Of a stretch of 64,000 bases of DNA, positions 1 through 64,000 are shown piece after piece; the first letter of the stretch is position 1; every line of letters begins with the position of its first letter. Made by a program: the position numbers and the translations under genes. Below the pieces are notes generated by a model. The model saw only the letters and a program-made list of their open reading frames with translations. It was not told where the DNA came from and ran no database searches. Origin of the DNA: Agapetus fuscipes (Eukaryota > Arthropoda > Insecta > Trichoptera > Glossosomatidae); NCBI GenBank assembly GCA_951799405.1, contig OX637334.1, positions 1-64,000 on the forward strand, in the 5' to 3' direction.

Positions 1-68
1 GATCTATTTTGTACTACATTCAGGGCCGCATGGTTGGACTGTACAAAGAAATACTAAAATACAATATG

Positions 69-224
69 AAGGCCCTCCGCACACTGGGCTACAGGCGACA
101 GCGACAGCTCGACAACTAGTCGCGGCGACAGGCTGCGGCCGACAGTTTTTATATATTTTGTTCAAAGCTCCGCACACTTGTCGCAGAGTCGCGCCGACAA
201 GTCGCCCGGTTTGCGGAGGGCCTT
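69..224. mobile_element. GC-rich foldback MITE, copy 1
   Basis: The ends AAGGCCCTCCGCA and TGCGGAGGGCCTT are a perfect 13-bp inverted repeat. The interior is rich in GCGACAG/CGCGAC motifs and much more GC-rich than the surroundings. A related copy in the opposite orientation lies at 42769-42932. No protein is encoded. The superfamily is not recognised. Confidence 0.65.
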
Positions 225-330
225 AGACGCATCCACACTATGCCGCTGTTGGCCGTTGGCACTGCTATGTTGGCAAAGCAGACTGCTGGCCTGCCGTCTA
301 TATCTGAATTGGCATTTAGTCGTACAATGT

Positions 331-590
331 TCCTTGACTTATAGGTTGTTATGCGGCTGACCACCCATAATGTAAAAATTGGTTCACTTTGCCAATGTCA
401 CCTCTGTTTCAGGGAAGGACGGCAAGAGTTGCAAGGCTTATGTTCATTTGAGATTGGGTTTTTATATTGTAGGTCCACATGCGGCATGTGTTAGCGCGAA
501 ATTATACATATCTGCTTGTGGGAATGCATTTAATATAAAACTTAAATGATATATATCTTTGCAGCTTAGATTAGATTAGATTAGATTAGA
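331..590 (+). mobile_element. R-family dispersed repeat, copy 1
   Basis: This copy starts with TCCTTGACTTATAGGTTG and ends in TTTGCAGCTTAGATTAG followed by TTAGA repeats. It is one of about sixteen copies in the window on both strands. It has no terminal inverted repeats and no clear tRNA A or B box. The simple-repeat tail suggests a non-autonomous retroposon. It is nearly the same subtype as the copy at 52709. Confidence 0.75.
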
Positions 591-1163
591 TGCCTGCTGT
601 GGAGGATTTACTGAACACTCGTGGAGCCCACAGATCTTGAGCCTCGGGGTTTCCTCACCCCCTCGACTTTGCCCGCTGTATTGCATGCTTGGAGCTCATC
701 ACACAATTTCTCGTGATCCGTGGTGGAGAGCCAAGGTCTCTCTCCTTTTCTATGACCTCAGCACACCTTCATCTCTGCCTATCCAAGTCTGGTTTTGGTT
801 GAGCCGGTTTCCCTCTCGGTTGGGGCAGAAGCAGTTGAGGTGTGGCCCTGAACAGTGCAAACATGACAGTGTGTTTCCTTTCTGCTGTTGGCTTGGCTGT
901 GACTGCTATTCTACTTGTGAATGCCTTTCTGTCTGATGGTAGTAGGCTGGTTGCTGCCATTCCTCGTATCGCTGCTCCCGGGCTGGCCGTTGCTTTTCTT
1001 TCTGCTGCGTTCAGGGGAGCGGCTGGTGGGCATAGCAACTGCCCCTGCAGCCGGAAAAAATTGGATCGGGAGATTCAGTGCTGCCCCAGGGGAGCGGTTT
1101 GACCGCTACGCCCAGCAGGGTTTCTACAATGAGGCAGAAGCTGCAGGAAGCTATTCTGCAGAA
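591..1163. other. GC-richer unassigned stretch
   Basis: There is no convincing gene here; several short overlapping frames are open because of base composition. The stretch lies just upstream of a SINE and an R1-clade LINE relic and could be LINE 5' sequence, but no motif shows it. Confidence 0.3.
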
Positions 1164-1493
1164 GTCTGGTCCGGTCGATAGCTCAGTTGGTAGAGTGCTT
1201 GCATTCTACCCCCTGAACTAGGGTTGGAATCCCACCGAGGAGGATGTCAGAAATGATTTCCTATTTCGGTGTTTATTTCAAACCCCATAATAAAAATACC
1301 GGCAAGGTTTACTCAGCCTTCACAAGAAATGAGTACCAGCCCCCTCGGGAGCTGGGAAGCCCCCACTTCAACTGAAGTGGTTGGCGTAAGGCCGGCCCCC
1401 TTACCTGTAAAAATAAATAGGTTCAACTCGCCACATGCGACCCCTTCGGGGATAACGCGGCAAGAAGTTACACTAGATGTGTAGCTTAGTTGC
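1164..1493 (+). mobile_element. tRNA-derived SINE, family 1, copy a
   Basis: The head has a pol III A box (TAGCTCAGTTGGTAGAG) and a degenerate B box (GGTTGGAATCCC). The body has the shared motifs CTCAGCCTTCACAAGAAATG, GCCGGCCCCCTTACCTGT and CTTCGGGGATAACGC. It ends near GTGTAGCTTAGTTGC. Related copies lie at 4791-5071, 5469-5729 and 26524-26763. Confidence 0.8.
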
Positions 1494-1499
1494 ATTGCG

Positions 1500-3075
1500 T
1501 ATTTTAAAACTGCTCGCGTTGCAACTCGACCGTGATATCGGGCGCCTATGGAATGTCCCCCGTGATCTTCCTCAAGCGCATTCTCTCACGTGTTCTGTCG
1601 CATTACAAATAAACTTCTCTGCCGGAAAAAAGAAAAGTGGCGCGAGTTTATCACTGCCAGTGCAAACCCGGCCCCATGGGGCGCAGCATACCGCACAGTA
1701 ACGTCCTGCGTATGCACGGGCGGGATCTTGAGCGGAATTGCTGCGCCCGGGAGGACCGGCGTCACTGGCACGCTAATGGACACGGCCACCGCCTTCCTTG
1801 ACGCGCTTATAAGCGTAGATAGGCCGTCAGACGACACCGCGAAACTGCCACGCTGCCTCTGGGTACACCCGTGTCGTCACTCCCTACCACCGCCGAAATA
1901 GGGAAAATCATTAGCCAGCTTTCATCGCGGAAGGCACCTGGCATTGACCGGATTAACCATCCCATAGAAAAGCAGTCTGTGCAACGGCCCCCCACGACCT
2001 GACTGCCGTGCTCTCATTGTGTATCCAGCAAGGCATCTTTCCCGGTTGCTGGAAGTTTGGCCTCCTCAACCACCAAACCACCCACTGATCCCAAAGCCTG
2101 CCGCCTAATCACTCCTACCGATCCTTGGGAAGATACTCGAGAAACTTCATGCTAATCGAGTGGAAGCCCCTCTCCTCTCAGAAACCCTCTCTTCCCACCA
2201 GTATGGTTTCCGACCCGGTGTCTCGACGGAGAATGCCATTTCGTCGGCCCTAGAGGTGGCGAGGAGCTCGGCGTCAAAACATGTTATGGCGGTACTTTTA
2301 GACATCGCAGGCGCGTTCAACAGCGTTTGGTGGCCAATGGTTCTGTCCAAGCTTAGGCTCAGGCAGATACCGTCAACCATCTATAACTGCATTGCTTCAT
2401 ATTTCTCGGACCGCCGTGTCAATATGGAAGCAGGCCCCACAATTTTAACAGGGTTGTGACGAGAGGGTGTCCGTAGGGCTCAGTCCTTGGGCCTCTGCTC
2501 TGGATCATCCTATTTGACGACTTTCTGTCTATTGCCGTACCGCCCGGCTGCAAACTTTGAGCCTACGCGGACGATGTCCTACTGACCGTAGAGGCAAAAT
2601 CTCGCGCTGACATCGAAAGCGCATCGCATACTCTGCTGCCATCAGTACCCTCAGACGTGGTCTCTCAGCAATGTCCCTCGATACAATTGACGAACTCCCC
2701 GAGGGGCGCGTCATGCGCTATATGGCTCACCCCAGATTTCTATACAAATCAGTTTTTCACAGAACATGGGAATTTCAATTTCACCCTCTTTAAGCTTTGT
2801 ATCTCTTCCACGGCGGAATGCGCATGCGGCGGGGTCACGTAGAATATGCCTCACATACTGTGGGACTGCCCGCTGCGACATTCCGATCGGATTGCGCTCT
2901 TTGCCGCGGTAAGCTCGAGCATAGGCCCGATAGGCTACGCCGATTTTGTGTCCACAAGGAGTAACTATCGAGCCTTCAGGCGCTTTTGCACCTCTGACGT
3001 AGACCCTGAACTGGACGTTCATTCAGAGTGCACGAAATACCAAGGAGCGCATCCCGATGCAGTTGCATCGAGTCA
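1500..3075 (+). pseudogene. R1-clade LINE relic (inter-domain, RT and C-terminal part)
   Basis: Broken plus-strand frames read in the order of an R1-clade non-LTR retrotransposon ORF2. A basic segment (KWREFITASANPAPWG) lies near 1640. The RT entry motif SRKAPGIDRIN is near 1925. RT core residues run from 2160 (SSHQYGFRPGVSTENAI, VMAVLLDIAGAFNSVWWP). A C-terminal zinc-knuckle remnant (HILWDCPLRHSD) is near 2850. The frame changes several times and stops interrupt it, so this is an old dead copy. Another fragment of the same clade, minus strand, lies at 10462-10940. Confidence 0.75.
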
Positions 3076-3465
3076 GTAACTTCGGATTTTGCTTAGTTTT
3101 CTTTAGTGGACGAACAGGTAGATCTAGAATCACTGCTGGGTCGGGTCACAACCATCGGGAAGGCCTTCCGCCACAAAAAATATATAGCATTGCATGAGCG
3201 CTCTGTGATGCGCTTCCCCGGATGGAAGTGTACAAACGGAACGGGTATGAGAATGGGCTTGCGCAACTGCCCCTGCTATCCCCATAGCCTGCTGCAGCCG
3301 CGAGCAGCTTGTTCCAAGAGGTGCTGTCTATCTGTAGCCTCGTTTGGCACTGCGGTGTCAATCTGTCTGTTCTGATTTTATTTTATAGATTTGTTTTGTT
3401 TACTGTAAGTGTATTAATATTTTTGTTTTTTAACTTATAGATTGGGATGGTGGACTTGGTCCAGC

Positions 3466-3620
3466 CGCACTATCATCATCATCACGAGCTGGACAGCCCT
3501 GGGTGAGCCTTGGCTGAATCCAGGATTCTCCTCCACTCTCACCTGTCCATCACCTTTGCTCTCCAGCTACATATGTCGGCCTATACCGTCCATCCATCGT
3601 ATTTTTAGTCTTAATAAAGA
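3466..3620 (+). repeat. Dispersed repeat shared with the Rab39 intron, copy 1
   Basis: It carries ATCATCATCATCA, GAGCCTTGGCTG, GGTTCTCCTCCACTCT-like and CTCCAGCTAC motifs in the same order as 28303-28465. The family is not recognised. Confidence 0.6.
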
Positions 3621-3683
3621 AGCTTTCTACCAACCATGCTATAGATCAGATGAAAATCATATGAAAGGCATACATGTGCACAG

Positions 3684-3940
3684 TATATCGCACGTTTAAT
3701 AATAAAGAGCATTAACTCAAAAAACATGAATGTTGGGAAATCACGTTTAAAGTTCAGACATCCAGTACAACTTGTATGGGATGAAAAAGGCGGCCGATGT
3801 TTTATCTCGGTCATATTCGTCCAAATTGAACGGCTGTCGCATTCTACCTATTCTTCTCGCATTGTTCTTGCGTTTTATTACAAAATCTCGATTTTCCCAA
3901 TTTTCGAGTTATTTCTCTTTATTATTAAACGTGCGATATA
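3684..3940. mobile_element. 257-bp MITE with perfect 26-bp terminal inverted repeats
   Basis: The left arm, 3684-3709, starts TATATCGCACGTTTAATAAT. Its exact reverse complement is at 3915-3940, and partial similarity continues inward. There is no coding capacity. It lies next to a SINE at 3951. The superfamily is not determined; TA-rich flanks are present. Confidence 0.8.
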
Positions 3941-3950
3941 TATATATATT

Positions 3951-4233
3951 AGGATGATTTATTTGGTGAGCGCTGTTTTTGTGTATCACACCTCAAGAGC
4001 CCTCTGCGAGCTTGGTCGTCGCTGTAGAAAGCGCCAATTCTCAAGCAAGACCCAGTTGTTGTAAGGTTGAATGGGCCTTTCAGTGACCGGTCTTTGGTAA
4101 AGGTTTATGAATTTTTCAACCCAGCGAAAAGCATATTTAGAAATATAAATGGTATATTTTTGTGCTCCGCCGGGATTCGAATCCACAACCTTCCATTTAC
4201 GAGTCTGAAGTGTTGCCACTGGACTACGGACCG
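3951..4233 (-). mobile_element. tRNA-derived SINE, family 2, copy a
   Basis: Minus-strand copy. The tRNA-like head (GGTCCGTAG with B box GGATTCGAATCC read on the plus strand) is at the 4233 end. It is followed by the family body: a TATACCATTTATATT-like segment, GGTTGAAAAATTCATAAACC, GACCGGTC and GCGACGACCAAGCTCG-like motifs. Confidence 0.8.
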
Positions 4234-4790
4234 TTCCAAGAAATGCCAACAACACGCGGTGTACCTGAGCGGTCACCCAACCAGGTAGCATCCGTACCCA
4301 ATGTTGCTTAACTTCAGTAATCTGATGAGAACCGGTGCTTTCAACATGGTATTGTCGTTGACACAAGCCTTTATCATCACTGAAAATTAATCTCTACTAG
4401 AATTTAAATCATATATTGGTCTGTAATATTTTTGACGTTCTTATATATTATTGTATTCAAGTAAAACCATATTTAGAAATAAATGAACAATAAAAGAGCT
4501 TTTTTATCATTGATTATATGTTTTTTTAATAAAATGAGAAAAATAGAATTGATGGTTTTATTTATTTTTCTGTTGATGCTGTATTGTCGAATATATTTCC
4601 CCTCTCTGAAGCTACACGACTACACATGAAGTAAGTATATTTCATTGCCATCTAGTATATTGGCATTTAATGCATGCCCACAAGCAGGCACTAAATGAAC
4701 TTAAACTTTGCAACTGTTGAAACCGGCGTGGGATTGGAAATAGATAAGAAAGAAAAGATGGGAGCTTATAAGAAAGATCAATCATTTGAA
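4234..4790. other. AT-rich, non-coding; short R-family fragment
   Basis: No gene is seen. Around 4660-4715 there is a short minus-strand R-family fragment (ATGCATGCCCACAAGCAGGC). The rest is AT-rich single-copy sequence. Confidence 0.5.
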
Positions 4791-5071
4791 CGCAACTAAG
4801 TTATGCAATACACATATAGTGCAACTTCTTGCTACGTTCTCCCTGAAGGGGTGGCAAGTGCAACCTATTTATTTTCACAGAAAAGGGGTCGGGGGGGGGG
4901 GGGTTTCCCATCTCCCGGGGGGCTGGTACTTACTTCTTGTGAAGGCTGAGTAAGCCTTGCCGGTGTTATATTTGAGTTTAAAATAAACAGCAAAATGAGA
5001 TCCTAACCCGAGCTCTCGGCATGGAATACAAGCACTCTACCAGCTGAGCTATAGACCAGACTTCATTTGCG
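4791..5071 (-). mobile_element. SINE family 1, copy b
   Basis: Minus-strand copy with the tRNA-like head at the 5071 end (CTACCAGCTGAGCTATAGAC). It carries a G-run and the family motifs GAAGGCTGAGTAAGCCTTGC and CTTCTTGCTACGTT. Confidence 0.8.
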
Positions 5072-5244
5072 CTCAATGTAAATACCTACCTTCACTGGAT
5101 AGCTTTCTTTCTTGAACTACTAAAACATATTAGCTAAGCACCCTATAAAGTCCTAAAATGTAACATCACCAGTATTTTTAAGCAAATGAACTTAGCAAAT
5201 ACAATAGACTGACATCTATTGCTGAAATATCCATTAATTTGACC

Positions 5245-5468
5245 GGTCCGTAGCTCAGTGGTAACACTGCGGACTCTGAATGGGAAGGTTGTGGGTTCGA
5301 TTCCCGGCGGAGCACAAAAAATATACCATTTACTTATGTTTTCAAATTTGCTCTTCGCCGTGTTGAAAAATTCATAAAACCTTTACCAATGACCGGTCAC
5401 CAGAGGTCCATCCAGCCTTACAGCAACTGAGAATTGGCGCTTTGTAGCGACGACGACCAAGCTCGTAA
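5245..5468 (+). mobile_element. SINE family 2, copy b
   Basis: The head GGTCCGTAGCTCAGTGGTAA and B box GGGTTCGATTCCC are followed by ATACCATTTA, GTTGAAAAATTCATAAA and GACCGGTCACCA body motifs. It runs directly into a family 1 SINE at 5469. Confidence 0.85.
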
Positions 5469-5729
5469 AAAAGTTGATAGCTCAATTGGTAGAATGCTTG
5501 CATTCCATGCCGAGAGCAAGGATTCGATCTCAAAGGTTTACTCAGCCTTCACAAGAAATGAGAACCAGCCCCCCCGGGAGCTGGGAAACCCTCACTTCAA
5601 CTGAAAGTGGTTGGTGTGAGGCCGGCCCCCTTACCTGTAAAAATAAATAGGTCCCGAAGCCCCACATGCGACCTCTTCGGGGATAACGCAGGCAAGAAGT
5701 TACACTATATGTGTAGCTTAGTTGCGTTT
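5469..5729 (+). mobile_element. SINE family 1, copy c
   Basis: The A box TAGCTCAATTGGTAGAATG, the TTCGATCTC B-box remnant and the full family body are present, ending GTGTAGCTTAGTTGCG and a T-run. It abuts the family 2 SINE with no spacer, and the anticodon-side part of the head is shortened. Confidence 0.8.
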
Positions 5730-5854
5730 TTTTTTACCATTAAAAATTCTATGTAAAAGACATTGATACAATATGGGGTTTTTTTTATGAGGTACTTACC
5801 TATCTATGAAAATCTATGTTGCAAACATGATATTAACATTTAGAATCATACTAA

Positions 5855-5990
5855 AGTATGCCCACAAGCAGACACCTGCAAGTTCCCGCTTACATATGAC
5901 ACATATGAACTTACAACATAAAAACCCCAAACATAAGCCCTACAACTCTTGCCGACCTTATCTGTAACAGGGGGGCCATTGGCAAAGTGT
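5855..5990 (-). mobile_element. R-family repeat, degenerate minus copy
   Basis: The reverse complement carries CCATTGGCAAAG-, ACAACTCTTGCCG- and GCCCACAAGCAG-type blocks in R-family order. Confidence 0.6.
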
Positions 5991-6425
5991 GTCATTATTT
6001 TCAGTATGGATAATCAACCTCATGAAAATAGGCATCTGCATGGGTTGTAGGTAGGTACACAAGCTGTAGCCTCTGTGGCTGTAGCTAGAAGTCGTTAACC
6101 TTACGTCAACCGCTATCAGGCAGAGACATGGTTAGGCACGTGGTCTGTGTCGAGGAAGGTACATGATTTTTGAACAGGACTGTCTGATTCTACGAAGCGT
6201 TGTGGATGTGTTTTGACCACAGGTGCAGGTGACCCCTCAATGAGGTGACCACTACCAAGAGGCACACAAATTAAAAAAAGGCATGGATTGCCAGGCAGAC
6301 GCATTTGAGGAGGTACCTTGTGTAAAATACATAGGTACCTACACGCTTTTTGCACAGGGTTGACTCTTTAGCCCTGAAACGTTTTGGATGCGACCATTTT
6401 TCGTCATTTTGGTTTTTGAACAATG
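5991..6425. other. Unassigned, no gene seen
   Basis: A 79-codon minus-strand open frame at 6116-6355 has no recognisable motif and is probably chance. Nothing else can be supported. Confidence 0.4.
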
Positions 6426-6600
6426 AAGTTTCAGGGAAGGTCGGCAAAAGTTGTGGGGCTTATGTTCATTTGAGGTTTGGATTTTATTTGTAAGTACACA
6501 TTCAGCATTTGTAAGCGCGAACTACACTTGTTGGTTTGTGGGCATAATCTGAGAGCTTTAAATGAATATATCTTTGCAACTTAGATTATAGATTATTATA
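6426..6600 (+). mobile_element. R-family repeat, partial copy
   Basis: It carries TTTCAGGGAAGGTCGGC, TTATGTTCATTTGAGG and CTTTGCAACTTAGATTATAG. The first ~90 bases of the family are missing. It is closest to the partial copy at 53077. Confidence 0.7.
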
Positions 6601-7323
6601 GAAGTTTGAGTATACGCACCATTGATAGGAAGAGCAATCAATAGATACCTACGCACCATTACTTGCCTGTCGTTTAAATAATATGTAATCATCTTAAATT
6701 GCATCAAATGGACTCGAAACCTCCATGCTCGAAACATTTTTTACTTGAGAACATATATTTCGACGAGCAAACGTCAGCCTTATATGGGATTTCCGTCCTT
6801 AGCAACCAATAAAAATATATCTATTTGCCTTTTATCTAGTAACACAGCCGCAAATCAGCTAGCAAATTATTTATTTTCTCGGCTTTTTCAATGTTCTACA
6901 TCTACAATGTTCTAGTATTTAATATATTCAATGAAATAATAGATAATACAAATTATATACGCAACGCAACTATAATGGTATAAATTGCAGTATTTATATT
7001 TAATTTTAAATATTGCATTATTTTATATAAATTATTATTATTAGATTATAAGATTAAATTAAGAATCAGATGGGTTAGGTATGGTGTGTGCGCTGTGCGA
7101 ATAGGCAACGCCGTTTCGTACAAACCAGTTGTGTACAGTGTAAATAGCAATCGCCGTATTGTGTACACAATGCACAAGACGAGCCGTGTGGCGCCATACA
7201 GATCATTTCCCAGATCTTGTACGCAAAAATGACCGTTTTGGGCGAATAGCCATTCCCATCTTTTAGGCACAAATGACTTGGGCGAATAGCCATTCCGACG
7301 CTTATCGCACAATTTGTGCGAAC
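6601..7323. other. AT-rich spacer
   Basis: No gene is seen. The part after 7070 carries several CGAATAGCC(A/G)TTCCCATC blocks that belong with the palindrome just downstream. Confidence 0.4.
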
Positions 7324-9861
7324 AAGATGGGAACGGCTATTCGCACAATTTGTGCGAATAGCCGTTCCCATCTTTTTCGCACAAGTTTGTGCGAATATCA
7401 TTTATCTTCTAATAAAACCATGGGTGGCGGTGTGATGCTAATATTGGAAAAAGACTTCCACGCATGTGAGTATGAACATAACTACGACATAGAATGCATC
7501 TGGATCTCTTTACCCAAATCAACTCTAACCCATAATGTCCCCTTACATGTTGCCTGTGTATACTTGCCTAGAGGTAATAATTACTCATCGGCTGTGAGTT
7601 CTTTTCTCGACTTATTGAAACACATAAACGAAACGTATCCTGAAGATAAAATTCTGATTTTGGGTGACTTTAATATGCCAAACATTCAGTGGGCATCCAA
7701 TAATAACTCGAATATCTTATCACCACATATTTCAAGCATTGACCAAGACATCTTAAATCTTATCGACACAATGTCATATACGAATCTTAACCAACACAAT
7801 TGTATACCAAATTCAAATCAACGCATTTTAGACCTAGTTTTATGTAACATGGATTGTAGAGTTTCGCGCTCCGATTCCCCACTCGTAGACGAAGACTTGC
7901 ATCACCCCACACTACATATTGACATACCATCTCAACAACTTATAATGCTACCAGTTGTCACGAAAGAAATAATTCTGTACAAAAAAGCTAACTATGATTT
8001 GATTAATATGTATCTCTCAGAAGTTAACTGGAATCACCTCGAAACTTATGACGATATCGACATTGCAGTTGACGAGTTTTATAATATACTACGCAGAACT
8101 ATAAAATTACATATCCCTCATAAAATAATAAACCTTTCAAATTATCCCACTTGGTACAGCCCTGCACTTATAAAGATTATCAAAGAAAAACGCAAATACC
8201 ATAATAAATGGAAACGTTTCCACAATCCATGTGACTACTCATCATTTTCTTTACTTAGATCCCGACAAAAGTCACTTCAACATCACTGCTTCTCTAATTA
8301 TATACAATCAATTGAGAATAACATACTAACTAACCCGAATTTTTTTTTTACATATATTAAAAATAAAACTAAATCACATAATATTCCTCAAAGCATGCAC
8401 TATCGCAATAAAACATGCCATGGAAGCGACGACATTTGCTCACTTTTCTCCGATTACTTCAATTCAGTTTTCAACGACTCGTCAAATAACCTTGGCAATT
8501 TCCACGCACGTGATATTCTTTCTAATCAGTCTTTTGTTAATAACATAGGGCACATTCAAATAACTCAATCTGAAGCAAATAAATACCTCAAACAAATAGA
8601 TAAAAATAAAGGATTCGGTAACGATGAGATTAGTCCTTATTTTGTGGTCCAATGTGCTGACCAACTGAGTGTACCAATTTCAATTCTTTTTAATAAATCA
8701 ATGAAAAATGGTAAATTCCCAACGAAATTCAAAGTAGCCTTAATAACACCCATTCACAAATCTAAATCCAAAAATGACATCGAAAATTACCGCCCCATTT
8801 CTATATTATCTGTATTTAGCAAATTATTCGAAAAAATCGTATTAGACCAAATCTACCCAATAGTTTCTCCCTATATAAGTAATCATCAACATGGATTTTT
8901 GAAAAAGCGCTCAGTTCTCACAAATTTACTCAATTTCACAGAATACGTCTCACATAAAATGAACAATCACTTACAAGTCGACACTATATATACAGACTTT
9001 TCAAAGGCCTTTGACAGGGTAGATCACAACATACTTATTCAAAAACTATACGGTGTGGGCATTCACGGTGACCTTCTCAGATGGTTTGATTCTTACATAA
9101 GAAATAGGCAACAAGCAGTGGTTGTAGGTAATTGCAAATCCAATTTCACTTGTGTTCCGTCGGGTGTACCCCAAGGATCACACCTAGGTCCTACTCTTTT
9201 CAATATTTATATCCATGACATACAAAATTGTTTCCAGTCCACAAACTTCTCAGGTTTCGCTGACGACATGAAAATTTACACAACAATTAACAACATAAAT
9301 GATTGCGTTGATTTACAGAATGACATCAATAGGCTAAGTGTATATTGTTGTAAAAACAAGATAGACATCAATGTGTCCAAGTGTGCCCTATTAACCTTTT
9401 CTCGCAAAAATACACCCATAACGTTTCCTTATTCCATAAACGGTTCGTTATTAAAAAAAGTCGATGATATAAGAGATCTAGGAGTTATATTGGATTCCAA
9501 ATTGACGTTCAATAAACATATTGATTCAATTACCTCCAAAGCTTACCGAATGTTGGGTTTCATTATCCGCACCGGTAAACAGTTCAATAATATCAACACT
9601 TTGAAGACACTGTACCTTTCGTACATACGGCCTCACCTAGAATTCAGTGCTCCGATTTGGAGTCCACATTATAAGATCCACACAAACCGCATCGAAAAAA
9701 TTCAAAAGACTTTTTTGAAATATCTGGAGAGACGTTTATATATAGAACACACCAACTATAATTCTTCCATAGAACTTTTCAAACTCAACACATTGCAAGA
9801 TAGAAGGACCTACTTCGATCAATTGCTATTGTACAAAATATGTAACAATATAATCGACTAA
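7273..9861 (+). CDS. LINE endonuclease / reverse transcriptase
   Basis: The open frame is 862 codons, but residues before about 45 come from the flanking palindromic sequence; the LINE part starts near 7400. Residues ~50-230 are an APE-type endonuclease lacking its N-terminus, with LGDFN at 130-134 and a DLHHPTL segment. Residues ~440-740 are the reverse transcriptase, with FSKAFDRVDH, SGVPQGSHLGP and the catalytic FADD at 662-665. The stop at 9859-9861 is premature. The same frame continues with family-like sequence (PEILSNISFHAPIRHTRSQN) to a stop near 10090. At the stop the sibling LINE at 19390-20322 has a Cys (IDCP), so this copy carries a nonsense change. Enzyme for target-primed reverse transcription; this copy is almost certainly not mobile. 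Confidence 0.8.
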   Translation: MTWANSHSDAYRTICANKMGTAIRTICANSRSHLFRTSLCEYHLSSNKTMGGGVMLILEKDFHACEYEHNYDIECIWISLPKSTLTHNVPLHVACVYLPRGNNYSSAVSSFLDLLKHINETYPEDKILILGDFNMPNIQWASNNNSNILSPHISSIDQDILNLIDTMSYTNLNQHNCIPNSNQRILDLVLCNMDCRVSRSDSPLVDEDLHHPTLHIDIPSQQLIMLPVVTKEIILYKKANYDLINMYLSEVNWNHLETYDDIDIAVDEFYNILRRTIKLHIPHKIINLSNYPTWYSPALIKIIKEKRKYHNKWKRFHNPCDYSSFSLLRSRQKSLQHHCFSNYIQSIENNILTNPNFFFTYIKNKTKSHNIPQSMHYRNKTCHGSDDICSLFSDYFNSVFNDSSNNLGNFHARDILSNQSFVNNIGHIQITQSEANKYLKQIDKNKGFGNDEISPYFVVQCADQLSVPISILFNKSMKNGKFPTKFKVALITPIHKSKSKNDIENYRPISILSVFSKLFEKIVLDQIYPIVSPYISNHQHGFLKKRSVLTNLLNFTEYVSHKMNNHLQVDTIYTDFSKAFDRVDHNILIQKLYGVGIHGDLLRWFDSYIRNRQQAVVVGNCKSNFTCVPSGVPQGSHLGPTLFNIYIHDIQNCFQSTNFSGFADDMKIYTTINNINDCVDLQNDINRLSVYCCKNKIDINVSKCALLTFSRKNTPITFPYSINGSLLKKVDDIRDLGVILDSKLTFNKHIDSITSKAYRMLGFIIRTGKQFNNINTLKTLYLSYIRPHLEFSAPIWSPHYKIHTNRIEKIQKTFLKYLERRLYIEHTNYNSSIELFKLNTLQDRRTYFDQLLLYKICNNIID
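7324..7374. repeat. 51-bp palindrome (25-bp arms, 1-nt spacer)
   Basis: The arm AAGATGGGAACGGCTATTCG...CACAA is followed after one T by its exact reverse complement. Partial copies of the same motif lie at 7242-7264 and 7276-7320. It sits directly at the 5' end of the LINE. Confidence 0.85.
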
Positions 9862-10460
9862 CCAGAAATACTAAGTAATATATCATTTCATGCACCAATC
9901 AGACATACCCGCTCTCAAAACTTATTTCACCTGCCTACTTGTCATACCAACTACCGATACCATTCAACCATTTTCAGAATACAACGTGATTACAACCTAA
10001 ATTTTAAACATCTTGACATTTTTCAAGACTCATTACTAACCTACCGTAATAAATTGAGATATTTTTCAACTCCCTTCAATTCCTTCCCCTAATCCCCTCA
10101 ATCACTTACACACATTAATCCCTCCTTTTCCGCATTTTCTACTTCAATTTCCTTTTACTCATTTTCTACCTTCAATTTCCTTCTAATTTACTTTGTTATA
10201 TTCACTCTGTTAAAACTACTTTACTTACATACCCCCGATTGTTTCACTTATCGTTAAAAAAATTCTCATACCCTGTTTCTTTCTTTTTTGCTATTCTTAA
10301 CTTACCTGCTCAACATACTGATTACACTATAAGAATACCTTTAGACTATTTAAATTTGAAGAAAACGACTTTGGCTAACACTAATTTTAATGAACACTAT
10401 GTATTCACATTCATAAAGCTGTAGTTTTCTGAAATGAAATAAATAAATAAATAAATAAAT
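7395..10460 (+). mobile_element. CR1/Jockey-group LINE, 5'-truncated
   Basis: A non-LTR retrotransposon: endonuclease remnant, reverse transcriptase, then an AT-rich 3' UTR ending in (AAAT)n at 10437-10460. The 5' end is truncated inside the endonuclease domain just after the palindromic block. Downstream it abuts a minus-strand R1-clade fragment, so it probably inserted next to or into that fragment. The 3' AATAAA-type repeat tail and RT motifs place it in the Jockey/CR1 group; the exact clade (for example Daphne or Kiri) is not resolved. Confidence 0.85.
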
Positions 10461-10461
10461 A

Positions 10462-10940
10462 GTTTCTGTCGCACTATTTTGTACGGCAGTCCCCAGGGGT
10501 CGCGGTTCACCGACTCGCACAGCTCACCCCAGCACCTTTCCTTACTGCGCCTGATAGCGCTCTTCAGCTCCTTCTTTGCAGCCTTATAGTCTTCAGCCTG
10601 AAAACTCTCCCATCCTGAGCGCTGGGCCCGGCGCCGCAAAGCTAAGCATGACCGGCGCAGACGGGCAATCTCCTCAGTCCACCAATAAACATTTCGCCTG
10701 AGGGTGTGTCCGCCCCGCCGAGTCATGGATGCATCGCAGGCGCGCTTGACCACGCTACTTAGCTCGCTTACCTTTAGCGCTGCTCCATCCGCGTTTGCGA
10801 TCCTTTCGCTGCCACTCTCGATGACTGCTTTAAGGGCATCGGTGTCCAAGGAGCGAAGACTCCAACCCGCTGAACTAGCGGCGGAACCCAACCCAGGTGC
10901 GACAGGCCGCGGCCCCCTTGCAAGCGTGAAGGTCGCGTGA
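10462..10940 (-). pseudogene. R1-clade LINE fragment
   Basis: The minus-strand frame (about 10480-10891) encodes a basic Arg-rich segment (WTEEIARLRRSCLALRRRAQ, then NRDPWGLPYKIV). That is typical of the linker between endonuclease and RT in R1-clade elements. RT is missing, cut off by the CR1-group LINE tail at 10460. The 5' side is flanked at 10949-10967 by (CCTAA)n. Confidence 0.7.
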
Positions 10941-10948
10941 AGGGGGAA

Positions 10949-10967
10949 CCTAACCTAACCTAACCTA
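10949..10967. repeat. (CCTAA)n telomere-like tract
   Basis: Nearly four units of CCTAA, the insect telomeric pentamer (TTAGG on the other strand), lie between the R1-clade fragment and the gypsy relic. Confidence 0.75.
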
Positions 10968-11092
10968 CACTGATTTTATCACAGCAAGAAGCTCTCGTCT
11001 AGTCACGCAATAATTTCGTTCTGGCTTGGAAAGCACTTTACTGAAGTAGCCCAGAACAGTCTCATGCCCATCTTGTATTTGGGAGAGGACAC

Positions 11093-11725
11093 TGTTATGT
11101 TTGGATTCAAAGGTATCTCCAGGATACTTACATCCGGCTAGCTCTCATCAGCATCACTCTCAGGGCGTGGGGTTCTTTCTTTCGGTTGCTCACTTGTAGT
11201 TTGGGAAGGGTTTTATAATTAAAAGATAAAGTTAACATGAACAAATAAGGGTTTATTACTGTACTAATATGGGGGGGGGGAAAGGGGAAATAAAGGATTG
11301 GCCAGACCTACAGGTTGTCACTAGAACACTCCCTATTCTGTTGCCTAGTGTTCCGAACGGAAGGCCTGGGCCAGCGCCCCAGGCTAGCGGTGGCTCACAA
11401 GGCGGACGCCTCCACACGTGGGAGCCCCTGGGTGGGCGCTCCTATGCCTCTGGTCCACAAGGCGGGTGCCTTGCTGGCAGGAAATCCAAGTAGATGAGGG
11501 GGGAGGGAGCTCCATTGTAGTGCCCCCTCTTGCACCGCTGGGTGCTTGGTCGCTGACGTCTTAGTCGGTTGACATCTTGCCGGGAACTAACGAACGACGG
11601 CCTGATTAGTTCATACGGTGCAGTTCGGCCGCTTCCGTGACCGTTCGGCTCCGCTCGGCCCACAAACACACACTGCACACTTCGGGATTGTTTTTTTATA
11701 ATATGTTATTTAAAGTAACATAACA
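11093..11725. mobile_element. Solo LTR, 633 bp
   Basis: It begins TGTTATGTT and ends AACATAACA (9-bp inverted ends, TG...CA). A 4-bp target duplication ACAC flanks it (11089-11092 and 11726-11729). Removing it rejoins the gypsy relic (GAGAGGACACCTCC), as seen in the intact element. It differs from the 154-bp LTR at 45030, so it comes from another LTR family. The interior has a G-run and GC-rich blocks. Confidence 0.85.
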
Positions 11726-12035
11726 ACACCTCCTATCCCCACATTACTAGCGTCGGTATCCAGGATAAACTTTCCATCTTTGCGTGAGTAGCTCAAGATT
11801 GGGGCACTTGTTAATCTTCCCTTAAGCTCTTCAAATGCTTGTGCGCAGGAATCATTCCAGTGGAAGCGAGTGTTTTCTTCCGTAAGCTTGGTGAGCGGTT
11901 TTGCAATGTCTGCAAATCTTGGCACAAACCTCCTGTTATAAGTGCACAGCCCAAGGAAACTCCTAGTTTCATGTTTGTCCTTTAACACGGACCAATCTCT
12001 TACTGCCTTGATTTTGGCAGGGTCAACCTCAACTC

Positions 12036-12316
12036 TGTACTGTACTGTACTGTATCCTGCCGCCGTTCCACTAGGGGTGGCCGGTACCTCCGCAGATGCG
12101 CCTCCACTTTTTTCTGTCCTTACAAACCACTTTCATTTCCTCAATATTCATCACCTTTTTCATGCATACTCTTCTCTTATTTTCACTCTGCAGGTTCCAT
12201 TCTTTCGCAATCTCACCTATTTGGTCTAACCATTCTTTCCTCGGCCTTCCCCTTCCGCGCTTTCCTCTGACATTTCCTTTGTACACTTTCTTCGTTAGTC
12301 GTTCATCATCCATTCT
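12036..12316 (-). mobile_element. RTE-like LINE 3' end
   Basis: Nearly identical to the 3' end of the LINE at 17283-19389 (KGNVRGKRGRGRPRKEWLDQ on the minus strand), with a (CAGTA)n-type tail at 12036-12055. It is 5'-truncated at about 12316. Confidence 0.85.
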
Positions 12317-12367
12317 TGTTCTCCACGTTGAGAAACTATGTGTCCCAGGTAATTTACTTGTTTCTTG

Positions 12368-12851
12368 GGCCGTGTTCGGGGAGCTAGCTTGAGCACTTTG
12401 AACGCTTACAGTAAAAATCGTGGTGGGGGTAGCTCGATCGCAAACCTCCCCGAACGATAAAAAGCGAATTTCATATGTCAACCAAACAGCAGCTGTCAAA
12501 GCTCGGCAGAACGGATGCAGATTTATCTTAAAACGCATTATTGAGCCATGATTCTAATATTTCCAGCAGAATTTTGAATTATTGAAGAGCTTTTGATATC
12601 TCGAATCCACTATTTAACATTAATAATTGTGTCTAATATTCGTGTTGTTGAGGTTAGCTGTCAACTGTCAGTGGAACGGTATGAACCATTGGTGTGAAGT
12701 TAGGAACGCTTACGCCGACCCACCTTCGCAAAAAAGCGAAAATAGCGAACGGCCGAGGTGTCGTGCGTGACGTCATAGCTCATAATATTTGCTTACGATG
12801 AGCTCCCCGAACGGTGTGTGAGTGCTTGAAGCGCGCTCCCCGAACACGGCC
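12368..12851. mobile_element. 484-bp MITE with GGCCGTGTTCGGGGAGC ends
   Basis: The ends GGCCGTGTTCGGGGAGC and GCTCCCCGAACACGGCC are perfect 17-bp inverted repeats, with imperfect similarity continuing for ~12 bp. Further internal GTTCGGGGAGC motifs occur near both ends (12437, 12805). There is no transposase. The style is hAT-like, but the superfamily is not proven. Confidence 0.75.
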
Positions 12852-13035
12852 TTGAACATTCACTTCTTCGGGTTATTAAAAAGTATACCAGTATACCAGG
12901 CAGGTTTCCCATGACAGTCCTCGCAGCACATTCTCCATCAGCCTTTCAAACGTGGCGGGGGCATTGCATAAGCCAAATGGCATCACGGTGAATTGCCAAA
13001 GTCCAGATCCAGTCGAGAATGCAGTTTTGTTAGTG

Positions 13036-13148
13036 CGTCCCTGGTGTCAAAAAGAACGCCCTGAGTGAAGAAAACCTAACAGGTGACAGCTGAGGGCTGA
13101 CGTCTCACAACATACGTTTCCCAGAATGTAAGGAAAAATAACTTAATA

Positions 13149-13179
<31 letters not shown>

Positions 13180-14009
13180 CAGTGCATTATATTCAAGGCT
13201 GTGTAAGAACTAAAAAAAACTTACACAAAAAAGACGTATTAGTATATATATCTTACTTTTATGTAATGGAGTATTTTTTTAATATATTATATTAATATCT
13301 GCAGATTTTTTCTTCATTATTTTAAAGGAGCATCTCTGAAAGTTGTTTTAAATGCTTCTTTACATTTTAATATATAAATATATTTATTTCTTTTGTATTT
13401 ATATCTAATATTTTGTGGTTTTTTACTGTATTCTTTTGTTTGTAATAATTCGTCACGCGCTTATCATGAGTTTTATTTAATTAAATCAACATATTTCTAT
13501 TATATGGGAAAATTTGAAAATTTGATGGAACTTTCAGGCTATCTTCGCATGATATTCGTCTTCAATTTACATGTAGGTACCTCGATGTTTCCTTGCCGAC
13601 GCTTGGTAAACAACTGATTGTTAATGGGGCATACACTATCATTTAGGGCATACATGATGTGGATCGGAAATATACGCTAATGCTCCATCTATACATTTTA
13701 TTTAGATCGATGCACGACCCTGACACAAAAATTCACTGTTTCAGCACTCTCATCCCGCAGAACATTGAACTCCTCAAAACACTGATGCAACAAATTTTTC
13801 AAAGTTACGTTTTCGTATGACACACAAAGCATAACACACAAAGATACACGGAGCGCACACAAACACGTCCGCTCGCTACAAAGGTTCGAATCCGATTATA
13901 GGGAGTGTGAGGGTGAGGTGCCACTAGGGAGGTGAGGGTGAGGTGCCACTAGAGAGTGTGAGGCCACCAGGGAGTGGGAGGACGAGGTGCCACGACGGAA
14001 GGACGAAGA
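13036..14009. other. AT-rich spacer with a poly-T run and short GAGG-rich repeats
   Basis: A run of about 31 T lies at 13149-13179, perhaps the tail of a minus-strand retroposon. At 13903-13992 there are imperfect GAGGGTGAGGTGCCACTAG-type repeats. No gene is seen. Confidence 0.5.
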
Positions 14010-14262
14010 TAAATGTTGGTAACAATATGCCATTGTGTACTGGCATTCTCAAATTCATCGTCAGCCGCTTGTTTCTTGCAATTCTTCCTATCTCACCTAC
14101 CACTTGCTTTCACCCTAATCTCAATTTATCTTTATTTTTCCATTCTTCTCAAACATGCTTCCTAAATATTTAAATTTATCTACTATTTCAACTTCCATAC
14201 CATTAAGCATAAAAGGAGCATTCTGCCCTCTCTTCCATTCTATTAAAAATCACAACTTTCAT
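14010..14262 (-). pseudogene. Degenerate RTE-like LINE fragment
   Basis: The minus strand reads with frame breaks through the RTE C-terminal segment seen at 18390-18660: KVVIFNRMEE, a degenerate KYLGSMFEKNGK, then an RIARN-like block. It is an old dead copy. Confidence 0.65.
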
Positions 14263-14567
14263 CTTGCTTGCTATATAATGGAATGCAAGCTCCAGGATTA
14301 AGCTATCAGCTGTAGAGCTTTCTGGGATCTGTGTATTTCTACATGTCATGAAGCATGGCACAGTTTGACAGCATTTAGCCGTTTTGTGAACTGGGAGTGT
14401 TTCGTAAAGCTGCTCACCATAGTGTGATTGTGCTTAAGAGGGTGCTAGGAAATTTCTCGAAAACACAGTTTTTGACGTGGTTTTTTTTCAATAAATATGG
14501 ACAAATATAAAATTTTGATAACTTTAAGTGTTAGTTAAACATTTCATTTGCAATATGCATCAAATAA
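14263..14567. other. Unassigned spacer
   Basis: No gene or repeat recognised. Confidence 0.3.
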
Positions 14568-16165
14568 TATATTTTTATTTTATTTTATTTTATTTTACTT
14601 TATTAGGAGAAAAAACAGATACAGACACAGTTGCAATAAACAAAAAAGTGGATACATATAACTTAAAATGCCTACATCCTTAAAAATTTCCCACATATAT
14701 ATTTTAAATTTAATGTAGGTGACATAAAAATATAAAAGAAGTAGAGGAAGTCAAAATTCAAAAGTAATAAAATTAGTAAAAGAAACAAAAATAACAAGGA
14801 GAAACAAGAAGAGTAAACAAAGAAAAACATAAGAATGTAAAAGTTAAAGAAGAAAAAAGAGAAGAATAAAAAAGAAGAACAAAAAGCCCAAACAGCACCT
14901 ATAAACTGGGTGTAAAAGACATTTTATATATAGTTTTCATCAAGTCCCCCCTAAAGGAGTATTTCCCCTTATTAAACAAATCTAAATCATTAAAATATTT
15001 ATTAAAATCACTGCACATTCTATGAATAGGAGCTCTTTGACCTGCATTTGTTCGATATTTTGACAGAAAAAATAATTGTGAAGAACGAGATGCGCATCTT
15101 GGTATACGAAACTTAATTTGACATAGAAGACCAGGGCAATCCGTTTCCGATAGACAGATACTCCTCAGAGTCAACGCACTCAATATTAAACATCGATTAT
15201 CAATACTTACCAGATTTAGATGAAGTAGGCGTTTGTCGTAAGAGCGGTTTTCGTAGCTTAACCGATGGAACAATATTTTCGTAAATTTTCTTTGAACCGA
15301 CTCTAGTAGAGTTTTATACACATCATAAAAAGGGTTCCATACAGTCACAGCAAATTCTAGTTGTGATCGTATCAATGAATGATATAAAGTCATATAGCTC
15401 GATATCATTTTGAATTTTTTTGTCACACGAAACACAAAACCCATCATTTGAAAGGCCTTCCTGACGACGGCATGTACATGCATGTCAAACAGTAGTTTGG
15501 AATCGAAAATCACACCAAGGTCGCGTATGCAAGATACTCTTTCAAGTGTGTGATTGGAAATTGTATAATTGTAATTGATTTGAATGCGTTTCCTTGAGAA
15601 GGTTATAATTTTACATTTTTCAAGAGCAAGTGACAGTTTGTTAATCGAGCAGTATAAGCTGAGTCTATTTATGTCTTCTTGCAGTAATAGACAGTCGTTA
15701 ATATTATCGATTTTTTTTTAAATTTTCATATCATCTGCGAATAATAATAAATTGCTATTTTTAACGCATTTATGGATATCAGATATGAAAATTGTGAATA
15801 AAAAAGGACCTAATATGGAGCCCTGTGGGACGCCTGAGCTTATCGCACACAATGATGAGGCGTAACCATTCAGGGTAACAGTTTGATATCTCGAATCAAG
15901 ATAAGAACAAAACCACCTGAATAGGTTGCCCTGGACTCCATTGAAGTGAAGCTTTTTAAGTAATATAAGGTGATCAACCTTATCAAAAGCTTTGCGGAAG
16001 TCGGTGTACACGCTGTCAACAGAAGAGCCCTGGTCAAATGTCTCAAAAATAAAGTTAGAATAAAGTAACAAATTCGAAACTATGGATCTTGATCTGACAA
16101 ATCCGTGTTGACTATCAGGAATACAATATATGTCTATAAACGCTTTTATTACTTGAAAAAATAAA
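14568..16165 (-). mobile_element. CR1/Jockey-group LINE, 5'-truncated, minus strand
   Basis: The 3' tail on the minus strand is (AATAA/TAAAA)n at 14568-14600, followed upstream by an A-rich 3' UTR and then the RT ORF. It is truncated at about 16165 within the RT (DSQHGFVRSRSIVSN start). It is a different subfamily from 7395 and 19390. Confidence 0.8.
14899..16140 (-). pseudogene. LINE reverse transcriptase, one nonsense codon
   Basis: Two open segments in the same frame, 15718-16071 and 14899-15513. They are separated by an in-frame TAA at 15718-15720 inside an A-rich stretch right after the catalytic FADD motif (LLFADDMKI). Upstream are TDFRKAFDKVDH and SGVPQGSILGP. Downstream are the RT thumb and the C-terminal region ending in a natural stop. 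Between 15513 and 15718 the frame still reads family-like sequence (NDCLLLQEDINRLSLYC). Only one lesion is visible in the part retained. Confidence 0.75.
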
Positions 16166-16742
16166 AATTACCAACACCTTCTTGCGGTAAGTGGAAAACA
16201 TACAATTTTTGAACCAGTTTTTCTGTAAATTGGTGGTATTTTGAAATCTGAAAAAAATAAAAATATACTTTATATCCTGTTTTAGTTGGTGGTGTGATTT
16301 AAAATGTGATTGAGATGAAGAAAACTGAATTAAAAAAAAAAACTAGAAGCAAAAACTGACAAAAAAGTGTACATTGTATCTTCGAATAAAATCTCAAAAA
16401 ATGGTTATTTGTACCCAATTATTTTCAAATATTAAACAATATAATCTTGAGCTTAGTTTTAATTTTTTTCAAATTTTTTATTTCATAAGATCTATTTTTT
16501 ATTATTATTTTACAAATGGCTTTTAAATGCGAGATTCCCGGGGTAAAACCGCAGACCGGCTCCGAAGCCCACAGAGGACGGACCGCGTCACTTTTTTTTT
16601 TAGCTAAAACTCTGTCATAAAAAACTTTGGATTCGTCGGCAAGTGATATGCAACATTTTCGTAGCGAGTACATTTTACGATTTTCCATGTTACATTTTTA
16701 CAAAAATATTATTTTTTGCAATCAACAATTTCTTAATAATAC
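16166..16742. other. AT-rich, unassigned
   Basis: An 87-codon minus frame at 16425-16688 has no known motif. Nothing else is supported. Confidence 0.3.
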
Positions 16743-16945
16743 ATTCCTTGACTTATAGGTTGGTATGAAGCTGACCACCCATACTGTACAAAGATGGTTC
16801 ACTTTGCTAATGTCACCCCTGCTTCTGGGAAGGTCGGAAAAAGTTGCAGGGCTTATGTTCAACTTCTATGTGTGTGCTTGTGGGAATGCATTTAATATGA
16901 ATCTGAAATGATTATATCTTTGCAACTTTAATTTAGATTAAGACT
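16743..16945 (+). mobile_element. R-family repeat copy
   Basis: TTCCTTGACTTATAGGTTGG start and TTTGCAACTTTAATTTAGAT end, with an internal deletion relative to full copies. Confidence 0.75.
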
Positions 16946-17152
16946 TTGATACTTAACTTAGAAATTTATCATTACTATTTTAGAAATAATCGGTCGACAT
17001 TCTTCATCCTGCGGATCTTACGCAAAAAATAAAATAATTCTAGTCATCAAGAAAGCGAAATTGCGAGAAAGTAAATGCAATTTTACAGTATGTGAAAAAC
17101 TAAATATTTACTAAGAAATACTGCGTGTATGCACTATATTGACCACTATTTT

Positions 17153-17282
17153 CAGAAAATTCCTTGGAACCTTCACATATGGTTGAGGAGTTTTACAGCA
17201 TTCTGAATGGAGCCATTGATTTGTGTATACCAGTAACAAAAGTTAGAAAACCATCAAATAGTCGTAGCCAAAACCGTCATCT
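17153..17282 (+). pseudogene. CR1-group LINE fragment (linker before RT)
   Basis: It reads MVEEFYSILNGAIDLCIP, which parallels VDEFYNILRRTIKLHIP in the LINE at 7273. It abuts the RTE-like LINE that follows. Confidence 0.6.
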
Positions 17283-17293
17283 TTGAGAGTAAG

Positions 17294-19358
17294 ATGAAAA
17301 TAGAAAGTAAGGAAAATGAGAGAGCGCAGCAGAATTTCCTCACCAATAAAAAATCATTCTGGAGCTGGGTACGTGATAAAAACGAAAGTCGCGGATCAAC
17401 CACCCCAGGCATTAAAAACGCTGAGGGAATCTTGCTGTGGGACGAAAGTGATGTAAGGAAGAGATGGAATGAATATTTTAAAATTTTATATGGCCAGGGC
17501 GAAAGAGACTATTATGATGTTGAATATAATGACAGCGATGAAGAAATTGTGAAAGAGGATGTGATAATAAGTATAAAAGATCTGAAGAATGGAAAAGCTG
17601 CTGGGAATGATGGTGTGAATGCTGAGATGATCAAATGTGCTGGGGAGTGCATGGTTGAATGGATGTTTGAACTGTGCAAGATGTGTGTGAAAGAGAGTAA
17701 AGTGCCGATGGACTGGAAAAAGGCGGTCATTGTTCCTATCTACAAAGGAAAAGGTGACAAAAAGGACTGCCAAAATTTCAGGCCCATCAGTCTTCTCAGT
17801 ATAGCTGGTAAAGTATTGTGTAAGGTTCTCATAAAAAAAGTGAGACTGTCTACCGGTCATGGGGTTTCTGATATCCAGACTGGCTTTATGCCAGGAAGAG
17901 GGTGTGTAGACCAGATCTTCACTCTCAGACAGATTGTTGAAAAACATCTGGCTGTGGGTCGGAAGGTCTACACGGCTTTTGTGGATCTCGAGAAGGCTTT
18001 TGACTCGGTGGACAGAGGTATGATGTGGAAAGTACTCCTAAAGTACGGTGTGAACGGCAAGCTTCTGAATGGAATACGCGCCATCTATGAAAATAGTTTG
18101 GCGTGTGTAAGAGTGGATGGTAAATGTAGCGAATGGTTTGATGTTTACAAGGGAGTACGACAGGGGTGTGTAATGACTAATGAGTCCGTGGTTATTTAAC
18201 ATAATCATGGACAATTGTATGAAAGAAGCAGAAATTTCTCATTATGGTGTGAAAGTGGGTGAGACGAATGTTGGAGTTCTTCTCTATGCTGACGATGCCG
18301 TAGTGTTGGCTGATACAGCGGAGGAGCTCCAGATGATACTCACCAAAATGAATGATGCTTTTAGTAAGAACGGTTTAAAAGTGAATGCCAGTAAGACGAA
18401 AGTATTAGTGTTTGACAGGACTGAGGAATGCGAGGAAATTGAGATAAGACTGAATGAAACAAGAGTGTAGGTCGTGAAAGAATTTGATTATCTGGGAAGC
18501 AAGTTTGAGTCGAATGGGAAATTGACGAAAGAATTGGAAAAGCGTGCTAGTAGAGGAAGAAGTGTAATGGGAACGATTGGAAGAATTGCAAGAAATAGGA
18601 AACTTACGAAGAATATGAGATTGGCGGTCCACAATGGTATATTGGTTCCGACATTGATGTATGGAAGTGAGGCGTGGACAGTTAATGAATGTGAGCTGAG
18701 TAAAGTGTGTACGGTTGAAATGGCTTACCTGAGAGCAATTTCCTTGACTTATAGGTTGGTATGCGGCTGACCACCCATGCTGTAAAAATGGTTCACTTTG
18801 CCAATGTCACCCCTGTCTCAGGGAAGGACGGCAAGAGTTGCAGGGTGTATGTCCATTTGAGATTTGGTTTTTATGTTGTAGGTTCACATGAGGCATGTGC
18901 AAGCGCGAACTTGTACGTGTCTGGTTGTGAGAATGCATGTAATGTGAATCTCCAATGTAACATATCTTTGCAACTTAGATTAGATTAGAATGGCTGGAAA
19001 AACACTGAATGATAGAGTACGTAATGATTGGGTGATGAACGAGTGTGGTATAAAAGAGAATATGAGAATGAAAGTACAAAAAAGTACGATGAGATGGTTC
19101 GGACATCTCGAAAGAATGGATGATGAACGACTAACGAAGAAAGTGTACAAAGGAAATGTCAGAGGAAAGCGCGGAAGGGGAAGGCCGAGGAAAGAATGGT
19201 TAGACCAAATAGGTGAGATTGCGAAAGAATGGAACCTGCAGAGTGAAAATAAGAGAAGAGTATGTATGAAAAAGGTGATGAATATTGAGGAAATGAAAGT
19301 GGTTTGTAAGGACAGAAAAAAATGGAGGCGCATCTGCGGAGGTACCGGCCACCCCTAG
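17294..19358 (+). pseudogene. RTE-like reverse transcriptase, disrupted
   Basis: 17294-18178 encodes the linker and RT fingers/palm: KNGKAAGNDGVN, FRPISLLS, GFMPGRGCVDQIFTLRQI, VDLEKAFDSVDR and GVRQGCVM. At 18176-18182 an extra ACTAATG shifts the frame before SPWLFNIIMD. 18180-18470 contains the catalytic YADD (LLYADDAVVLAD). A TAG follows at 18468-18470, and the same frame continues (KEFDYLGSKFESNGK). The R-family repeat interrupts at 18741-18989; its 249 bp are a multiple of three, and the LINE frame resumes (GKTLNDRVRND ... RGRPRKEWLDQ) to the stop at 19358. The element is not functional. No endonuclease is retained. Confidence 0.8.
18741..18989 (+). mobile_element. R-family repeat inserted in RTE-like LINE
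   Basis: Both junctions are visible because the host LINE frame is interrupted. The repeat starts TCCTTGACTTATAGG and ends TTAGATTAGA. No TIR is seen and no clear target duplication can be defined. It is nearly identical to the copy at 53832-54079 and keeps a 75-codon open frame (18761-18988). Confidence 0.85.
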
Positions 19359-19389
19359 TGGAACGGCGGCAGGATACAGTAACAGTAAC

Positions 19390-20322
19390 AGTGGTGTCCC
19401 ACAGGGATCTCATCTTGGTCCGCTGCTGTTTTTATTATTCATTGACGATATTGTTAATGTTGTCCAGGACTGCAATGTACTTTTGTTTGCGGATGACATT
19501 AAAATTTTTCGTGTGATCGACTCAATCAACGATTGTATTAAACTACAATCGACACTTGATAGATTAAATAACTGGTGTTCACTTAATCATCTTAATCTTA
19601 ATATATCCAAATGTCAAGTGATGCGTTTTTATAGAATAAAAAACCCATTGATTAAAGATTATGTTATTAATCATAACTTATTAAGTAATGTTTTAGTCAT
19701 CTCTGACTTGGGGGTTCTGTTTGATCATAAACTCTCATTTGTCGCCCACATTAACGATATCCGCGCTAAAAGTATGAAAATGCTTGGCTTTGTTTTCCGA
19801 ATTACCAAAGATTTCCGTGATTTACAAACAATAAAAATTCTTTATACTTCACTGGTCCGTAGCGTTTTAGAATACTGTTCTACCATCTGGTCTCCTCACT
19901 TCTCGGTTCATATTGACAATATTGAAAAAGTTCATACTAAATTTTTAAAAATCGTTAATTTTAAACTAAATATTCCTATTGCTAATTTTGACCCCATCCT
20001 CCTTAACTCCTTACTTAATTTAACAAGTTTGTCTAATAGGAGAAAAATTATTGATTTACTCACACTCTATAAAATTAAAAATGCTCTAATAGATTGCCCG
20101 ATGTTGCTTGAAACTATTAATTTTTTTGTTCCGCGACAGGGATCTCGTCAAATAGTTCCTTATCGCCCTGTAGCTTCCAACACTGTTGCAGAGTACAACA
20201 GTTGCATTAATCGCATGCAACGTATTGGTAACCAATATGCGTTGGACTTTGATCCTTCTAATAATAATTTTAATAGGTACAGGACAGGTTTGAAGAGATT
20301 CTTTCTGCGGGGCCAATATTAA
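19390..20322 (+). CDS. LINE reverse transcriptase C-terminal half
   Basis: An open 310-codon remnant with no start of its own. It begins at the SGVPQG block of RT, contains the FADD catalytic motif near 19487-19498 and runs through the conserved C-terminal region (ISDLGVLFDHKLSF, EYCSTIWSPHF, LIDCPMLLETINFFVPRQ). The upstream RT fingers and endonuclease are missing. It is a truncated retroelement gene, not a host gene. Confidence 0.75.
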   Translation, partial: SGVPQGSHLGPLLFLLFIDDIVNVVQDCNVLLFADDIKIFRVIDSINDCIKLQSTLDRLNNWCSLNHLNLNISKCQVMRFYRIKNPLIKDYVINHNLLSNVLVISDLGVLFDHKLSFVAHINDIRAKSMKMLGFVFRITKDFRDLQTIKILYTSLVRSVLEYCSTIWSPHFSVHIDNIEKVHTKFLKIVNFKLNIPIANFDPILLNSLLNLTSLSNRRKIIDLLTLYKIKNALIDCPMLLETINFFVPRQGSRQIVPYRPVASNTVAEYNSCINRMQRIGNQYALDFDPSNNNFNRYRTGLKRFFLRGQY

Positions 20323-20690
20323 TTGTTGTTTTACTTATGTATTATATGTAATTTTTTTTTTTTAAATGAGTGAGTTTTGCATTGTATATCTGCTTTTTGA
20401 ATTGCAATTTTTTTCTTTTTCTTTTTTTAATTAAGCTTCTCGTAAATATATTGTTTTCACCATATTATTTAATATTTCTGATGTAAGTTATTACCTTACT
20501 ATACTTAAGTTTTACCTACCTATTGTAAATTCTCATATTATCATTTTGCACTAGCATATCTTTTTTATTCACTGTAATTTAATACATGTTGTTCTTTTTG
20601 GTATTTTTATGTATTTGTATTATTTTTGAAACTCTGTATCTATTTAATGTAAAAGGCACTAAGTGCCGTTAATAAATAAATAAATAAATA
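19390..20690 (+). mobile_element. CR1/Jockey-group LINE 3' part
   Basis: The RT frame is open from 19390 (SGVPQGSHLGP) to the stop at 20322. Catalytic FADD is within LLFADDIKIFRV. The C-terminal region ends KRFFLRGQY. The 3' UTR ends GGCACTAAGTGCCGTTAATA plus (AATA)n at ~20690. It is the same subfamily as the LINE interrupted by the young gypsy element (44391-52290). The 5' end is truncated exactly at the tail of the RTE-like LINE. Confidence 0.85.
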
Positions 20691-22412
20691 TCCATAACAT
20701 TATTATGTAGTTACGCTTACGAGTAACTAAAAACTTGTTTTATTTTTTATTTAATGTTTTTCAAAGTTCTAATGAATTAATAAAGTGGAAATACACAAAC
20801 CATTACCAAGACCCGTCACCAAAGTTCATCCAGCCCTACAGCAACTTGGTGTTGAGTGAGAATCGACGCTTTCTTTAGCGACGACCAAGCTCGCTGGGGG
20901 CTCTTGGGGTGTGATTTACACAAAACCAGCGCTCGCAAAAATCATCCTGATATTATTATTACTAAAAATATAATTTGCGAAACTATTGATTTATTGTTGA
21001 ACATTTTTAGTATCGCTATTGAAGGATGGAAAAGGTTGAGTCTATCTGACCGGCATAAAAAAATGGCTGGCAAAAACTGAACTGCATAGCTACTATGAGT
21101 AATAACATAGAGGAGCGGAAACTAACGTGCTGATTTGATACATACTGCAGTTGTCATAAGAATAAAATTCTACACAATCTGAGCTAAGAATAAGCGTAAA
21201 ATTCGTAATGTGAGAGTTGTTTTAAATATTTTTGAAATCAATTTCCTGTTTTCATAAGACACATTGGTCCAGTACACATGCAAACATTGCTCATGTAAAA
21301 TTAGCTTAATGGTCTCTACGGCAAACAAGAACAAAGGCAGCGACATGCTACCACTTGCGTTTCTCTCCTGTCACACGTTGCAGTGGTTATAATGAAATGA
21401 GTGATAAAGTTAAAATATGAAATATTGGCACGACTTTGGCGATCACAATATTTATAACTGTGTTATCTGTCAACTCTAGTTATTTCCGGTCTAGTCGGCA
21501 GCCGTTATTTGAAATGGTACCAACATTCAAGATTTTTTTTTCGTTGTGCCGAGTTTTTTGTACACATGGAAATGCAACTGTGAAGTTCTTTGTTATTTTT
21601 ATTACTAATGACCATTTTCGTAAGTAAGTTGAGACATATATATATATATATATGTCTTTTTTGGTTAAAATAATTTCTAGTCCACAGATATTATAAGTTA
21701 ATATACGTACCTTTCAAAAACTACAAAGGAACGAGAGAGTACAGCGCCGAGCGCGCCGCTGTGGCATAGATAGGAATTAAGCGAACGCAGATTTTAAAAT
21801 TACAAATATTCGAGAGCGCTCTTAAGGGCTTAGATAACAGTGAGCTAAGAGAGTTTGTGTGTGGCCAACAGAGCTCTTCTACATTAACACCGTCTTCAAA
21901 ATCCTAACTTTCCAGTTATCAACTATCCTTGTGTGAATATGCTCTTCTTTGATCAACCTACGACTTATGCATTACTAAAATATTTGTTTTGTAATAAAAA
22001 TACCAAAGTTATATTACAAAGTATATACATTTATCTAGCAATGTTACAATGTGATACAGGATACAATTCAATTAAGCCCCTTTATATTTACAAATAAATG
22101 AGTTGTACACACAATTATTAATTTTATGTTTTGTGAAGGGGAATGCAATTCACCAACCTATTTTTTCAGTCCAGAAACAGGTGATCAACTAATAATTCAT
22201 TATTTTATATTTTTAATGAATTAATTATTGATCAATAAGTACCCTATGAAATCTGTTGAACCAGAGTGGAAGTTATTGTCGATAGGACATGACACAGGCA
22301 AGGTTTGAACCAATGTTAGTGTCAATAACGCAAATTCAAGCGCCAACGCCTTATCTGCTCGACCGTACCAGCAACACATGAGGATGCAAGACATAGTGCA
22401 TACATTTATGCC
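20691..22412. other. Non-coding spacer with SINE 2 fragment and a TA run
   Basis: 20793-20955 is the body of a family 2 SINE without its tRNA head (GACGACCAAGCTCGC, CCAGCGCTC). A (TA)n run lies near 21635-21650. No gene is seen in the rest. Confidence 0.55.
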
Positions 22413-22700
22413 GGTCCGTAGGCCAAGTGGTAACACTTCGGACTCATAACTGGAAGGTTGTGGGTTCGAATCCCGGCGGAGCACAAAAATATACCATTTA
22501 TATTTTCAAATTTGCTCTTCGCTGGGTTGAAAAATTCATAAACCTTTACCAAAGACCGGTCATCAAAAGGTCCATCCAGCCTTACAACAACTGGGTCTTG
22601 CTTGAGAATTGGCGCTTTCTACAGCGACGACCAGCTCGCAGAGGGCTCTTGAGGTGTGATACACACAAAAACAGCGCTCACCAAATAAATCAGCCTAATT
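22413..22700 (+). mobile_element. SINE family 2, copy d (full length)
   Basis: Head GGTCCGTAGGCCAAGTGGTA with B box GGTTCGAATCCC. The anticodon loop reads CTCATAA (CAT), so a tRNA-Met-like origin is possible. The full body is present to CAGCGCTCACCAAATAAATC. Confidence 0.85.
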
Positions 22701-23427
22701 TAATTTTTTTTAATAGTGATGATATTAACAATAACAATGCGTTTGAAATTTACCATTTTGTGAAGCAAACATTGTACGTCATTGAATTTCGTGAAGTCTT
22801 AAGCCTATCATGACACAAATAAATTAAGGAAAAATATAAAATACAATATTTTTAAAAATGTGGTGTTCATGGCATTATTTATATTTATTTTCAAACCAAT
22901 TCTAGGTCACCAAATTACAAAAGATGTTTTAGATAGTGACATTTTCTACAGATTTTGTTTTTTACTGATAAAAAAGTAACACTGGCAAATGAATGCTTGG
23001 TTTTGGCAACATAAGAATGGTATCTGAGTAGGATTTAGTTATCTTTATCATGAAATTCAACCTTATCTTTAAAACTAAAAACAGTTTGAATTCATTTTCT
23101 GCAGTTTTTTTTAAGTATTAAAATAAGTAAAGCATAACAATTTCATTATTTATGTCAAGTGACGGCCTAGAAAGCCAGGTCTACATTACAATAATTCCAA
23201 CAGAGCGGATTGACCTCTGACCTTGAATATTTTGTTTATCACAGGTGGGACAGCTGTTGTCAAACATATGCAAAAATTCAGCTCTATGCCAATTATTTTT
23301 CTTTCAAATACTGAATTTTCTGGGGTATGAACATGATAAATAAAGTTTTATCACAGATAAAATAATTAAGATTAGCAATAAAAGATAAAACAATAATTGT
23401 TAATTATGACCATTAGACATTTAACTT
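22701..23427. other. AT-rich non-coding
   Basis: No gene or known repeat seen. It probably includes the ashwin 3' UTR next to 23427. Confidence 0.4.
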
Positions 23428-23457
23428 CACGGCCAGGTGATCTTGCTCCTAACTTTC
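23428..23457 (-). CDS. ashwin: Ashwin last exon (tentative)
   Basis: Nine codons ending KVRSKITWP and TGA. The family C-terminus is recognised by the TWP-stop ending. The acceptor is weak. Confidence 0.5.
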
Positions 23458-25498
23458 TTTGCGGAGGATTCACAGCCATTCAACGAACGTGTCTAAAATA
23501 AACAAAACATGAAAACCTTCATCAATACAAATTTCATACAAAGTTGGACTGGGCACTGTCTTATAGTTATTTCCCAAGATTCCTTATTCACAGGTTCTCT
23601 GTTCAAATCCTTAGGAAATTTTTAAGAAATGCTTATACTGGAGGGAATATTGGTGTCTCTTCATGGTGCTCTTTTCCATTGAAATATAAATGTTTGCTAA
23701 CAGAAGCCTGAAATTGCAGGAACGTCCACAAATGATAAGATCTTGGCATGGAAGGGGATACTAACCCAGTTCCTTTACAACAAGATCACTGCCTTCAAAA
23801 TGTGAGTGTACCGTTGGATGCTAGAAATCCCTGGATGACTTGACTCACAAATGCCAAGGTGCTTTACCGTATGAATACAAGAGCCAAACTTTTGATGTTT
23901 GGCAAAAATTATATTTCAGCCACATATTGAGAAATATGGGCTCCTACATCTCGTCATACAGGGAGGAACTGAGGGAAGACGAGCTTCACGTTGAACGAAA
24001 ACATATTGGTTGAAGAACTTGAGACTGTGGTTTGGTAGAAGAACCTGAGACTGGTTTAGTTGAAGAACCTGAGACTGTAGTTTGGTTGAAGAGCCTGAGA
24101 CTGTGGTTTGGTTGAAGAACCTGAGACTGTGGTTTGGTTGAAGAACCTGAGACTGTGGTTTGGTAGAAGAACCTGAGACTGGTTTAGTTGAAGAACCTGA
24201 GACTGTAGTTTGGTTGAAGAGCCTGAGACTGTGGTTTGGTTGAAGAACCTGAGACTGTGGTTTGGTTGAAGAACCTGAGACTGTGGTTTGGTTGAAGAAC
24301 CTGAGACTGTAGTTTGGTTGAAGAGCCTGAGACTGTGGTTTGGTTGAAGAACCTGAGACTGTGGTTTAGTTGAAGAACCTGAGACTGTAGTTTGGTTGAA
24401 GAGCCTGAGACTGTAGTTTGGTTGAAGAGCCTGAGACTGTGGTTTAGTTGAAGAACCTGAGACTGTAGTTTGGTTGAAGAGCCTGAGACTGTGGTTTGGT
24501 TGAAGAACCTGAGACTGTGGTTTGGTTGAAGAACCTGAGACTGTGGTTTGGTTGAAGAACCTGAGGCTGTCGTTTGGTTGAAGAACCTGAGACTGTGGTT
24601 TGGTAGAAGAACCTGAGACTGGTTTAGTTGAAGAACCTGAGACTGTAGTTTGGTTGAAGAGCCTGAGACTGTGGTTTGGTTGAAGAACCTGAGGCTGTCG
24701 TTTGGTTGAAGAACTTGAGACTGTGGTTTGGTAGAAGAACCTGAGACTGGTTTAGTTGAAGAACCTGAGACTGTAGTTTGGTTGAAGAGCCTGAGACTGT
24801 GGTTTGGTTGAAGAGCCTGAGACTGTGGTTTGGTTGAAGAGCCTGAGACTGTGGTTTGGTTGAAGAGCCTGAGACTGTGGTTTGTCAGAAGAACAAGATC
24901 CCTCTTTGATGGCAACTCTTGTGGCAAGAGGCACAAGAAGAAGAGGAAGAGTGCTTGTCAAATAAAAGCAAGCACACTCAAAGGAACAAATAAAAATACT
25001 CACTGCACTCAGAAGCTTCCTTTTAAAAGAAGTTTCAGTTTTCTCACAGCCATTTGGTGGCTGAGTCCTCACTCTCTTTCTGTTGTCTTCATTTTGAGTA
25101 AACTCAGCGCGTACTTTGCTTTTATGTTTGTTTTCAGTCAAAGAAGTCTCCTGTAATCTAGAGCTGATGAAGAAGTCACTGGAGTTAGTTCGGGTTTTCT
25201 TATCTTCATTTTGATGGCTGTCTTTTTGCTTCCTAGATTTCCTTTGGGCGTGTGGTAGACAGAATTGATTAAATATTTCAATCAGACGATCTCGAGTCAT
25301 TTGGTTGAGTCCATCTAGTTTGATGCGTCGCTAAAACAATTAAAAAGTCGCTAAAACAATTAAAAACAGCGACTTGATATTAAAATAATACATTTCTTGC
25401 TATTGAAAGAAACCGCTTACATCATTGATTATTTGAATAAGAGTTTCTCTCGAAAGGAGTTCTGGGTGAAGTAACAAGTCACTATCGGTGGAACACAT
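23428..25498 (-). CDS. ashwin: Ashwin family protein (C2orf49 homologue), three-exon gene
   Basis: Predicted exons on the minus strand are 25421-25498 (26 codons, starts MCSTDSDLLLHPELLSRE), 25004-25330 (109 codons) and a short last exon, 23428-23457. Exon 1 ends GAT|GTAAGC, exon 2 starts TTTTAG|CGA and ends GCA|GTGAGT; all joins are phase 0. The LLLHPELLS block and the C-terminal ITWP-stop match the conserved ends of animal ashwin. Ashwin is a nuclear subunit of the tRNA ligase complex with RTCB, DDX1, FAM98B and CGI-99, which acts in tRNA splicing. The middle is charged and low in conservation, as in the family. At about 144 residues it is shorter than the vertebrate protein. The last exon uses a weak acceptor (CCGCAAG|AAA). 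A better acceptor at 23493 would hit a stop, so that exon is less certain. Confidence 0.8.
24005..24886. repeat. 26-bp tandem array (about 34 units) in ashwin intron 2
   Basis: The unit is GAAGAACCTGAGACTGTGGT plus TTGGTT. Variants include AAGAGCC, TGTAGTTT and a shortened form with ACTGGTTTAGTT. Higher-order blocks are visible because the short variant recurs with the same neighbours. Open frames across it come from the repeat. Confidence 0.9.
25004..25330 (-). CDS. ashwin: Ashwin exon 2
   Basis: Phase 0 at both ends. It begins RRIKLDGLNQMTRDRLIEIF, corresponding to the family segment that follows the N-terminal block. A Lys/Arg/Asp/Asn-rich tail ends in FKRKLLSA before donor GCA|GTGAGT. 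The acceptor region is duplicated as a 20-bp tandem at 25327-25366. Confidence 0.8.
25421..25498 (-). CDS. ashwin: Ashwin exon 1
   Basis: ATG at 25496-25498; the exon encodes the conserved DLLLHPELLS block and ends with donor GAT|GTAAGC. Confidence 0.85.
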
Positions 25499-25889
25499 AG
25501 TGAATCTGTATTCACAATAACAACTAATAACAATTTAAGATAACAACAAACACTCTTGCAGGTTATGTGAAATGTCAAAATAATATTTTTGGCCCCTGAG
25601 TAAACAAACTCAGCCATTATTTCGTTTTTATTTTTATGCCTTCCAGCGATACGTGACTGGTTGGCTACATTTTAAAATTTTAGCTGTTTAATTTTATTGT
25701 CTTTGAATGTACAAAAATGATAAAACAGTTTCCTGTAAAATCAACGTTGGAAGTGGTTGTCAGATGCGTATTATTTAGCATTTTGTTTTGTCTTTGTGCG
25801 ACGTAATATACAAATAACAAAAGGTTGCAAGCAAACAAACGCCAAAGTTCAAATCTGTTAATGATTGGTTACACATAACCACCAGCAAA
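25499..25889. promoter_or_regulatory. Head-to-head intergenic region, putative bidirectional promoter
   Basis: 391 bp separate the ashwin and Rab39 start codons. It must contain both 5' UTRs and both core promoters unless an upstream non-coding exon exists. No clear TATA box pair is evident. Inferred from the layout only. Confidence 0.6.
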
Positions 25890-25997
25890 ATGGTCGATCC
25901 CATGTTCGATTATCAGTTCCGTTTGATTTTGATCGGTGACAGCACCGTGGGCAAAAGTTCTCTGTTAAAATATTTCACTGATGGCAGATTCGCGGAG
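25890..25997 (+). CDS. Rab39: Rab39 exon 1
   Basis: 36 codons with the P-loop. Donor GAG|GTGAGA, phase 0. Confidence 0.95.
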
Positions 25998-28900
25998 GTG
26001 AGACACTCTTTTACGTTTATCATGCTGCGTTCGTTCCTACGCCGTACAATTATTTTGATTCCACCGCTTGTGAAAATACATGGGGGGTAAAAATGGCTTA
26101 GAATTATCATTCCGCCTTGAGTGATGAGATGTCAAAGCTAAATAAAAAATATTTATTAGTTCCACATCGCCTACCTACCGATGAAAAAATAACCATTACT
26201 ATCACATCTATCCATAAATAAAAATCAATTCAAATAGGTTTTGTATAATTTATATTTAATTACCTTATAGTGAAATTACTTAGAATAAAAACCAGTAAAA
26301 TATCTTGTACCTACTCAGTTGGTATTTAGTAAACAATGGCGATGAGGCGCGTGCTGCATACGCTGGGCGCGCAGTACGCTGCGGGGCTACTCATGATGGA
26401 GGCGCGTGCTGCATACGCTGGGCGCGCAGTACGCTGCGGGGTTACTCGCTGGTGGAGGCGCCTGTTGTACAATATACCATTATGTAACCTCTGAGATAAC
26501 TCGCTCTCAGACATTCAATCATTTTACAGGTAAGGTGGCCGGCTTCACCCCAACCACTTCATTTAAAGTGAAGGTTCCCGAGCTCCCAAGGGGGCTGGTA
26601 CTCATTAATTGTGAAGGCTGAGTAAACCTTGCCGGTATTTTATTTTAGGGTTTGAAATAAACACTGAAACGGGAAATCATTTCTGACACCCTCTGTGGGA
26701 TTCGAACCCGAGCTCGTTGCATGGAATGCAAGCACTCTCCCAACTGAACTATCGACTGGACTATTATATAAAATAAATAAAAAAAACATAGGATTTGGAT
26801 GCTGCGTACAAATTTTGACACAATAAATATTATTATAGTTTAAAAATTTTTGAGGAAATTCAAAAACACTGTTTATTTTCACCATAAATATATTTAAAAA
26901 GATTACAATCTTTAGAGTAAGTTACTAACGTTTTCGACCTAGAAGGTCATCATCAGGTATGATCATCATCATCATACCTGATGATGACCTTCTAGGTCGA
27001 AAACGTTAGTAACTTACTCTAAAGATTGTAATCTTTTTAAATATATTTATAGTGAAAATAAACAGTGTTTTTGAATTTCCTCAAAAAATTTTAAACTATA
27101 ACAGTATGAATTTTCACAGTGTTAATACACAAACAATACAAAATACAATAAATATTATTTTGAACTGTCTTTAGTTGATTGATTTCTGTTTTTCTAATCT
27201 GGTTTATTGTTATCTGTGATTTACTTATCACAAATATATCTTTTGCTTCTAAAAATGATGATGCAAGAATGAAATTATATTTTAATGAAGCATATGACTC
27301 CAAAATGATGTAGAGAATGTGAGCTCCTCAACCAAAACTGTTTATAAAATTGCTTTTAACCCTTCGGCCAAGAAGTTTTCTCCCCTTGTAAGAAGACGGC
27401 CTAGTTCCTGCATTGCAGCATCAATGCTGCGGCGTTGTACGTGTATTCTTTGTGACTTCCACATAATTTTTTGTGTTGTCGCATGCCCACTGCACTTCTT
27501 AGATTGAGAGGCAAAACGAGGGGCAATACTGCTGGAGCTCCGGTGCAATGACAGACAGTGTTGCCCAGTCCGAGGGGTAAACTCAAAAAATCCCCACTTG
27601 TTCTGTGATTTGCACCCAATCTTGATTTGCAACATTTTATTTAATGCAACAGCACACACTAAGAACACAACGCAATGGCAGATAACAGAAGTACCTTAAA
27701 AATTTGATGAAATGTTCAGATGGTAACGATCATGACATCAATGCCAGACACCAACAATTATAATATATATATTTTTAAATAAATTAGAATAAACCTTGTA
27801 TGTGGTGGTATTTGCAGCTGTCCGACCCCACGGTGGGCGTGGACTTCTTTGCCCGACTGATCGAGGTGAAGGACGGCACGCGCATCAAGCTGCAGCTGTG
27901 GGACACGGCGGGGCAGGAGAGGTTCCGCACCATCACCAAGTCCTACTACAGGAACTCCGTGGGGGCGCTGCTGGTGTACGACGTGTGCAACCGCCTCAGC
28001 TTCGAGCACATCCCCATCTGGATGATGGAGGCCAAGAGACACATAGAGCCGCACCGGCCGGTGTTTGCTCTGGTCGGCTGCAAGGTGGACCTGGTGGATT
28101 CCGGGAGCCAAAACGGCGCGAGGAGGCAGGTCTCATGTGAGGAGGCGAGAGCGTTTGCGGAACAAAATGGTAACAATCCAGGATCCTGTAATAAAAGATG
28201 GTCAACTTGTAGTTTGAAGCTATTCGTGTCAGGTGTTGAACCGTATTCTTAGTTTAAAACTCTTCAATGTCCCCAAGAAGAATGTTGAAAGTTGCAAAAT
28301 GTTTCATCATCATCATGAGCTCACCAGCCTGGGAGAGCCTTGGCTGTTGGCTGCACTCAGGGTTCTCCTCCACTCTAGCCTGGTTGGTTATTGTCTTTGT
28401 TCTCCAGCTACCTGTCTGCTTGGCTGCATATGTGTTAACACTGTCCATTCATCACATGTTTAGCCTTCTGGTCTCCTTAGGCCTTGTAGTGCTGAGAGTG
28501 AGGCTCTGGATAGAGTTGGCGTCACTTCTAGTTAAATATGAGCAGCTTTCCTTAGGAGTTGTCCCACTTGATGGAACTAATCACATCAGACTCATTAGAT
28601 TCAAAATGTTTATAACAATATATATGTTAAAGTATGTGATCCCATACTTACTGACTTGGCTTCTGTCATTTTTACTGTTGTGGCTAATTAGTCCTTGACT
28701 TTGACTCCATTTCTGTGTCTACTCTTTACCTACATATGTGCCATTTAAGATCATAGATAATACCACACAAATGCTTATTAAATTTGCCTGTATTTGTTGG
28801 ATGCTAATATGTTAGGTATATTCCTGCTAGAAGTACTTAGTTATTTCTTGACGGTTACAACTGTAATTCAGTTTCTTTTATCACATCTTCTCTTTCTTTC

Positions 28901-29854
28901 TTTTAAAAGTTAATTGTTTATATTATCTAGACGTCATAGAAGTGATATCTGTATGGCTTATTGACCTTCTGATAGTTGACAGAATAACTGTGTTAGTGAA
29001 GTATTGGCGAATCGACGACCAATTTTATCAGCATGTGTAGTGTATCATTCAATTAGTAATATTACAAACTGCGTGACTCATTTTTGTGTCATGTAAAAAC
29101 TTTTAAATGACATGATTTAAGAAGTATTTTCTCAAACATGGTTTGAATAGGGAAGAAGAAAATTTTAGGAGCTTCTCTTATGCATTTAAGATCTCTTATG
29201 TTCATAAAGTCCTGTTTGTGTTTTACTTTGAACAGAAGCTCTGTATAGCTCAATGTGCCTCTAACATATCTCAGACAACCACTCTAGTCCCCTTGTGTGT
29301 CATCTGCCGGCTGTGGAATTCTGAAGCTACAATTATACAGAAGATTTTATTGTGATAGTCTATTTGTGACCTATCCTCATATTTTACCATTGCAGCAATT
29401 GTCACCTTCCCACTTACAAGTGCTACCATTGGCAATGTGTTTTTTTTGGCAATGTGTATTCGGAAACGCCTTCCCAACCTTTATCACAAAGATTTTCTTT
29501 CCATACATAAGAGGCATTAATATTTTTGGAATCCCTTAACTTATTTCATATTGCAATGTTTGCCCCTTGTCCGTCATGTATCTCTCCATATTTTGTATAT
29601 TTGCCATCTGTGACAAGGAGTTATTTATTCTAACATCACTTTTAGGTCTTCATCACGTGGAGACATCAGCTAGAACTGGTTTAAATGTGCGGGAGGCGTT
29701 CACCGTGGTCACAGAAGAAGTGTACAACAGAATACAGACGGGGGAATACAAAGTAGAAGATGGCTGGGACGGAATCAAGACAGGATTCAACCGACCCAAC
29801 GGCCTGGACTTCAACCTCATCGAAGCCGAACCCGCCAAGACTGGCTGCTGCTGA
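25890..29854 (+). CDS. Rab39: Rab39 small GTPase, three exons
   Basis: Exons 25890-25997, 27818-28169 and 29646-29854 join in phases 0 and 1 to give 222 residues. That is close to the family length (about 217). Visible motifs are MVDPMFDYQFRLILIGDS at the N-terminus, P-loop GDSTVGKS (16-23), switch I Thr41 in SDPTVGVDFF, WDTAGQERF (64-72), CKVDL as the base-specificity motif, ETSARTG, and a C-terminal ...KTGCC for double geranylgeranylation. Rab39 is a membrane-bound GTPase of late endosome/lysosome, Golgi and autophagy traffic; that role is from the family. Intron 1 holds a tandem duplication, a SINE and a 131-bp-arm palindrome. Intron 2 holds a dispersed repeat. A longer loop (VDSGSQNGARRQ) follows the CKVDL motif. 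The gene lies divergent to ashwin. Confidence 0.95.
26339..26460. repeat. Two-unit GC-rich tandem duplication in Rab39 intron 1
   Basis: GGCGCGTGCTGCATACGCTG and CGCGCAGTACGCTGCGGGG occur twice about 57 bp apart. The CpG-rich island stands out against AT-rich flanks. Confidence 0.7.
26524..26763 (-). mobile_element. SINE family 1, copy d, in Rab39 intron 1
   Basis: Minus-strand copy. The head at the 26763 end has B box GGTTCGAATCCC and an anticodon stem CTTGC/GCAAG with loop ATTCCAT (TCC). Body motifs are as in the copy at 1164. Confidence 0.85.
26833..27101. repeat. Giant near-perfect palindrome (131-bp arms, 7-nt loop)
   Basis: Left arm 26833-26963 and right arm 26971-27101 are reverse complements with only a few mismatches. 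The loop is CATCATC. It is a foldback structure within Rab39 intron 1. Each arm carries ACGTTTTCGACCTAGAAGGT; a similar ACGTTTTCGATCTTTAAGAG motif is at 62362. Confidence 0.9.
27818..28169 (+). CDS. Rab39: Rab39 exon 2
   Basis: Acceptor TTTGCAG|CTG, donor AATG|GTAACA, phase 1. It contains switch I, switch II and CKVDL. It is markedly GC-rich at third codon positions compared with exon 1. Confidence 0.95.
28303..28465 (+). repeat. Dispersed repeat shared with 3466-3620, copy 2
   Basis: Same motif order as the first copy (CATCATCATCATGAG, GAGAGCCTTGGCTG, GTTCTCCTCCACTCT, TCTCCAGCTACC). It lies in Rab39 intron 2. Confidence 0.6.
28466..29645. other. Rab39 intron 2, remainder
   Basis: AT-rich intron sequence; no further gene or repeat recognised. 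Confidence 0.6.
29646..29854 (+). CDS. Rab39: Rab39 exon 3
   Basis: Acceptor TTTTAG|GTCTT. Encodes ETSARTG and the hypervariable tail ending GCC-stop. Confidence 0.95.
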
Positions 29855-32800
29855 ACGAGCCACACACCCAACACCTCCTTTACAGCACTGGCTAAGGCTC
29901 GGCTGTTTCAGACTTAGCCCTGCGACTTTATACTGAACGAGGAGGACAACCTGTGAGAATTGTGCAGGTAGTTTATTTTCAGTCGTAAAGTCACGTGAGC
30001 TAGCATTGAAACAACACATCCTTAGCGCAACTTCATCCTTGTATCTTTACCTCGAGTACAAAATATCGTGGGAATTTCCCTCAATGGCATAAATAGACAA
30101 ATGTATGGAAGATGCATCAGCACCTCCAAGTAGGGATTTAGATTTCATGCATTGTTTCTGTTTATGCAATCAAGGGTAATTTATGCGATGGTTTATTCTT
30201 GGGGTACTTTTTCTAAAGGAAGTGAGTTGTGAAGAGGATCATGCTATCCTTATAAATGAGATGATAAGTATTGTTTGTTACAGTTGCATAATCTGACACA
30301 GGTATTGTTTGTTACAGTGGCATAATCTGACACAGGTATTGTTTGTTACAGTGGCATAATCTGACACAGGTTTCATGCAAGCATTTTTTATCACGCTTCA
30401 TTTTTTTTTTTGGGCTCCGTAAGGAAATTTTATTTTCAATGAAATTGATAACCGCATTTGGAAAATCCTGGAATTACAAATGTCCTGCTGTTTGAGTAAA
30501 ATCCTATGGAATCATTTGTTATACTTTGATACGAATGTCTTTGACCGATTTGTAATATAGACAAACAAAAAACTTGAGTTGGTTGAAATTTTTTGTATAG
30601 AATTTTAATGCTTACATTTATGCCAATCTTAAATGCTTGTTTGAAAATGTGAAGTCATAGCTTATGAAGGACTTTATTAATGTAGTTTTAGTATAAGTCC
30701 TCTGGTAAGAGTTGTGCACTGAAGTTCAGCCATTGTAATGAATAAAGCCGACAGTCTAATGAATGTGATTTGTCTGCTGACAGACTACTCGTCAGACTAC
30801 TCGACAGACTACTCGTAATCTGAGCTCATGTTTGTGTCTAATAAATTACCTAAGTAGGAAGTGAGAGGATAAAGTAAATACAGCTGATAGTTTTACTTTT
30901 ACGCTCCGGCTGCTAAGTAACCTGCCTTTTTAAAAAAAAATTGACAAGGATAGAAAATTGCCTTTGCGTAGAAATTTACTAAGTAGATGCACCTTTATTT
31001 AAACTGCTTTTTAGTCTTTTTTTAAATAAAAAATTAAAGAAACAATTTTTCATTACTTTCCCTGTAATTTTTATATTTTTATAGAAATATTAATGCTCTC
31101 ATTTGCTATTTTGAAACTCATCTCTTCTATGATACGACGTGTAGATTTCTTTATAATTCAGGCTGCACCGTCCATTCACAACTTGCCAGAGACAATGTAG
31201 GAAAAACAGAATATTTTATCATTTCATATTTCAGACATTTATTGAGTCGTATTACTACAAAAAGTGGGAATCTAGATTTTTCTTTTGAAAATGAGATAAA
31301 TACTCGTACATGAACAGAAAATACATATTCTCTGTTTTTTGTACATTTATCTTATTTTTGAGAAAATATCTGAATTGTGGCCTTTAGCTCTATAGGACTC
31401 AAGTAATTGTGGCCTTTAGTTCTATAGGACTCAAGTAATTGTAAGTGAATTTAACTCTCAAATAAGTGGCTACGAGATTTGGAACGATCATATGATTTCT
31501 TTGTAACATGCTTTTTGTTTGGACGATTCTGTAAGAGCCTGATTGCTTTAAAATGAAACAGAAAGGGTTTTTTCACCTCTTGCTTCAGTTTTGTATTTGT
31601 CAAAGTCAGAAGTGTTCAGACTCTTTTCGTGGAAGTGGATTTTTTTAAGTAACACCTTATTGCATGTTAATTATCAAACTACCTAACTGTTTTAAACATT
31701 ACAGATATCCTTTAAATATAGATTTTTTTATTCAGTAACCTGTAGGACGTACATATAGTCATGAAAAAAAATACAGATGTTTTTGCAGTAAAAGTAACTA
31801 TTTACATTTAACACTTTAGTTGTACTAGGGATAATATATTTTTTATGTATGAAAATAATGAAATAAACAAGAGTATGGTGTAAAATAACAATTATAGAAT
31901 TCACTTTGTTTAGGGTAACCCAATTATTTTATTTGTTGCTGTGTATATAATTTTAAATATTAGGCAATTATTTGTTCTGTGTATTTTTTAATCAATAATC
32001 AAACCAATCCAAAAATCTGTTATTAACACATTTCTAGAAAAAAGAAAAGGATTGTGTTTCCAAGAAGAGCTCCTGTTAGGTAAACGGGTGGTGATGCCGG
32101 TCACTTGGGTGAGGATCTTATGCCTTTTTAGTTTTGAAATTTTATGTGGAAGCTCAATGGACTACCTATTTAGTCATTGGAAAAATTCAACACATTTTGA
32201 ATGTTATTTTAAAAAACACTGAATAACGTATTTCAAAATTGCTTGATTACTTAGTTTCCATGTCCAGAAGCAGCTATCTCCAGCAACTCCAGTGGTGTCA
32301 GTCCCTGAGCATGTTCACCCATGCAATGGCACATCGGCAAATGTGTGCAGCTCTGCATATTCTCAAAGTGATAAAATTAGGTCTGTTTGTGGTCTTCAAT
32401 CATTATTCAGTCATTAGGTACTACATTTTTTTTTACTATTAAAAAAACATAGTTTTAATGTTAGTTGATTTGCACATTACATAGAACCATTATTTGTATA
32501 GTAAAAATAAAAATGTAGGAAATAAATGGAATGGTTAGTTTCTGCATATCAGCTTTCTATTTTCTGATTTGATTAACGTGGAAAGCAGGAAGAAGTTTTG
32601 TCATATTGTTGTGTTTAGACTTATGTGATAATGTGATAGACTTATATGTACAAATTACGTATACCTTCCAAATCTGTTACCTTACTAATTAGACTTCTCC
32701 AGGGTTATCAATTCCTATATTTTCTCACAGAGTCGGTCTTGCCAGCAACCCTAAGTGTTTCTCTCTTAATAATAAATAACTCATTAGCAACTCCATCCCG

Positions 32801-34113
32801 TCTCCTTAGGATTGTTTGCCACACCGACTTTCTGTCTACAAGCCTCTTTCATTCAATTCTTTAATTAATGTGACCGCTGTAAGCAACTTAAATTGTGAAC
32901 AAATACACATTAATTGCATTTAAGCATTGCCAGGAACTTTGAATTGCTTTATTCATCAATTTGACAGGAGTATTGCAAAACGTAACAAATAAAAATATTT
33001 CGTTATATGCTCCGATTTATTTTCTTGACGGGCAAACATCACCGGTCTATGCGACTAGGATCTTAGCAACTGCTTGCAAAGTATAGGTTTGCTTTTTCTC
33101 TACCAAACCTGACCGTGGGATGTCACATTTTTTTTGCCTATGAAATTTGTGTGATGCCACATCAAGCGCATGAAAGACAAAAGTCATGATGGAATTACTT
33201 GCTTTCTTTATGATAAACTTACAAGGAAAAATAGTTCTTGTTGAGATGTCACATTGCTTAATGCTTGTATCTTAGAACAGAAAAAAATGACAATTTCATG
33301 TGGGTGTTTTCTATTGGGTCTCTGAAGTTGAAATACTTGGCGGGAAATACCCGTTTGCCACGTTTATCTTTAATCTTTGAGAATAACTTTATTTGATTTG
33401 TGTTTCTGTTTTTATATAACTGCCATGGTAGACATGAAACTGAACTAGAGATAAGTCGTAATGTTATTGTATGTTGTTTTTTTCATATTATGAATAAATA
33501 AAAAAGAAATTGTACTTTTGTGTTTTCCTCCACCTGTTTTATCTTATTTCAGACAAAACATGGATAATTTCCTTCTCAGTAGACTCCCAATAAAGACAGA
33601 TTGAATGGTTTTTGAGTTTTTCGGATTTCATGTTAGCTTGATGGCATTTGTTTGGTAAATTTTATCTTCTTGTTAAGCTGCAAGTTTCAAAGGTAATTTC
33701 TTGGGATGAATGAAAGACTGTACTCACATAATCAGCCATCTTGGTCCACTGCTGAAGGCCTCCTTGGAGAATCCATGATGTATTCTCCTGAATCTTCTGA
33801 CTTCAGTCTAGCTGGTTTAGTGGATTTCCCTTTAACGCTTGTATTCTCTTAAGTTTTCCACTCCAATATAATTTTTGTTCAACCCTAGTCCTTCAGTGTG
33901 GCGGCATTTCCTCTTCTACATTGCCCAGCTGCAACTTCTGCATTGCCACTATCCAGATTATGTATGTATTTCACGGTTAGACTTTTTATCTGATTGTCTT
34001 CATGCATTGGTCATCCTTTCTTCTCTCATAAGGAGCTCGACATTCTGCAGCATGATGATGAGTTGGTGATTTCTTTATAGAGCCGTTTTGTGATGAAGTC
34101 ACTCCAAGGGTGC
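29855..34113. other. Rab39 3' UTR and downstream AT-rich sequence
   Basis: No coding sequence. AATAAA at 30741-30746 is a possible poly(A) signal for Rab39; later ones occur near 31861 and 33491. A ~33-bp unit (GTATTGTTTGTTACAGT...) is repeated three times at 30267-30371, and a ~32-bp unit (TGTGGCCTTTAGCTCTATAG) twice at 31376-31440. Confidence 0.55.
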
Positions 34114-34402
34114 TTAACCTTTTTGCTTCTGAATATTCTGGCTGTATGAATACCCCCAGTACTGAATACTTCTTCAAGCATATTTTTACAACATTTATTG
34201 TTTCCTACCTTGATTGATTGACGACACTTGTGAACAAACTATGTGCACAATCACATGTATTAGTTATTCAAGAACAAAACTCATAAAGGTTTAGCACATT
34301 TCCCTTGCAGATTTATCAGGGATGACGTCTATGATTGACAGCCGCACTGTATGCAAGTTTACACTTGACGCCTATGTGTGTCACCCGCAGTTAAAGGGTT
34401 AA
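34114..34402. mobile_element. piggyBac-style MITE, copy A
   Basis: It is bounded by TTAA at 34114-34117 and 34399-34402. The inner ends are CCTTTTTG and, on the other strand, CCCTTTAACTGCGGG. It is the reverse complement of most of 57377-57682 (shared TCAATCATAGATG, AACTGCGGGT and CAGAATATTC blocks). TTAA ends fit piggyBac-type target duplication. Confidence 0.65.
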
Positions 34403-37113
34403 AGCAATGTGGGTCCTGGATCTGGAGGGAGAAAAGGAGAGAGTGGGGATTGAATAAGACAAACATTGTTTTCATCAACACAGGAGTAACAACTGCTGGA
34501 TCAGTATATTTGAAGAACACGGAGCAGTCGGGAATACAAAATAGAGTGCGCCAACATCGGCCACAGCTTTGAGTATCATCAAATACAAATTGTTAATAAA
34601 GAAATTGATCACATTCTTGTTTACTCTCTAAGTAAGGCTCGCCATACATTCTGCAGTACTGGACTGATTCATATAAAATACATCTTTTCTTCTTTAATTA
34701 CAAATGACAAAATAACGCAAGGCCAACCTCTACAATCTTTAAGCTTTAAAACATATTTCTTCTTTTATACTAACATTAACTTAGCTTTACAATTCATTAT
34801 TCTAAGTATGGGTCTTGGCTTCATGCAATGCACTTGGCTGGTTTTGAAATAATTGTTTATGAAAGTATCAAATTTCAGTAAAAAAATGGGTGGATTTGCA
34901 AGATTTATATTGCTCTGGTTACAAGTATAAAGCAAGCTCCTTGTTTTGTTTACATGTTTATGATAAGGTACATACATCCTATATTTAATGGGATTTAACT
35001 AACTATCCTTCCATAAATTCAAGTAGGTACAATCCTTTACATTAAATGAAATCATTGAGCCACAGAACACATTAATTATTATTTAAATTTAAATGGAAAG
35101 ATTTCTTCATCAATTTCTTTCCACAAACTTTGTCTAGTTTTGAAGTCACAAGAATAACAATAAGATGGTAACATTTCATGTCAACTCAATAAAATGTTAA
35201 ACACGCATTAATAATGTTGTCTAAATCAACTTTACAGCTACTTAACTAGTTTAACATTAGAGGACGCTGATATAAGAATAAATACAAGGTGAGCCCTGTA
35301 GATCTCAATTAAATGTGAGTCAAAGTTTGTGAATCAATGAAAGATTTACTAAACACACCAAATACACAGAGCAATCAACAAAGAAAGGAATGAGCACAAA
35401 AACATGTGTGTGCATTTGCCTGCTGAAAGTAATCATTATTATTTTATGTACAAACACACCTTTACTTGGAGATCAACTTTACTGCTGAGTCCATCAACCC
35501 AATAATTATTCTCACATCAGCGTGAACAGAGCATAACTGTACAAATATGGAGAAGGCAATTCAAAAGTATAATAACGTCTTAGCACTAGCTGTGCTATTT
35601 AAATTTGCACCAAAATCATTCCTGTTTCCTTGAAAAGTAAAATAATAAGCAGGTATGAAACCTATACACATAATTTATAAGCCAGGATGGCAAACAGCAC
35701 ATGAATATACTTTTTAAATATATCACTTTCAGCAATATTTATATCAGTTTGCTGAATACCAAATAAACTATAAACTTTATATGTGAAATATAAATATGGA
35801 AATATTTATTCTGTAAAAATATATGGACTGTTCACTGTGAACAATACTTCCTAGTTACATACTGATTAGTTTCGTCTTCTTCCCTTTCACATCTGACAAA
35901 TTTGGAATTCATATTTGTGCAATTTAATGAAATATCAAAAATAGTTCAGTTTAAAGAAAATAAAATAATTGCAAATGTTTTAAAAATATATTTTATTACA
36001 AATTATAATAGCAATAAAACCAGTTAGTCATTTTAAAGATAAAAAATACACTGGGGTTGATAAATATGTTGTGTTACTTGATAAGATTATTATAGTTTAT
36101 CTAACATAGAAACTGTTGTCATTTGTTGTAAGAGCCCCAGCCCAGGAATTGTAGGAGTGCATGGGGGAGCATGCTGGCTTGGACATGTGCGGGTGGTCTG
36201 TCTGACAATCCCTTACATTTCACAACTAGATGCAATGCAATCACATTTGGATAGCTCATAGCTCAGTGGTAGCACTGCGGACTCTGAATGGGAAGGTTGT
36301 GGGTTCGAATCCCGGCGGAGCAAAAAAAAAATACCATTTATATTTTCAAATTTGCTCTTCGCTGGGTTGAAAAATTCATAAACCTTTACCAATGACCGGT
36401 CACCAAAGGTTCATTCAGCCTTACAGCAACTGGGTCTTCCTTGAGTATTGGCGCTTTGTAGCGACGACCAAGCTCGTACACCTCTGCGGCACTACAACAA
36501 GTGTCATAGACCCCTAGTCTCTAGAATCGATGGAGTCTCCCGCACAGGATTTCTTAAAAAAAAAAAATTGAATCGGATGGTGTGTAAAAGGAGTAATCCT
36601 TAGTTAAAAATTAAAGAATTTTTAGTTGAAAGCAATTGTTTAGTGCATTTCAATCTCATAAATAAATTAGTTAAAAGAACTTGCCAATTTTCTATCGACA
36701 TTATGAATGAAACATAGTTTTATGAAATTCAATATTTTTTACAAATATGGATAACTTCGTTGCATATTTTTGTATTAAAATTCATCAAATGTAATGAAAA
36801 CATACAATATTTAAGGAATACTCATCGATCAGTACAAAATACATAGATGGCTTGCGTCTGTTTCTCCCCATAGGAACAAGCATACCATGAAACAGAATGA
36901 TAAATAAAGAACGAAAAATCGAGACATAAGATATTAACGTCATATGGCAAAGAGACATAGACATGACGGTTGTCTGGAAACAGATGACAAGACCTTGTTT
37001 GTAAGAAGTGTGCGTCCTAGGGTGCACTCTTTTGTTGTACACAAATCAGCTCGGATGCTCCATCTGTAGCTTTTCTGTTGATCAATGGAAACACTGAATT
37101 TATCATTTGGTAT
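34403..37113. other. AT-rich, mostly single-copy, with a SINE
   Basis: No gene is seen. 36250-36479 is a family 2 SINE. A 64-codon frame at 34378-34572 overlaps the MITE end and has no recognised motif. Confidence 0.5.
36250..36479 (+). mobile_element. SINE family 2, copy e
   Basis: Head TAGCTCAGTGGTAGCACTGC with B box GGTTCGAATCCC, then GGTTGAAAAATTCATAAACC, GACCGGTCACCAAAGGTTCA and GCGACGACCAAGCTCG. The tail after CTCG is missing. Confidence 0.85.
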
Positions 37114-37167
37114 AAATAACCTTTGTTTTATTCTACTAATAATAGTAGAATAAAACAAAGGTTATTT
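37114..37167. repeat. Perfect hairpin (25-bp arms, 4-nt loop)
   Basis: AAATAACCTTTGTTTTATTC...TACTA, loop ATAA, then the exact reverse complement. Confidence 0.9.
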
Positions 37168-37341
37168 TCATTTCTTTTAATTAAAATGGAGTTCAACAAA
37201 GTTTCCGCTGAAACATTTAAAAAATTGTATCATTTGGTAATTTGACAAAACCTTTGAAAAATCAATTTAAAATTTCAATAACAGATGCAAATCAAGATGA
37301 ACCACTTTATTAATGATCCACAATTACTTCTTAACACCAAA

Positions 37342-37584
37342 CGGGGCTATTCTTAGACATTTTAGTCGTCGGTTGAGCCCACGCTTTGACAAACTAATGA
37401 TACATTTGTATGAAGACCTGTTAATCCAAGATGGCCGCAAGTGAATAGCTGATTTGTCTTCATACAAATATTACAAAATTCGGTAGGTAAGAATGCCCGT
37501 GCTGATGAAACTTCCAGCTCAGGCACCATTAGTTTGTCAAAGCGTGGGCTCAACCGACGACTAAAATGTCTAAGAATAGCCCCG
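37342..37584. mobile_element. 243-bp MITE with perfect 58-bp terminal inverted repeats
   Basis: Both ends begin CGGGGCTATTCTTAGACATT and stay identical (inverted) for 58 bp, through GCTTTGACAAACTAATG. The spacer is about 127 bp. It encodes nothing. Perfect arms suggest a young or recently converted element. Confidence 0.9.
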
Positions 37585-39689
37585 AAAGTGTGGATTAAGC
37601 TTTTGGAAGAATTGTCAAGAAAACAAAAACTGATGTATTTAAATTTAAACAAAATTTCAATAAATGAATGAAAAAGTCTATGTCTAAATTAATTATATGA
37701 ATTCTTTCATGTACATTGATTGGTTTAAATATAAGCTCTGAAGTTTGTACAGAAATTACATAAAAGTAGGGGTTCAACATGATTTTGCAGAAAACATAAA
37801 TCAATTGCTAACAAATAAACGCATAAAAATGTCCCTCTTTAAATTTCTGAGCAACTTAATGTGTCTTGATTGCCACTTGAAGTCCATGTGATTTTGAGCA
37901 AAGAAATGGAATATGATCCAGAATTCCTGCACCTATAGGCAGGTTGGCAGATATTCATACTTGACTAATGGGTGAGTGTAAGGTTGACCTCCTAACTTGG
38001 TTCACTTTTGATGCCACCCCAGTTTCAGGGAAAGGCGGCAGGAGTTTAGGAGGAAAGTTTATTTTTATGTGAGGTTTGGCTTTTTTTGTATGTATTTTTT
38101 GTAAGCGCAAACTAACATGTGCCTGTTTGTAGGCATGCATTAAATATGAGCCTTAAATGTCAATATATCTTTGCAACTTAGATTATACATTATATATAGA
38201 TAGACTTAATTTTTTTTGGCTAAAACCAAAGTTTAACTATTCAAAAGTAAACAAAAATTATTTTGCACTTCTTGCATGTCAAAATAATGAGCTTACGGAA
38301 ATAATTCAGGTGCTCTCTTTATACGATTTAAAGACAATCCACAGTCACTCCAACAAAAGCACCAAAACAAATTCTAAAACATGGATAGTTGTTCATCACT
38401 CTAATTCATTACAACTAAAATCCAGATGGTTAGTGTAATTAGCCTCTTTTCTTGATAATCTCGATCAACATATTTTTGTCTGCGTTCAATGAAATATTTT
38501 GTTGAGTCCGAGGCGTCATTTCTTGAGTTCAGAAATTCAATTTTGAATTGAAGCAACATTTCCACACAAAGTACATGTTAGATTCAGGCTAAGTATTTTT
38601 AATACGATAAATAATCATTACTTCATTGAGTGCAGGGTAACTGCAGCACTTACATACATTAGTTGGGGAGTATAAACATTTTGACTAAGATGGCTACAGC
38701 ATAACGCTTTCTCAGTCCAACTGTTTGTGTTTTGTGTTGTCAGTTTATCGTACTTTGATATGACACTAATAGATATGATAGGATATTTGTACAGACACTT
38801 AGAAGAGCACTAACGTACATGTAATACAAAATGGAATTGCAGATTTTGGTTACTTTTATATTTAGGCAATGGAATATTGCTCGGGGTTCAGGCTGTTTAC
38901 ATGAGGAGTTTCATATAAAAATATTTGATAAAATCCAAATTAACAGCAGCTAAAATGGCCAATATAATATTCAAAACAAAACATAACCTAATCAAAACAA
39001 GAAAACCTTTTATGCAGTGGTAAAGAGATCACAGTAACCGTGGTTGAAAGTGGACCTAACAACGCCATCTCGTGCATCACTTCTGATAGTTGCACATGAA
39101 GTTAGCCGTGTTCATCTGCTCGCGGGTCTTATTTGATTTTTTATAAAAAGCACGCTGAAGTTATAGGAAGTGGTGTCAGGGAGGTTGTGCTGTACTTGAA
39201 GGAGTATTTAGTGAATATAAAAGCAGCGCCCTCACTCCAACAGCACCTATGTTCATTAAGACTCGAGTGTAACGGAAATCTATCCAATCCCTTCAAAGTT
39301 AGGTTCTGCTATGTTTGGATAGTGTTACATAAATGGCGGCCATCTTGGCTATTGTTATTCCTGATTTTACCCCTTATTGTACCTACTTGGAATAAAACAA
39401 ACGAGGCATTTTACTTCATATAATTTTTACAAGAGCACTTTTTAAATCTACACACTGTTAGGTTAACATATTTCTATTTGATTACAATTAAATGTGTAAG
39501 GTATATAAAGGTGGTATTGCACTTCATGTTGAGTGGATCACACGACTGGGAACCCACTGAGGACACCCACGAGACAAGGAGATTTCTATCAGCAGATATT
39601 TTGGAATGCCTCGCAGCAAATAAGCTTCCACTTGACTCCTTAATTAGCACATGTATTGATATAATCCCCAAAACTTTATTTTTCTTTAT
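37585..39689. other. AT-rich, non-coding, one R-family copy
   Basis: 37965-38187 is a degenerate plus-strand R-family repeat (GGTTCACTTTTGATGCCACC ... CTTTGCAACTTAGATTATA). No gene is seen in the rest. Confidence 0.5.
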
Positions 39690-40361
39690 AGTTGCATGCA
39701 TGTAGAGTACAGGGAGGTGGAGCAGGCGCTGGTGGGTTCTGCGTTGCATGCATGTAGAGTACAGGGAGGTGGAGCAGGCGCTGGTGGGTTCTGCGTTGCA
39801 TGCATGTAGAGTACAGGAGGTGGAGCAGGCGCTGGTGGGTTCTGCGTTGCATGCATGTAGAGTACAGGGAGGTGGAGCGCCTGCTGGTGGGTTCTGCGTT
39901 GCATGCATGTAGAGTACAGGAGGTGGAGCAGGGGCTGGTGGGTTCTGCGTTGCATGCATGTAGAGTACAGGAGGTGGAGCAGGCGCTGGTGGGTTCTGCG
40001 TTGCATGCATGTAGAGTACAGGAGGTGGAGCAGGGGCTGGTGGGTTCTGCGTTGCATGCATGTAGAGTACAGGAGGTGGAGCAGGGGCTGGTGGGTTCTG
40101 CGTTGCATGCATGTAGAGTACAGGAGGTGGAGCAGGGGCTGGTGGGTTCTGCGTTGCATGCATGTAGAGTACAGGAGGTGGAGCAGGGGCTGGTGGGTTC
40201 TGCGTTGCATGCATGTAGAGTACAGGAGGTGGAGCAGGGGCTGGTGGGTTCTGCGTTGCATGCATGTAGAGTACAGGGAGGTGGAGCAGGCGCTGGTGGG
40301 TTCTGCGTTGCATGCATGTAGAGTACAGGGAGGTGGAGCAGGCGCTGGTGGGTTCTGCGGG
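39690..40361. repeat. 51/52-bp minisatellite, about 13 units
   Basis: The unit is TTGCATGCATGTAGAGTACA followed by GG(G)AGGTGGAGCAGG(C/G)GCTGGTGGGTTCTGCG. Length alternates between 51 and 52 bp because of GGAGG versus GGGAGG. Long frames are open on both strands across the array because 51 is a multiple of three. They lack initiation context or homology and are not annotated as genes. Confidence 0.95.
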
Positions 40362-42727
40362 TGGGATTCTTCTTGACATGGTGTAGAGTTTCACAGTTCA
40401 GCTGGGTAAACCGTTCCTTAAATGTATTCTACTACAATGTCAAATAAAATGAATGCAAATTGACAACAATCATGAAATAGAATAATTGTAAAAGTAGAAT
40501 CGGGATCTATAATAACAATGTCTTATCTACATTTAAAAGGTCACCATTTTTCATTTTTAGTTATTTCTTTATAACCCTTATTTTGAGAGCTCAATTATAT
40601 TAACAAGGTTGTTGTTTTTTTTTATAAATCAGCCCTACATAGATACATTACTTTAGCTAGGTTTATCACATATTTTGTGAATAATTTATCATTATATGGT
40701 TTTACATATTTCATACATGATTTTTTAACATTCTAGTCAATAACATTAGGGTTTTGAAAATGTTGGGCAATTGAGACTCAAACATGGCAATCTAGGAAAG
40801 TGTTCAAGAGTGAGATCACAACGTGGAAATGATGAGAAAGTGATTTTCTGTTCTGTTTCTGTGTTCTCATACATTTATCTCATTAGAGAGAATCCTAGAT
40901 TGCAGCTTTTGATTCTGTATTACTCATTTAGTTCAGTTTTTTTTTTACTTTGACTCTTTAGACACCAAGAGTCTATTGCCACACGCCATTTTTGGTAAAT
41001 CCTTTCCCCCATTTGTATTATTACTTTAGCCTCACATCCTTATTATTTGATTGTGAATATTATCATAGCACAGAGTTACAATAAGACAATAATGCTTGAG
41101 TAACAATATGTATGGGGAGGAGTAAATGCCTACACATTGTACTCATGAAAAGCAAATTGGTAGAATTTTTATTGAAATGGTCGCTACAAAAATGTGCTAA
41201 TTAATTACATAGTTGAATGAATGAAAATAGCAAACTGGCAAGAGAAGCAAATTGAAAAATGAGAAAGAAAATCATTCATTCAAATTTATTAATTTATATT
41301 TTCCACACAAATGACATGAAAACGTTGAATGTTCAATAACAAATAGATTAGTGTGAATGTACATTTTGAGCTGCAACGAAGATGGCCATAATCCAGTTAT
41401 CTTCCATTTTACAAACAAAACATTAGAAATATCTTACAGAATCCTTACACACTAAAGCACTGAAATACTTGTAGGCTCATTAAGGTGTTTACGATTTACG
41501 CTGGAATATATTAGCTGTTGACGCTTACAGCTGCTTAAGCGGAGTCCCCAGACAGACTTGCTGTTTTGTGGGCGTTCCTACATGTTCAGTGTGTAATGGA
41601 TGCTATTTCATAAAAATTATATATGACTTGTTCTAAGTCTTATGGTTACATAAAGATTCAACAGCATTATTTGGGTATATAATGGTCACAAAATATTAAT
41701 TATAGAAAAATAATGACGAACAAACAATACTGAATAAGACGAGATAAGGATCCGGCCATACATACAAGAAAATACACACATTTTGTGCCAAAAAGAAGCA
41801 AGAATACTATTTATTAACAGCGCAGATGCTCTGTTCTGCATGTGCTTGTTATGTTTCTTTATATTTTGAACTTGGTACAGTTTTTCAAATTTTGTTCTAT
41901 GTGTTGCCAGGCTAATAAAAACAATTCAAACAGTTAAAAAGCTAGGTTAGATATTTTGTATTCATTTTAGTTAGCTGCATACAAAAGGCTTCATTTTGAA
42001 TGAATGATTTTTCAAAATAAGATGGCTGCATTTGGGAAATGTGTAGTTTATTTCACTAGAAAGGTACTTTTGATATAATAATGCTAATGTAACATTATTT
42101 TGAGCAAGCTGGTATTTGTAATGTTACCAGCGCATACAAATAATCCAACTCAAATTTTAAAATCTAGTTTGCCGTGTGAAACATCTTACAAAAAACTTAT
42201 AACTTATTACAGCTGTTGGGATTTAACAATTTAATTTAATTATTTGGTTGAAGATAATGGTATGTTATCAGCTTCATTCTAACAAAAGAAACAAATAACT
42301 CCAAATACTCAAAAGTTACGGGGAAAAATTCTGACATGGTATTATTCCATACATATTTTTTCAAATCTTCAAATAGCTATGTTTTTTATGCTGTTGTGAT
42401 TTTACAGCACTGTGAAGTGTCTGCTGTTGACAGATGTGCTACACGCAGGACGTAGTGCTTTAGTGACCTTTCAAACTACCTACATTATGTCGTATTGAAA
42501 AAGTAATGGCTGCCTGTTCTAGCCCGGCTAAGTGATATCATTTTTTTTTCACACTTTAAATGTGCACAGTCCATTCAACATGTATACAGAATCAATTTGA
42601 ATTTGGAACAAATATTGATATGTGTTCGCAACAAATAATACTTTTTCCAGAATCTTAACCAGGAACAACTTCATTTTTAGATATTGCAAATTACATATTT
42701 TTAAATTTCTACAAGGACAGAGCAAAA
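40362..42727. other. AT-rich, probably intergenic or 3' UTR
   Basis: No gene or repeat recognised. It may include the long 3' UTR of the minus-strand gene whose stop is at 43195. Confidence 0.4.
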
Positions 42728-42765
42728 TGTAGATGCATCTGCGGAGGTACTTGCAACACCTAGCT
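42728..42765 (+). mobile_element. RTE-like 3' end scrap
   Basis: GATGCATCTGCGGAGGTAC matches the RTE 3' end at 19328-19350; only the last ~35 bp are present. Confidence 0.55.
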
Positions 42766-42768
42766 ACT

Positions 42769-42932
42769 AAGGGCCATCACAAACTGGACGCCTTGTCGCC
42801 GCGACTTGGCGACTCTTGACGCCAAGTGTGCGGAGCTTTGAACAAAATATATGAAAACTGTCAGCCGCAGCCTGTCCCCGCGACTAGTCGGCGATCTGCC
42901 GCTGTCGCCTGTCGCCCAGTGTGCTCCTAGAC
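42769..42932. mobile_element. GC-rich foldback MITE, copy 2
   Basis: The reverse complement matches 69-224: GTGTGCGGAGCTTTGAACAA, then AACTGTCAGCCGCAGCCTGT and CGCGACTAGTCG. The ends are more diverged than in copy 1. Confidence 0.65.
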
Positions 42933-43194
42933 TAACAGTAGCAGTAATATGTCCAGGTTGGAATAGAAGAAAATCTGTCCCTTGTACTTGAGCACACAAC
43001 GTTAATGTGAGAACTCCTAGATGTGATCTTTGGTTGTTGCACTCGCTTATTCATTATTTGTCTGTTGTTAGAATGGCGCTACGCACACATCACACATAAA
43101 CCTAAGCTGCATTGTTCATTCGTCTATTAAATGCTGATTTTACACCGTAATCCTAAATGTTAAAATATTTCCTGATGTCCCATGTGAACTGGAA

Positions 43195-43454
43195 TCACCT
43201 CTGAGTTGGCGCAGTGCTAGTGTCCTGCTCGCAGCTACTGGCGTCCTGCTCACAGCTGCTCTGCGGGTTCTCCTTGAGGCCCTCCCTCTCCGCCTGGCTT
43301 GCTTCAGGATTGTTGCTTGCTGGTTGCTGTGAATGGTTGGGAGTGCTGCTGGTGGCTGGGAGTGCCTCCAGGATGTGGGGCTGGGTTGCCTTATTAGTGT
43401 CTGCCGGCTCACTGGGCAGTGGCTCTATTTGTACTGGGATTATTTGTGTGATTT
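43195..43454 (-). CDS. SAPS-like gene, last coding exon
   Basis: Acceptor CTCTTTCAG|AA completes a Glu codon. Encodes EITQIIPVQIEPLPSEPADT and a low-complexity tail (SSCEQDASSCEQDT) before TGA. Confidence 0.75.
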
Positions 43455-46400
43455 CTGAAAGAGGAAAACACTATAAATAATAGATCACCGCCCTGTCAGC
43501 GCACACACTTGGCGGTAATGCTAAATGCAGGACGGTGCACCTTAGTATTTCTTCAAACTACCTACACAATATTGAATTGAAATTGTACATTCTATATTAT
43601 CTTAACCCGACCAGGCGACTTCACAAATATTCCCCTTATTTCAGAGTCCATTAATATTTTAGTTTTCAGTTTGTTAAACTACAAAGTAAAAATTAAATAC
43701 GTAAGCATTCTGTTTGTTCAGTAAACAGTTTATGTTTAAGCTGGGGCGGTGGTCAGGGCATGATGGATCATAAGGCCGTGTGATGGAAGCCAACTTTAAG
43801 CTTAAAAATTCTTTGGAGAGCTCGCTAACAGCAAATGCAACTATTTCAAGTGATGTCATCTCAGCCGTTAGCTTTCTTAGCTTCCCATTAATGGTCCATA
43901 CTATTCCACTGACAGTTGACAGCTAGCCCCAACACCAACATGAGCCTTAATTATAAATGACTAGGGGCTCCGCCCCTGGCTGCTACGCAACCCAATCCCT
44001 TAACATTAGGCAATGTGTATATTTCACATAGTTTTCTTGCGTTAAAATTTGTTATATTAGAAAACATGTAAAATAAAAAATGCAGTTTTTGTAAAATAAA
44101 TTATTTTTTTAAGTCTTTTAACAAAAGAAAGAAAACTAAAAGCAAATAAAAAAAACCAAACCGGTTTTAATTTGCTCCATCATAGTCCTTGACTTATATG
44201 TTGGTATGAGGCTGACCACCCAAGCTGTTAACAAATGTTGCACTTTGCCAATGTCACCCAACAAAAGAGCCTGTATGAAGAAGGTTATGAACTCTGGAGG
44301 AAATGAAAGAAGTAAGGACAGAAAGAAATGGCGGTTGATCTGTAATGTTGGCGGCTATCTATCTATAACCTATAATCTAAGCTGCAAAGATATTTATTTA
44401 TTTATTCATTCTTTAACGGCACATTGTGCCTTTTACATGTATACAAAAATAGAAATAAAAATACATTACAGACATAACAGTATCAAAATAAAACAGATTC
44501 CTACAAAATAAATCTTACAATAAGATTACTACAGAATAAAAGTAGAAGATATTTATGCAAAAAGTAAGAAGATGAAGAAAAAAACATAAGAGAGAAAAGA
44601 AAGAAGAAAAACATGAGAGCAATGAGCATATAGCATATAGAGCAATAAGAGCATGATCAAGTAATAATATTAAAACTTAGGTAAAATAAAAGAACACACA
44701 GATGAGGGTAAACAAAAATTGAAATACATTGCAAAAAAGTTAACAAAATAAGTAGAAAATAAAAAATAAAAACAAAGATAAAACAAAAAAAAAACAAAAA
44801 AGAAAAAGCAAGGTCTTATATTAAAGTAACAAAAATAAACTAGAAATTTGATAAAACTAGAGTAAACAATAGTACAGTACAATATTATAAGAGATGCAAC
44901 TCTACAATAATTATTATGTACTTATTATGTACCATGGGAGTTGAAGTACTTAATTAAATTATATTTGTATGTTTTAGGATTTGTATGAGTGTCAGAATCT
45001 ATTTCATTGTATATATTACCCAAACGTTGTGTAACAATTATATAAAAGAAGGACACGCCTGAGCACAAGGCCAGGCTGGAGGGGGTAACGACCTGCTGGC
45101 GCGAGCAGTCGGACAAAGCACGCAGACAGAGCAAGATCTAGTTACTTGTGTTTTAATTAAGAACCCTCGGAAGAAACGTAACAAATGGTGTCAGGTGTGG
45201 GGTTTAAAACCAAGTACTTAACCAAGTACCAAGTAAAAAAAATCTGCATTGACAATGTTTTAAATATTAAAATATTTCGTGGACATTATAAAATTTGTAA
45301 TTATTGTGCGTAACTAACTACCTACGACGTGTTCGAGAGACTTTTGATACGAAATAAATACTATTAGTTATTATTATTCTACAATATTTCTGATTTAAAA
45401 ATAAACATTCAAAATAATTATAAAGTGGTACCTATCTACATTATAATGGTACTTAACATTGAGTGATAGACGTGCAAAAATCCAAATTAATTATTATCCC
45501 ACATTATATTTAAATTGGTTGAAATAAATTTAAATTATTTTGTTAAAAGTATATTCTTCTTCTTCTAACAAAACAAGAAAATGGCAAAATTTGTGAATAT
45601 AAAAGACTTAAAAGTGGTGGAATTGAAGGAGGAATTGGCTGAGAGAGATCTGGATTCTTCGGGACAGAAAACAACCCTGCAGGCGCGTTTGACGGAAGCC
45701 TTAGAAAACGCGGGCGAAAATCCCAGTGCTTTCGTTCTGCTGTCAGGAGGAGGAGCCCTGGCAGAGCTTAATACGAGCCTGAGTGGACTGAAAGCAGAGA
45801 TGGCTGTCAACTCCAAGAGCTTGGAGGAGAAGATGGCTGACAACTCCAAGAGCTTGGAGGAGAAGATGACCGAGTTGGCTGTCAACTCCAAGAGCTTGGA
45901 GGAGAAGATGGCTGACAACTCCAAGAGCTTGAGGGAAGACCTGGCTGGCTGGAAGGAGGAGATGGCTAAAAACCTAGCCGAGAAGATGACCAATCTTAAG
46001 GAAGAGCTGGAGGAGAAACTGACTGGCCTTGAGGAAAGGCAAACAGAGACAATGTCAGAAATTGAAGCCCGAGTTTCCAACCTGGAAGAGCGTCTGCGAG
46101 CTAAGCTGGCTGACAAGTGCCCTATGGAGTCAACCCGACTGTCGCCAGCGACCGGCCATAGCCAGAACAATGAGACTAGCGGAGAATGCTCTACTCCAAT
46201 AAAAGTGGCCAGAGGGGAGGAAGATCCATGGCTGGTAAAGCACAATCTTCCGACCTTTGATGGGAAAACATCCTGGGAAGAGTATATGACGCTTTTCGAG
46301 ACAGCAGCGATGATGGGAAACTGGACCCAGCAGAAGAAGGCTTCTGTGCTGAGTTTGTCATTGCGAGGGGATGCCTTGCGGGTACTACAAATGGTACCCA

Positions 46401-49400
46401 TGGACCGCCGTAACGACTTTGGTGAGCTCAAACAGCGACTCGATATGAGATTTGGCCATAGATACATGGAGCAGCTATACAAGTCGCAGCTCAACACCAG
46501 GGTGCAGAAAACCAATGAAACACTGCAAGAGTATGAAATGGACATCGTCCGCCTTGTACGCGATGCATATCCTACAGCTCCAGACGATGTTTATGAAAGC
46601 TTGGCCATTGAAAAATTCCTGAATGGACTCCGTGAGTGGGAAACTCAGCAAGCGGTGAAGTTGGCCCATCCGAAGACACTGAACGAGGCATTAACACAGG
46701 CACTTGAGTTTGAGGCTATCAAGCAGTCTGTCAGGGGCCACACCAAAGTACGGGCCATGGAAGTGGAAGAGACCCAGTCATCCTCGACAGAGGAAATCAT
46801 TAAGAAAGTACTGGAGCGGCTCAGGTCAAGAAGACGCGATATACGTTGCTGGAACTGTGGTCAGCTGGGCCACCTTAGTACAAGGTGCCCAAAGCCTCAA
46901 CAACCCAAGAAACAGGGTTCGAAAAAAAAACGGGTTAATGGAAAGGGGCAACCGTTGACCCGCGCTGGAGAGGCCCTGAAGCTTGCTGCTATTGTCGCCA
47001 CCTCAAGAGGAAACTGTAGCAGCATTTTTGTTAATGGCTTGATTGATGGAGTAACCCGTGAACTTCTGGTGGACACGGGAGCAACCAGGACTATTATGAG
47101 ACGTGACATAGCAGCTCGGTGCAAACAGATCTCACCAACAAATTGGTCTTTGCGCACCGCCACGGGAGAAACAGCTCAAGTTTTTGGGGAGACGATTGCC
47201 ACCTTCCAGATTGGTAACACCACTTTTGATCATCGGACATTGGTGGCCAACATCGAGGAGGACGTGATATTGGGAATGGACATATTGGACCATTTTGGCT
47301 GCAGCCTGAATCTGAAAAAGGGCGCCATAAAGATTGGAAACGAAGAAGTAATCCTTCAAAGAAGAAAAGAACTAGCTGCGCGGGTAATCCTAGCAGAGAA
47401 TACCGAAATAAAAGGACATTCGGAGATGATGGTGTGTGCGCGCTTGGACTCCGACTGTGCCGATGACCAAATCCTGATGATTGAACCAGAAAACATAGGC
47501 AACGCTAATAAGGGAGTTCTGGTGGCAAGAGCAGTAATTCGCGCACGGGAAACCATTCCTGTCAAGATAATGAACGTAAATAACTTCCCTATCAAAATCA
47601 ATGAAGGTTGTGTTTTGGGGAGATGCGAAAAGATAACATCCATTGTACAACAGATGGTGAGGATGCCATGTGAAGAGAGGAAACTGACAACACAACTAGA
47701 AACTTTGGTACATGAAGCCTCCCAAGGCCTCACTGAGGAGAACAAACGGAGGGTGAGGAGTTTGATCTGTCGCTACCACATGATTTTTGAGGATTCCAAT
47801 GGTTCTCTGGGAAGAACTAAGGTAGTGCGACATACCATAGACACGGGAGATGCAAGACCCATAAAGCAAGCGCCACGAAGGTTACCCTTTGCGAAGCGGG
47901 AAGAGGCTGACCAGATCGTCCAGGACATGAGACGGGATGGCACCATAGAGCCGTCAAGTAGCCCATGGACATCGCCTGTGGTATTGGTGAAAAAGAAGGA
48001 TGGCACAACGAGATTTTGTGTGGACTACAGACAGCTCAACGAAGTGACAAAAAAGGATAGTTATCCCCTCCCAAGAATTGACGATACTCTGGATACACTG
48101 ACGGGATGTACCATTTTCTCCACGTTGGATCTAAAAAGCGGCTATTGGCAAGTGGAATTAGATGCCAAGGACAAGGAGAAAACTGCATTTTCAACGGGAT
48201 CTGGACTCTGGCAGTTTACCGTGATGCCATTTGGCTTGTGCAACGCCCCCGCCACTTTTGAGAGATTGATGGAGAATGTGCTACGAGGCCTATCGTGGGA
48301 AACCTGCCTCGTATACCTGGATGACATCATTATACTGGGAAAGGACTTTAACCATCAATTAAGAAACCTGGAGCAAGTATTTGGACGACTGCAAGATGCC
48401 GGACTGAAACTTAATCCCAAGAAATGCAACCTGTTCAGGAAACAAGTACATTATCTCGGGCATGTAGTATCTCAAAGAGGAGTGGAAGTTGACCCGGCTA
48501 AAGTTAAGGCTGTAAAAGACTGGCCCGTGTTAAAGGACAGACATGAAACCAGGAGTTTCCTGGGGTTGTGCACTTATTATAGAAGATTTGTGCCAAGATT
48601 TGCTGACATTGCTAAGCCGCTGACCAAGCTTACAGAAGAGAACACTCGCTTCAGTTGGAGTGATGCTTGTCAACAGGCATTTGAGGAACTGAAAAGACGA
48701 CTGACAAGTGCTCCAATCTTGAGCTATCCCCGAAAAGAAGGGAAGTTTATCCTGGACACTGATGCTAGCAATGTGGGGATAGGAGGTGTCCTCTCCCAGA
48801 TACAAGATGGACACGAGGCTGTTCTAGGCTATTTCAGTAAAGTACTATCAAAGCCAGAACGAAACTATTGCGTGACCAGACGAGAGCTTCTTGCCGTTAT
48901 AAAATCAGTAGAGCACTTCCGCAAATATTTGTATGGAAGGAGATTCACATTGCGGACTGATCACTCTGCACTAGTTTGGCTTTTGAGGTTTAAAAACCCA
49001 GAAGGACAAGTGGCTAGATGGATTGAGAGACTTCAGGAGTATGACTACGACCCAGAACACAGAGCTGGGACACTCCATCGTAATGCCGACGCTTTGTCAA
49101 GAAGGCCTTGTCACGAAGACTGCAGACATTGCAGCAGAGTGGACACAAAGGCTGCTATAGTAAGCCGGACGACAGTCACGAGCGAGGATTGGAGAGAAGA
49201 AGAAATGAGGCAGGACCAAGAGAACGACCCAGAGCTGAAGTATCTAATACAATGGGTGCGAGAAAAACAAAGGCCAACCTGGGAACAAGTCGCCCCGTTA
49301 TCACCAACCGTCAACAACTGGAAAATGGGATACTTAAACGAGCAATTGAAAACGAAGACGGTACAGTGAAGAAACTTCAGTTACTGGTACCAAAAGTGCG

Positions 49401-52400
49401 AGTCGCTGAAATCTTGAAGCTACTGCATGATGGGACGTCCGGTGGACACTTAGGAGTGAAAAAGACTCTGGAGAAACTGAGGGATCGGTTCTACTGGGTG
49501 AACTGCAAGGAAAATGTAAAAGATTGGTGCCGGAAATGCGTGACATGTGCCACAGCTAATGGACCCTTAAGAAAGAAGAGAGCCCCCATGCGCCAGTACA
49601 ATGTTGGGAGCCCATTTGAAAGGATCGCTATTGACATCGCTGGTCCATACCCGACTACCGAAGATGGCAACAAGTACATTCTGGTGGCCATGGACTATTT
49701 TAGTAAATGGGTAGAAGCATACGCTTTACCCAACCAAGAAGCAGTTACGGTAGCAGAAGCGCTGGTGACCCAACTGATAAGCCGATTTGGAGTACCACTG
49801 GAACTGCACTCTGATCAAGGGCGGAACTTTGAGGCCAGAGTGTTCCAGCAAATGTGCGACTTGCTGGGGATCAAGAAGACGAGAACCACAGCCCTGCATC
49901 CACAGTCTGATGGGATGGTAGAAAGGATGAACCGGACGGTTGGGAGATATTTGGCAAAGCATGTGTCAAGTCATCAGAGGGACTGGGACCGACATCTTCC
50001 CCTATTTCTTTTGGCTCATAGGTCTGCAGTTCACGAAACTACTGGCCAAACACCTGGGAGCATTCTTTTTGGGCGAGAACTGCGACTGCCATGTGACCTG
50101 AAGTTTGGGTGCCGACCGACTGAGGATCTTGCAGGAGAGGACTACGTCTCGGATCTCCGCAGGCGACTAGATGGTGCCCACGAGCAAGTGCGAGCAAACA
50201 TCCGTGAGGCAAGTGGTCGGATGAAAGAGCGATACGACATCCGGGCTGAGGACGGTGGATACCAAGCTGGGGATTTAGTATGGCTGTTTGACCCAAAAAG
50301 GCGCCGAGGATACTCTCCAAAACTACAACGCTCATGGGATGGGCCGTATGAGGTCGTAAAACGTATCAATGACGTCATCTACAAGATAAGGAAAGAGCCA
50401 AGCGGAAAACCACGGATTGTCCATTTTAATCGCCTCACACCATATCTGGGAAACAACCACGATGACGGCCCGGAGCAAAGAGTACGAAGGTGTGCCGGAT
50501 TTAAGGGAGCAGCCACTTTTGATGATTTTTGGGTTGAGGCACAAGATGGGCGAAAAATTCGGCATGACATTACCAAAGAAGTCCAACAGGATCTCTTTGC
50601 TGTACCATCTAACTACGCCATGGCTTGTTGCACGGCTGAAGACCTGGACATGTCTGGCGGGGTTGCTGGAGCATTCCGTAACAAGTTCGGCAAGGTAACA
50701 GCACCGGTGGAGTCGAGGCCTATTGCAGGGAGAGCATTACGACTACCTGGTGAAGAGCGTCACGCATACTGCCTGGTGACAAGGATGACAGTTTCGGAGA
50801 AGACTGGTTATCAAGACCTGTGGGACAGCCTTGTGCATCTACGGGACCAACTGATGCAAGCCGGCATTTCTAAGCTGGCCGTACCAAAAATGGGTGGTGG
50901 ACCAGCAGGGCGAGACTGGAGGATCATCAGGAACATAATGGAAACAGTCTTCGAAAATACTGGCATCGAAATCCTGGTGTGCTGCGAGCAGCTGCAGAGA
51001 AGACACCCCGACGACCGAACGGTGGATTGTTACTTCTTCTCTAGAGCCGGATGCAGTCGAGGGACATCTTGCAGATACCGGCATGCTCCAGGTTCAAGAC
51101 TGTTCCGGGACGGAACAGCCTAAGGAGGGGGCAATGTAACAATTATATAAAAGAAGGACACGCCTGAGCACAAGGCCAGGCTGGAGGGGGTAACGACCTG
51201 CTGGCGCGAGCAGTCGGACAAAGCACGCAGACAGAGCAAGATCTAGTTACTTGTGTTTTAATTAAGAACCCTCGGAAGAAACGTAACAGTTGAATACGTA
51301 TTAGTGGGCTGTAGAAGTGTGTAGATGTATGTGTGGATACAGTGCGATAAGGAACTAAGTTGCGGGTAATAAATGAAGGGATGGAGAAATTAAGTTCGGA
51401 AAGTAGGATTGGTGAATCAATTAAGGAGTGTTTAATTTTAAAAAGCACAATGAGGTCATTGATTAAACGCCTATCAGTGAGACTATTAAGATTCAAAATA
51501 CTAAGTAAATATTGTGCATTAAATTCAGAGACGGGAATTCTTAATTTGAAATTAATAATTTTTACAAATTTAAGTTGAATGCGCTCAATGGCTTTTATAT
51601 GACAGGCATAATAGGGTGACCATACGGGGGAACAATATTCCATGGAGCTTCTAACTAGTGACATGTAAAGCGTTTTAATACTAAGAATATTATTGAAGTC
51701 CTTGGTTGTTCTTGCTACAAAACCTAACATTTTCATTCCCTTACCCGCAACATAGTTTATATGATTTATAAACGATAATTTGTGATCAAATAAAACACCT
51801 ATGTCAGAAATAACCAAAACACTATTTAACTTTTGTTGACCTATGAAATAATCATGCAAACAGGGATTTTTAATTTTATAAAATCTCATTATTTGGCATT
51901 TAGAAATGTTAAGGTTTAGGTTATTGAAGTGACACCAGTCGACTAGTTTATCTAATGATGATTGAAGTTTAAGACTATCATCATTTGATTCTATCACTCT
52001 AAAAAATTTGACATCATCCGCAAAAAGAAGAACATGACAGTCGAGGAAAATATTAGCAATATCGTCTAAAAATAAGAGAAACAAATAGGGACCCAAATGG
52101 GAGCCTTGCGGAACACCACTCTTTTGGCAGAATGTAAAGGATTTTCAGTTATTAATCTTTACCGATAATTGTCTATTAGAAAGATAGCACGTCAACCAGG
52201 AGAGAAAGTGGCCACCAATTCCCATTTTCTCAAGTTTAAAGAGGAGTAATTTGTGAGAGACAGAGTCAAATGCTTTACTGAAATCTGTATGTTGAAATCT
52301 GATATGTTAACATTTAGGGCTCATATTAAATGCATGCCCACAGACAGGCACATGTAGGTTCGCACCTACACATTTTGCATGTGTGCATTCAAATAAACAA

Positions 52401-55400
52401 AACCTCACGTGAACATAAACCTTGCAACTCCTGCCGCCGTTCCCTGAACGGGGTGGCATTGGCAAAAGTGAACCAATTTTTACAGCACGGGTGGTCAGCC
52501 TCACACCAACCTATCAGTCAAGGAGCACAAAAAAATATAAATGATTTACAAAAATTCTTAATTACTTATACACATAACAGAACCAAATTAAAATAAAGTA
52601 AAATTAGACTTAATATTTAACATTAAATTGGAATATGTTTTGTTTTTAGTTTTGATGTCCATACATATTATTATTTGTTGATTTAAAAAATGTAATTTGT
52701 CCTGTATGTTCCTTGACTTATAGGTTGGTATGCGGCTGACCACCCATGCTGTAAAAATGGTTCACTTTGCCAATGTCACCCCTGTTTCAGGGAACGACGG
52801 CAAGAGTTGCAGGGCTTATGTTCATTTGAGATTGGGTTTTTATATTTTAGGTCCACATGCGGCATGTGTTAGCGCGAAATTATAAATGTCTGCTTGTGGG
52901 AATGCATTTAATATAAATCTTAAACGATATACATATATCTTTGCAGCTTAGATAAGATTAGATTAAGCCCCTGTTCCAGGGAAGGTTGGCAAAAGTTACA
53001 GGCAAAAGTTTGTTTGTGGGCATGCATTGTTTATGAGCTTTGAATCTTTATATATCTTTGCAACTTAGATTATAGACCTCTGTGTCAGGGAAGGTCGGCA
53101 AAAGTTGTAGGGCTTATGTTCATTTGAGGTTTGGATTTTATTTGTAAGTACACATTCAGCATTTGTAAGCGTGAACTACACGTGTTGGTTTGTGGGCATA
53201 CATCTGAGAGCTTTAAATGAATATATCCTTGCAACTCAGATTTATTATAGCGGCAGAATTTCGAAGCTTTGTTTGATATGGATTGATTTTTATCATGTAA
53301 ACTCCTGTTTCTGGCTACGCAAAATAGATCGATGAATTGCATTCCTCTGAAATTTATTAAGAAAAAGGAACAAAGAAAAAAAACAAAAAAAAAAAACAAA
53401 AATTAAAAATAAATCCCGTGGCTCGAACCTGGGTCTTCGACCATCAGAGACACGGACGTTACCGCCGAGCTACATTGCGTTTCTACCCATTTGCGAAAAA
53501 AGCTGTACATAATTTTAATGTTATTTTTAGGCACACTTATCTTGCCGGGGGGTTAAAAACTGTTATGTTGGCGCTCACGCCAGAGCATGCGGTGGCTGTA
53601 TTGGCTACGTCGCTGCCGACGGCCGAGGTAGTCTCGTGTTCGATCCCTGGGAGTAGATGTTTTTATCATTTAAAAATCGAACTCCAAGCGATTGACGATC
53701 GCGTAGGGTATTATATATATAGATAATTAATGGATTTGAGTTGTAAGCGCTTCCATAATTAAAAAGTCTACGGAAAATATCAGAACCATGACTCAATAAT
53801 GCATTTTGAGCTGCTTTGAGTACAGTAGCGTTCCTTGACTTATAGGTTGATATGCGGCTGACCGCCCATGCTGTAAAAATGGTTCACTTTGCCAGTGTCA
53901 CCCCTGTCTCAGGGAAGGACGGCAAGAGTTGCAGGGTGTATGTCCATTTGAGATTTGGTTTTTATTTTGTAGGTTCACATGAGGCATGTGCAAGCGCGAA
54001 CTTGTACGTGTCTGGTTGTGAGAATGCATGTAATGTGAATCTCCAATGTAACATATCTTTGCAACTTAGATTAGATTAGCGTACTCCTGAACACAAATTC
54101 TTACAGTGAGTGCTTATAGAGCCCAAAGTGAGCTAGCGGAGCACACCCTAAGAAGTAATTAAGTTAACATAATTCTAGTCAGCAACTGGAGGTTGTGCTG
54201 TAATGTTCCAAGAAAGAAGAACAACATTCCTCTCCTCAACCTCATGTAAACAAAACACTATACCTTGGCTAGACGACTGTGAATTGACATTGCTGAGAGT
54301 TGGTTTGTCTGTTTGTTTGTGTCGCACCACATCAGCGAATGTGGGCACTCCTGCAGCAGACTCCTGGACAGATGCTACCACAGCCTGGTGGAGGCCGTCC
54401 GTGCCAATTATCTGGAAATACAAATGATGAGAGTAGTAGGCAAGTAGCCAGTGGCGCCACCACCCTAATTGAGTCTGTCACTCAAATGCTGTGCCTACAA
54501 TGCCTCGTGTCCCCTGTAGCCGTTCTCCATCTCGCCATCTGGAGAAGCTGTGAGGATCTCTCCCCCCATCCTTCCCCCCGGGAATCATTCTACAAGTTTC
54601 TTTGTTACACAGCAATCCAGCATCCTCTGCACACGTCCAGCCCGTCTCAATCATGTTTTTATGCTTTTAAATTGAAATTATGGGAAGATCAAGAAATTGT
54701 GTTAGATTACTTTGATTATATATTACTCTACGATAAAATAGTACAAGTGAATACCTCTACAAAATTGAATTGAAATTACGATATTTGAATGCATTTAAAG
54801 CGCATACAATTTTACATGCGTCTACACTAATATTTCATATCTCCAGGGACACCACAGGGGGGTCACAAGTCACAAAGTGTCAAATTGAGAAAAGCTTCTC
54901 TGAGTTATGTCAGTTTATCAAACTGTCGCACGTCCAGAATATTATAGACCGGCATATTAAACCCAGCACCATATTGTTGCCTGACGCAGCCCATGTAGAT
55001 CCTGGGATACAATTTCTTCTGCGGCAAAAACTAAACTGAATGAAACACAAACTACTCACGTCTTGATCGTTATCAATGGTTTTGGTGAAGGTGTTGTAGA
55101 GGTTCTCCAGGTTGGACCAGGTGAAGTCGTCCATCTGTTTGCTGAAGGCGGCCGCCCCGGGTGGGAAGGAGACGTCGGCAACAGTTGTGGCGGCAGGGTC
55201 TGATGCTGCAGAGGAACCTCCCAGGCTGCCAAAGTCAGCCCAGCCACCCTGGTCCACTGGGGGGTTGATCACATCGCCCCACGCTACCCCAGAATATACA
55301 AAGTTGCAAGATGGGGGAATAAATAAAAATTTATCAGGGAGAAAAATTGTGCTGACATTGACAGAAGCGTTTCATCATATTTTCAATTAAAAAAATAAAA

Positions 55401-58400
55401 TAAGAAGCGTTTTAACAAAAAAATCTCATTGTCTCTCAGGTGTCAGTTGATTTACATTACAAAAGATTAGTGATGTTGTTAATTTTTGTGCACCTCTCAA
55501 TTTTTTTACTACAATCACTTATCTCAGAATAATGTGAGTAATTAAAAGTGTAATTGAAATGAAATACTAAATTTATTTAATTCTATTGAAGAATTCAATA
55601 CTTTACAAAATGCAATCAATACAATTTCAATAATATATTAAAGGAGCAATATTATGGCACATTGAAGTACAAGGATGTCATATGCAATGCCGGGTTCACG
55701 GCCTCCACAATCAGCTACAAGTGGTCGGGTGAATACAAGAGATTGTCTTACGCGAGGAGTCTGCCGAGAGCAAGGCTGATAACCCAGGAACTGGAGTAAT
55801 GTCTTCAATGTCCTCAGCGTCATCCCACTCATTGCTGGAAGTTTATACACAAGGAGATTACAAACAACATGGCTGGTAGATGAACAGATAGTTGTGTAAC
55901 AAGTGATTTCATTGTCAGCCGAGGTGCAGGTTGTTCTATAAGCCAAGGAAAGACTTGCACACAGCCGCAAGTCTCTAAAAACCTTATCAACCGTTATAGT
56001 ACAAAGCATCGTATCAATAAATTAACCTGTTGTTGTCAGGCAAAGATTTTTGTTTAGTTGATTTTTCAAGTGGTTGACAATTTTAGAATAATTTATTTTC
56101 ATAGATTTTGTCAATATTTTGATAGGTTACCAAACCTCGAATGCATTGATTGCTACAAGCAATGCTAATGGAATATTGTTGAATTTAATAAAAACTAGTT
56201 AAAAAAAGTTAATTTCAGTTTAATTAATTAGTTTAATTAATTTTCATTTTTTAAAGTTGATTTCAATGATTTCTTTTTTATCTCATAGGGTAATTTCACT
56301 TTCATTTCTTTCATAAAAAAATAGATTAAAAGTTTTTAAAATGCATCTGCCTATACATAAAAAAAAAACAATGACACTAACAGTGTTAAGTGCTAAAAAC
56401 TAGTGTCAACATGGCAGGCTGGATTTGGGAAGTTAAACAAGCCACTGAATATACCTATTGTGTACATATACCTAGGTATAAGCCACTGAATATACCTATT
56501 GTGTACATATACCTAGGTATAAGCCACTGAATATACCTATTGTGTACATATACCTAGGTATAAGCCACTGAATATACCTATTGTGTACATATACCTAGGT
56601 ATAAGCCACTGAATATACCTATTGTGTACATATACCTAGGTATAAGCCACTGAATATACCTATTGTGTACATATACCTAGGTATAAGCCACTGAATATAC
56701 CTATTGTGTACATATACCTAGGTATAAGCCACTGAATATACCTATTGTGTACATATACCTAGGTATAAGCCACTGAATATACCTATTGTGTACATATACC
56801 TAGGTATAAGCCACTGAATATACCTATTGTGTACATATACCTAGGTATAAGCCACTGAATATACCTATTGTGTACATATACCTAGGTATAAGCCACTGAA
56901 TATACCTATTGTGTACATATACCTAGGTATAAGCCACTGAATATACCTATTGTGTACATATACCTAGGTATAAGCCACTGAATATACCTATTGTGTACAT
57001 ATACCTAGGTATAAGCCACTGAATATACCTATTCAGTGGCTTATACCTACCTGTTTACTGAACTTTGAATTTGTATTATTTTTCACATGTATATTCCATG
57101 TATGTATTTTACATGTGTATCATCTTTATTTTTATTTTCTTTATAATCTATAATTGGAAAATTTACTGGTATTTTTAACTGGCAATCTTACCTTACCAGG
57201 CAGGTGCACACAAGCAAGCCCTGCTGGCAGACTGGGCAACGACACAAAATGTACGGCGCAGATGAGCGACATAAACAGGTACACTGGTGACTTTAGTACA
57301 AAAATCTCATCAGCATTCTCACATACATTTCCTCTTTTTCTAAGTTATGTATACTACTATGATACTTGGTGCATTTTTAACCCTTCAACTGCGGGTAACA
57401 CGCATAAGTGTTAACTTGCATACAGTGCGGCTGTCAATCATAGATGTCATCCAACTTTGAACTTATCCCCGACATCTCTGTTCAAGTATTCAAAAGACTG
57501 CAAGTGGAAATATGTGATAAACCTTTGTGATTTTTGTTGTCGAATAACCAATAAATGTGACTGTCCACATAGTTCGAAGTGTTGTCAATCAATTAGGGTA
57601 GGTAATCAATAAATGTGTTTGAAAAAGTATTCCGTCCTGGGGGTATTCAAACAGCCAGAATATTCAGAAACAAAAAGGTTAAACAACTGATCGATCTAAT
57701 ATCAAATTCCCTTCACAACTTATATACCACACAGAAATTGCATGAGTGTTACCAATTCTCCTGCGCCATCCAGGAGTCATCATAGAAGTTGGGATGCTCC
57801 CGAGCGGAGGAGGCATCATCATCATCACCATCCCCGTCCGGGTCTACGGCCAGCCTGTAAGCAAACAGACTGATCAACGTGATCAGAATACCATATACTT
57901 CAATCAACAAACAATACAACACAACCATACACTGCAGCCCCCTCTTCACTTGGTCTCTGGCTGGATCCCTCACACACATACGGGGCGCGGGACACGCTGG
58001 ATGGTGTGCAGCTAACACACACGTCCCCATACACTGCGTGTCTGCCAACCCAGCACTAGATCAGATTGTGTGAAAAGGGGCTTGGGCAACAAATTATACA
58101 AAATCAGCTTCACTTGTCTTCTTCTTTGAATTGTTTTACTTGGAGCTGCCCATGTTTGTGAAAATGAAATGAAAGAAGTATGTACAATAATGGTGGTTGA
58201 TGTCTAAGGCTTTTAAAATTTAAAATGCTGTATTTTACAGATTCCTTTCGTTTCATGTTTGTTTTGATAAGATTTCACCTATTTATTATTTTAGTTCATC
58301 AACTTTTACATTGGTATAGGGCTGATCACCCATGCAATACAAATTGGTTCACTTTTGCCAATGCCACTCCTGTTTCAGGGGAAGGCGGAAAAAGTGGCAG

Positions 58401-61400
58401 GGTTAGTGTTTACTAGAGGTTTGGGTTTGTTATTGCAGCATTTGTAAGCACAAACTTACACCTGTTTGCTGGCATGTGTACATGAAATATGAATCTCAAA
58501 TGTTAAAATATCATTGGAACTTAGATAATATTTAATTAGAAACATGGTGCAAGGTCCTCATGTTAAATACTCATGCATCCATTTCAAAATCGTGACAAAA
58601 AATTCATTCAGTTTATGGGCAAAGACAAACCAGGCAAAAATTGTTCCGTGGGAAAAGGGCAAAGCAAAGAATTGTGAACTTTACATTGATGGAGGAATAA
58701 CTGCTCATGCTTCTGTAACAACTGATCCTCTTACATCAGATCCCACATGAACATATCTGTAGTGCAATATTGTTAACATGACTTCATGCATCTCTAGTGA
58801 CTGGCACGAGCTAGGTATATAATATGCTGGGTGTGACTCTGGCTGGGAATTCAGAGCTTAGTTTAGTGGCAATGCATGTAAAGAGATATGAGAGCTCTGC
58901 ATCAGATTAAAATTGATAATCTCTAAATTTTTTTTCACAGAACAAGTATTCTATAATTAGGCTGCGTACGCACTAGGCGGTTCCAGCTGCGGTTCATACT
59001 GCGTTAGCTTTAGGTTAGGTGCAACCGCAGTTTGCGGCATGCCGCACGCCCTGCTGCAGTGCGGCATGCCGCACGCCCTGCTGCAGTGCGGCATGCCGCA
59101 CGCCCTGCCGCAGTGCGGCATGCCGCAGGTGCAACCGCAGTTTGCGGCATGCCGCACGCCCTGCCGCAGTGCGGCATGCCGCAGGTGCAACCGCAGTTTG
59201 CGGCATGCCGCACGCCCTGCTGCAGTGCGGCATGCCGCACGCCCTGCCACAGTGCGGCATGCCGCACGCCCTGCCACAGTGCGGCATGCCGCAGGTGCAA
59301 CCGCAGTTTGCGGCATGCCGCACGCCCTGCCGCAGTGCGGCATGCCGCAGGTGTAACCGCAGTTTGCGGCATGCCGCACGCCCTGCCGCAGTGCGGCATG
59401 CCGCAGGTGTAACCGCAGTTTGCGGCATGCCGCACGCCCTGCCGCAGTGCGGCATGCCGCAGGTGTAACCGCAGTTTGCGGCATGCCGCACACCCTGCCG
59501 CAGTGCGGCATGCCGCAGGTGTAACCGCAGTTTGCGGCATGCCGCACGCCCTGCCGCAGTGCGGCATGCCGCAGGTGTAACCGCAGTTTGCGGCATGCCG
59601 CACGCCCTGCCGCAGTGCGGCATGCCGCAGGTGTAACCGCAGTTTGCGGCATGCCGCACACCCTGCTGCAGTGCGGCATGCCGCCTAGTGCGTACGTACC
59701 CTTAGACAGTTGAAGGGTTTGTGTATTGACATTGTGAAGATTCATTTTAAATTAATAATGTAAAAATAAAATAATAAGTTTTTCTTCACAAGTTGATTTA
59801 TTTCTAGGGCTTTCCATGTTGTTGAATCATCACATTGTCGTTGATAATGATGTGATGTGAGGTTGTCCTCTTGATAATGATGTGATGTGAGGTTGTCCTC
59901 TTGATAATGATGTGATTACCTCGAAAGAGCTCAAGGAAATAAATCAACTTGTGTAGAAAAAATTTGTATTGTATTTTTACATAATTAATTCTATAATTAT
60001 AAGGCAATTTTACTTCCCTCCTTTTTATTATTCATTATTAAGTTTCCTTGTTCCTGAGGATGAGCTAAGGATTGCGAATGTGAGTAAATTTACTTAAATA
60101 ATAAAAGAGTGTGAAAATACAACAGCCTTATTGACTATTGTTATAGAATACTTGCTTTGTAAAAAAAAGATTAATGATGAAGTTTCACAGTGGTAATACA
60201 CCAAACATTAAAAATATAAAAGTGATGGTGAGGGGCTAACCATACATAAAGGTATGTTCCTACAAGCAATGTTAGTGGGCATGCTTTTAAATTTTACTCA
60301 AAAACATTCACACTCTCCACAACCTTCATTTTCCTTTTTCTTAGAAACTTGGCCATGTGATGTCACAATTTACTTAGTGTTGAAGTTTGCGCTGAGTACG
60401 TTATTTGGAGTTGGCATACCTAAGCTTGAGGTGCATCCATACATGCTGAGCTATTGGAATGGTTTTGCAGCTGCCATCGTCCATATTTGGAGTTGGCATA
60501 ACTAAGCTTGAGGTGCATCCATACATGCTGAGCTATTGGAATGGTTTTGCAGCTGCCATCGTCCATATTTGGAGTTGGCATAACTAAGCTTGAGGTGCAT
60601 CCATACATGCTGAGCTATTGGAATGGTTTTGCAGCTGCCATCGTCCATATTTGGAGTTGGCATAACTAAGCTTGAGGTGCATCCATACATGCTGAGCTAT
60701 TGGAATGGTTTTGCAGCTGCCATCGTCCATATTTGGAGTTGGCATAACTAAGCTTGAGGTGCATCCATACATGCTGAGCTATTGGAATGGTTTTGCAGCT
60801 GCCATCGTCCATATTTGGAGTTGGCATAACTAAGCTTGAGGTGCATCCATACATGCTGAGCTATTGGAATGGTTTTGCAGCTGCCATCGTCCATATTTGG
60901 AGTTGGCATAACTAAGCTTGAGGTGCATCCATACATGCTGAGCTATTGGAATGGTTTTGCAGCTGCCATCGTCCATATTTGGAGTTGGCATAACTAAGCT
61001 TGAGGTGCATCCATACATGCTGAGCTATTGGAATGGTTTTGCAGCTGCCATCGTCCATATTTGGAGTTGGCATAACTAAGCTTGAGGTGCATCCATACAT
61101 GCTGAGCTATTGGAATGGTTTTGCAGCTGCCATCGTCCATATTTGGAGTTGGCATAACTAAGCTTGAGGTGCATCCATACATGCTGAGCTAACACCGTCA
61201 ACTACTTCTCTTAAATTGAGGGGTTGCCAGCTCCCAACGGGGCTGGTTCTCATTTCTTTTGAAGGATAAGTCAACTTTACATGGCAACCCCTTGAGGGGC
61301 GCCATATGAAATTGCATTATATAGCTGCTCTCCTGTCTTGGATTCTGTATGACTCATTTGAATTGATTTAACAAAAATAAACTAAATTCTAGATAACAAA

Positions 61401-61612
61401 ATAAAAGCACACCATGCGCACTAGCGTTATGCCCCACACAGCGAGCAGCAAGACAGCCAGTAGAAGAGAAGGAAGAGTTGATGTACCTATGCAATTGGTT
61501 TGAGTGAACGTACTTTTTAAGGTTGGTGTGCTTCCAGTTGTTGGCCGGGCCGTCCATGGCGTTGACGGCTCTCTCACACATGGACACAAATATCTGCTCA
61601 GAGTTGTCATCG
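43195..61612 (-). CDS. 3' portion of a large spliced gene, possibly a PP6 regulatory (SAPS) subunit
   Basis: Six minus-strand exons join in exact phase: 61514-61612, 57753-57854, 55752-55834, 55060-55283, 54264-54411 and 43195-43454. All have GT-AG borders and the last ends in TGA at 43195-43197. The encoded 304-residue tail starts with QIFVSMCERAVNAMDG. It has an acidic run (DPDGDGDDDD), NEWDDAEDIEDITP, then PWGDV and GGWADFGSLGG, and ends in a Gln/Ser/Pro/Thr-rich stretch. An F-x3-C-x2-R-x4-D pattern followed by acidic and Trp-rich GWADF-type segments resembles the C-terminus of SAPS-domain proteins, which direct PP6 phosphatase. That assignment is weak because the SAPS domain itself would lie beyond 61612, perhaps outside the window. 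The introns are loaded with repeats; the last (10.8 kb) holds the young gypsy element. Confidence 0.7.
43455..44183. other. Last intron, 3' side
   Basis: Non-coding; nothing recognised apart from AT-rich sequence. Confidence 0.5.
44184..44263 (+). mobile_element. R-family repeat, truncated
   Basis: The first ~80 bases of the family (TCCTTGACTTATATGTTGG ... TTTGCCAATGTCACCC) are fused directly to an RTE 3' fragment. Confidence 0.7.
44264..44345 (+). pseudogene. RTE-like LINE 3' fragment
   Basis: Reads AAGAAGGTTATGAA ... GGACAGAAAGAAATGGCGG, matching the RTE C-terminus (KKVMN...KDRKKWRRIC) with deletions. Confidence 0.65.
44391..45029 (-). mobile_element. CR1/Jockey-group LINE, 3' part (downstream of gypsy insertion)
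   Basis: On the minus strand it carries the end of the LINE ORF (QRLGNIYNEIDSDTHTN) and an A-rich 3' UTR. It ends GGCACAATGTGCCGTTAAAG plus (AATA)n, homologous to the 3' end at 20640-20690. The rest of the element is at 51293-52290. Confidence 0.85.
45030..45183 (+). repeat. 5' LTR of the young Ty3/gypsy element
   Basis: 154 bp, TG...CA ends, identical to the 3' LTR. A TATATAAAAG motif at 45039-45049 may be the core promoter. Confidence 0.95.
45184..45580 (+). other. Gypsy leader (5' UTR)
   Basis: An AT-rich leader between LTR and the Gag-Pol ATG at 45581. It holds the primer-binding site; no ORF. Confidence 0.7.
45186..45202 (+). promoter_or_regulatory. Primer-binding site candidate
   Basis: TGGTGTCAGGTGTGGGG lies 2 nt after the 5' LTR, where a tRNA 3' end would anneal. 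The tRNA is not identified. Confidence 0.6.
45581..49369 (+). CDS. Gag-Pol: SAP motif, coiled coil, CCHC, protease, RT, RNase H
   Basis: 1262 codons. Residues 9-43 fit a SAP motif (LKVVELKEELAERDL then GQKTTLQARL), a DNA-binding helix pair. Residues ~62-180 are a coiled coil built from repeated NSKSLEEKMAD units. A gag core follows. The CCHC knuckle uses C423, C426, H431 and C436. The protease active site is DTGA at 498-501. RT lies at about 775-960 with YLDD at 912-915. RNase H has LDTDAS (Asp1059, Asp1061). Gag and Pol are one frame with no stop between, so proteolysis must separate them. The frame ends at 49369 just before integrase, which continues in the -1 frame. No lesion is seen within this ORF. 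Polyprotein for capsid assembly and reverse transcription in the cytoplasm. Confidence 0.95.
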   Translation: MAKFVNIKDLKVVELKEELAERDLDSSGQKTTLQARLTEALENAGENPSAFVLLSGGGALAELNTSLSGLKAEMAVNSKSLEEKMADNSKSLEEKMTELAVNSKSLEEKMADNSKSLREDLAGWKEEMAKNLAEKMTNLKEELEEKLTGLEERQTETMSEIEARVSNLEERLRAKLADKCPMESTRLSPATGHSQNNETSGECSTPIKVARGEEDPWLVKHNLPTFDGKTSWEEYMTLFETAAMMGNWTQQKKASVLSLSLRGDALRVLQMVPMDRRNDFGELKQRLDMRFGHRYMEQLYKSQLNTRVQKTNETLQEYEMDIVRLVRDAYPTAPDDVYESLAIEKFLNGLREWETQQAVKLAHPKTLNEALTQALEFEAIKQSVRGHTKVRAMEVEETQSSSTEEIIKKVLERLRSRRRDIRCWNCGQLGHLSTRCPKPQQPKKQGSKKKRVNGKGQPLTRAGEALKLAAIVATSRGNCSSIFVNGLIDGVTRELLVDTGATRTIMRRDIAARCKQISPTNWSLRTATGETAQVFGETIATFQIGNTTFDHRTLVANIEEDVILGMDILDHFGCSLNLKKGAIKIGNEEVILQRRKELAARVILAENTEIKGHSEMMVCARLDSDCADDQILMIEPENIGNANKGVLVARAVIRARETIPVKIMNVNNFPIKINEGCVLGRCEKITSIVQQMVRMPCEERKLTTQLETLVHEASQGLTEENKRRVRSLICRYHMIFEDSNGSLGRTKVVRHTIDTGDARPIKQAPRRLPFAKREEADQIVQDMRRDGTIEPSSSPWTSPVVLVKKKDGTTRFCVDYRQLNEVTKKDSYPLPRIDDTLDTLTGCTIFSTLDLKSGYWQVELDAKDKEKTAFSTGSGLWQFTVMPFGLCNAPATFERLMENVLRGLSWETCLVYLDDIIILGKDFNHQLRNLEQVFGRLQDAGLKLNPKKCNLFRKQVHYLGHVVSQRGVEVDPAKVKAVKDWPVLKDRHETRSFLGLCTYYRRFVPRFADIAKPLTKLTEENTRFSWSDACQQAFEELKRRLTSAPILSYPRKEGKFILDTDASNVGIGGVLSQIQDGHEAVLGYFSKVLSKPERNYCVTRRELLAVIKSVEHFRKYLYGRRFTLRTDHSALVWLLRFKNPEGQVARWIERLQEYDYDPEHRAGTLHRNADALSRRPCHEDCRHCSRVDTKAAIVSRTTVTSEDWREEEMRQDQENDPELKYLIQWVREKQRPTWEQVAPLSPTVNNWKMGYLNEQLKTKTVQ
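49108..51123 (+). CDS. Integrase with C-terminal macro domain and CCCH zinc finger
   Basis: 671 codons counted from Met at 49108. The first ~70 are a shadow of the upstream frame, and family-like sequence begins near 49315. The HHCC region includes H107, H114, C144 and C147. The catalytic triad is D176, D236 and E272 (DX35E). A GPY/F module starts at 412. Residues ~483-628 match a macro domain: QQDLFAVP (GDLF-type strand), EDLDMSGGVAGAFRNKFG (ADP-ribose loop) and VPKMGGGPAGRDW (595-604, with Asp603 before Trp). The closest pattern is the TARG1/Poa1 group; the position of the TARG1 nucleophile Lys appears to be Arg. Residues 641-659 form C-x7-C-x5-C-x3-H, a CCCH zinc finger. Integrase inserts the cDNA; the roles of the tail are unknown. 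Confidence 0.9.
   Translation: MSRRLQTLQQSGHKGCYSKPDDSHERGLERRRNEAGPRERPRAEVSNTMGARKTKANLGTSRPVITNRQQLENGILKRAIENEDGTVKKLQLLVPKVRVAEILKLLHDGTSGGHLGVKKTLEKLRDRFYWVNCKENVKDWCRKCVTCATANGPLRKKRAPMRQYNVGSPFERIAIDIAGPYPTTEDGNKYILVAMDYFSKWVEAYALPNQEAVTVAEALVTQLISRFGVPLELHSDQGRNFEARVFQQMCDLLGIKKTRTTALHPQSDGMVERMNRTVGRYLAKHVSSHQRDWDRHLPLFLLAHRSAVHETTGQTPGSILFGRELRLPCDLKFGCRPTEDLAGEDYVSDLRRRLDGAHEQVRANIREASGRMKERYDIRAEDGGYQAGDLVWLFDPKRRRGYSPKLQRSWDGPYEVVKRINDVIYKIRKEPSGKPRIVHFNRLTPYLGNNHDDGPEQRVRRCAGFKGAATFDDFWVEAQDGRKIRHDITKEVQQDLFAVPSNYAMACCTAEDLDMSGGVAGAFRNKFGKVTAPVESRPIAGRALRLPGEERHAYCLVTRMTVSEKTGYQDLWDSLVHLRDQLMQAGISKLAVPKMGGGPAGRDWRIIRNIMETVFENTGIEILVCCEQLQRRHPDDRTVDCYFFSRAGCSRGTSCRYRHAPGSRLFRDGTA
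50554..50991 (+). other. Macro domain segment of the gypsy Pol
   Basis: Residues ~483-628 of the second ORF. The order of blocks follows the macro fold: beta strand DLF, the D-M-S-G-G-V-A loop, a central YCLVTRM strand, a helix, the AVPKMGGG strand-loop and a final ETVFENTGIEILVCC helix-strand. Macro domains bind ADP-ribose, and some remove it from proteins or nucleic acids. Activity here is inferred only. Confidence 0.85.
51028..51084 (+). other. CCCH zinc finger segment of the gypsy Pol
   Basis: C641, C649, C655 and H659 with basic residues between (SRGTSCRYRH). CCCH fingers typically bind RNA. The protein ends 12 residues later. Confidence 0.8.
51122..51134 (+). promoter_or_regulatory. 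Polypurine tract
   Basis: AAGGAGGGGGCAA directly before the 3' LTR primes plus-strand synthesis in this family type. Confidence 0.8.
51135..51288 (+). repeat. 3' LTR of the young Ty3/gypsy element
   Basis: Identical to 45030-45183; followed by the GTTG duplication. Confidence 0.95.
51293..52290 (-). mobile_element. CR1/Jockey-group LINE, RT part (upstream of gypsy insertion)
   Basis: The minus-strand RT frame starts at about 52290 (TDFSKAFDS) and includes SGVPQGSHLGP and LLFADDVKFFRV. It runs uninterrupted to the gypsy insertion point; a short disturbed stretch lies near 52130-52150. It continues at 45029. The 5' end is truncated within RT. Same subfamily as 19390-20690. Confidence 0.85.
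52311..52532 (-). mobile_element. R-family repeat, minus copy
   Basis: The reverse complement starts with a degenerate CCTTGACTGATAGGTTGG and ends AATGCATTTAATATGAGCCC. It still has an open 65-codon frame starting MRLTT. Confidence 0.75.
52709..52965 (+). mobile_element. R-family repeat, full copy
   Basis: TTCCTTGACTTATAGGTTGG start, GATAAGATTAGATTA end; same subtype as the copy at 331. Confidence 0.85.
52975..53250 (+). mobile_element. Two partial R-family repeats in tandem
   Basis: 52975-53074 and 53077-53250 each run from the TCAGGGAAGGT block to the TTTGCAACTTAGATTATAG-type end. Confidence 0.7.
53251..53831. other. Two degenerate tRNA-like segments; otherwise non-coding
   Basis: 53413-53485, read on the minus strand, has GTAGCTCGGCGGTAACG and GGTTCGAGCCACGG, like a tRNA-derived SINE head. 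53585-53660 has a GGTGGCTGTATTGGC ... GTGTTCGATCCC arrangement on the plus strand. Neither folds convincingly as an intact tRNA by eye. Confidence 0.45.
53832..54079 (+). mobile_element. R-family repeat, full copy near-identical to 18741-18989
   Basis: It differs from the 18741 copy at only a few positions, and its 75-codon frame (53852-54079) is kept. Confidence 0.85.
54264..54411 (-). CDS. SAPS-like gene, exon 5 of those visible
   Basis: Acceptor ATTTCCAG|ATA, donor CCAAG|GTATAG. Encodes IIGTDGLHQAVVASVQESAA and ends SSSQ, phase 1. Confidence 0.75.
54412..55059. other. Intron between SAPS-like exons
   Basis: No repeat or gene recognised. Confidence 0.5.
55060..55283 (-). CDS. SAPS-like gene, exon 4 of those visible
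   Basis: Acceptor GGGTAG|CG, donor GAC|GTGAGT. Encodes WGDVINPPVDQGGWADFGSL and ends NDQD, phase 0. Confidence 0.8.
55752..55834 (-). CDS. SAPS-like gene, exon 3 of those visible (83 nt)
   Basis: Acceptor CTTCCAG|C, donor CTCGC|GTAAGA. Encodes NEWDDAEDIEDITPVPGLSA. This small exon is what makes the flanking phases (2 and 1) agree. Confidence 0.75.
55835..56438. other. Intron, AT-rich
   Basis: Nothing recognised before the 41-bp array. Confidence 0.5.
56439..57050. repeat. 41-bp tandem array (about 14.5 units) ending in an inverted half-unit
   Basis: Unit AAGCCACTGAATATACCTAT plus TGTGTACATATACCTAGGTAT. Units look identical. Each contains the palindrome TATACCTAGGTATA. The last unit runs into CAGTGGCTTAT, the inverse of its own start, making a terminal hairpin. 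Confidence 0.95.
57377..57682. mobile_element. piggyBac-style MITE, copy B
   Basis: TTAA-CCCTTCAACTGCGGGTAACA ... CAGAATATTCAGAAAC...AAGG-TTAA. Reverse complement of the copy at 34114-34402. Lies in an intron of the SAPS-like gene. Confidence 0.65.
57753..57854 (-). CDS. SAPS-like gene, exon 2 of those visible
   Basis: Acceptor GCTTACAG|G, donor ATTG|GTAACA. Encodes LAVDPDGDGDDDDASS...YDDSWMAQEN. Confidence 0.75.
57855..58291. other. Intron, unassigned
   Basis: No gene seen; a possible RTE 3' scrap near 58160-58200 is too diverged to call. Confidence 0.35.
58292..58535 (+). mobile_element. R-family repeat, diverged copy
   Basis: GGTATAGGGCTGATCACCCATGC ... GGAACTTAGATAATATT retains the family order. 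Confidence 0.7.
58536..58960. other. Intron, unassigned
   Basis: A 68-codon plus frame at 58544-58750 has no recognised motif. Confidence 0.35.
58967..59696. mobile_element. GC-rich palindromic array bounded by inverted repeats
   Basis: The outer ends GCGTACGCACTAGGCGG (58967) and CCGCCTAGTGCGTACG (about 59682) are inverted copies. Between them are 24 copies of the palindrome GCGGCATGCCGC. They are arranged mostly as a 56-bp unit with two palindromes each, separated by CGCCCTGCCGCAGT and GGTGTAACCGCAGTTT. Open frames on all strands come from the repeat. It looks like a TIR element whose interior expanded. Confidence 0.85.
59757..59983. repeat. Foldback with ~47-bp arms and internal 30-bp repeats
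   Basis: The left arm ATGTAAAAATAAAATAATAA...CACAAGTTGATTTATTTC is matched in inverse by GAAATAAATCAACTTGTGTA...GTATTTTTACAT. Inside, TTGATAATGATGTGATGTGA plus GGTTGTCCTC is repeated two and a half times (59843-59916). Confidence 0.75.
59984..60401. other. Intron, AT-rich
   Basis: Nothing recognised. Confidence 0.4.
60402..61190. repeat. 82-bp tandem array (about 9.6 units)
   Basis: Unit TATTTGGAGTTGGCATAACT ... GCAGCTGCCATCGTCCA. Units appear identical except the first (CATACC). It lies in an intron of the SAPS-like gene. Confidence 0.95.
61206..61310 (-). mobile_element. SINE family 1 fragment
   Basis: CCAGCTCCCAACGGGGCTGGTTC and TCTCATTTCTTTTGAAGG match the family body in minus orientation; no head. 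Confidence 0.55.
61514..61612 (-). CDS. SAPS-like gene, exon 1 of those visible
   Basis: Acceptor TTTTTTCAG|C, donor AAAAA|GTACGT; 32 whole codons (DDNSEQIFVSMCERAV...). Ends phase 2. Confidence 0.75.
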
Positions 61613-61727
61613 CTGAAAAAACACACAATCAGTCACGACTAACAGAGATTAACCATTGTCTTATCATCATTAAGACGGGGAGTGTGGAGTTGGCTGTTCA
61701 CATGGATCTGCTGCTGGGTACTTCTCT

Positions 61728-61868
61728 TATCCCTTCAACATTCATCACTCCATTTTATTTTGCTCATTTTGCGGATTCCAGTCATTTGCAATCTTGTTTA
61801 TTTGAGCAACCTACTCTTCCTTCAGCCTTCCTTTGCCGTTCATCATCCATTGTTTCAAGTTGAGCAAC
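61728..61868 (-). pseudogene. RTE-like LINE 3' fragment
   Basis: CATTCATCACTCC ... CCAGTCATTTGCAATCTTGTTTA ... CCTTTGCCGTTCATCATCCATTG parallels 12140-12316, with deletions. Confidence 0.6.
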
Positions 61869-62972
61869 CCCCACAGGACGCTTTTTGTACTTTCTTATTT
61901 TTGTTTATCCTGCATTCATTTATGAGCAGGGCCCCGAGTATGCAACAATTTGTAAACTCACCTCGATTGTGTAAATCAAAAAATGTGTGACAACCAAATC
62001 AGCCTCTAAGAGTGCCGTCTTATATTCCATGTATTTTTTATTTACGCAATCGAGGTGAGATTTACGCAATGTGTCACTCAAGGCATTGGAATCTATCTTA
62101 CTTCTTTCAAAGATAATCAAAAGTTTGCCCACAAGCAGGGTTATACCAAATCCTGGTTCATCAGGCAGATTGACAATGGACTAAAAGATCTATGATCTTC
62201 ATCATTTGGACCTGTCAGGAGTGACACACACCAAAGTGGTGTGTGCTTATCAACTTATTTTCACAAAAATAAAGAAAGTACAATGTATTTATTTTTTAGG
62301 ATTTAAATTAAAACACTGTTTTATATTTTCACATTTACAATTATTTATTTCTATTTTACAAACGTTTTCGATCTTTAAGAGGCTACCGTCCTCAAACGCC
62401 CTTGAGTTTTGAGCGCTATATATACCTAGTGTTATGGTTTGCTCTCCATTCTCGAAATCCAAATAAAAGGCATGTCTCACATAAACAGTACAATGAAAGT
62501 ATAAATTAAGGATTAAAGATTTGAGCACATACTGTCGTGACACACAAGGCAAAAAATGATTAGTTTTTGCAATTTGTGTCACAACATCTTGTGTTCAATA
62601 CTTTTCCCTCTGTCTGGTAGATGAGAGCCGTGAGACAGAAATATGTTTGTCCCTTTCTACTTTGACGTGATATGGTAACTAAAAGTTTTGCACGCAAAAA
62701 TGATTTTTGGTGTCATTTATTTTGACTAATAATGTTACATTGCCTCAAATTATACTATATGTGTACAGATCTGGGATGGCGATGTCCCTTTCACAAATTT
62801 CTATTGCACAGGGTTACTCCTCGTTCACCGAAAACTAATTTAAAAAAAGAGTTTCATATTTTCTACATTATTAGAAATCTTACCAATTATTTAATGTTTT
62901 AAAATTGTAATTTAAGCAACGCCCTAAATGACTACAACATGAGTTCTCAATATTTTTCGGGTGGCGACTTGT
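61869..62972. other. AT-rich, unassigned
   Basis: No exon of the upstream gene could be found. Near 62362 a short ACGTTTTCGATCTTTAAGAG motif recalls the arms of the palindrome at 26833. Confidence 0.4.
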
Positions 62973-63245
62973 ATCCAGTCGTTATTCCGCTAGGGGTGGC
63001 CAGTACCTCTGTAGATATATTTCCACTTTATTTATTTGTTCATTTTCTAGTTTGGTTTTTATTTGTAAGTTCACATTCAGCATTTGTAAGCGCGAACTAA
63101 CATGTGTTTGTGGGCATGCATTTGATACGAGTTTTGATTGTTAATTTAGCTTTGCAACTTCGATTATAGATTATTACAGACTGTAACTGTAACTCTGTCA
63201 CCATTCCGCTAGGGGTGGCCAGAGCCTCTGCAGAGTTGCCTCATT
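62973..63245 (-). mobile_element. Two RTE-like 3' ends flanking an R-family copy
   Basis: 62973-63030 and 63180-63245 each carry TTCCGCTAGGGGTGGCCAG, the minus-strand RTE 3' end. The second has a (CTGTAA)n tail. Between them, 63045-63178 is a plus-strand R-family remnant. Confidence 0.7.
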
Positions 63246-63331
63246 TTCAATATCGACGGACTTTGGTCGTTTTTAATATAGCTTATTCGATCTCTGTTAC
63301 AAAGATGTATTGACATTCAAGGCTTATTCAT

Positions 63332-63512
63332 ATTTAATGCACGCCTATAATATGCAGGCAAATCTAAATTCACGCTTACACATGTTGCATGTGTACCTAC
63401 ATACATTTTTTTTTACTTTCTCTGAAATAGCGGTGACATTGGCAAGTAAAAACATTTTTTACAGCGTGGGTGGTCAGCCACATGCCAACCTACAAGTTAA
63501 AGAACACAAATA
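63332..63512 (-). mobile_element. R-family repeat, minus copy
   Basis: TTTAATGCACGCCTATAATA ... GGGTGGTCAGCCACATGCCA ... ACCTACAAGTTAAAGAACA follows the inverse family order. A short SINE 1 tail (CTACACATATAGTGAAGCTT) follows at 63536. Confidence 0.7.
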
Positions 63513-63570
63513 TATGATCAACTCAACTTAACTAAACTACACATATAGTGAAGCTTCTTGCCGCGTTATT

Positions 63571-64000
63571 GTCTATCCAGACAAATTTGGTTGGTGAAGA
63601 CAATTTTAATTCACAAAACTATTTATAAAAAAGAATGGTTCAACTTCAAAACTATCGATATATTTTTTTTAATCAAGAAAAAACCCCATTAAGTTAAAGA
63701 TTGCGACCCTGGTGCGTGAGCCAATGGATTCACACACACACGTCAAAATCGGGTGTTGTATGCGTAAGCTCGCGCGCCGGAAATTTCTTAGACAATGGGA
63801 CGTGCTCTCAGCTCTGCATCTCAAGCTCGAATGTCGTTGAAACGAAATAAACAGCCGCTTTTATTCTGTAGCTTTTCGCCTTACAAAATTGTATGGAATT
63901 TTCGGAGCTGTTTTTTTATTTTATTTTGTTAAATTAACATGCATTATCACGAAAAAAAAATGCGGTCAACTTTGAGTTTGATTAATAAACTTACTATTCA
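63571..64000. other. Unassigned end of window
   Basis: No gene seen; a CA-rich and CGCGCGCC-containing stretch is at 63720-63780. Confidence 0.3.

What the first reader, a model, noticed from the sequence alone, without database searches (positions are those of the whole stretch)
50554..51123. Ty3/gypsy retrotransposon carrying a macro domain and a CCCH zinc finger after integrase
After the DX35E integrase core and GPY/F module, the same open frame continues for ~220 codons. It contains a recognisable macro domain (DLF strand, DMSGGVAGAF loop, PKMGGGPAGRDW) and C-x7-C-x5-C-x3-H. Macro domains bind or remove ADP-ribose and occur in several RNA virus polyproteins, where they counter host ADP-ribosylation. 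I do not know this as a standard Ty3/gypsy part. The element is young (identical LTRs) and the tail is uninterrupted, so it was probably under selection. Inference: it may counter a host PARP-type defence, or the CCCH finger may bind the element's RNA. The TARG1 nucleophile Lys position looks like Arg, so ADP-ribose 1''-phosphate processing or pure binding are alternatives.
Basis: partly seen in the sequence, partly recalled or inferred. Interest (0 to 1): 0.95.

Follow-up and report, generated by a model that had tools for sequence, protein, structure and literature searches.

The report
Retrotransposon tail: macro domain plus CCCH
A family of insect-type jumping genes carries an extra protein part shaped like an ADP-ribose-handling enzyme plus a zinc finger, and a stripped-down relative that lost its copying enzymes kept this part, so it probably matters for how the element makes or packs its particles.

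The parts
45030..45183 (+). 5' LTR (154 nt); GTTG just outside both LTRs, consistent with a target duplication
   Evidence: identical to 51135-51288
45581..46958 (+). Gag: SAP domain, 33-nt repeat stretch, Gag, CCHC knuckle
   Evidence: SAP 3.6e-9, Retrotrans_gag 5.3e-7, zf-CCHC 8.2e-5; repeats. The end of Gag is approximate.
46959..49369 (+). protease, reverse transcriptase, RNase H, in the same frame as Gag in this copy
   Evidence: gag-asp_proteas 9.6e-13, RVT_1 4e-37, RT_RNaseH_2 3.9e-35
49387..50466 (+). integrase H2C2, core, C-terminal SH3-like (GPY/F) module, in a different frame from RNase H in this copy
   Evidence: Integrase_H2C2 4e-19, rve 7.5e-16, Integrase_p58_C 1.5e-12; frame break
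50470..50565 (+). linker between integrase and macro domain, shared with family 2
   Evidence: alignment
50566..50997 (+). TARG1-type macro domain lacking the catalytic Lys and Asp (R105 and A146 of the 217-residue tail)
51028..51084 (+). CCCH zinc finger C-x7-C-x5-C-x3-H
   Evidence: sequence
51097..51121 (+). hairpin next to the 3' LTR, kept as nucleotides but read in a different frame in family 2 (cis element, inferred)
   Evidence: 30 of 35 nt identical to L031, frame phase 0 against 1
51122..51132 (+). polypurine tract (inferred)
   Evidence: sequence
51135..51288 (+). 3' LTR

Best explanation
The tail is a conserved accessory protein module of this Ty3/gypsy family: a TARG1-type macro domain that has lost the TARG1 lysine-aspartate pair but keeps the fold and part of the pocket, followed by an RNA-type CCCH finger. 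It most likely works with Gag rather than with integrase. It would bind ADP-ribose (on a host protein or on nucleic acid) with the macro domain and the element's RNA with the finger, helping to assemble, place or protect the Gag-RNA particle. Shown: anatomy, spread in this genome, constraint between the families, loss of the catalytic residues, retention in the Gag-only family. Inferred: ADP-ribose binding, RNA binding, action with Gag.
For: Family-wide: 57 close copies plus 93 copies of a 49-50% family among 150 scored of 1100 candidates (my count of the listing). The four family-2 copies opened (L031-L034) have one frame of 775-819 codons with Gag, coiled coil, macro and CCCH and LTRs only 3.5-4.5 kb apart, too short for Pol (Pfam on L031 finds no Pol domain). 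Their LTRs are 99.2-99.8% identical and, reading the flanks, each has a 4-nt duplication (GTAT twice, ATAT twice): mobile with no Pol of their own. By my count, 83 of the 93 family-2 rows sit in an open frame of 740 codons or more. Constraint: family-1 tail 16 synonymous/14 nonsynonymous (ratio 0.27, P 4.6e-4), equal to integrase 29/26 (0.27), 23 copies; dN/dS 0.21 between families with dS 2.1. Fourfold sites agree at 16 of 43, codon positions at 63/71/41%, so it is conserved as protein. TARG1 fold. D20, D37 and G43 positions kept; K84 and D125 lost in both families. CCCH spacing is the same in both families (alignment).
Against: No binding or activity data. H32 and S35 of TARG1 are also changed, so ADP-ribose binding may be weakened or lost. 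SCO6735, a related hydrolase, has Gln at the Lys position (PMC9967889, passages), so losing Lys does not prove inactivity. The models are of moderate confidence (mean pLDDT 59, pTM 0.65-0.67), and the finger region is the least sure part. The four best-scoring family-2 tails gave 1 synonymous/7 nonsynonymous. The 23-tail sample gave 13/12, P 0.0017, but those copies came from a score-ranked list that favours identical proteins. The 30 family-1 copies were score-ranked as well. In family 1, 11 of the 57 rows have a stop inside the tail (my count).
Confidence: 0.5

Rival explanations
1. The tail is an active ADP-ribosyl hydrolase that removes host PARP marks.
For: Closest fold and sequence are TARG1, a hydrolase. 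A second gypsy lineage in the same genome keeps Lys and Asp and its insert is strongly constrained (dN/dS 0.11).
Against: This tail has Arg or Pro at K84 and Ala at D125 in both families; TARG1 K84A could not rescue bacteria in the assay quoted in PMC8501950 (passages).
Confidence: 0.15
2. The tail is an integrase-bound targeting module, like the chromodomain of chromoviruses: it steers insertion to ADP-ribosylated chromatin.
For: It directly follows the integrase C-terminal module, where chromodomains sit in other Ty3 elements (recalled). P0001 is an integrase end plus a family-2 tail (integrase end judged by eye).
Against: Family 2 lost integrase but kept the tail fused to Gag. An RNA-type finger is not needed for chromatin targeting.
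Confidence: 0.15
3. The tail is a passenger: the 3' end is kept because the hairpin, polypurine tract and LTR are needed for replication, and the coding part comes along.
For: Seven of 30 family-1 copies lack part or all of the upstream Pol but keep the 3' end. Hairpin and the start of the purine tract are conserved as nucleotides. The four family-2 copies show no constraint in the tail.
Against: The conserved cis part is only the last ~35 nt and even changes frame, while macro-CCCH is conserved between families as protein (dN/dS 0.21). Constraint in family 1 equals that of integrase. Family 2 keeps the fusion in frame.
Confidence: 0.12
4. The macro domain acts on RNA or tRNA-derived ADP-ribose 1''-phosphate or other ADP-ribosylated RNA ends, with the finger giving RNA specificity.
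Against: TARG1 is clearly closer by sequence and fold; no RNA-processing residues could be assigned.
Confidence: 0.08

Closest known systems
TARG1/OARD1 (C6orf130) macro domain
   Different: K84 to Arg/Pro and D125 to Ala; fused to a CCCH finger and to Gag or Pol
Macro-domain reading frames of some teleost endogenous retroviruses (Basta et al. 2009)
   Same: A retroelement carrying a macro domain
   Different: Known to me only from one sentence of PMC4977317 (passage); the paper is not held. There they are described as additional open reading frames of fish retroviruses, not a Pol/Gag tail with a CCCH finger in a Ty3/gypsy element.
Chromoviruses (Ty3/gypsy with C-terminal chromodomain)
   Same: Extra domain after integrase (recalled)
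   Different: Macro-CCCH instead of chromodomain; kept without integrase in family 2
TR-GAG and BARE-2 type non-autonomous LTR elements of plants
   Same: LTRs and Gag without Pol (TR-GAG as defined in PMC6022998, passages)
   Different: Family 2 adds a myosin-II-like coiled coil and a macro-CCCH tail, in what looks like an insect genome
DarG macro domain
   Different: No toxin partner seen; catalytic Lys absent

Membership tests
Ty3/gypsy LTR retrotransposon | LTRs and order protease, RT, RNase H, integrase | tested here: met
TARG1-type macro domain | sequence and fold relation | tested here: met
TARG1-type ADP-ribosyl hydrolase | catalytic Lys84 | tested here: not met
   Arg in family 1, Pro in family 2
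TARG1-type ADP-ribosyl hydrolase | Asp125 that resolves the intermediate | tested here: not met
   Ala in both families
TARG1-type ADP-ribosyl hydrolase | hydrolase activity | not testable with these tools
   needs an assay
CCCH zinc finger | C-x7/8-C-x5-C-x3-H spacing | tested here: met
   sequence in both families; zf-CCCH over cut-off in P0001 (21.3 against 20.5), below it in the window tail (17.0) and L031 (19.2)
Gag-only non-autonomous LTR element (family 2) | LTRs and Gag, no RT/RNase H/integrase | tested here: met
   L031-L034 by frames and LTR spacing; Pfam on L031 only (SAP, myosin tail and CCCH listed; the Gag part is by alignment to the window's Gag)
Gag-only non-autonomous LTR element (family 2) | an autonomous partner that mobilises it | tested here: inconclusive
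   P0001 joins an integrase end to a tail 92% identical over 220 residues, in another record; the search of this genome did not complete
Host myosin II fragment in family 2 | match to myosin tail in one register | tested here: met
   PF01576 7.4e-12, 44.4 bits against 38.1; pieces match myosin-10 1673-1717 (2.4e-4) and myosin-11 1795-1833 (2.5e-3)
Host myosin II fragment in family 2 | source gene in this genome | tested here: inconclusive
   four loci compared (L081-L084): no protein match at E 1e-3 and one 52-nt stretch at 75%; they cover other exons or a distant paralogue, and other myosin hits were not fetched

The most novel reading that the evidence does not exclude
TARG1-type macro domains entered insect Ty3 elements at least twice and at two positions. 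One, between RNase H and integrase of env-bearing elements, keeps its catalytic residues. The other, at the Pol end and then fused to a Gag-only element, lost them and became an ADP-ribose reader of the Gag-RNA particle. This would make ADP-ribosylation a recurrent point of contact between insects and their LTR elements.
Probability: 0.4. Interest if true: 0.9.

Novelty: new variant of a known kind. Interest (0 to 1): 0.76.

Why it matters
Macro domains are known in RNA viruses and, by one review sentence, in some fish endogenous retroviruses. Finding them in two positions of Ty3 elements of one genome, one catalytic-looking and one not, gives a natural comparison for asking whether ADP-ribosylation restrains or serves LTR elements. 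The Gag-only family is a natural experiment: it shows which extra part is kept when Pol is dropped.

Tried and rejected
Tail as local chimera: rejected. Recent capture of the host gene: host TARG1 exons exist (L077-L079) but the tails are only 28-30% identical to them. Protein-database searches with the tail scored inside longer proteins gave nothing (1003 candidates, none; 550 candidates, none); the macro part alone gave 2 of 38. Viral-contig scans with the tail, P0001 and the integrase piece gave no relative; the profile gave 8 loci, of which seven could be read as single frames and are phage-type macro domains. Genome contigs gave none. Literature: 'macro domain' with gypsy, retrotransposon and integrase found 1 paper; macrodomain with LTR retrotransposon and ADP-ribose 0; macro domain with gypsy and lepidoptera 0; macrodomain with gypsy and retrotransposon 2, neither about this by title or abstract start; the listings (13 papers; 20; 8) show no such Ty3 element by title. 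Subscription papers are mostly not held, so absence from print is not claimed. A first selection count was wrong because minus-strand loci were not turned; redone. In one search the integrase count was spoiled by copies with internal deletions; 7 of 30 were dropped. In one search, 1 of 24 tails was dropped for its length. Foldseek itself could not be run; only the second look by VIA-align was obtained.

Full report

Spread. In the genome (618 Mb, 148 contigs, unnamed; insect-type is my inference), 150 of 1100 candidates were scored: 57 at 85-100% identity and 93 at 49-50% (counts by my reading of the list, lower bounds). Of ten family-1 copies opened (L035-L044), nine have a Gag frame of 403-446 codons and a Pol frame of 1408-1485 codons in another frame; four of these have a Gag like the window's and five another Gag type. 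The tenth (L039) has Gag and Pol in one frame and a stop at the start of the tail. In all ten the macro-CCCH follows the integrase end; nine of ten show an LTR pair (none found for L042). Seven of the 30 copies fetched by score lack part or all of the upstream Pol but keep the tail.

A Gag-only relative. The four 50% copies opened (L031-L034) are LTR elements with a single frame of 775-819 codons: SAP domain, repeat stretch, Gag, CCHC, coiled coil, macro, CCCH (Pfam on L031, which does not list Gag itself: that part is assigned by its alignment to the window's Gag). LTR pairs align over 477-478 nt at 99.2-99.8%, and I read a 4-nt duplication at each (GTAT, ATAT, GTAT, ATAT). The LTRs are 3460-3568 nt apart in three copies and 4495 in L034, which leaves no room for Pol; no Pol domain is listed for L031. 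Between Gag and the tail sits a stretch that Pfam calls Myosin_tail_1 (E 7.4e-12, over cut-off); its two halves match myosin II in order, at 1673-1717 of myosin-10 (E 2.4e-4) and 1795-1833 of myosin-11 (E 2.5e-3). I read it as a captured, shortened host myosin II coiled coil. The source gene was not found: the four loci compared gave no protein match and one 52-nt stretch at 75%, but they cover other exons or a distant paralogue.

An autonomous link. A database protein from a 996-base ENA contig (P0001) begins with what I read as an integrase end and continues into a tail 92% identical to family 2 over 220 residues. So a Pol-bearing element with the family-2 tail probably exists. A dragonfly protein (P0002, Ladona fulva) is also related, 43% identical over 70% of the query, and keeps the TARG1 lysine; it ends before the Asp position. 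Whether it lies in an element is unknown.

Constraint. Among 23 family-1 copies with whole integrase, variants are 16 synonymous/14 nonsynonymous in the tail and 29/26 in integrase (ratio 0.27 for both; P 4.6e-4 and 2.1e-6). Between families dN/dS is 0.21 with dS 2.1; codon positions are 63, 71 and 41% alike, and 16 of 43 fourfold sites agree. In contrast the last 35 nt (hairpin and start of the purine tract) agree at 30 of 35 positions but are read in different frames. So the macro-CCCH is kept as protein and only the very end as nucleotides. Against this, the four family-2 copies gave 1 synonymous/7 nonsynonymous in the tail (37/18 in Gag, 2/0 in the coiled coil). A larger set gave 13/12 (23 of 24 tails, P 0.0017), but it was drawn from a score-ranked list and leans towards identical proteins. 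The 30 family-1 copies are score-ranked too, and 11 of the 57 family-1 rows carry a stop in the tail by my count.

Active site. With TARG1 as guide (roles of K84 and D125 from PMC9967889 and PMC8501950, passages; numbering tied to chain 4j5r_B), K84 is Arg in family 1 and Pro in family 2, and D125 is Ala in both. D20, D37 and G43 are kept; H32 and S35 are changed. Host TARG1, the phage relatives aligned and human TARG1 keep both catalytic residues. This favours binding over TARG1-type hydrolysis, with the caution that SCO6735 has Gln at that position (PMC9967889).

A second architecture. A Pfam Macro search of the genome gave 8 matches from 9 candidates. One (L076) lies in a decayed gypsy copy between RNase H and integrase (TARG1 E 9.3e-20). 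Its relatives include 8 further copies at 72-74%; two opened (L087, L089) have an unbroken RT-RNase H-macro-integrase frame as far as read, Lys and Asp kept, and dN/dS 0.11 in the insert against 0.08 in integrase (one pair); L087 is followed by a Baculo_F-type envelope frame (5.5e-14). The L087 insert matches TARG1 at 2e-20, though Pfam Macro does not list it. A third set of 9 copies at 28-31% (L088 opened, also followed by a Baculo_F frame, 6.2e-21) has a far more diverged insert: no match in the PDB at E 1 or to Pfam Macro, so its macro nature rests on the weak match (E 4.1e-5). A small tree places the tails with Ladona (0.97 and 0.96) and the inserts apart (0.92) (11 sequences; indicative only). 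That suggests separate origins.

Reading. The tail is real, widespread in this genome, constrained, and kept without Pol. The most economical account is a Gag-side module that binds ADP-ribose and RNA. The function is inferred. The search for related integrases without the tail did not complete, so the time of gain is open.

Noticed in passing
L076:1450-2055 (G000:C1:26557373-26557798), L087:925-1431, L089:947-1453: A second gypsy lineage with a TARG1-type macro domain between RNase H and integrase, catalytic Lys and Asp kept, constrained, with a Baculo_F-type envelope frame downstream in L087.
   Followed up: partly
L088:951-1448: Insert at the same RNase H-integrase position, 9 related copies at 28-31% to the L076 macro domain and without PDB match: possibly a worn macro domain in env-bearing elements.
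   Followed up: partly
L031:4131-4544: Myosin-II-like coiled coil in place of Pol in the Gag-only family.
   Followed up: partly
L045, L047, L048, L052: Viral-contig (phage-type) TARG1-like macro domains with both catalytic residues, 34-39% to the tail.
   Followed up: partly
L077, L078, L079: Three host loci with a TARG1 exon (one on C52, two on C31), next to a short tandem repeat; the first exon was seen only in L079.
   Followed up: no
window 45581-46120: Gag begins with a SAP domain and carries 33-nt in-frame repeats that vary in number between copies.
   Followed up: no
window 51143-52096 (-): Minus-strand frame overlapping the 3' LTR that reads as a non-LTR reverse transcriptase by eye; the element may sit inside an older retroelement.
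   Followed up: no
window 39474-40394 and 58957-59745: Long repetitive minus-strand frames that look like minisatellite arrays, not genes.
   Followed up: no
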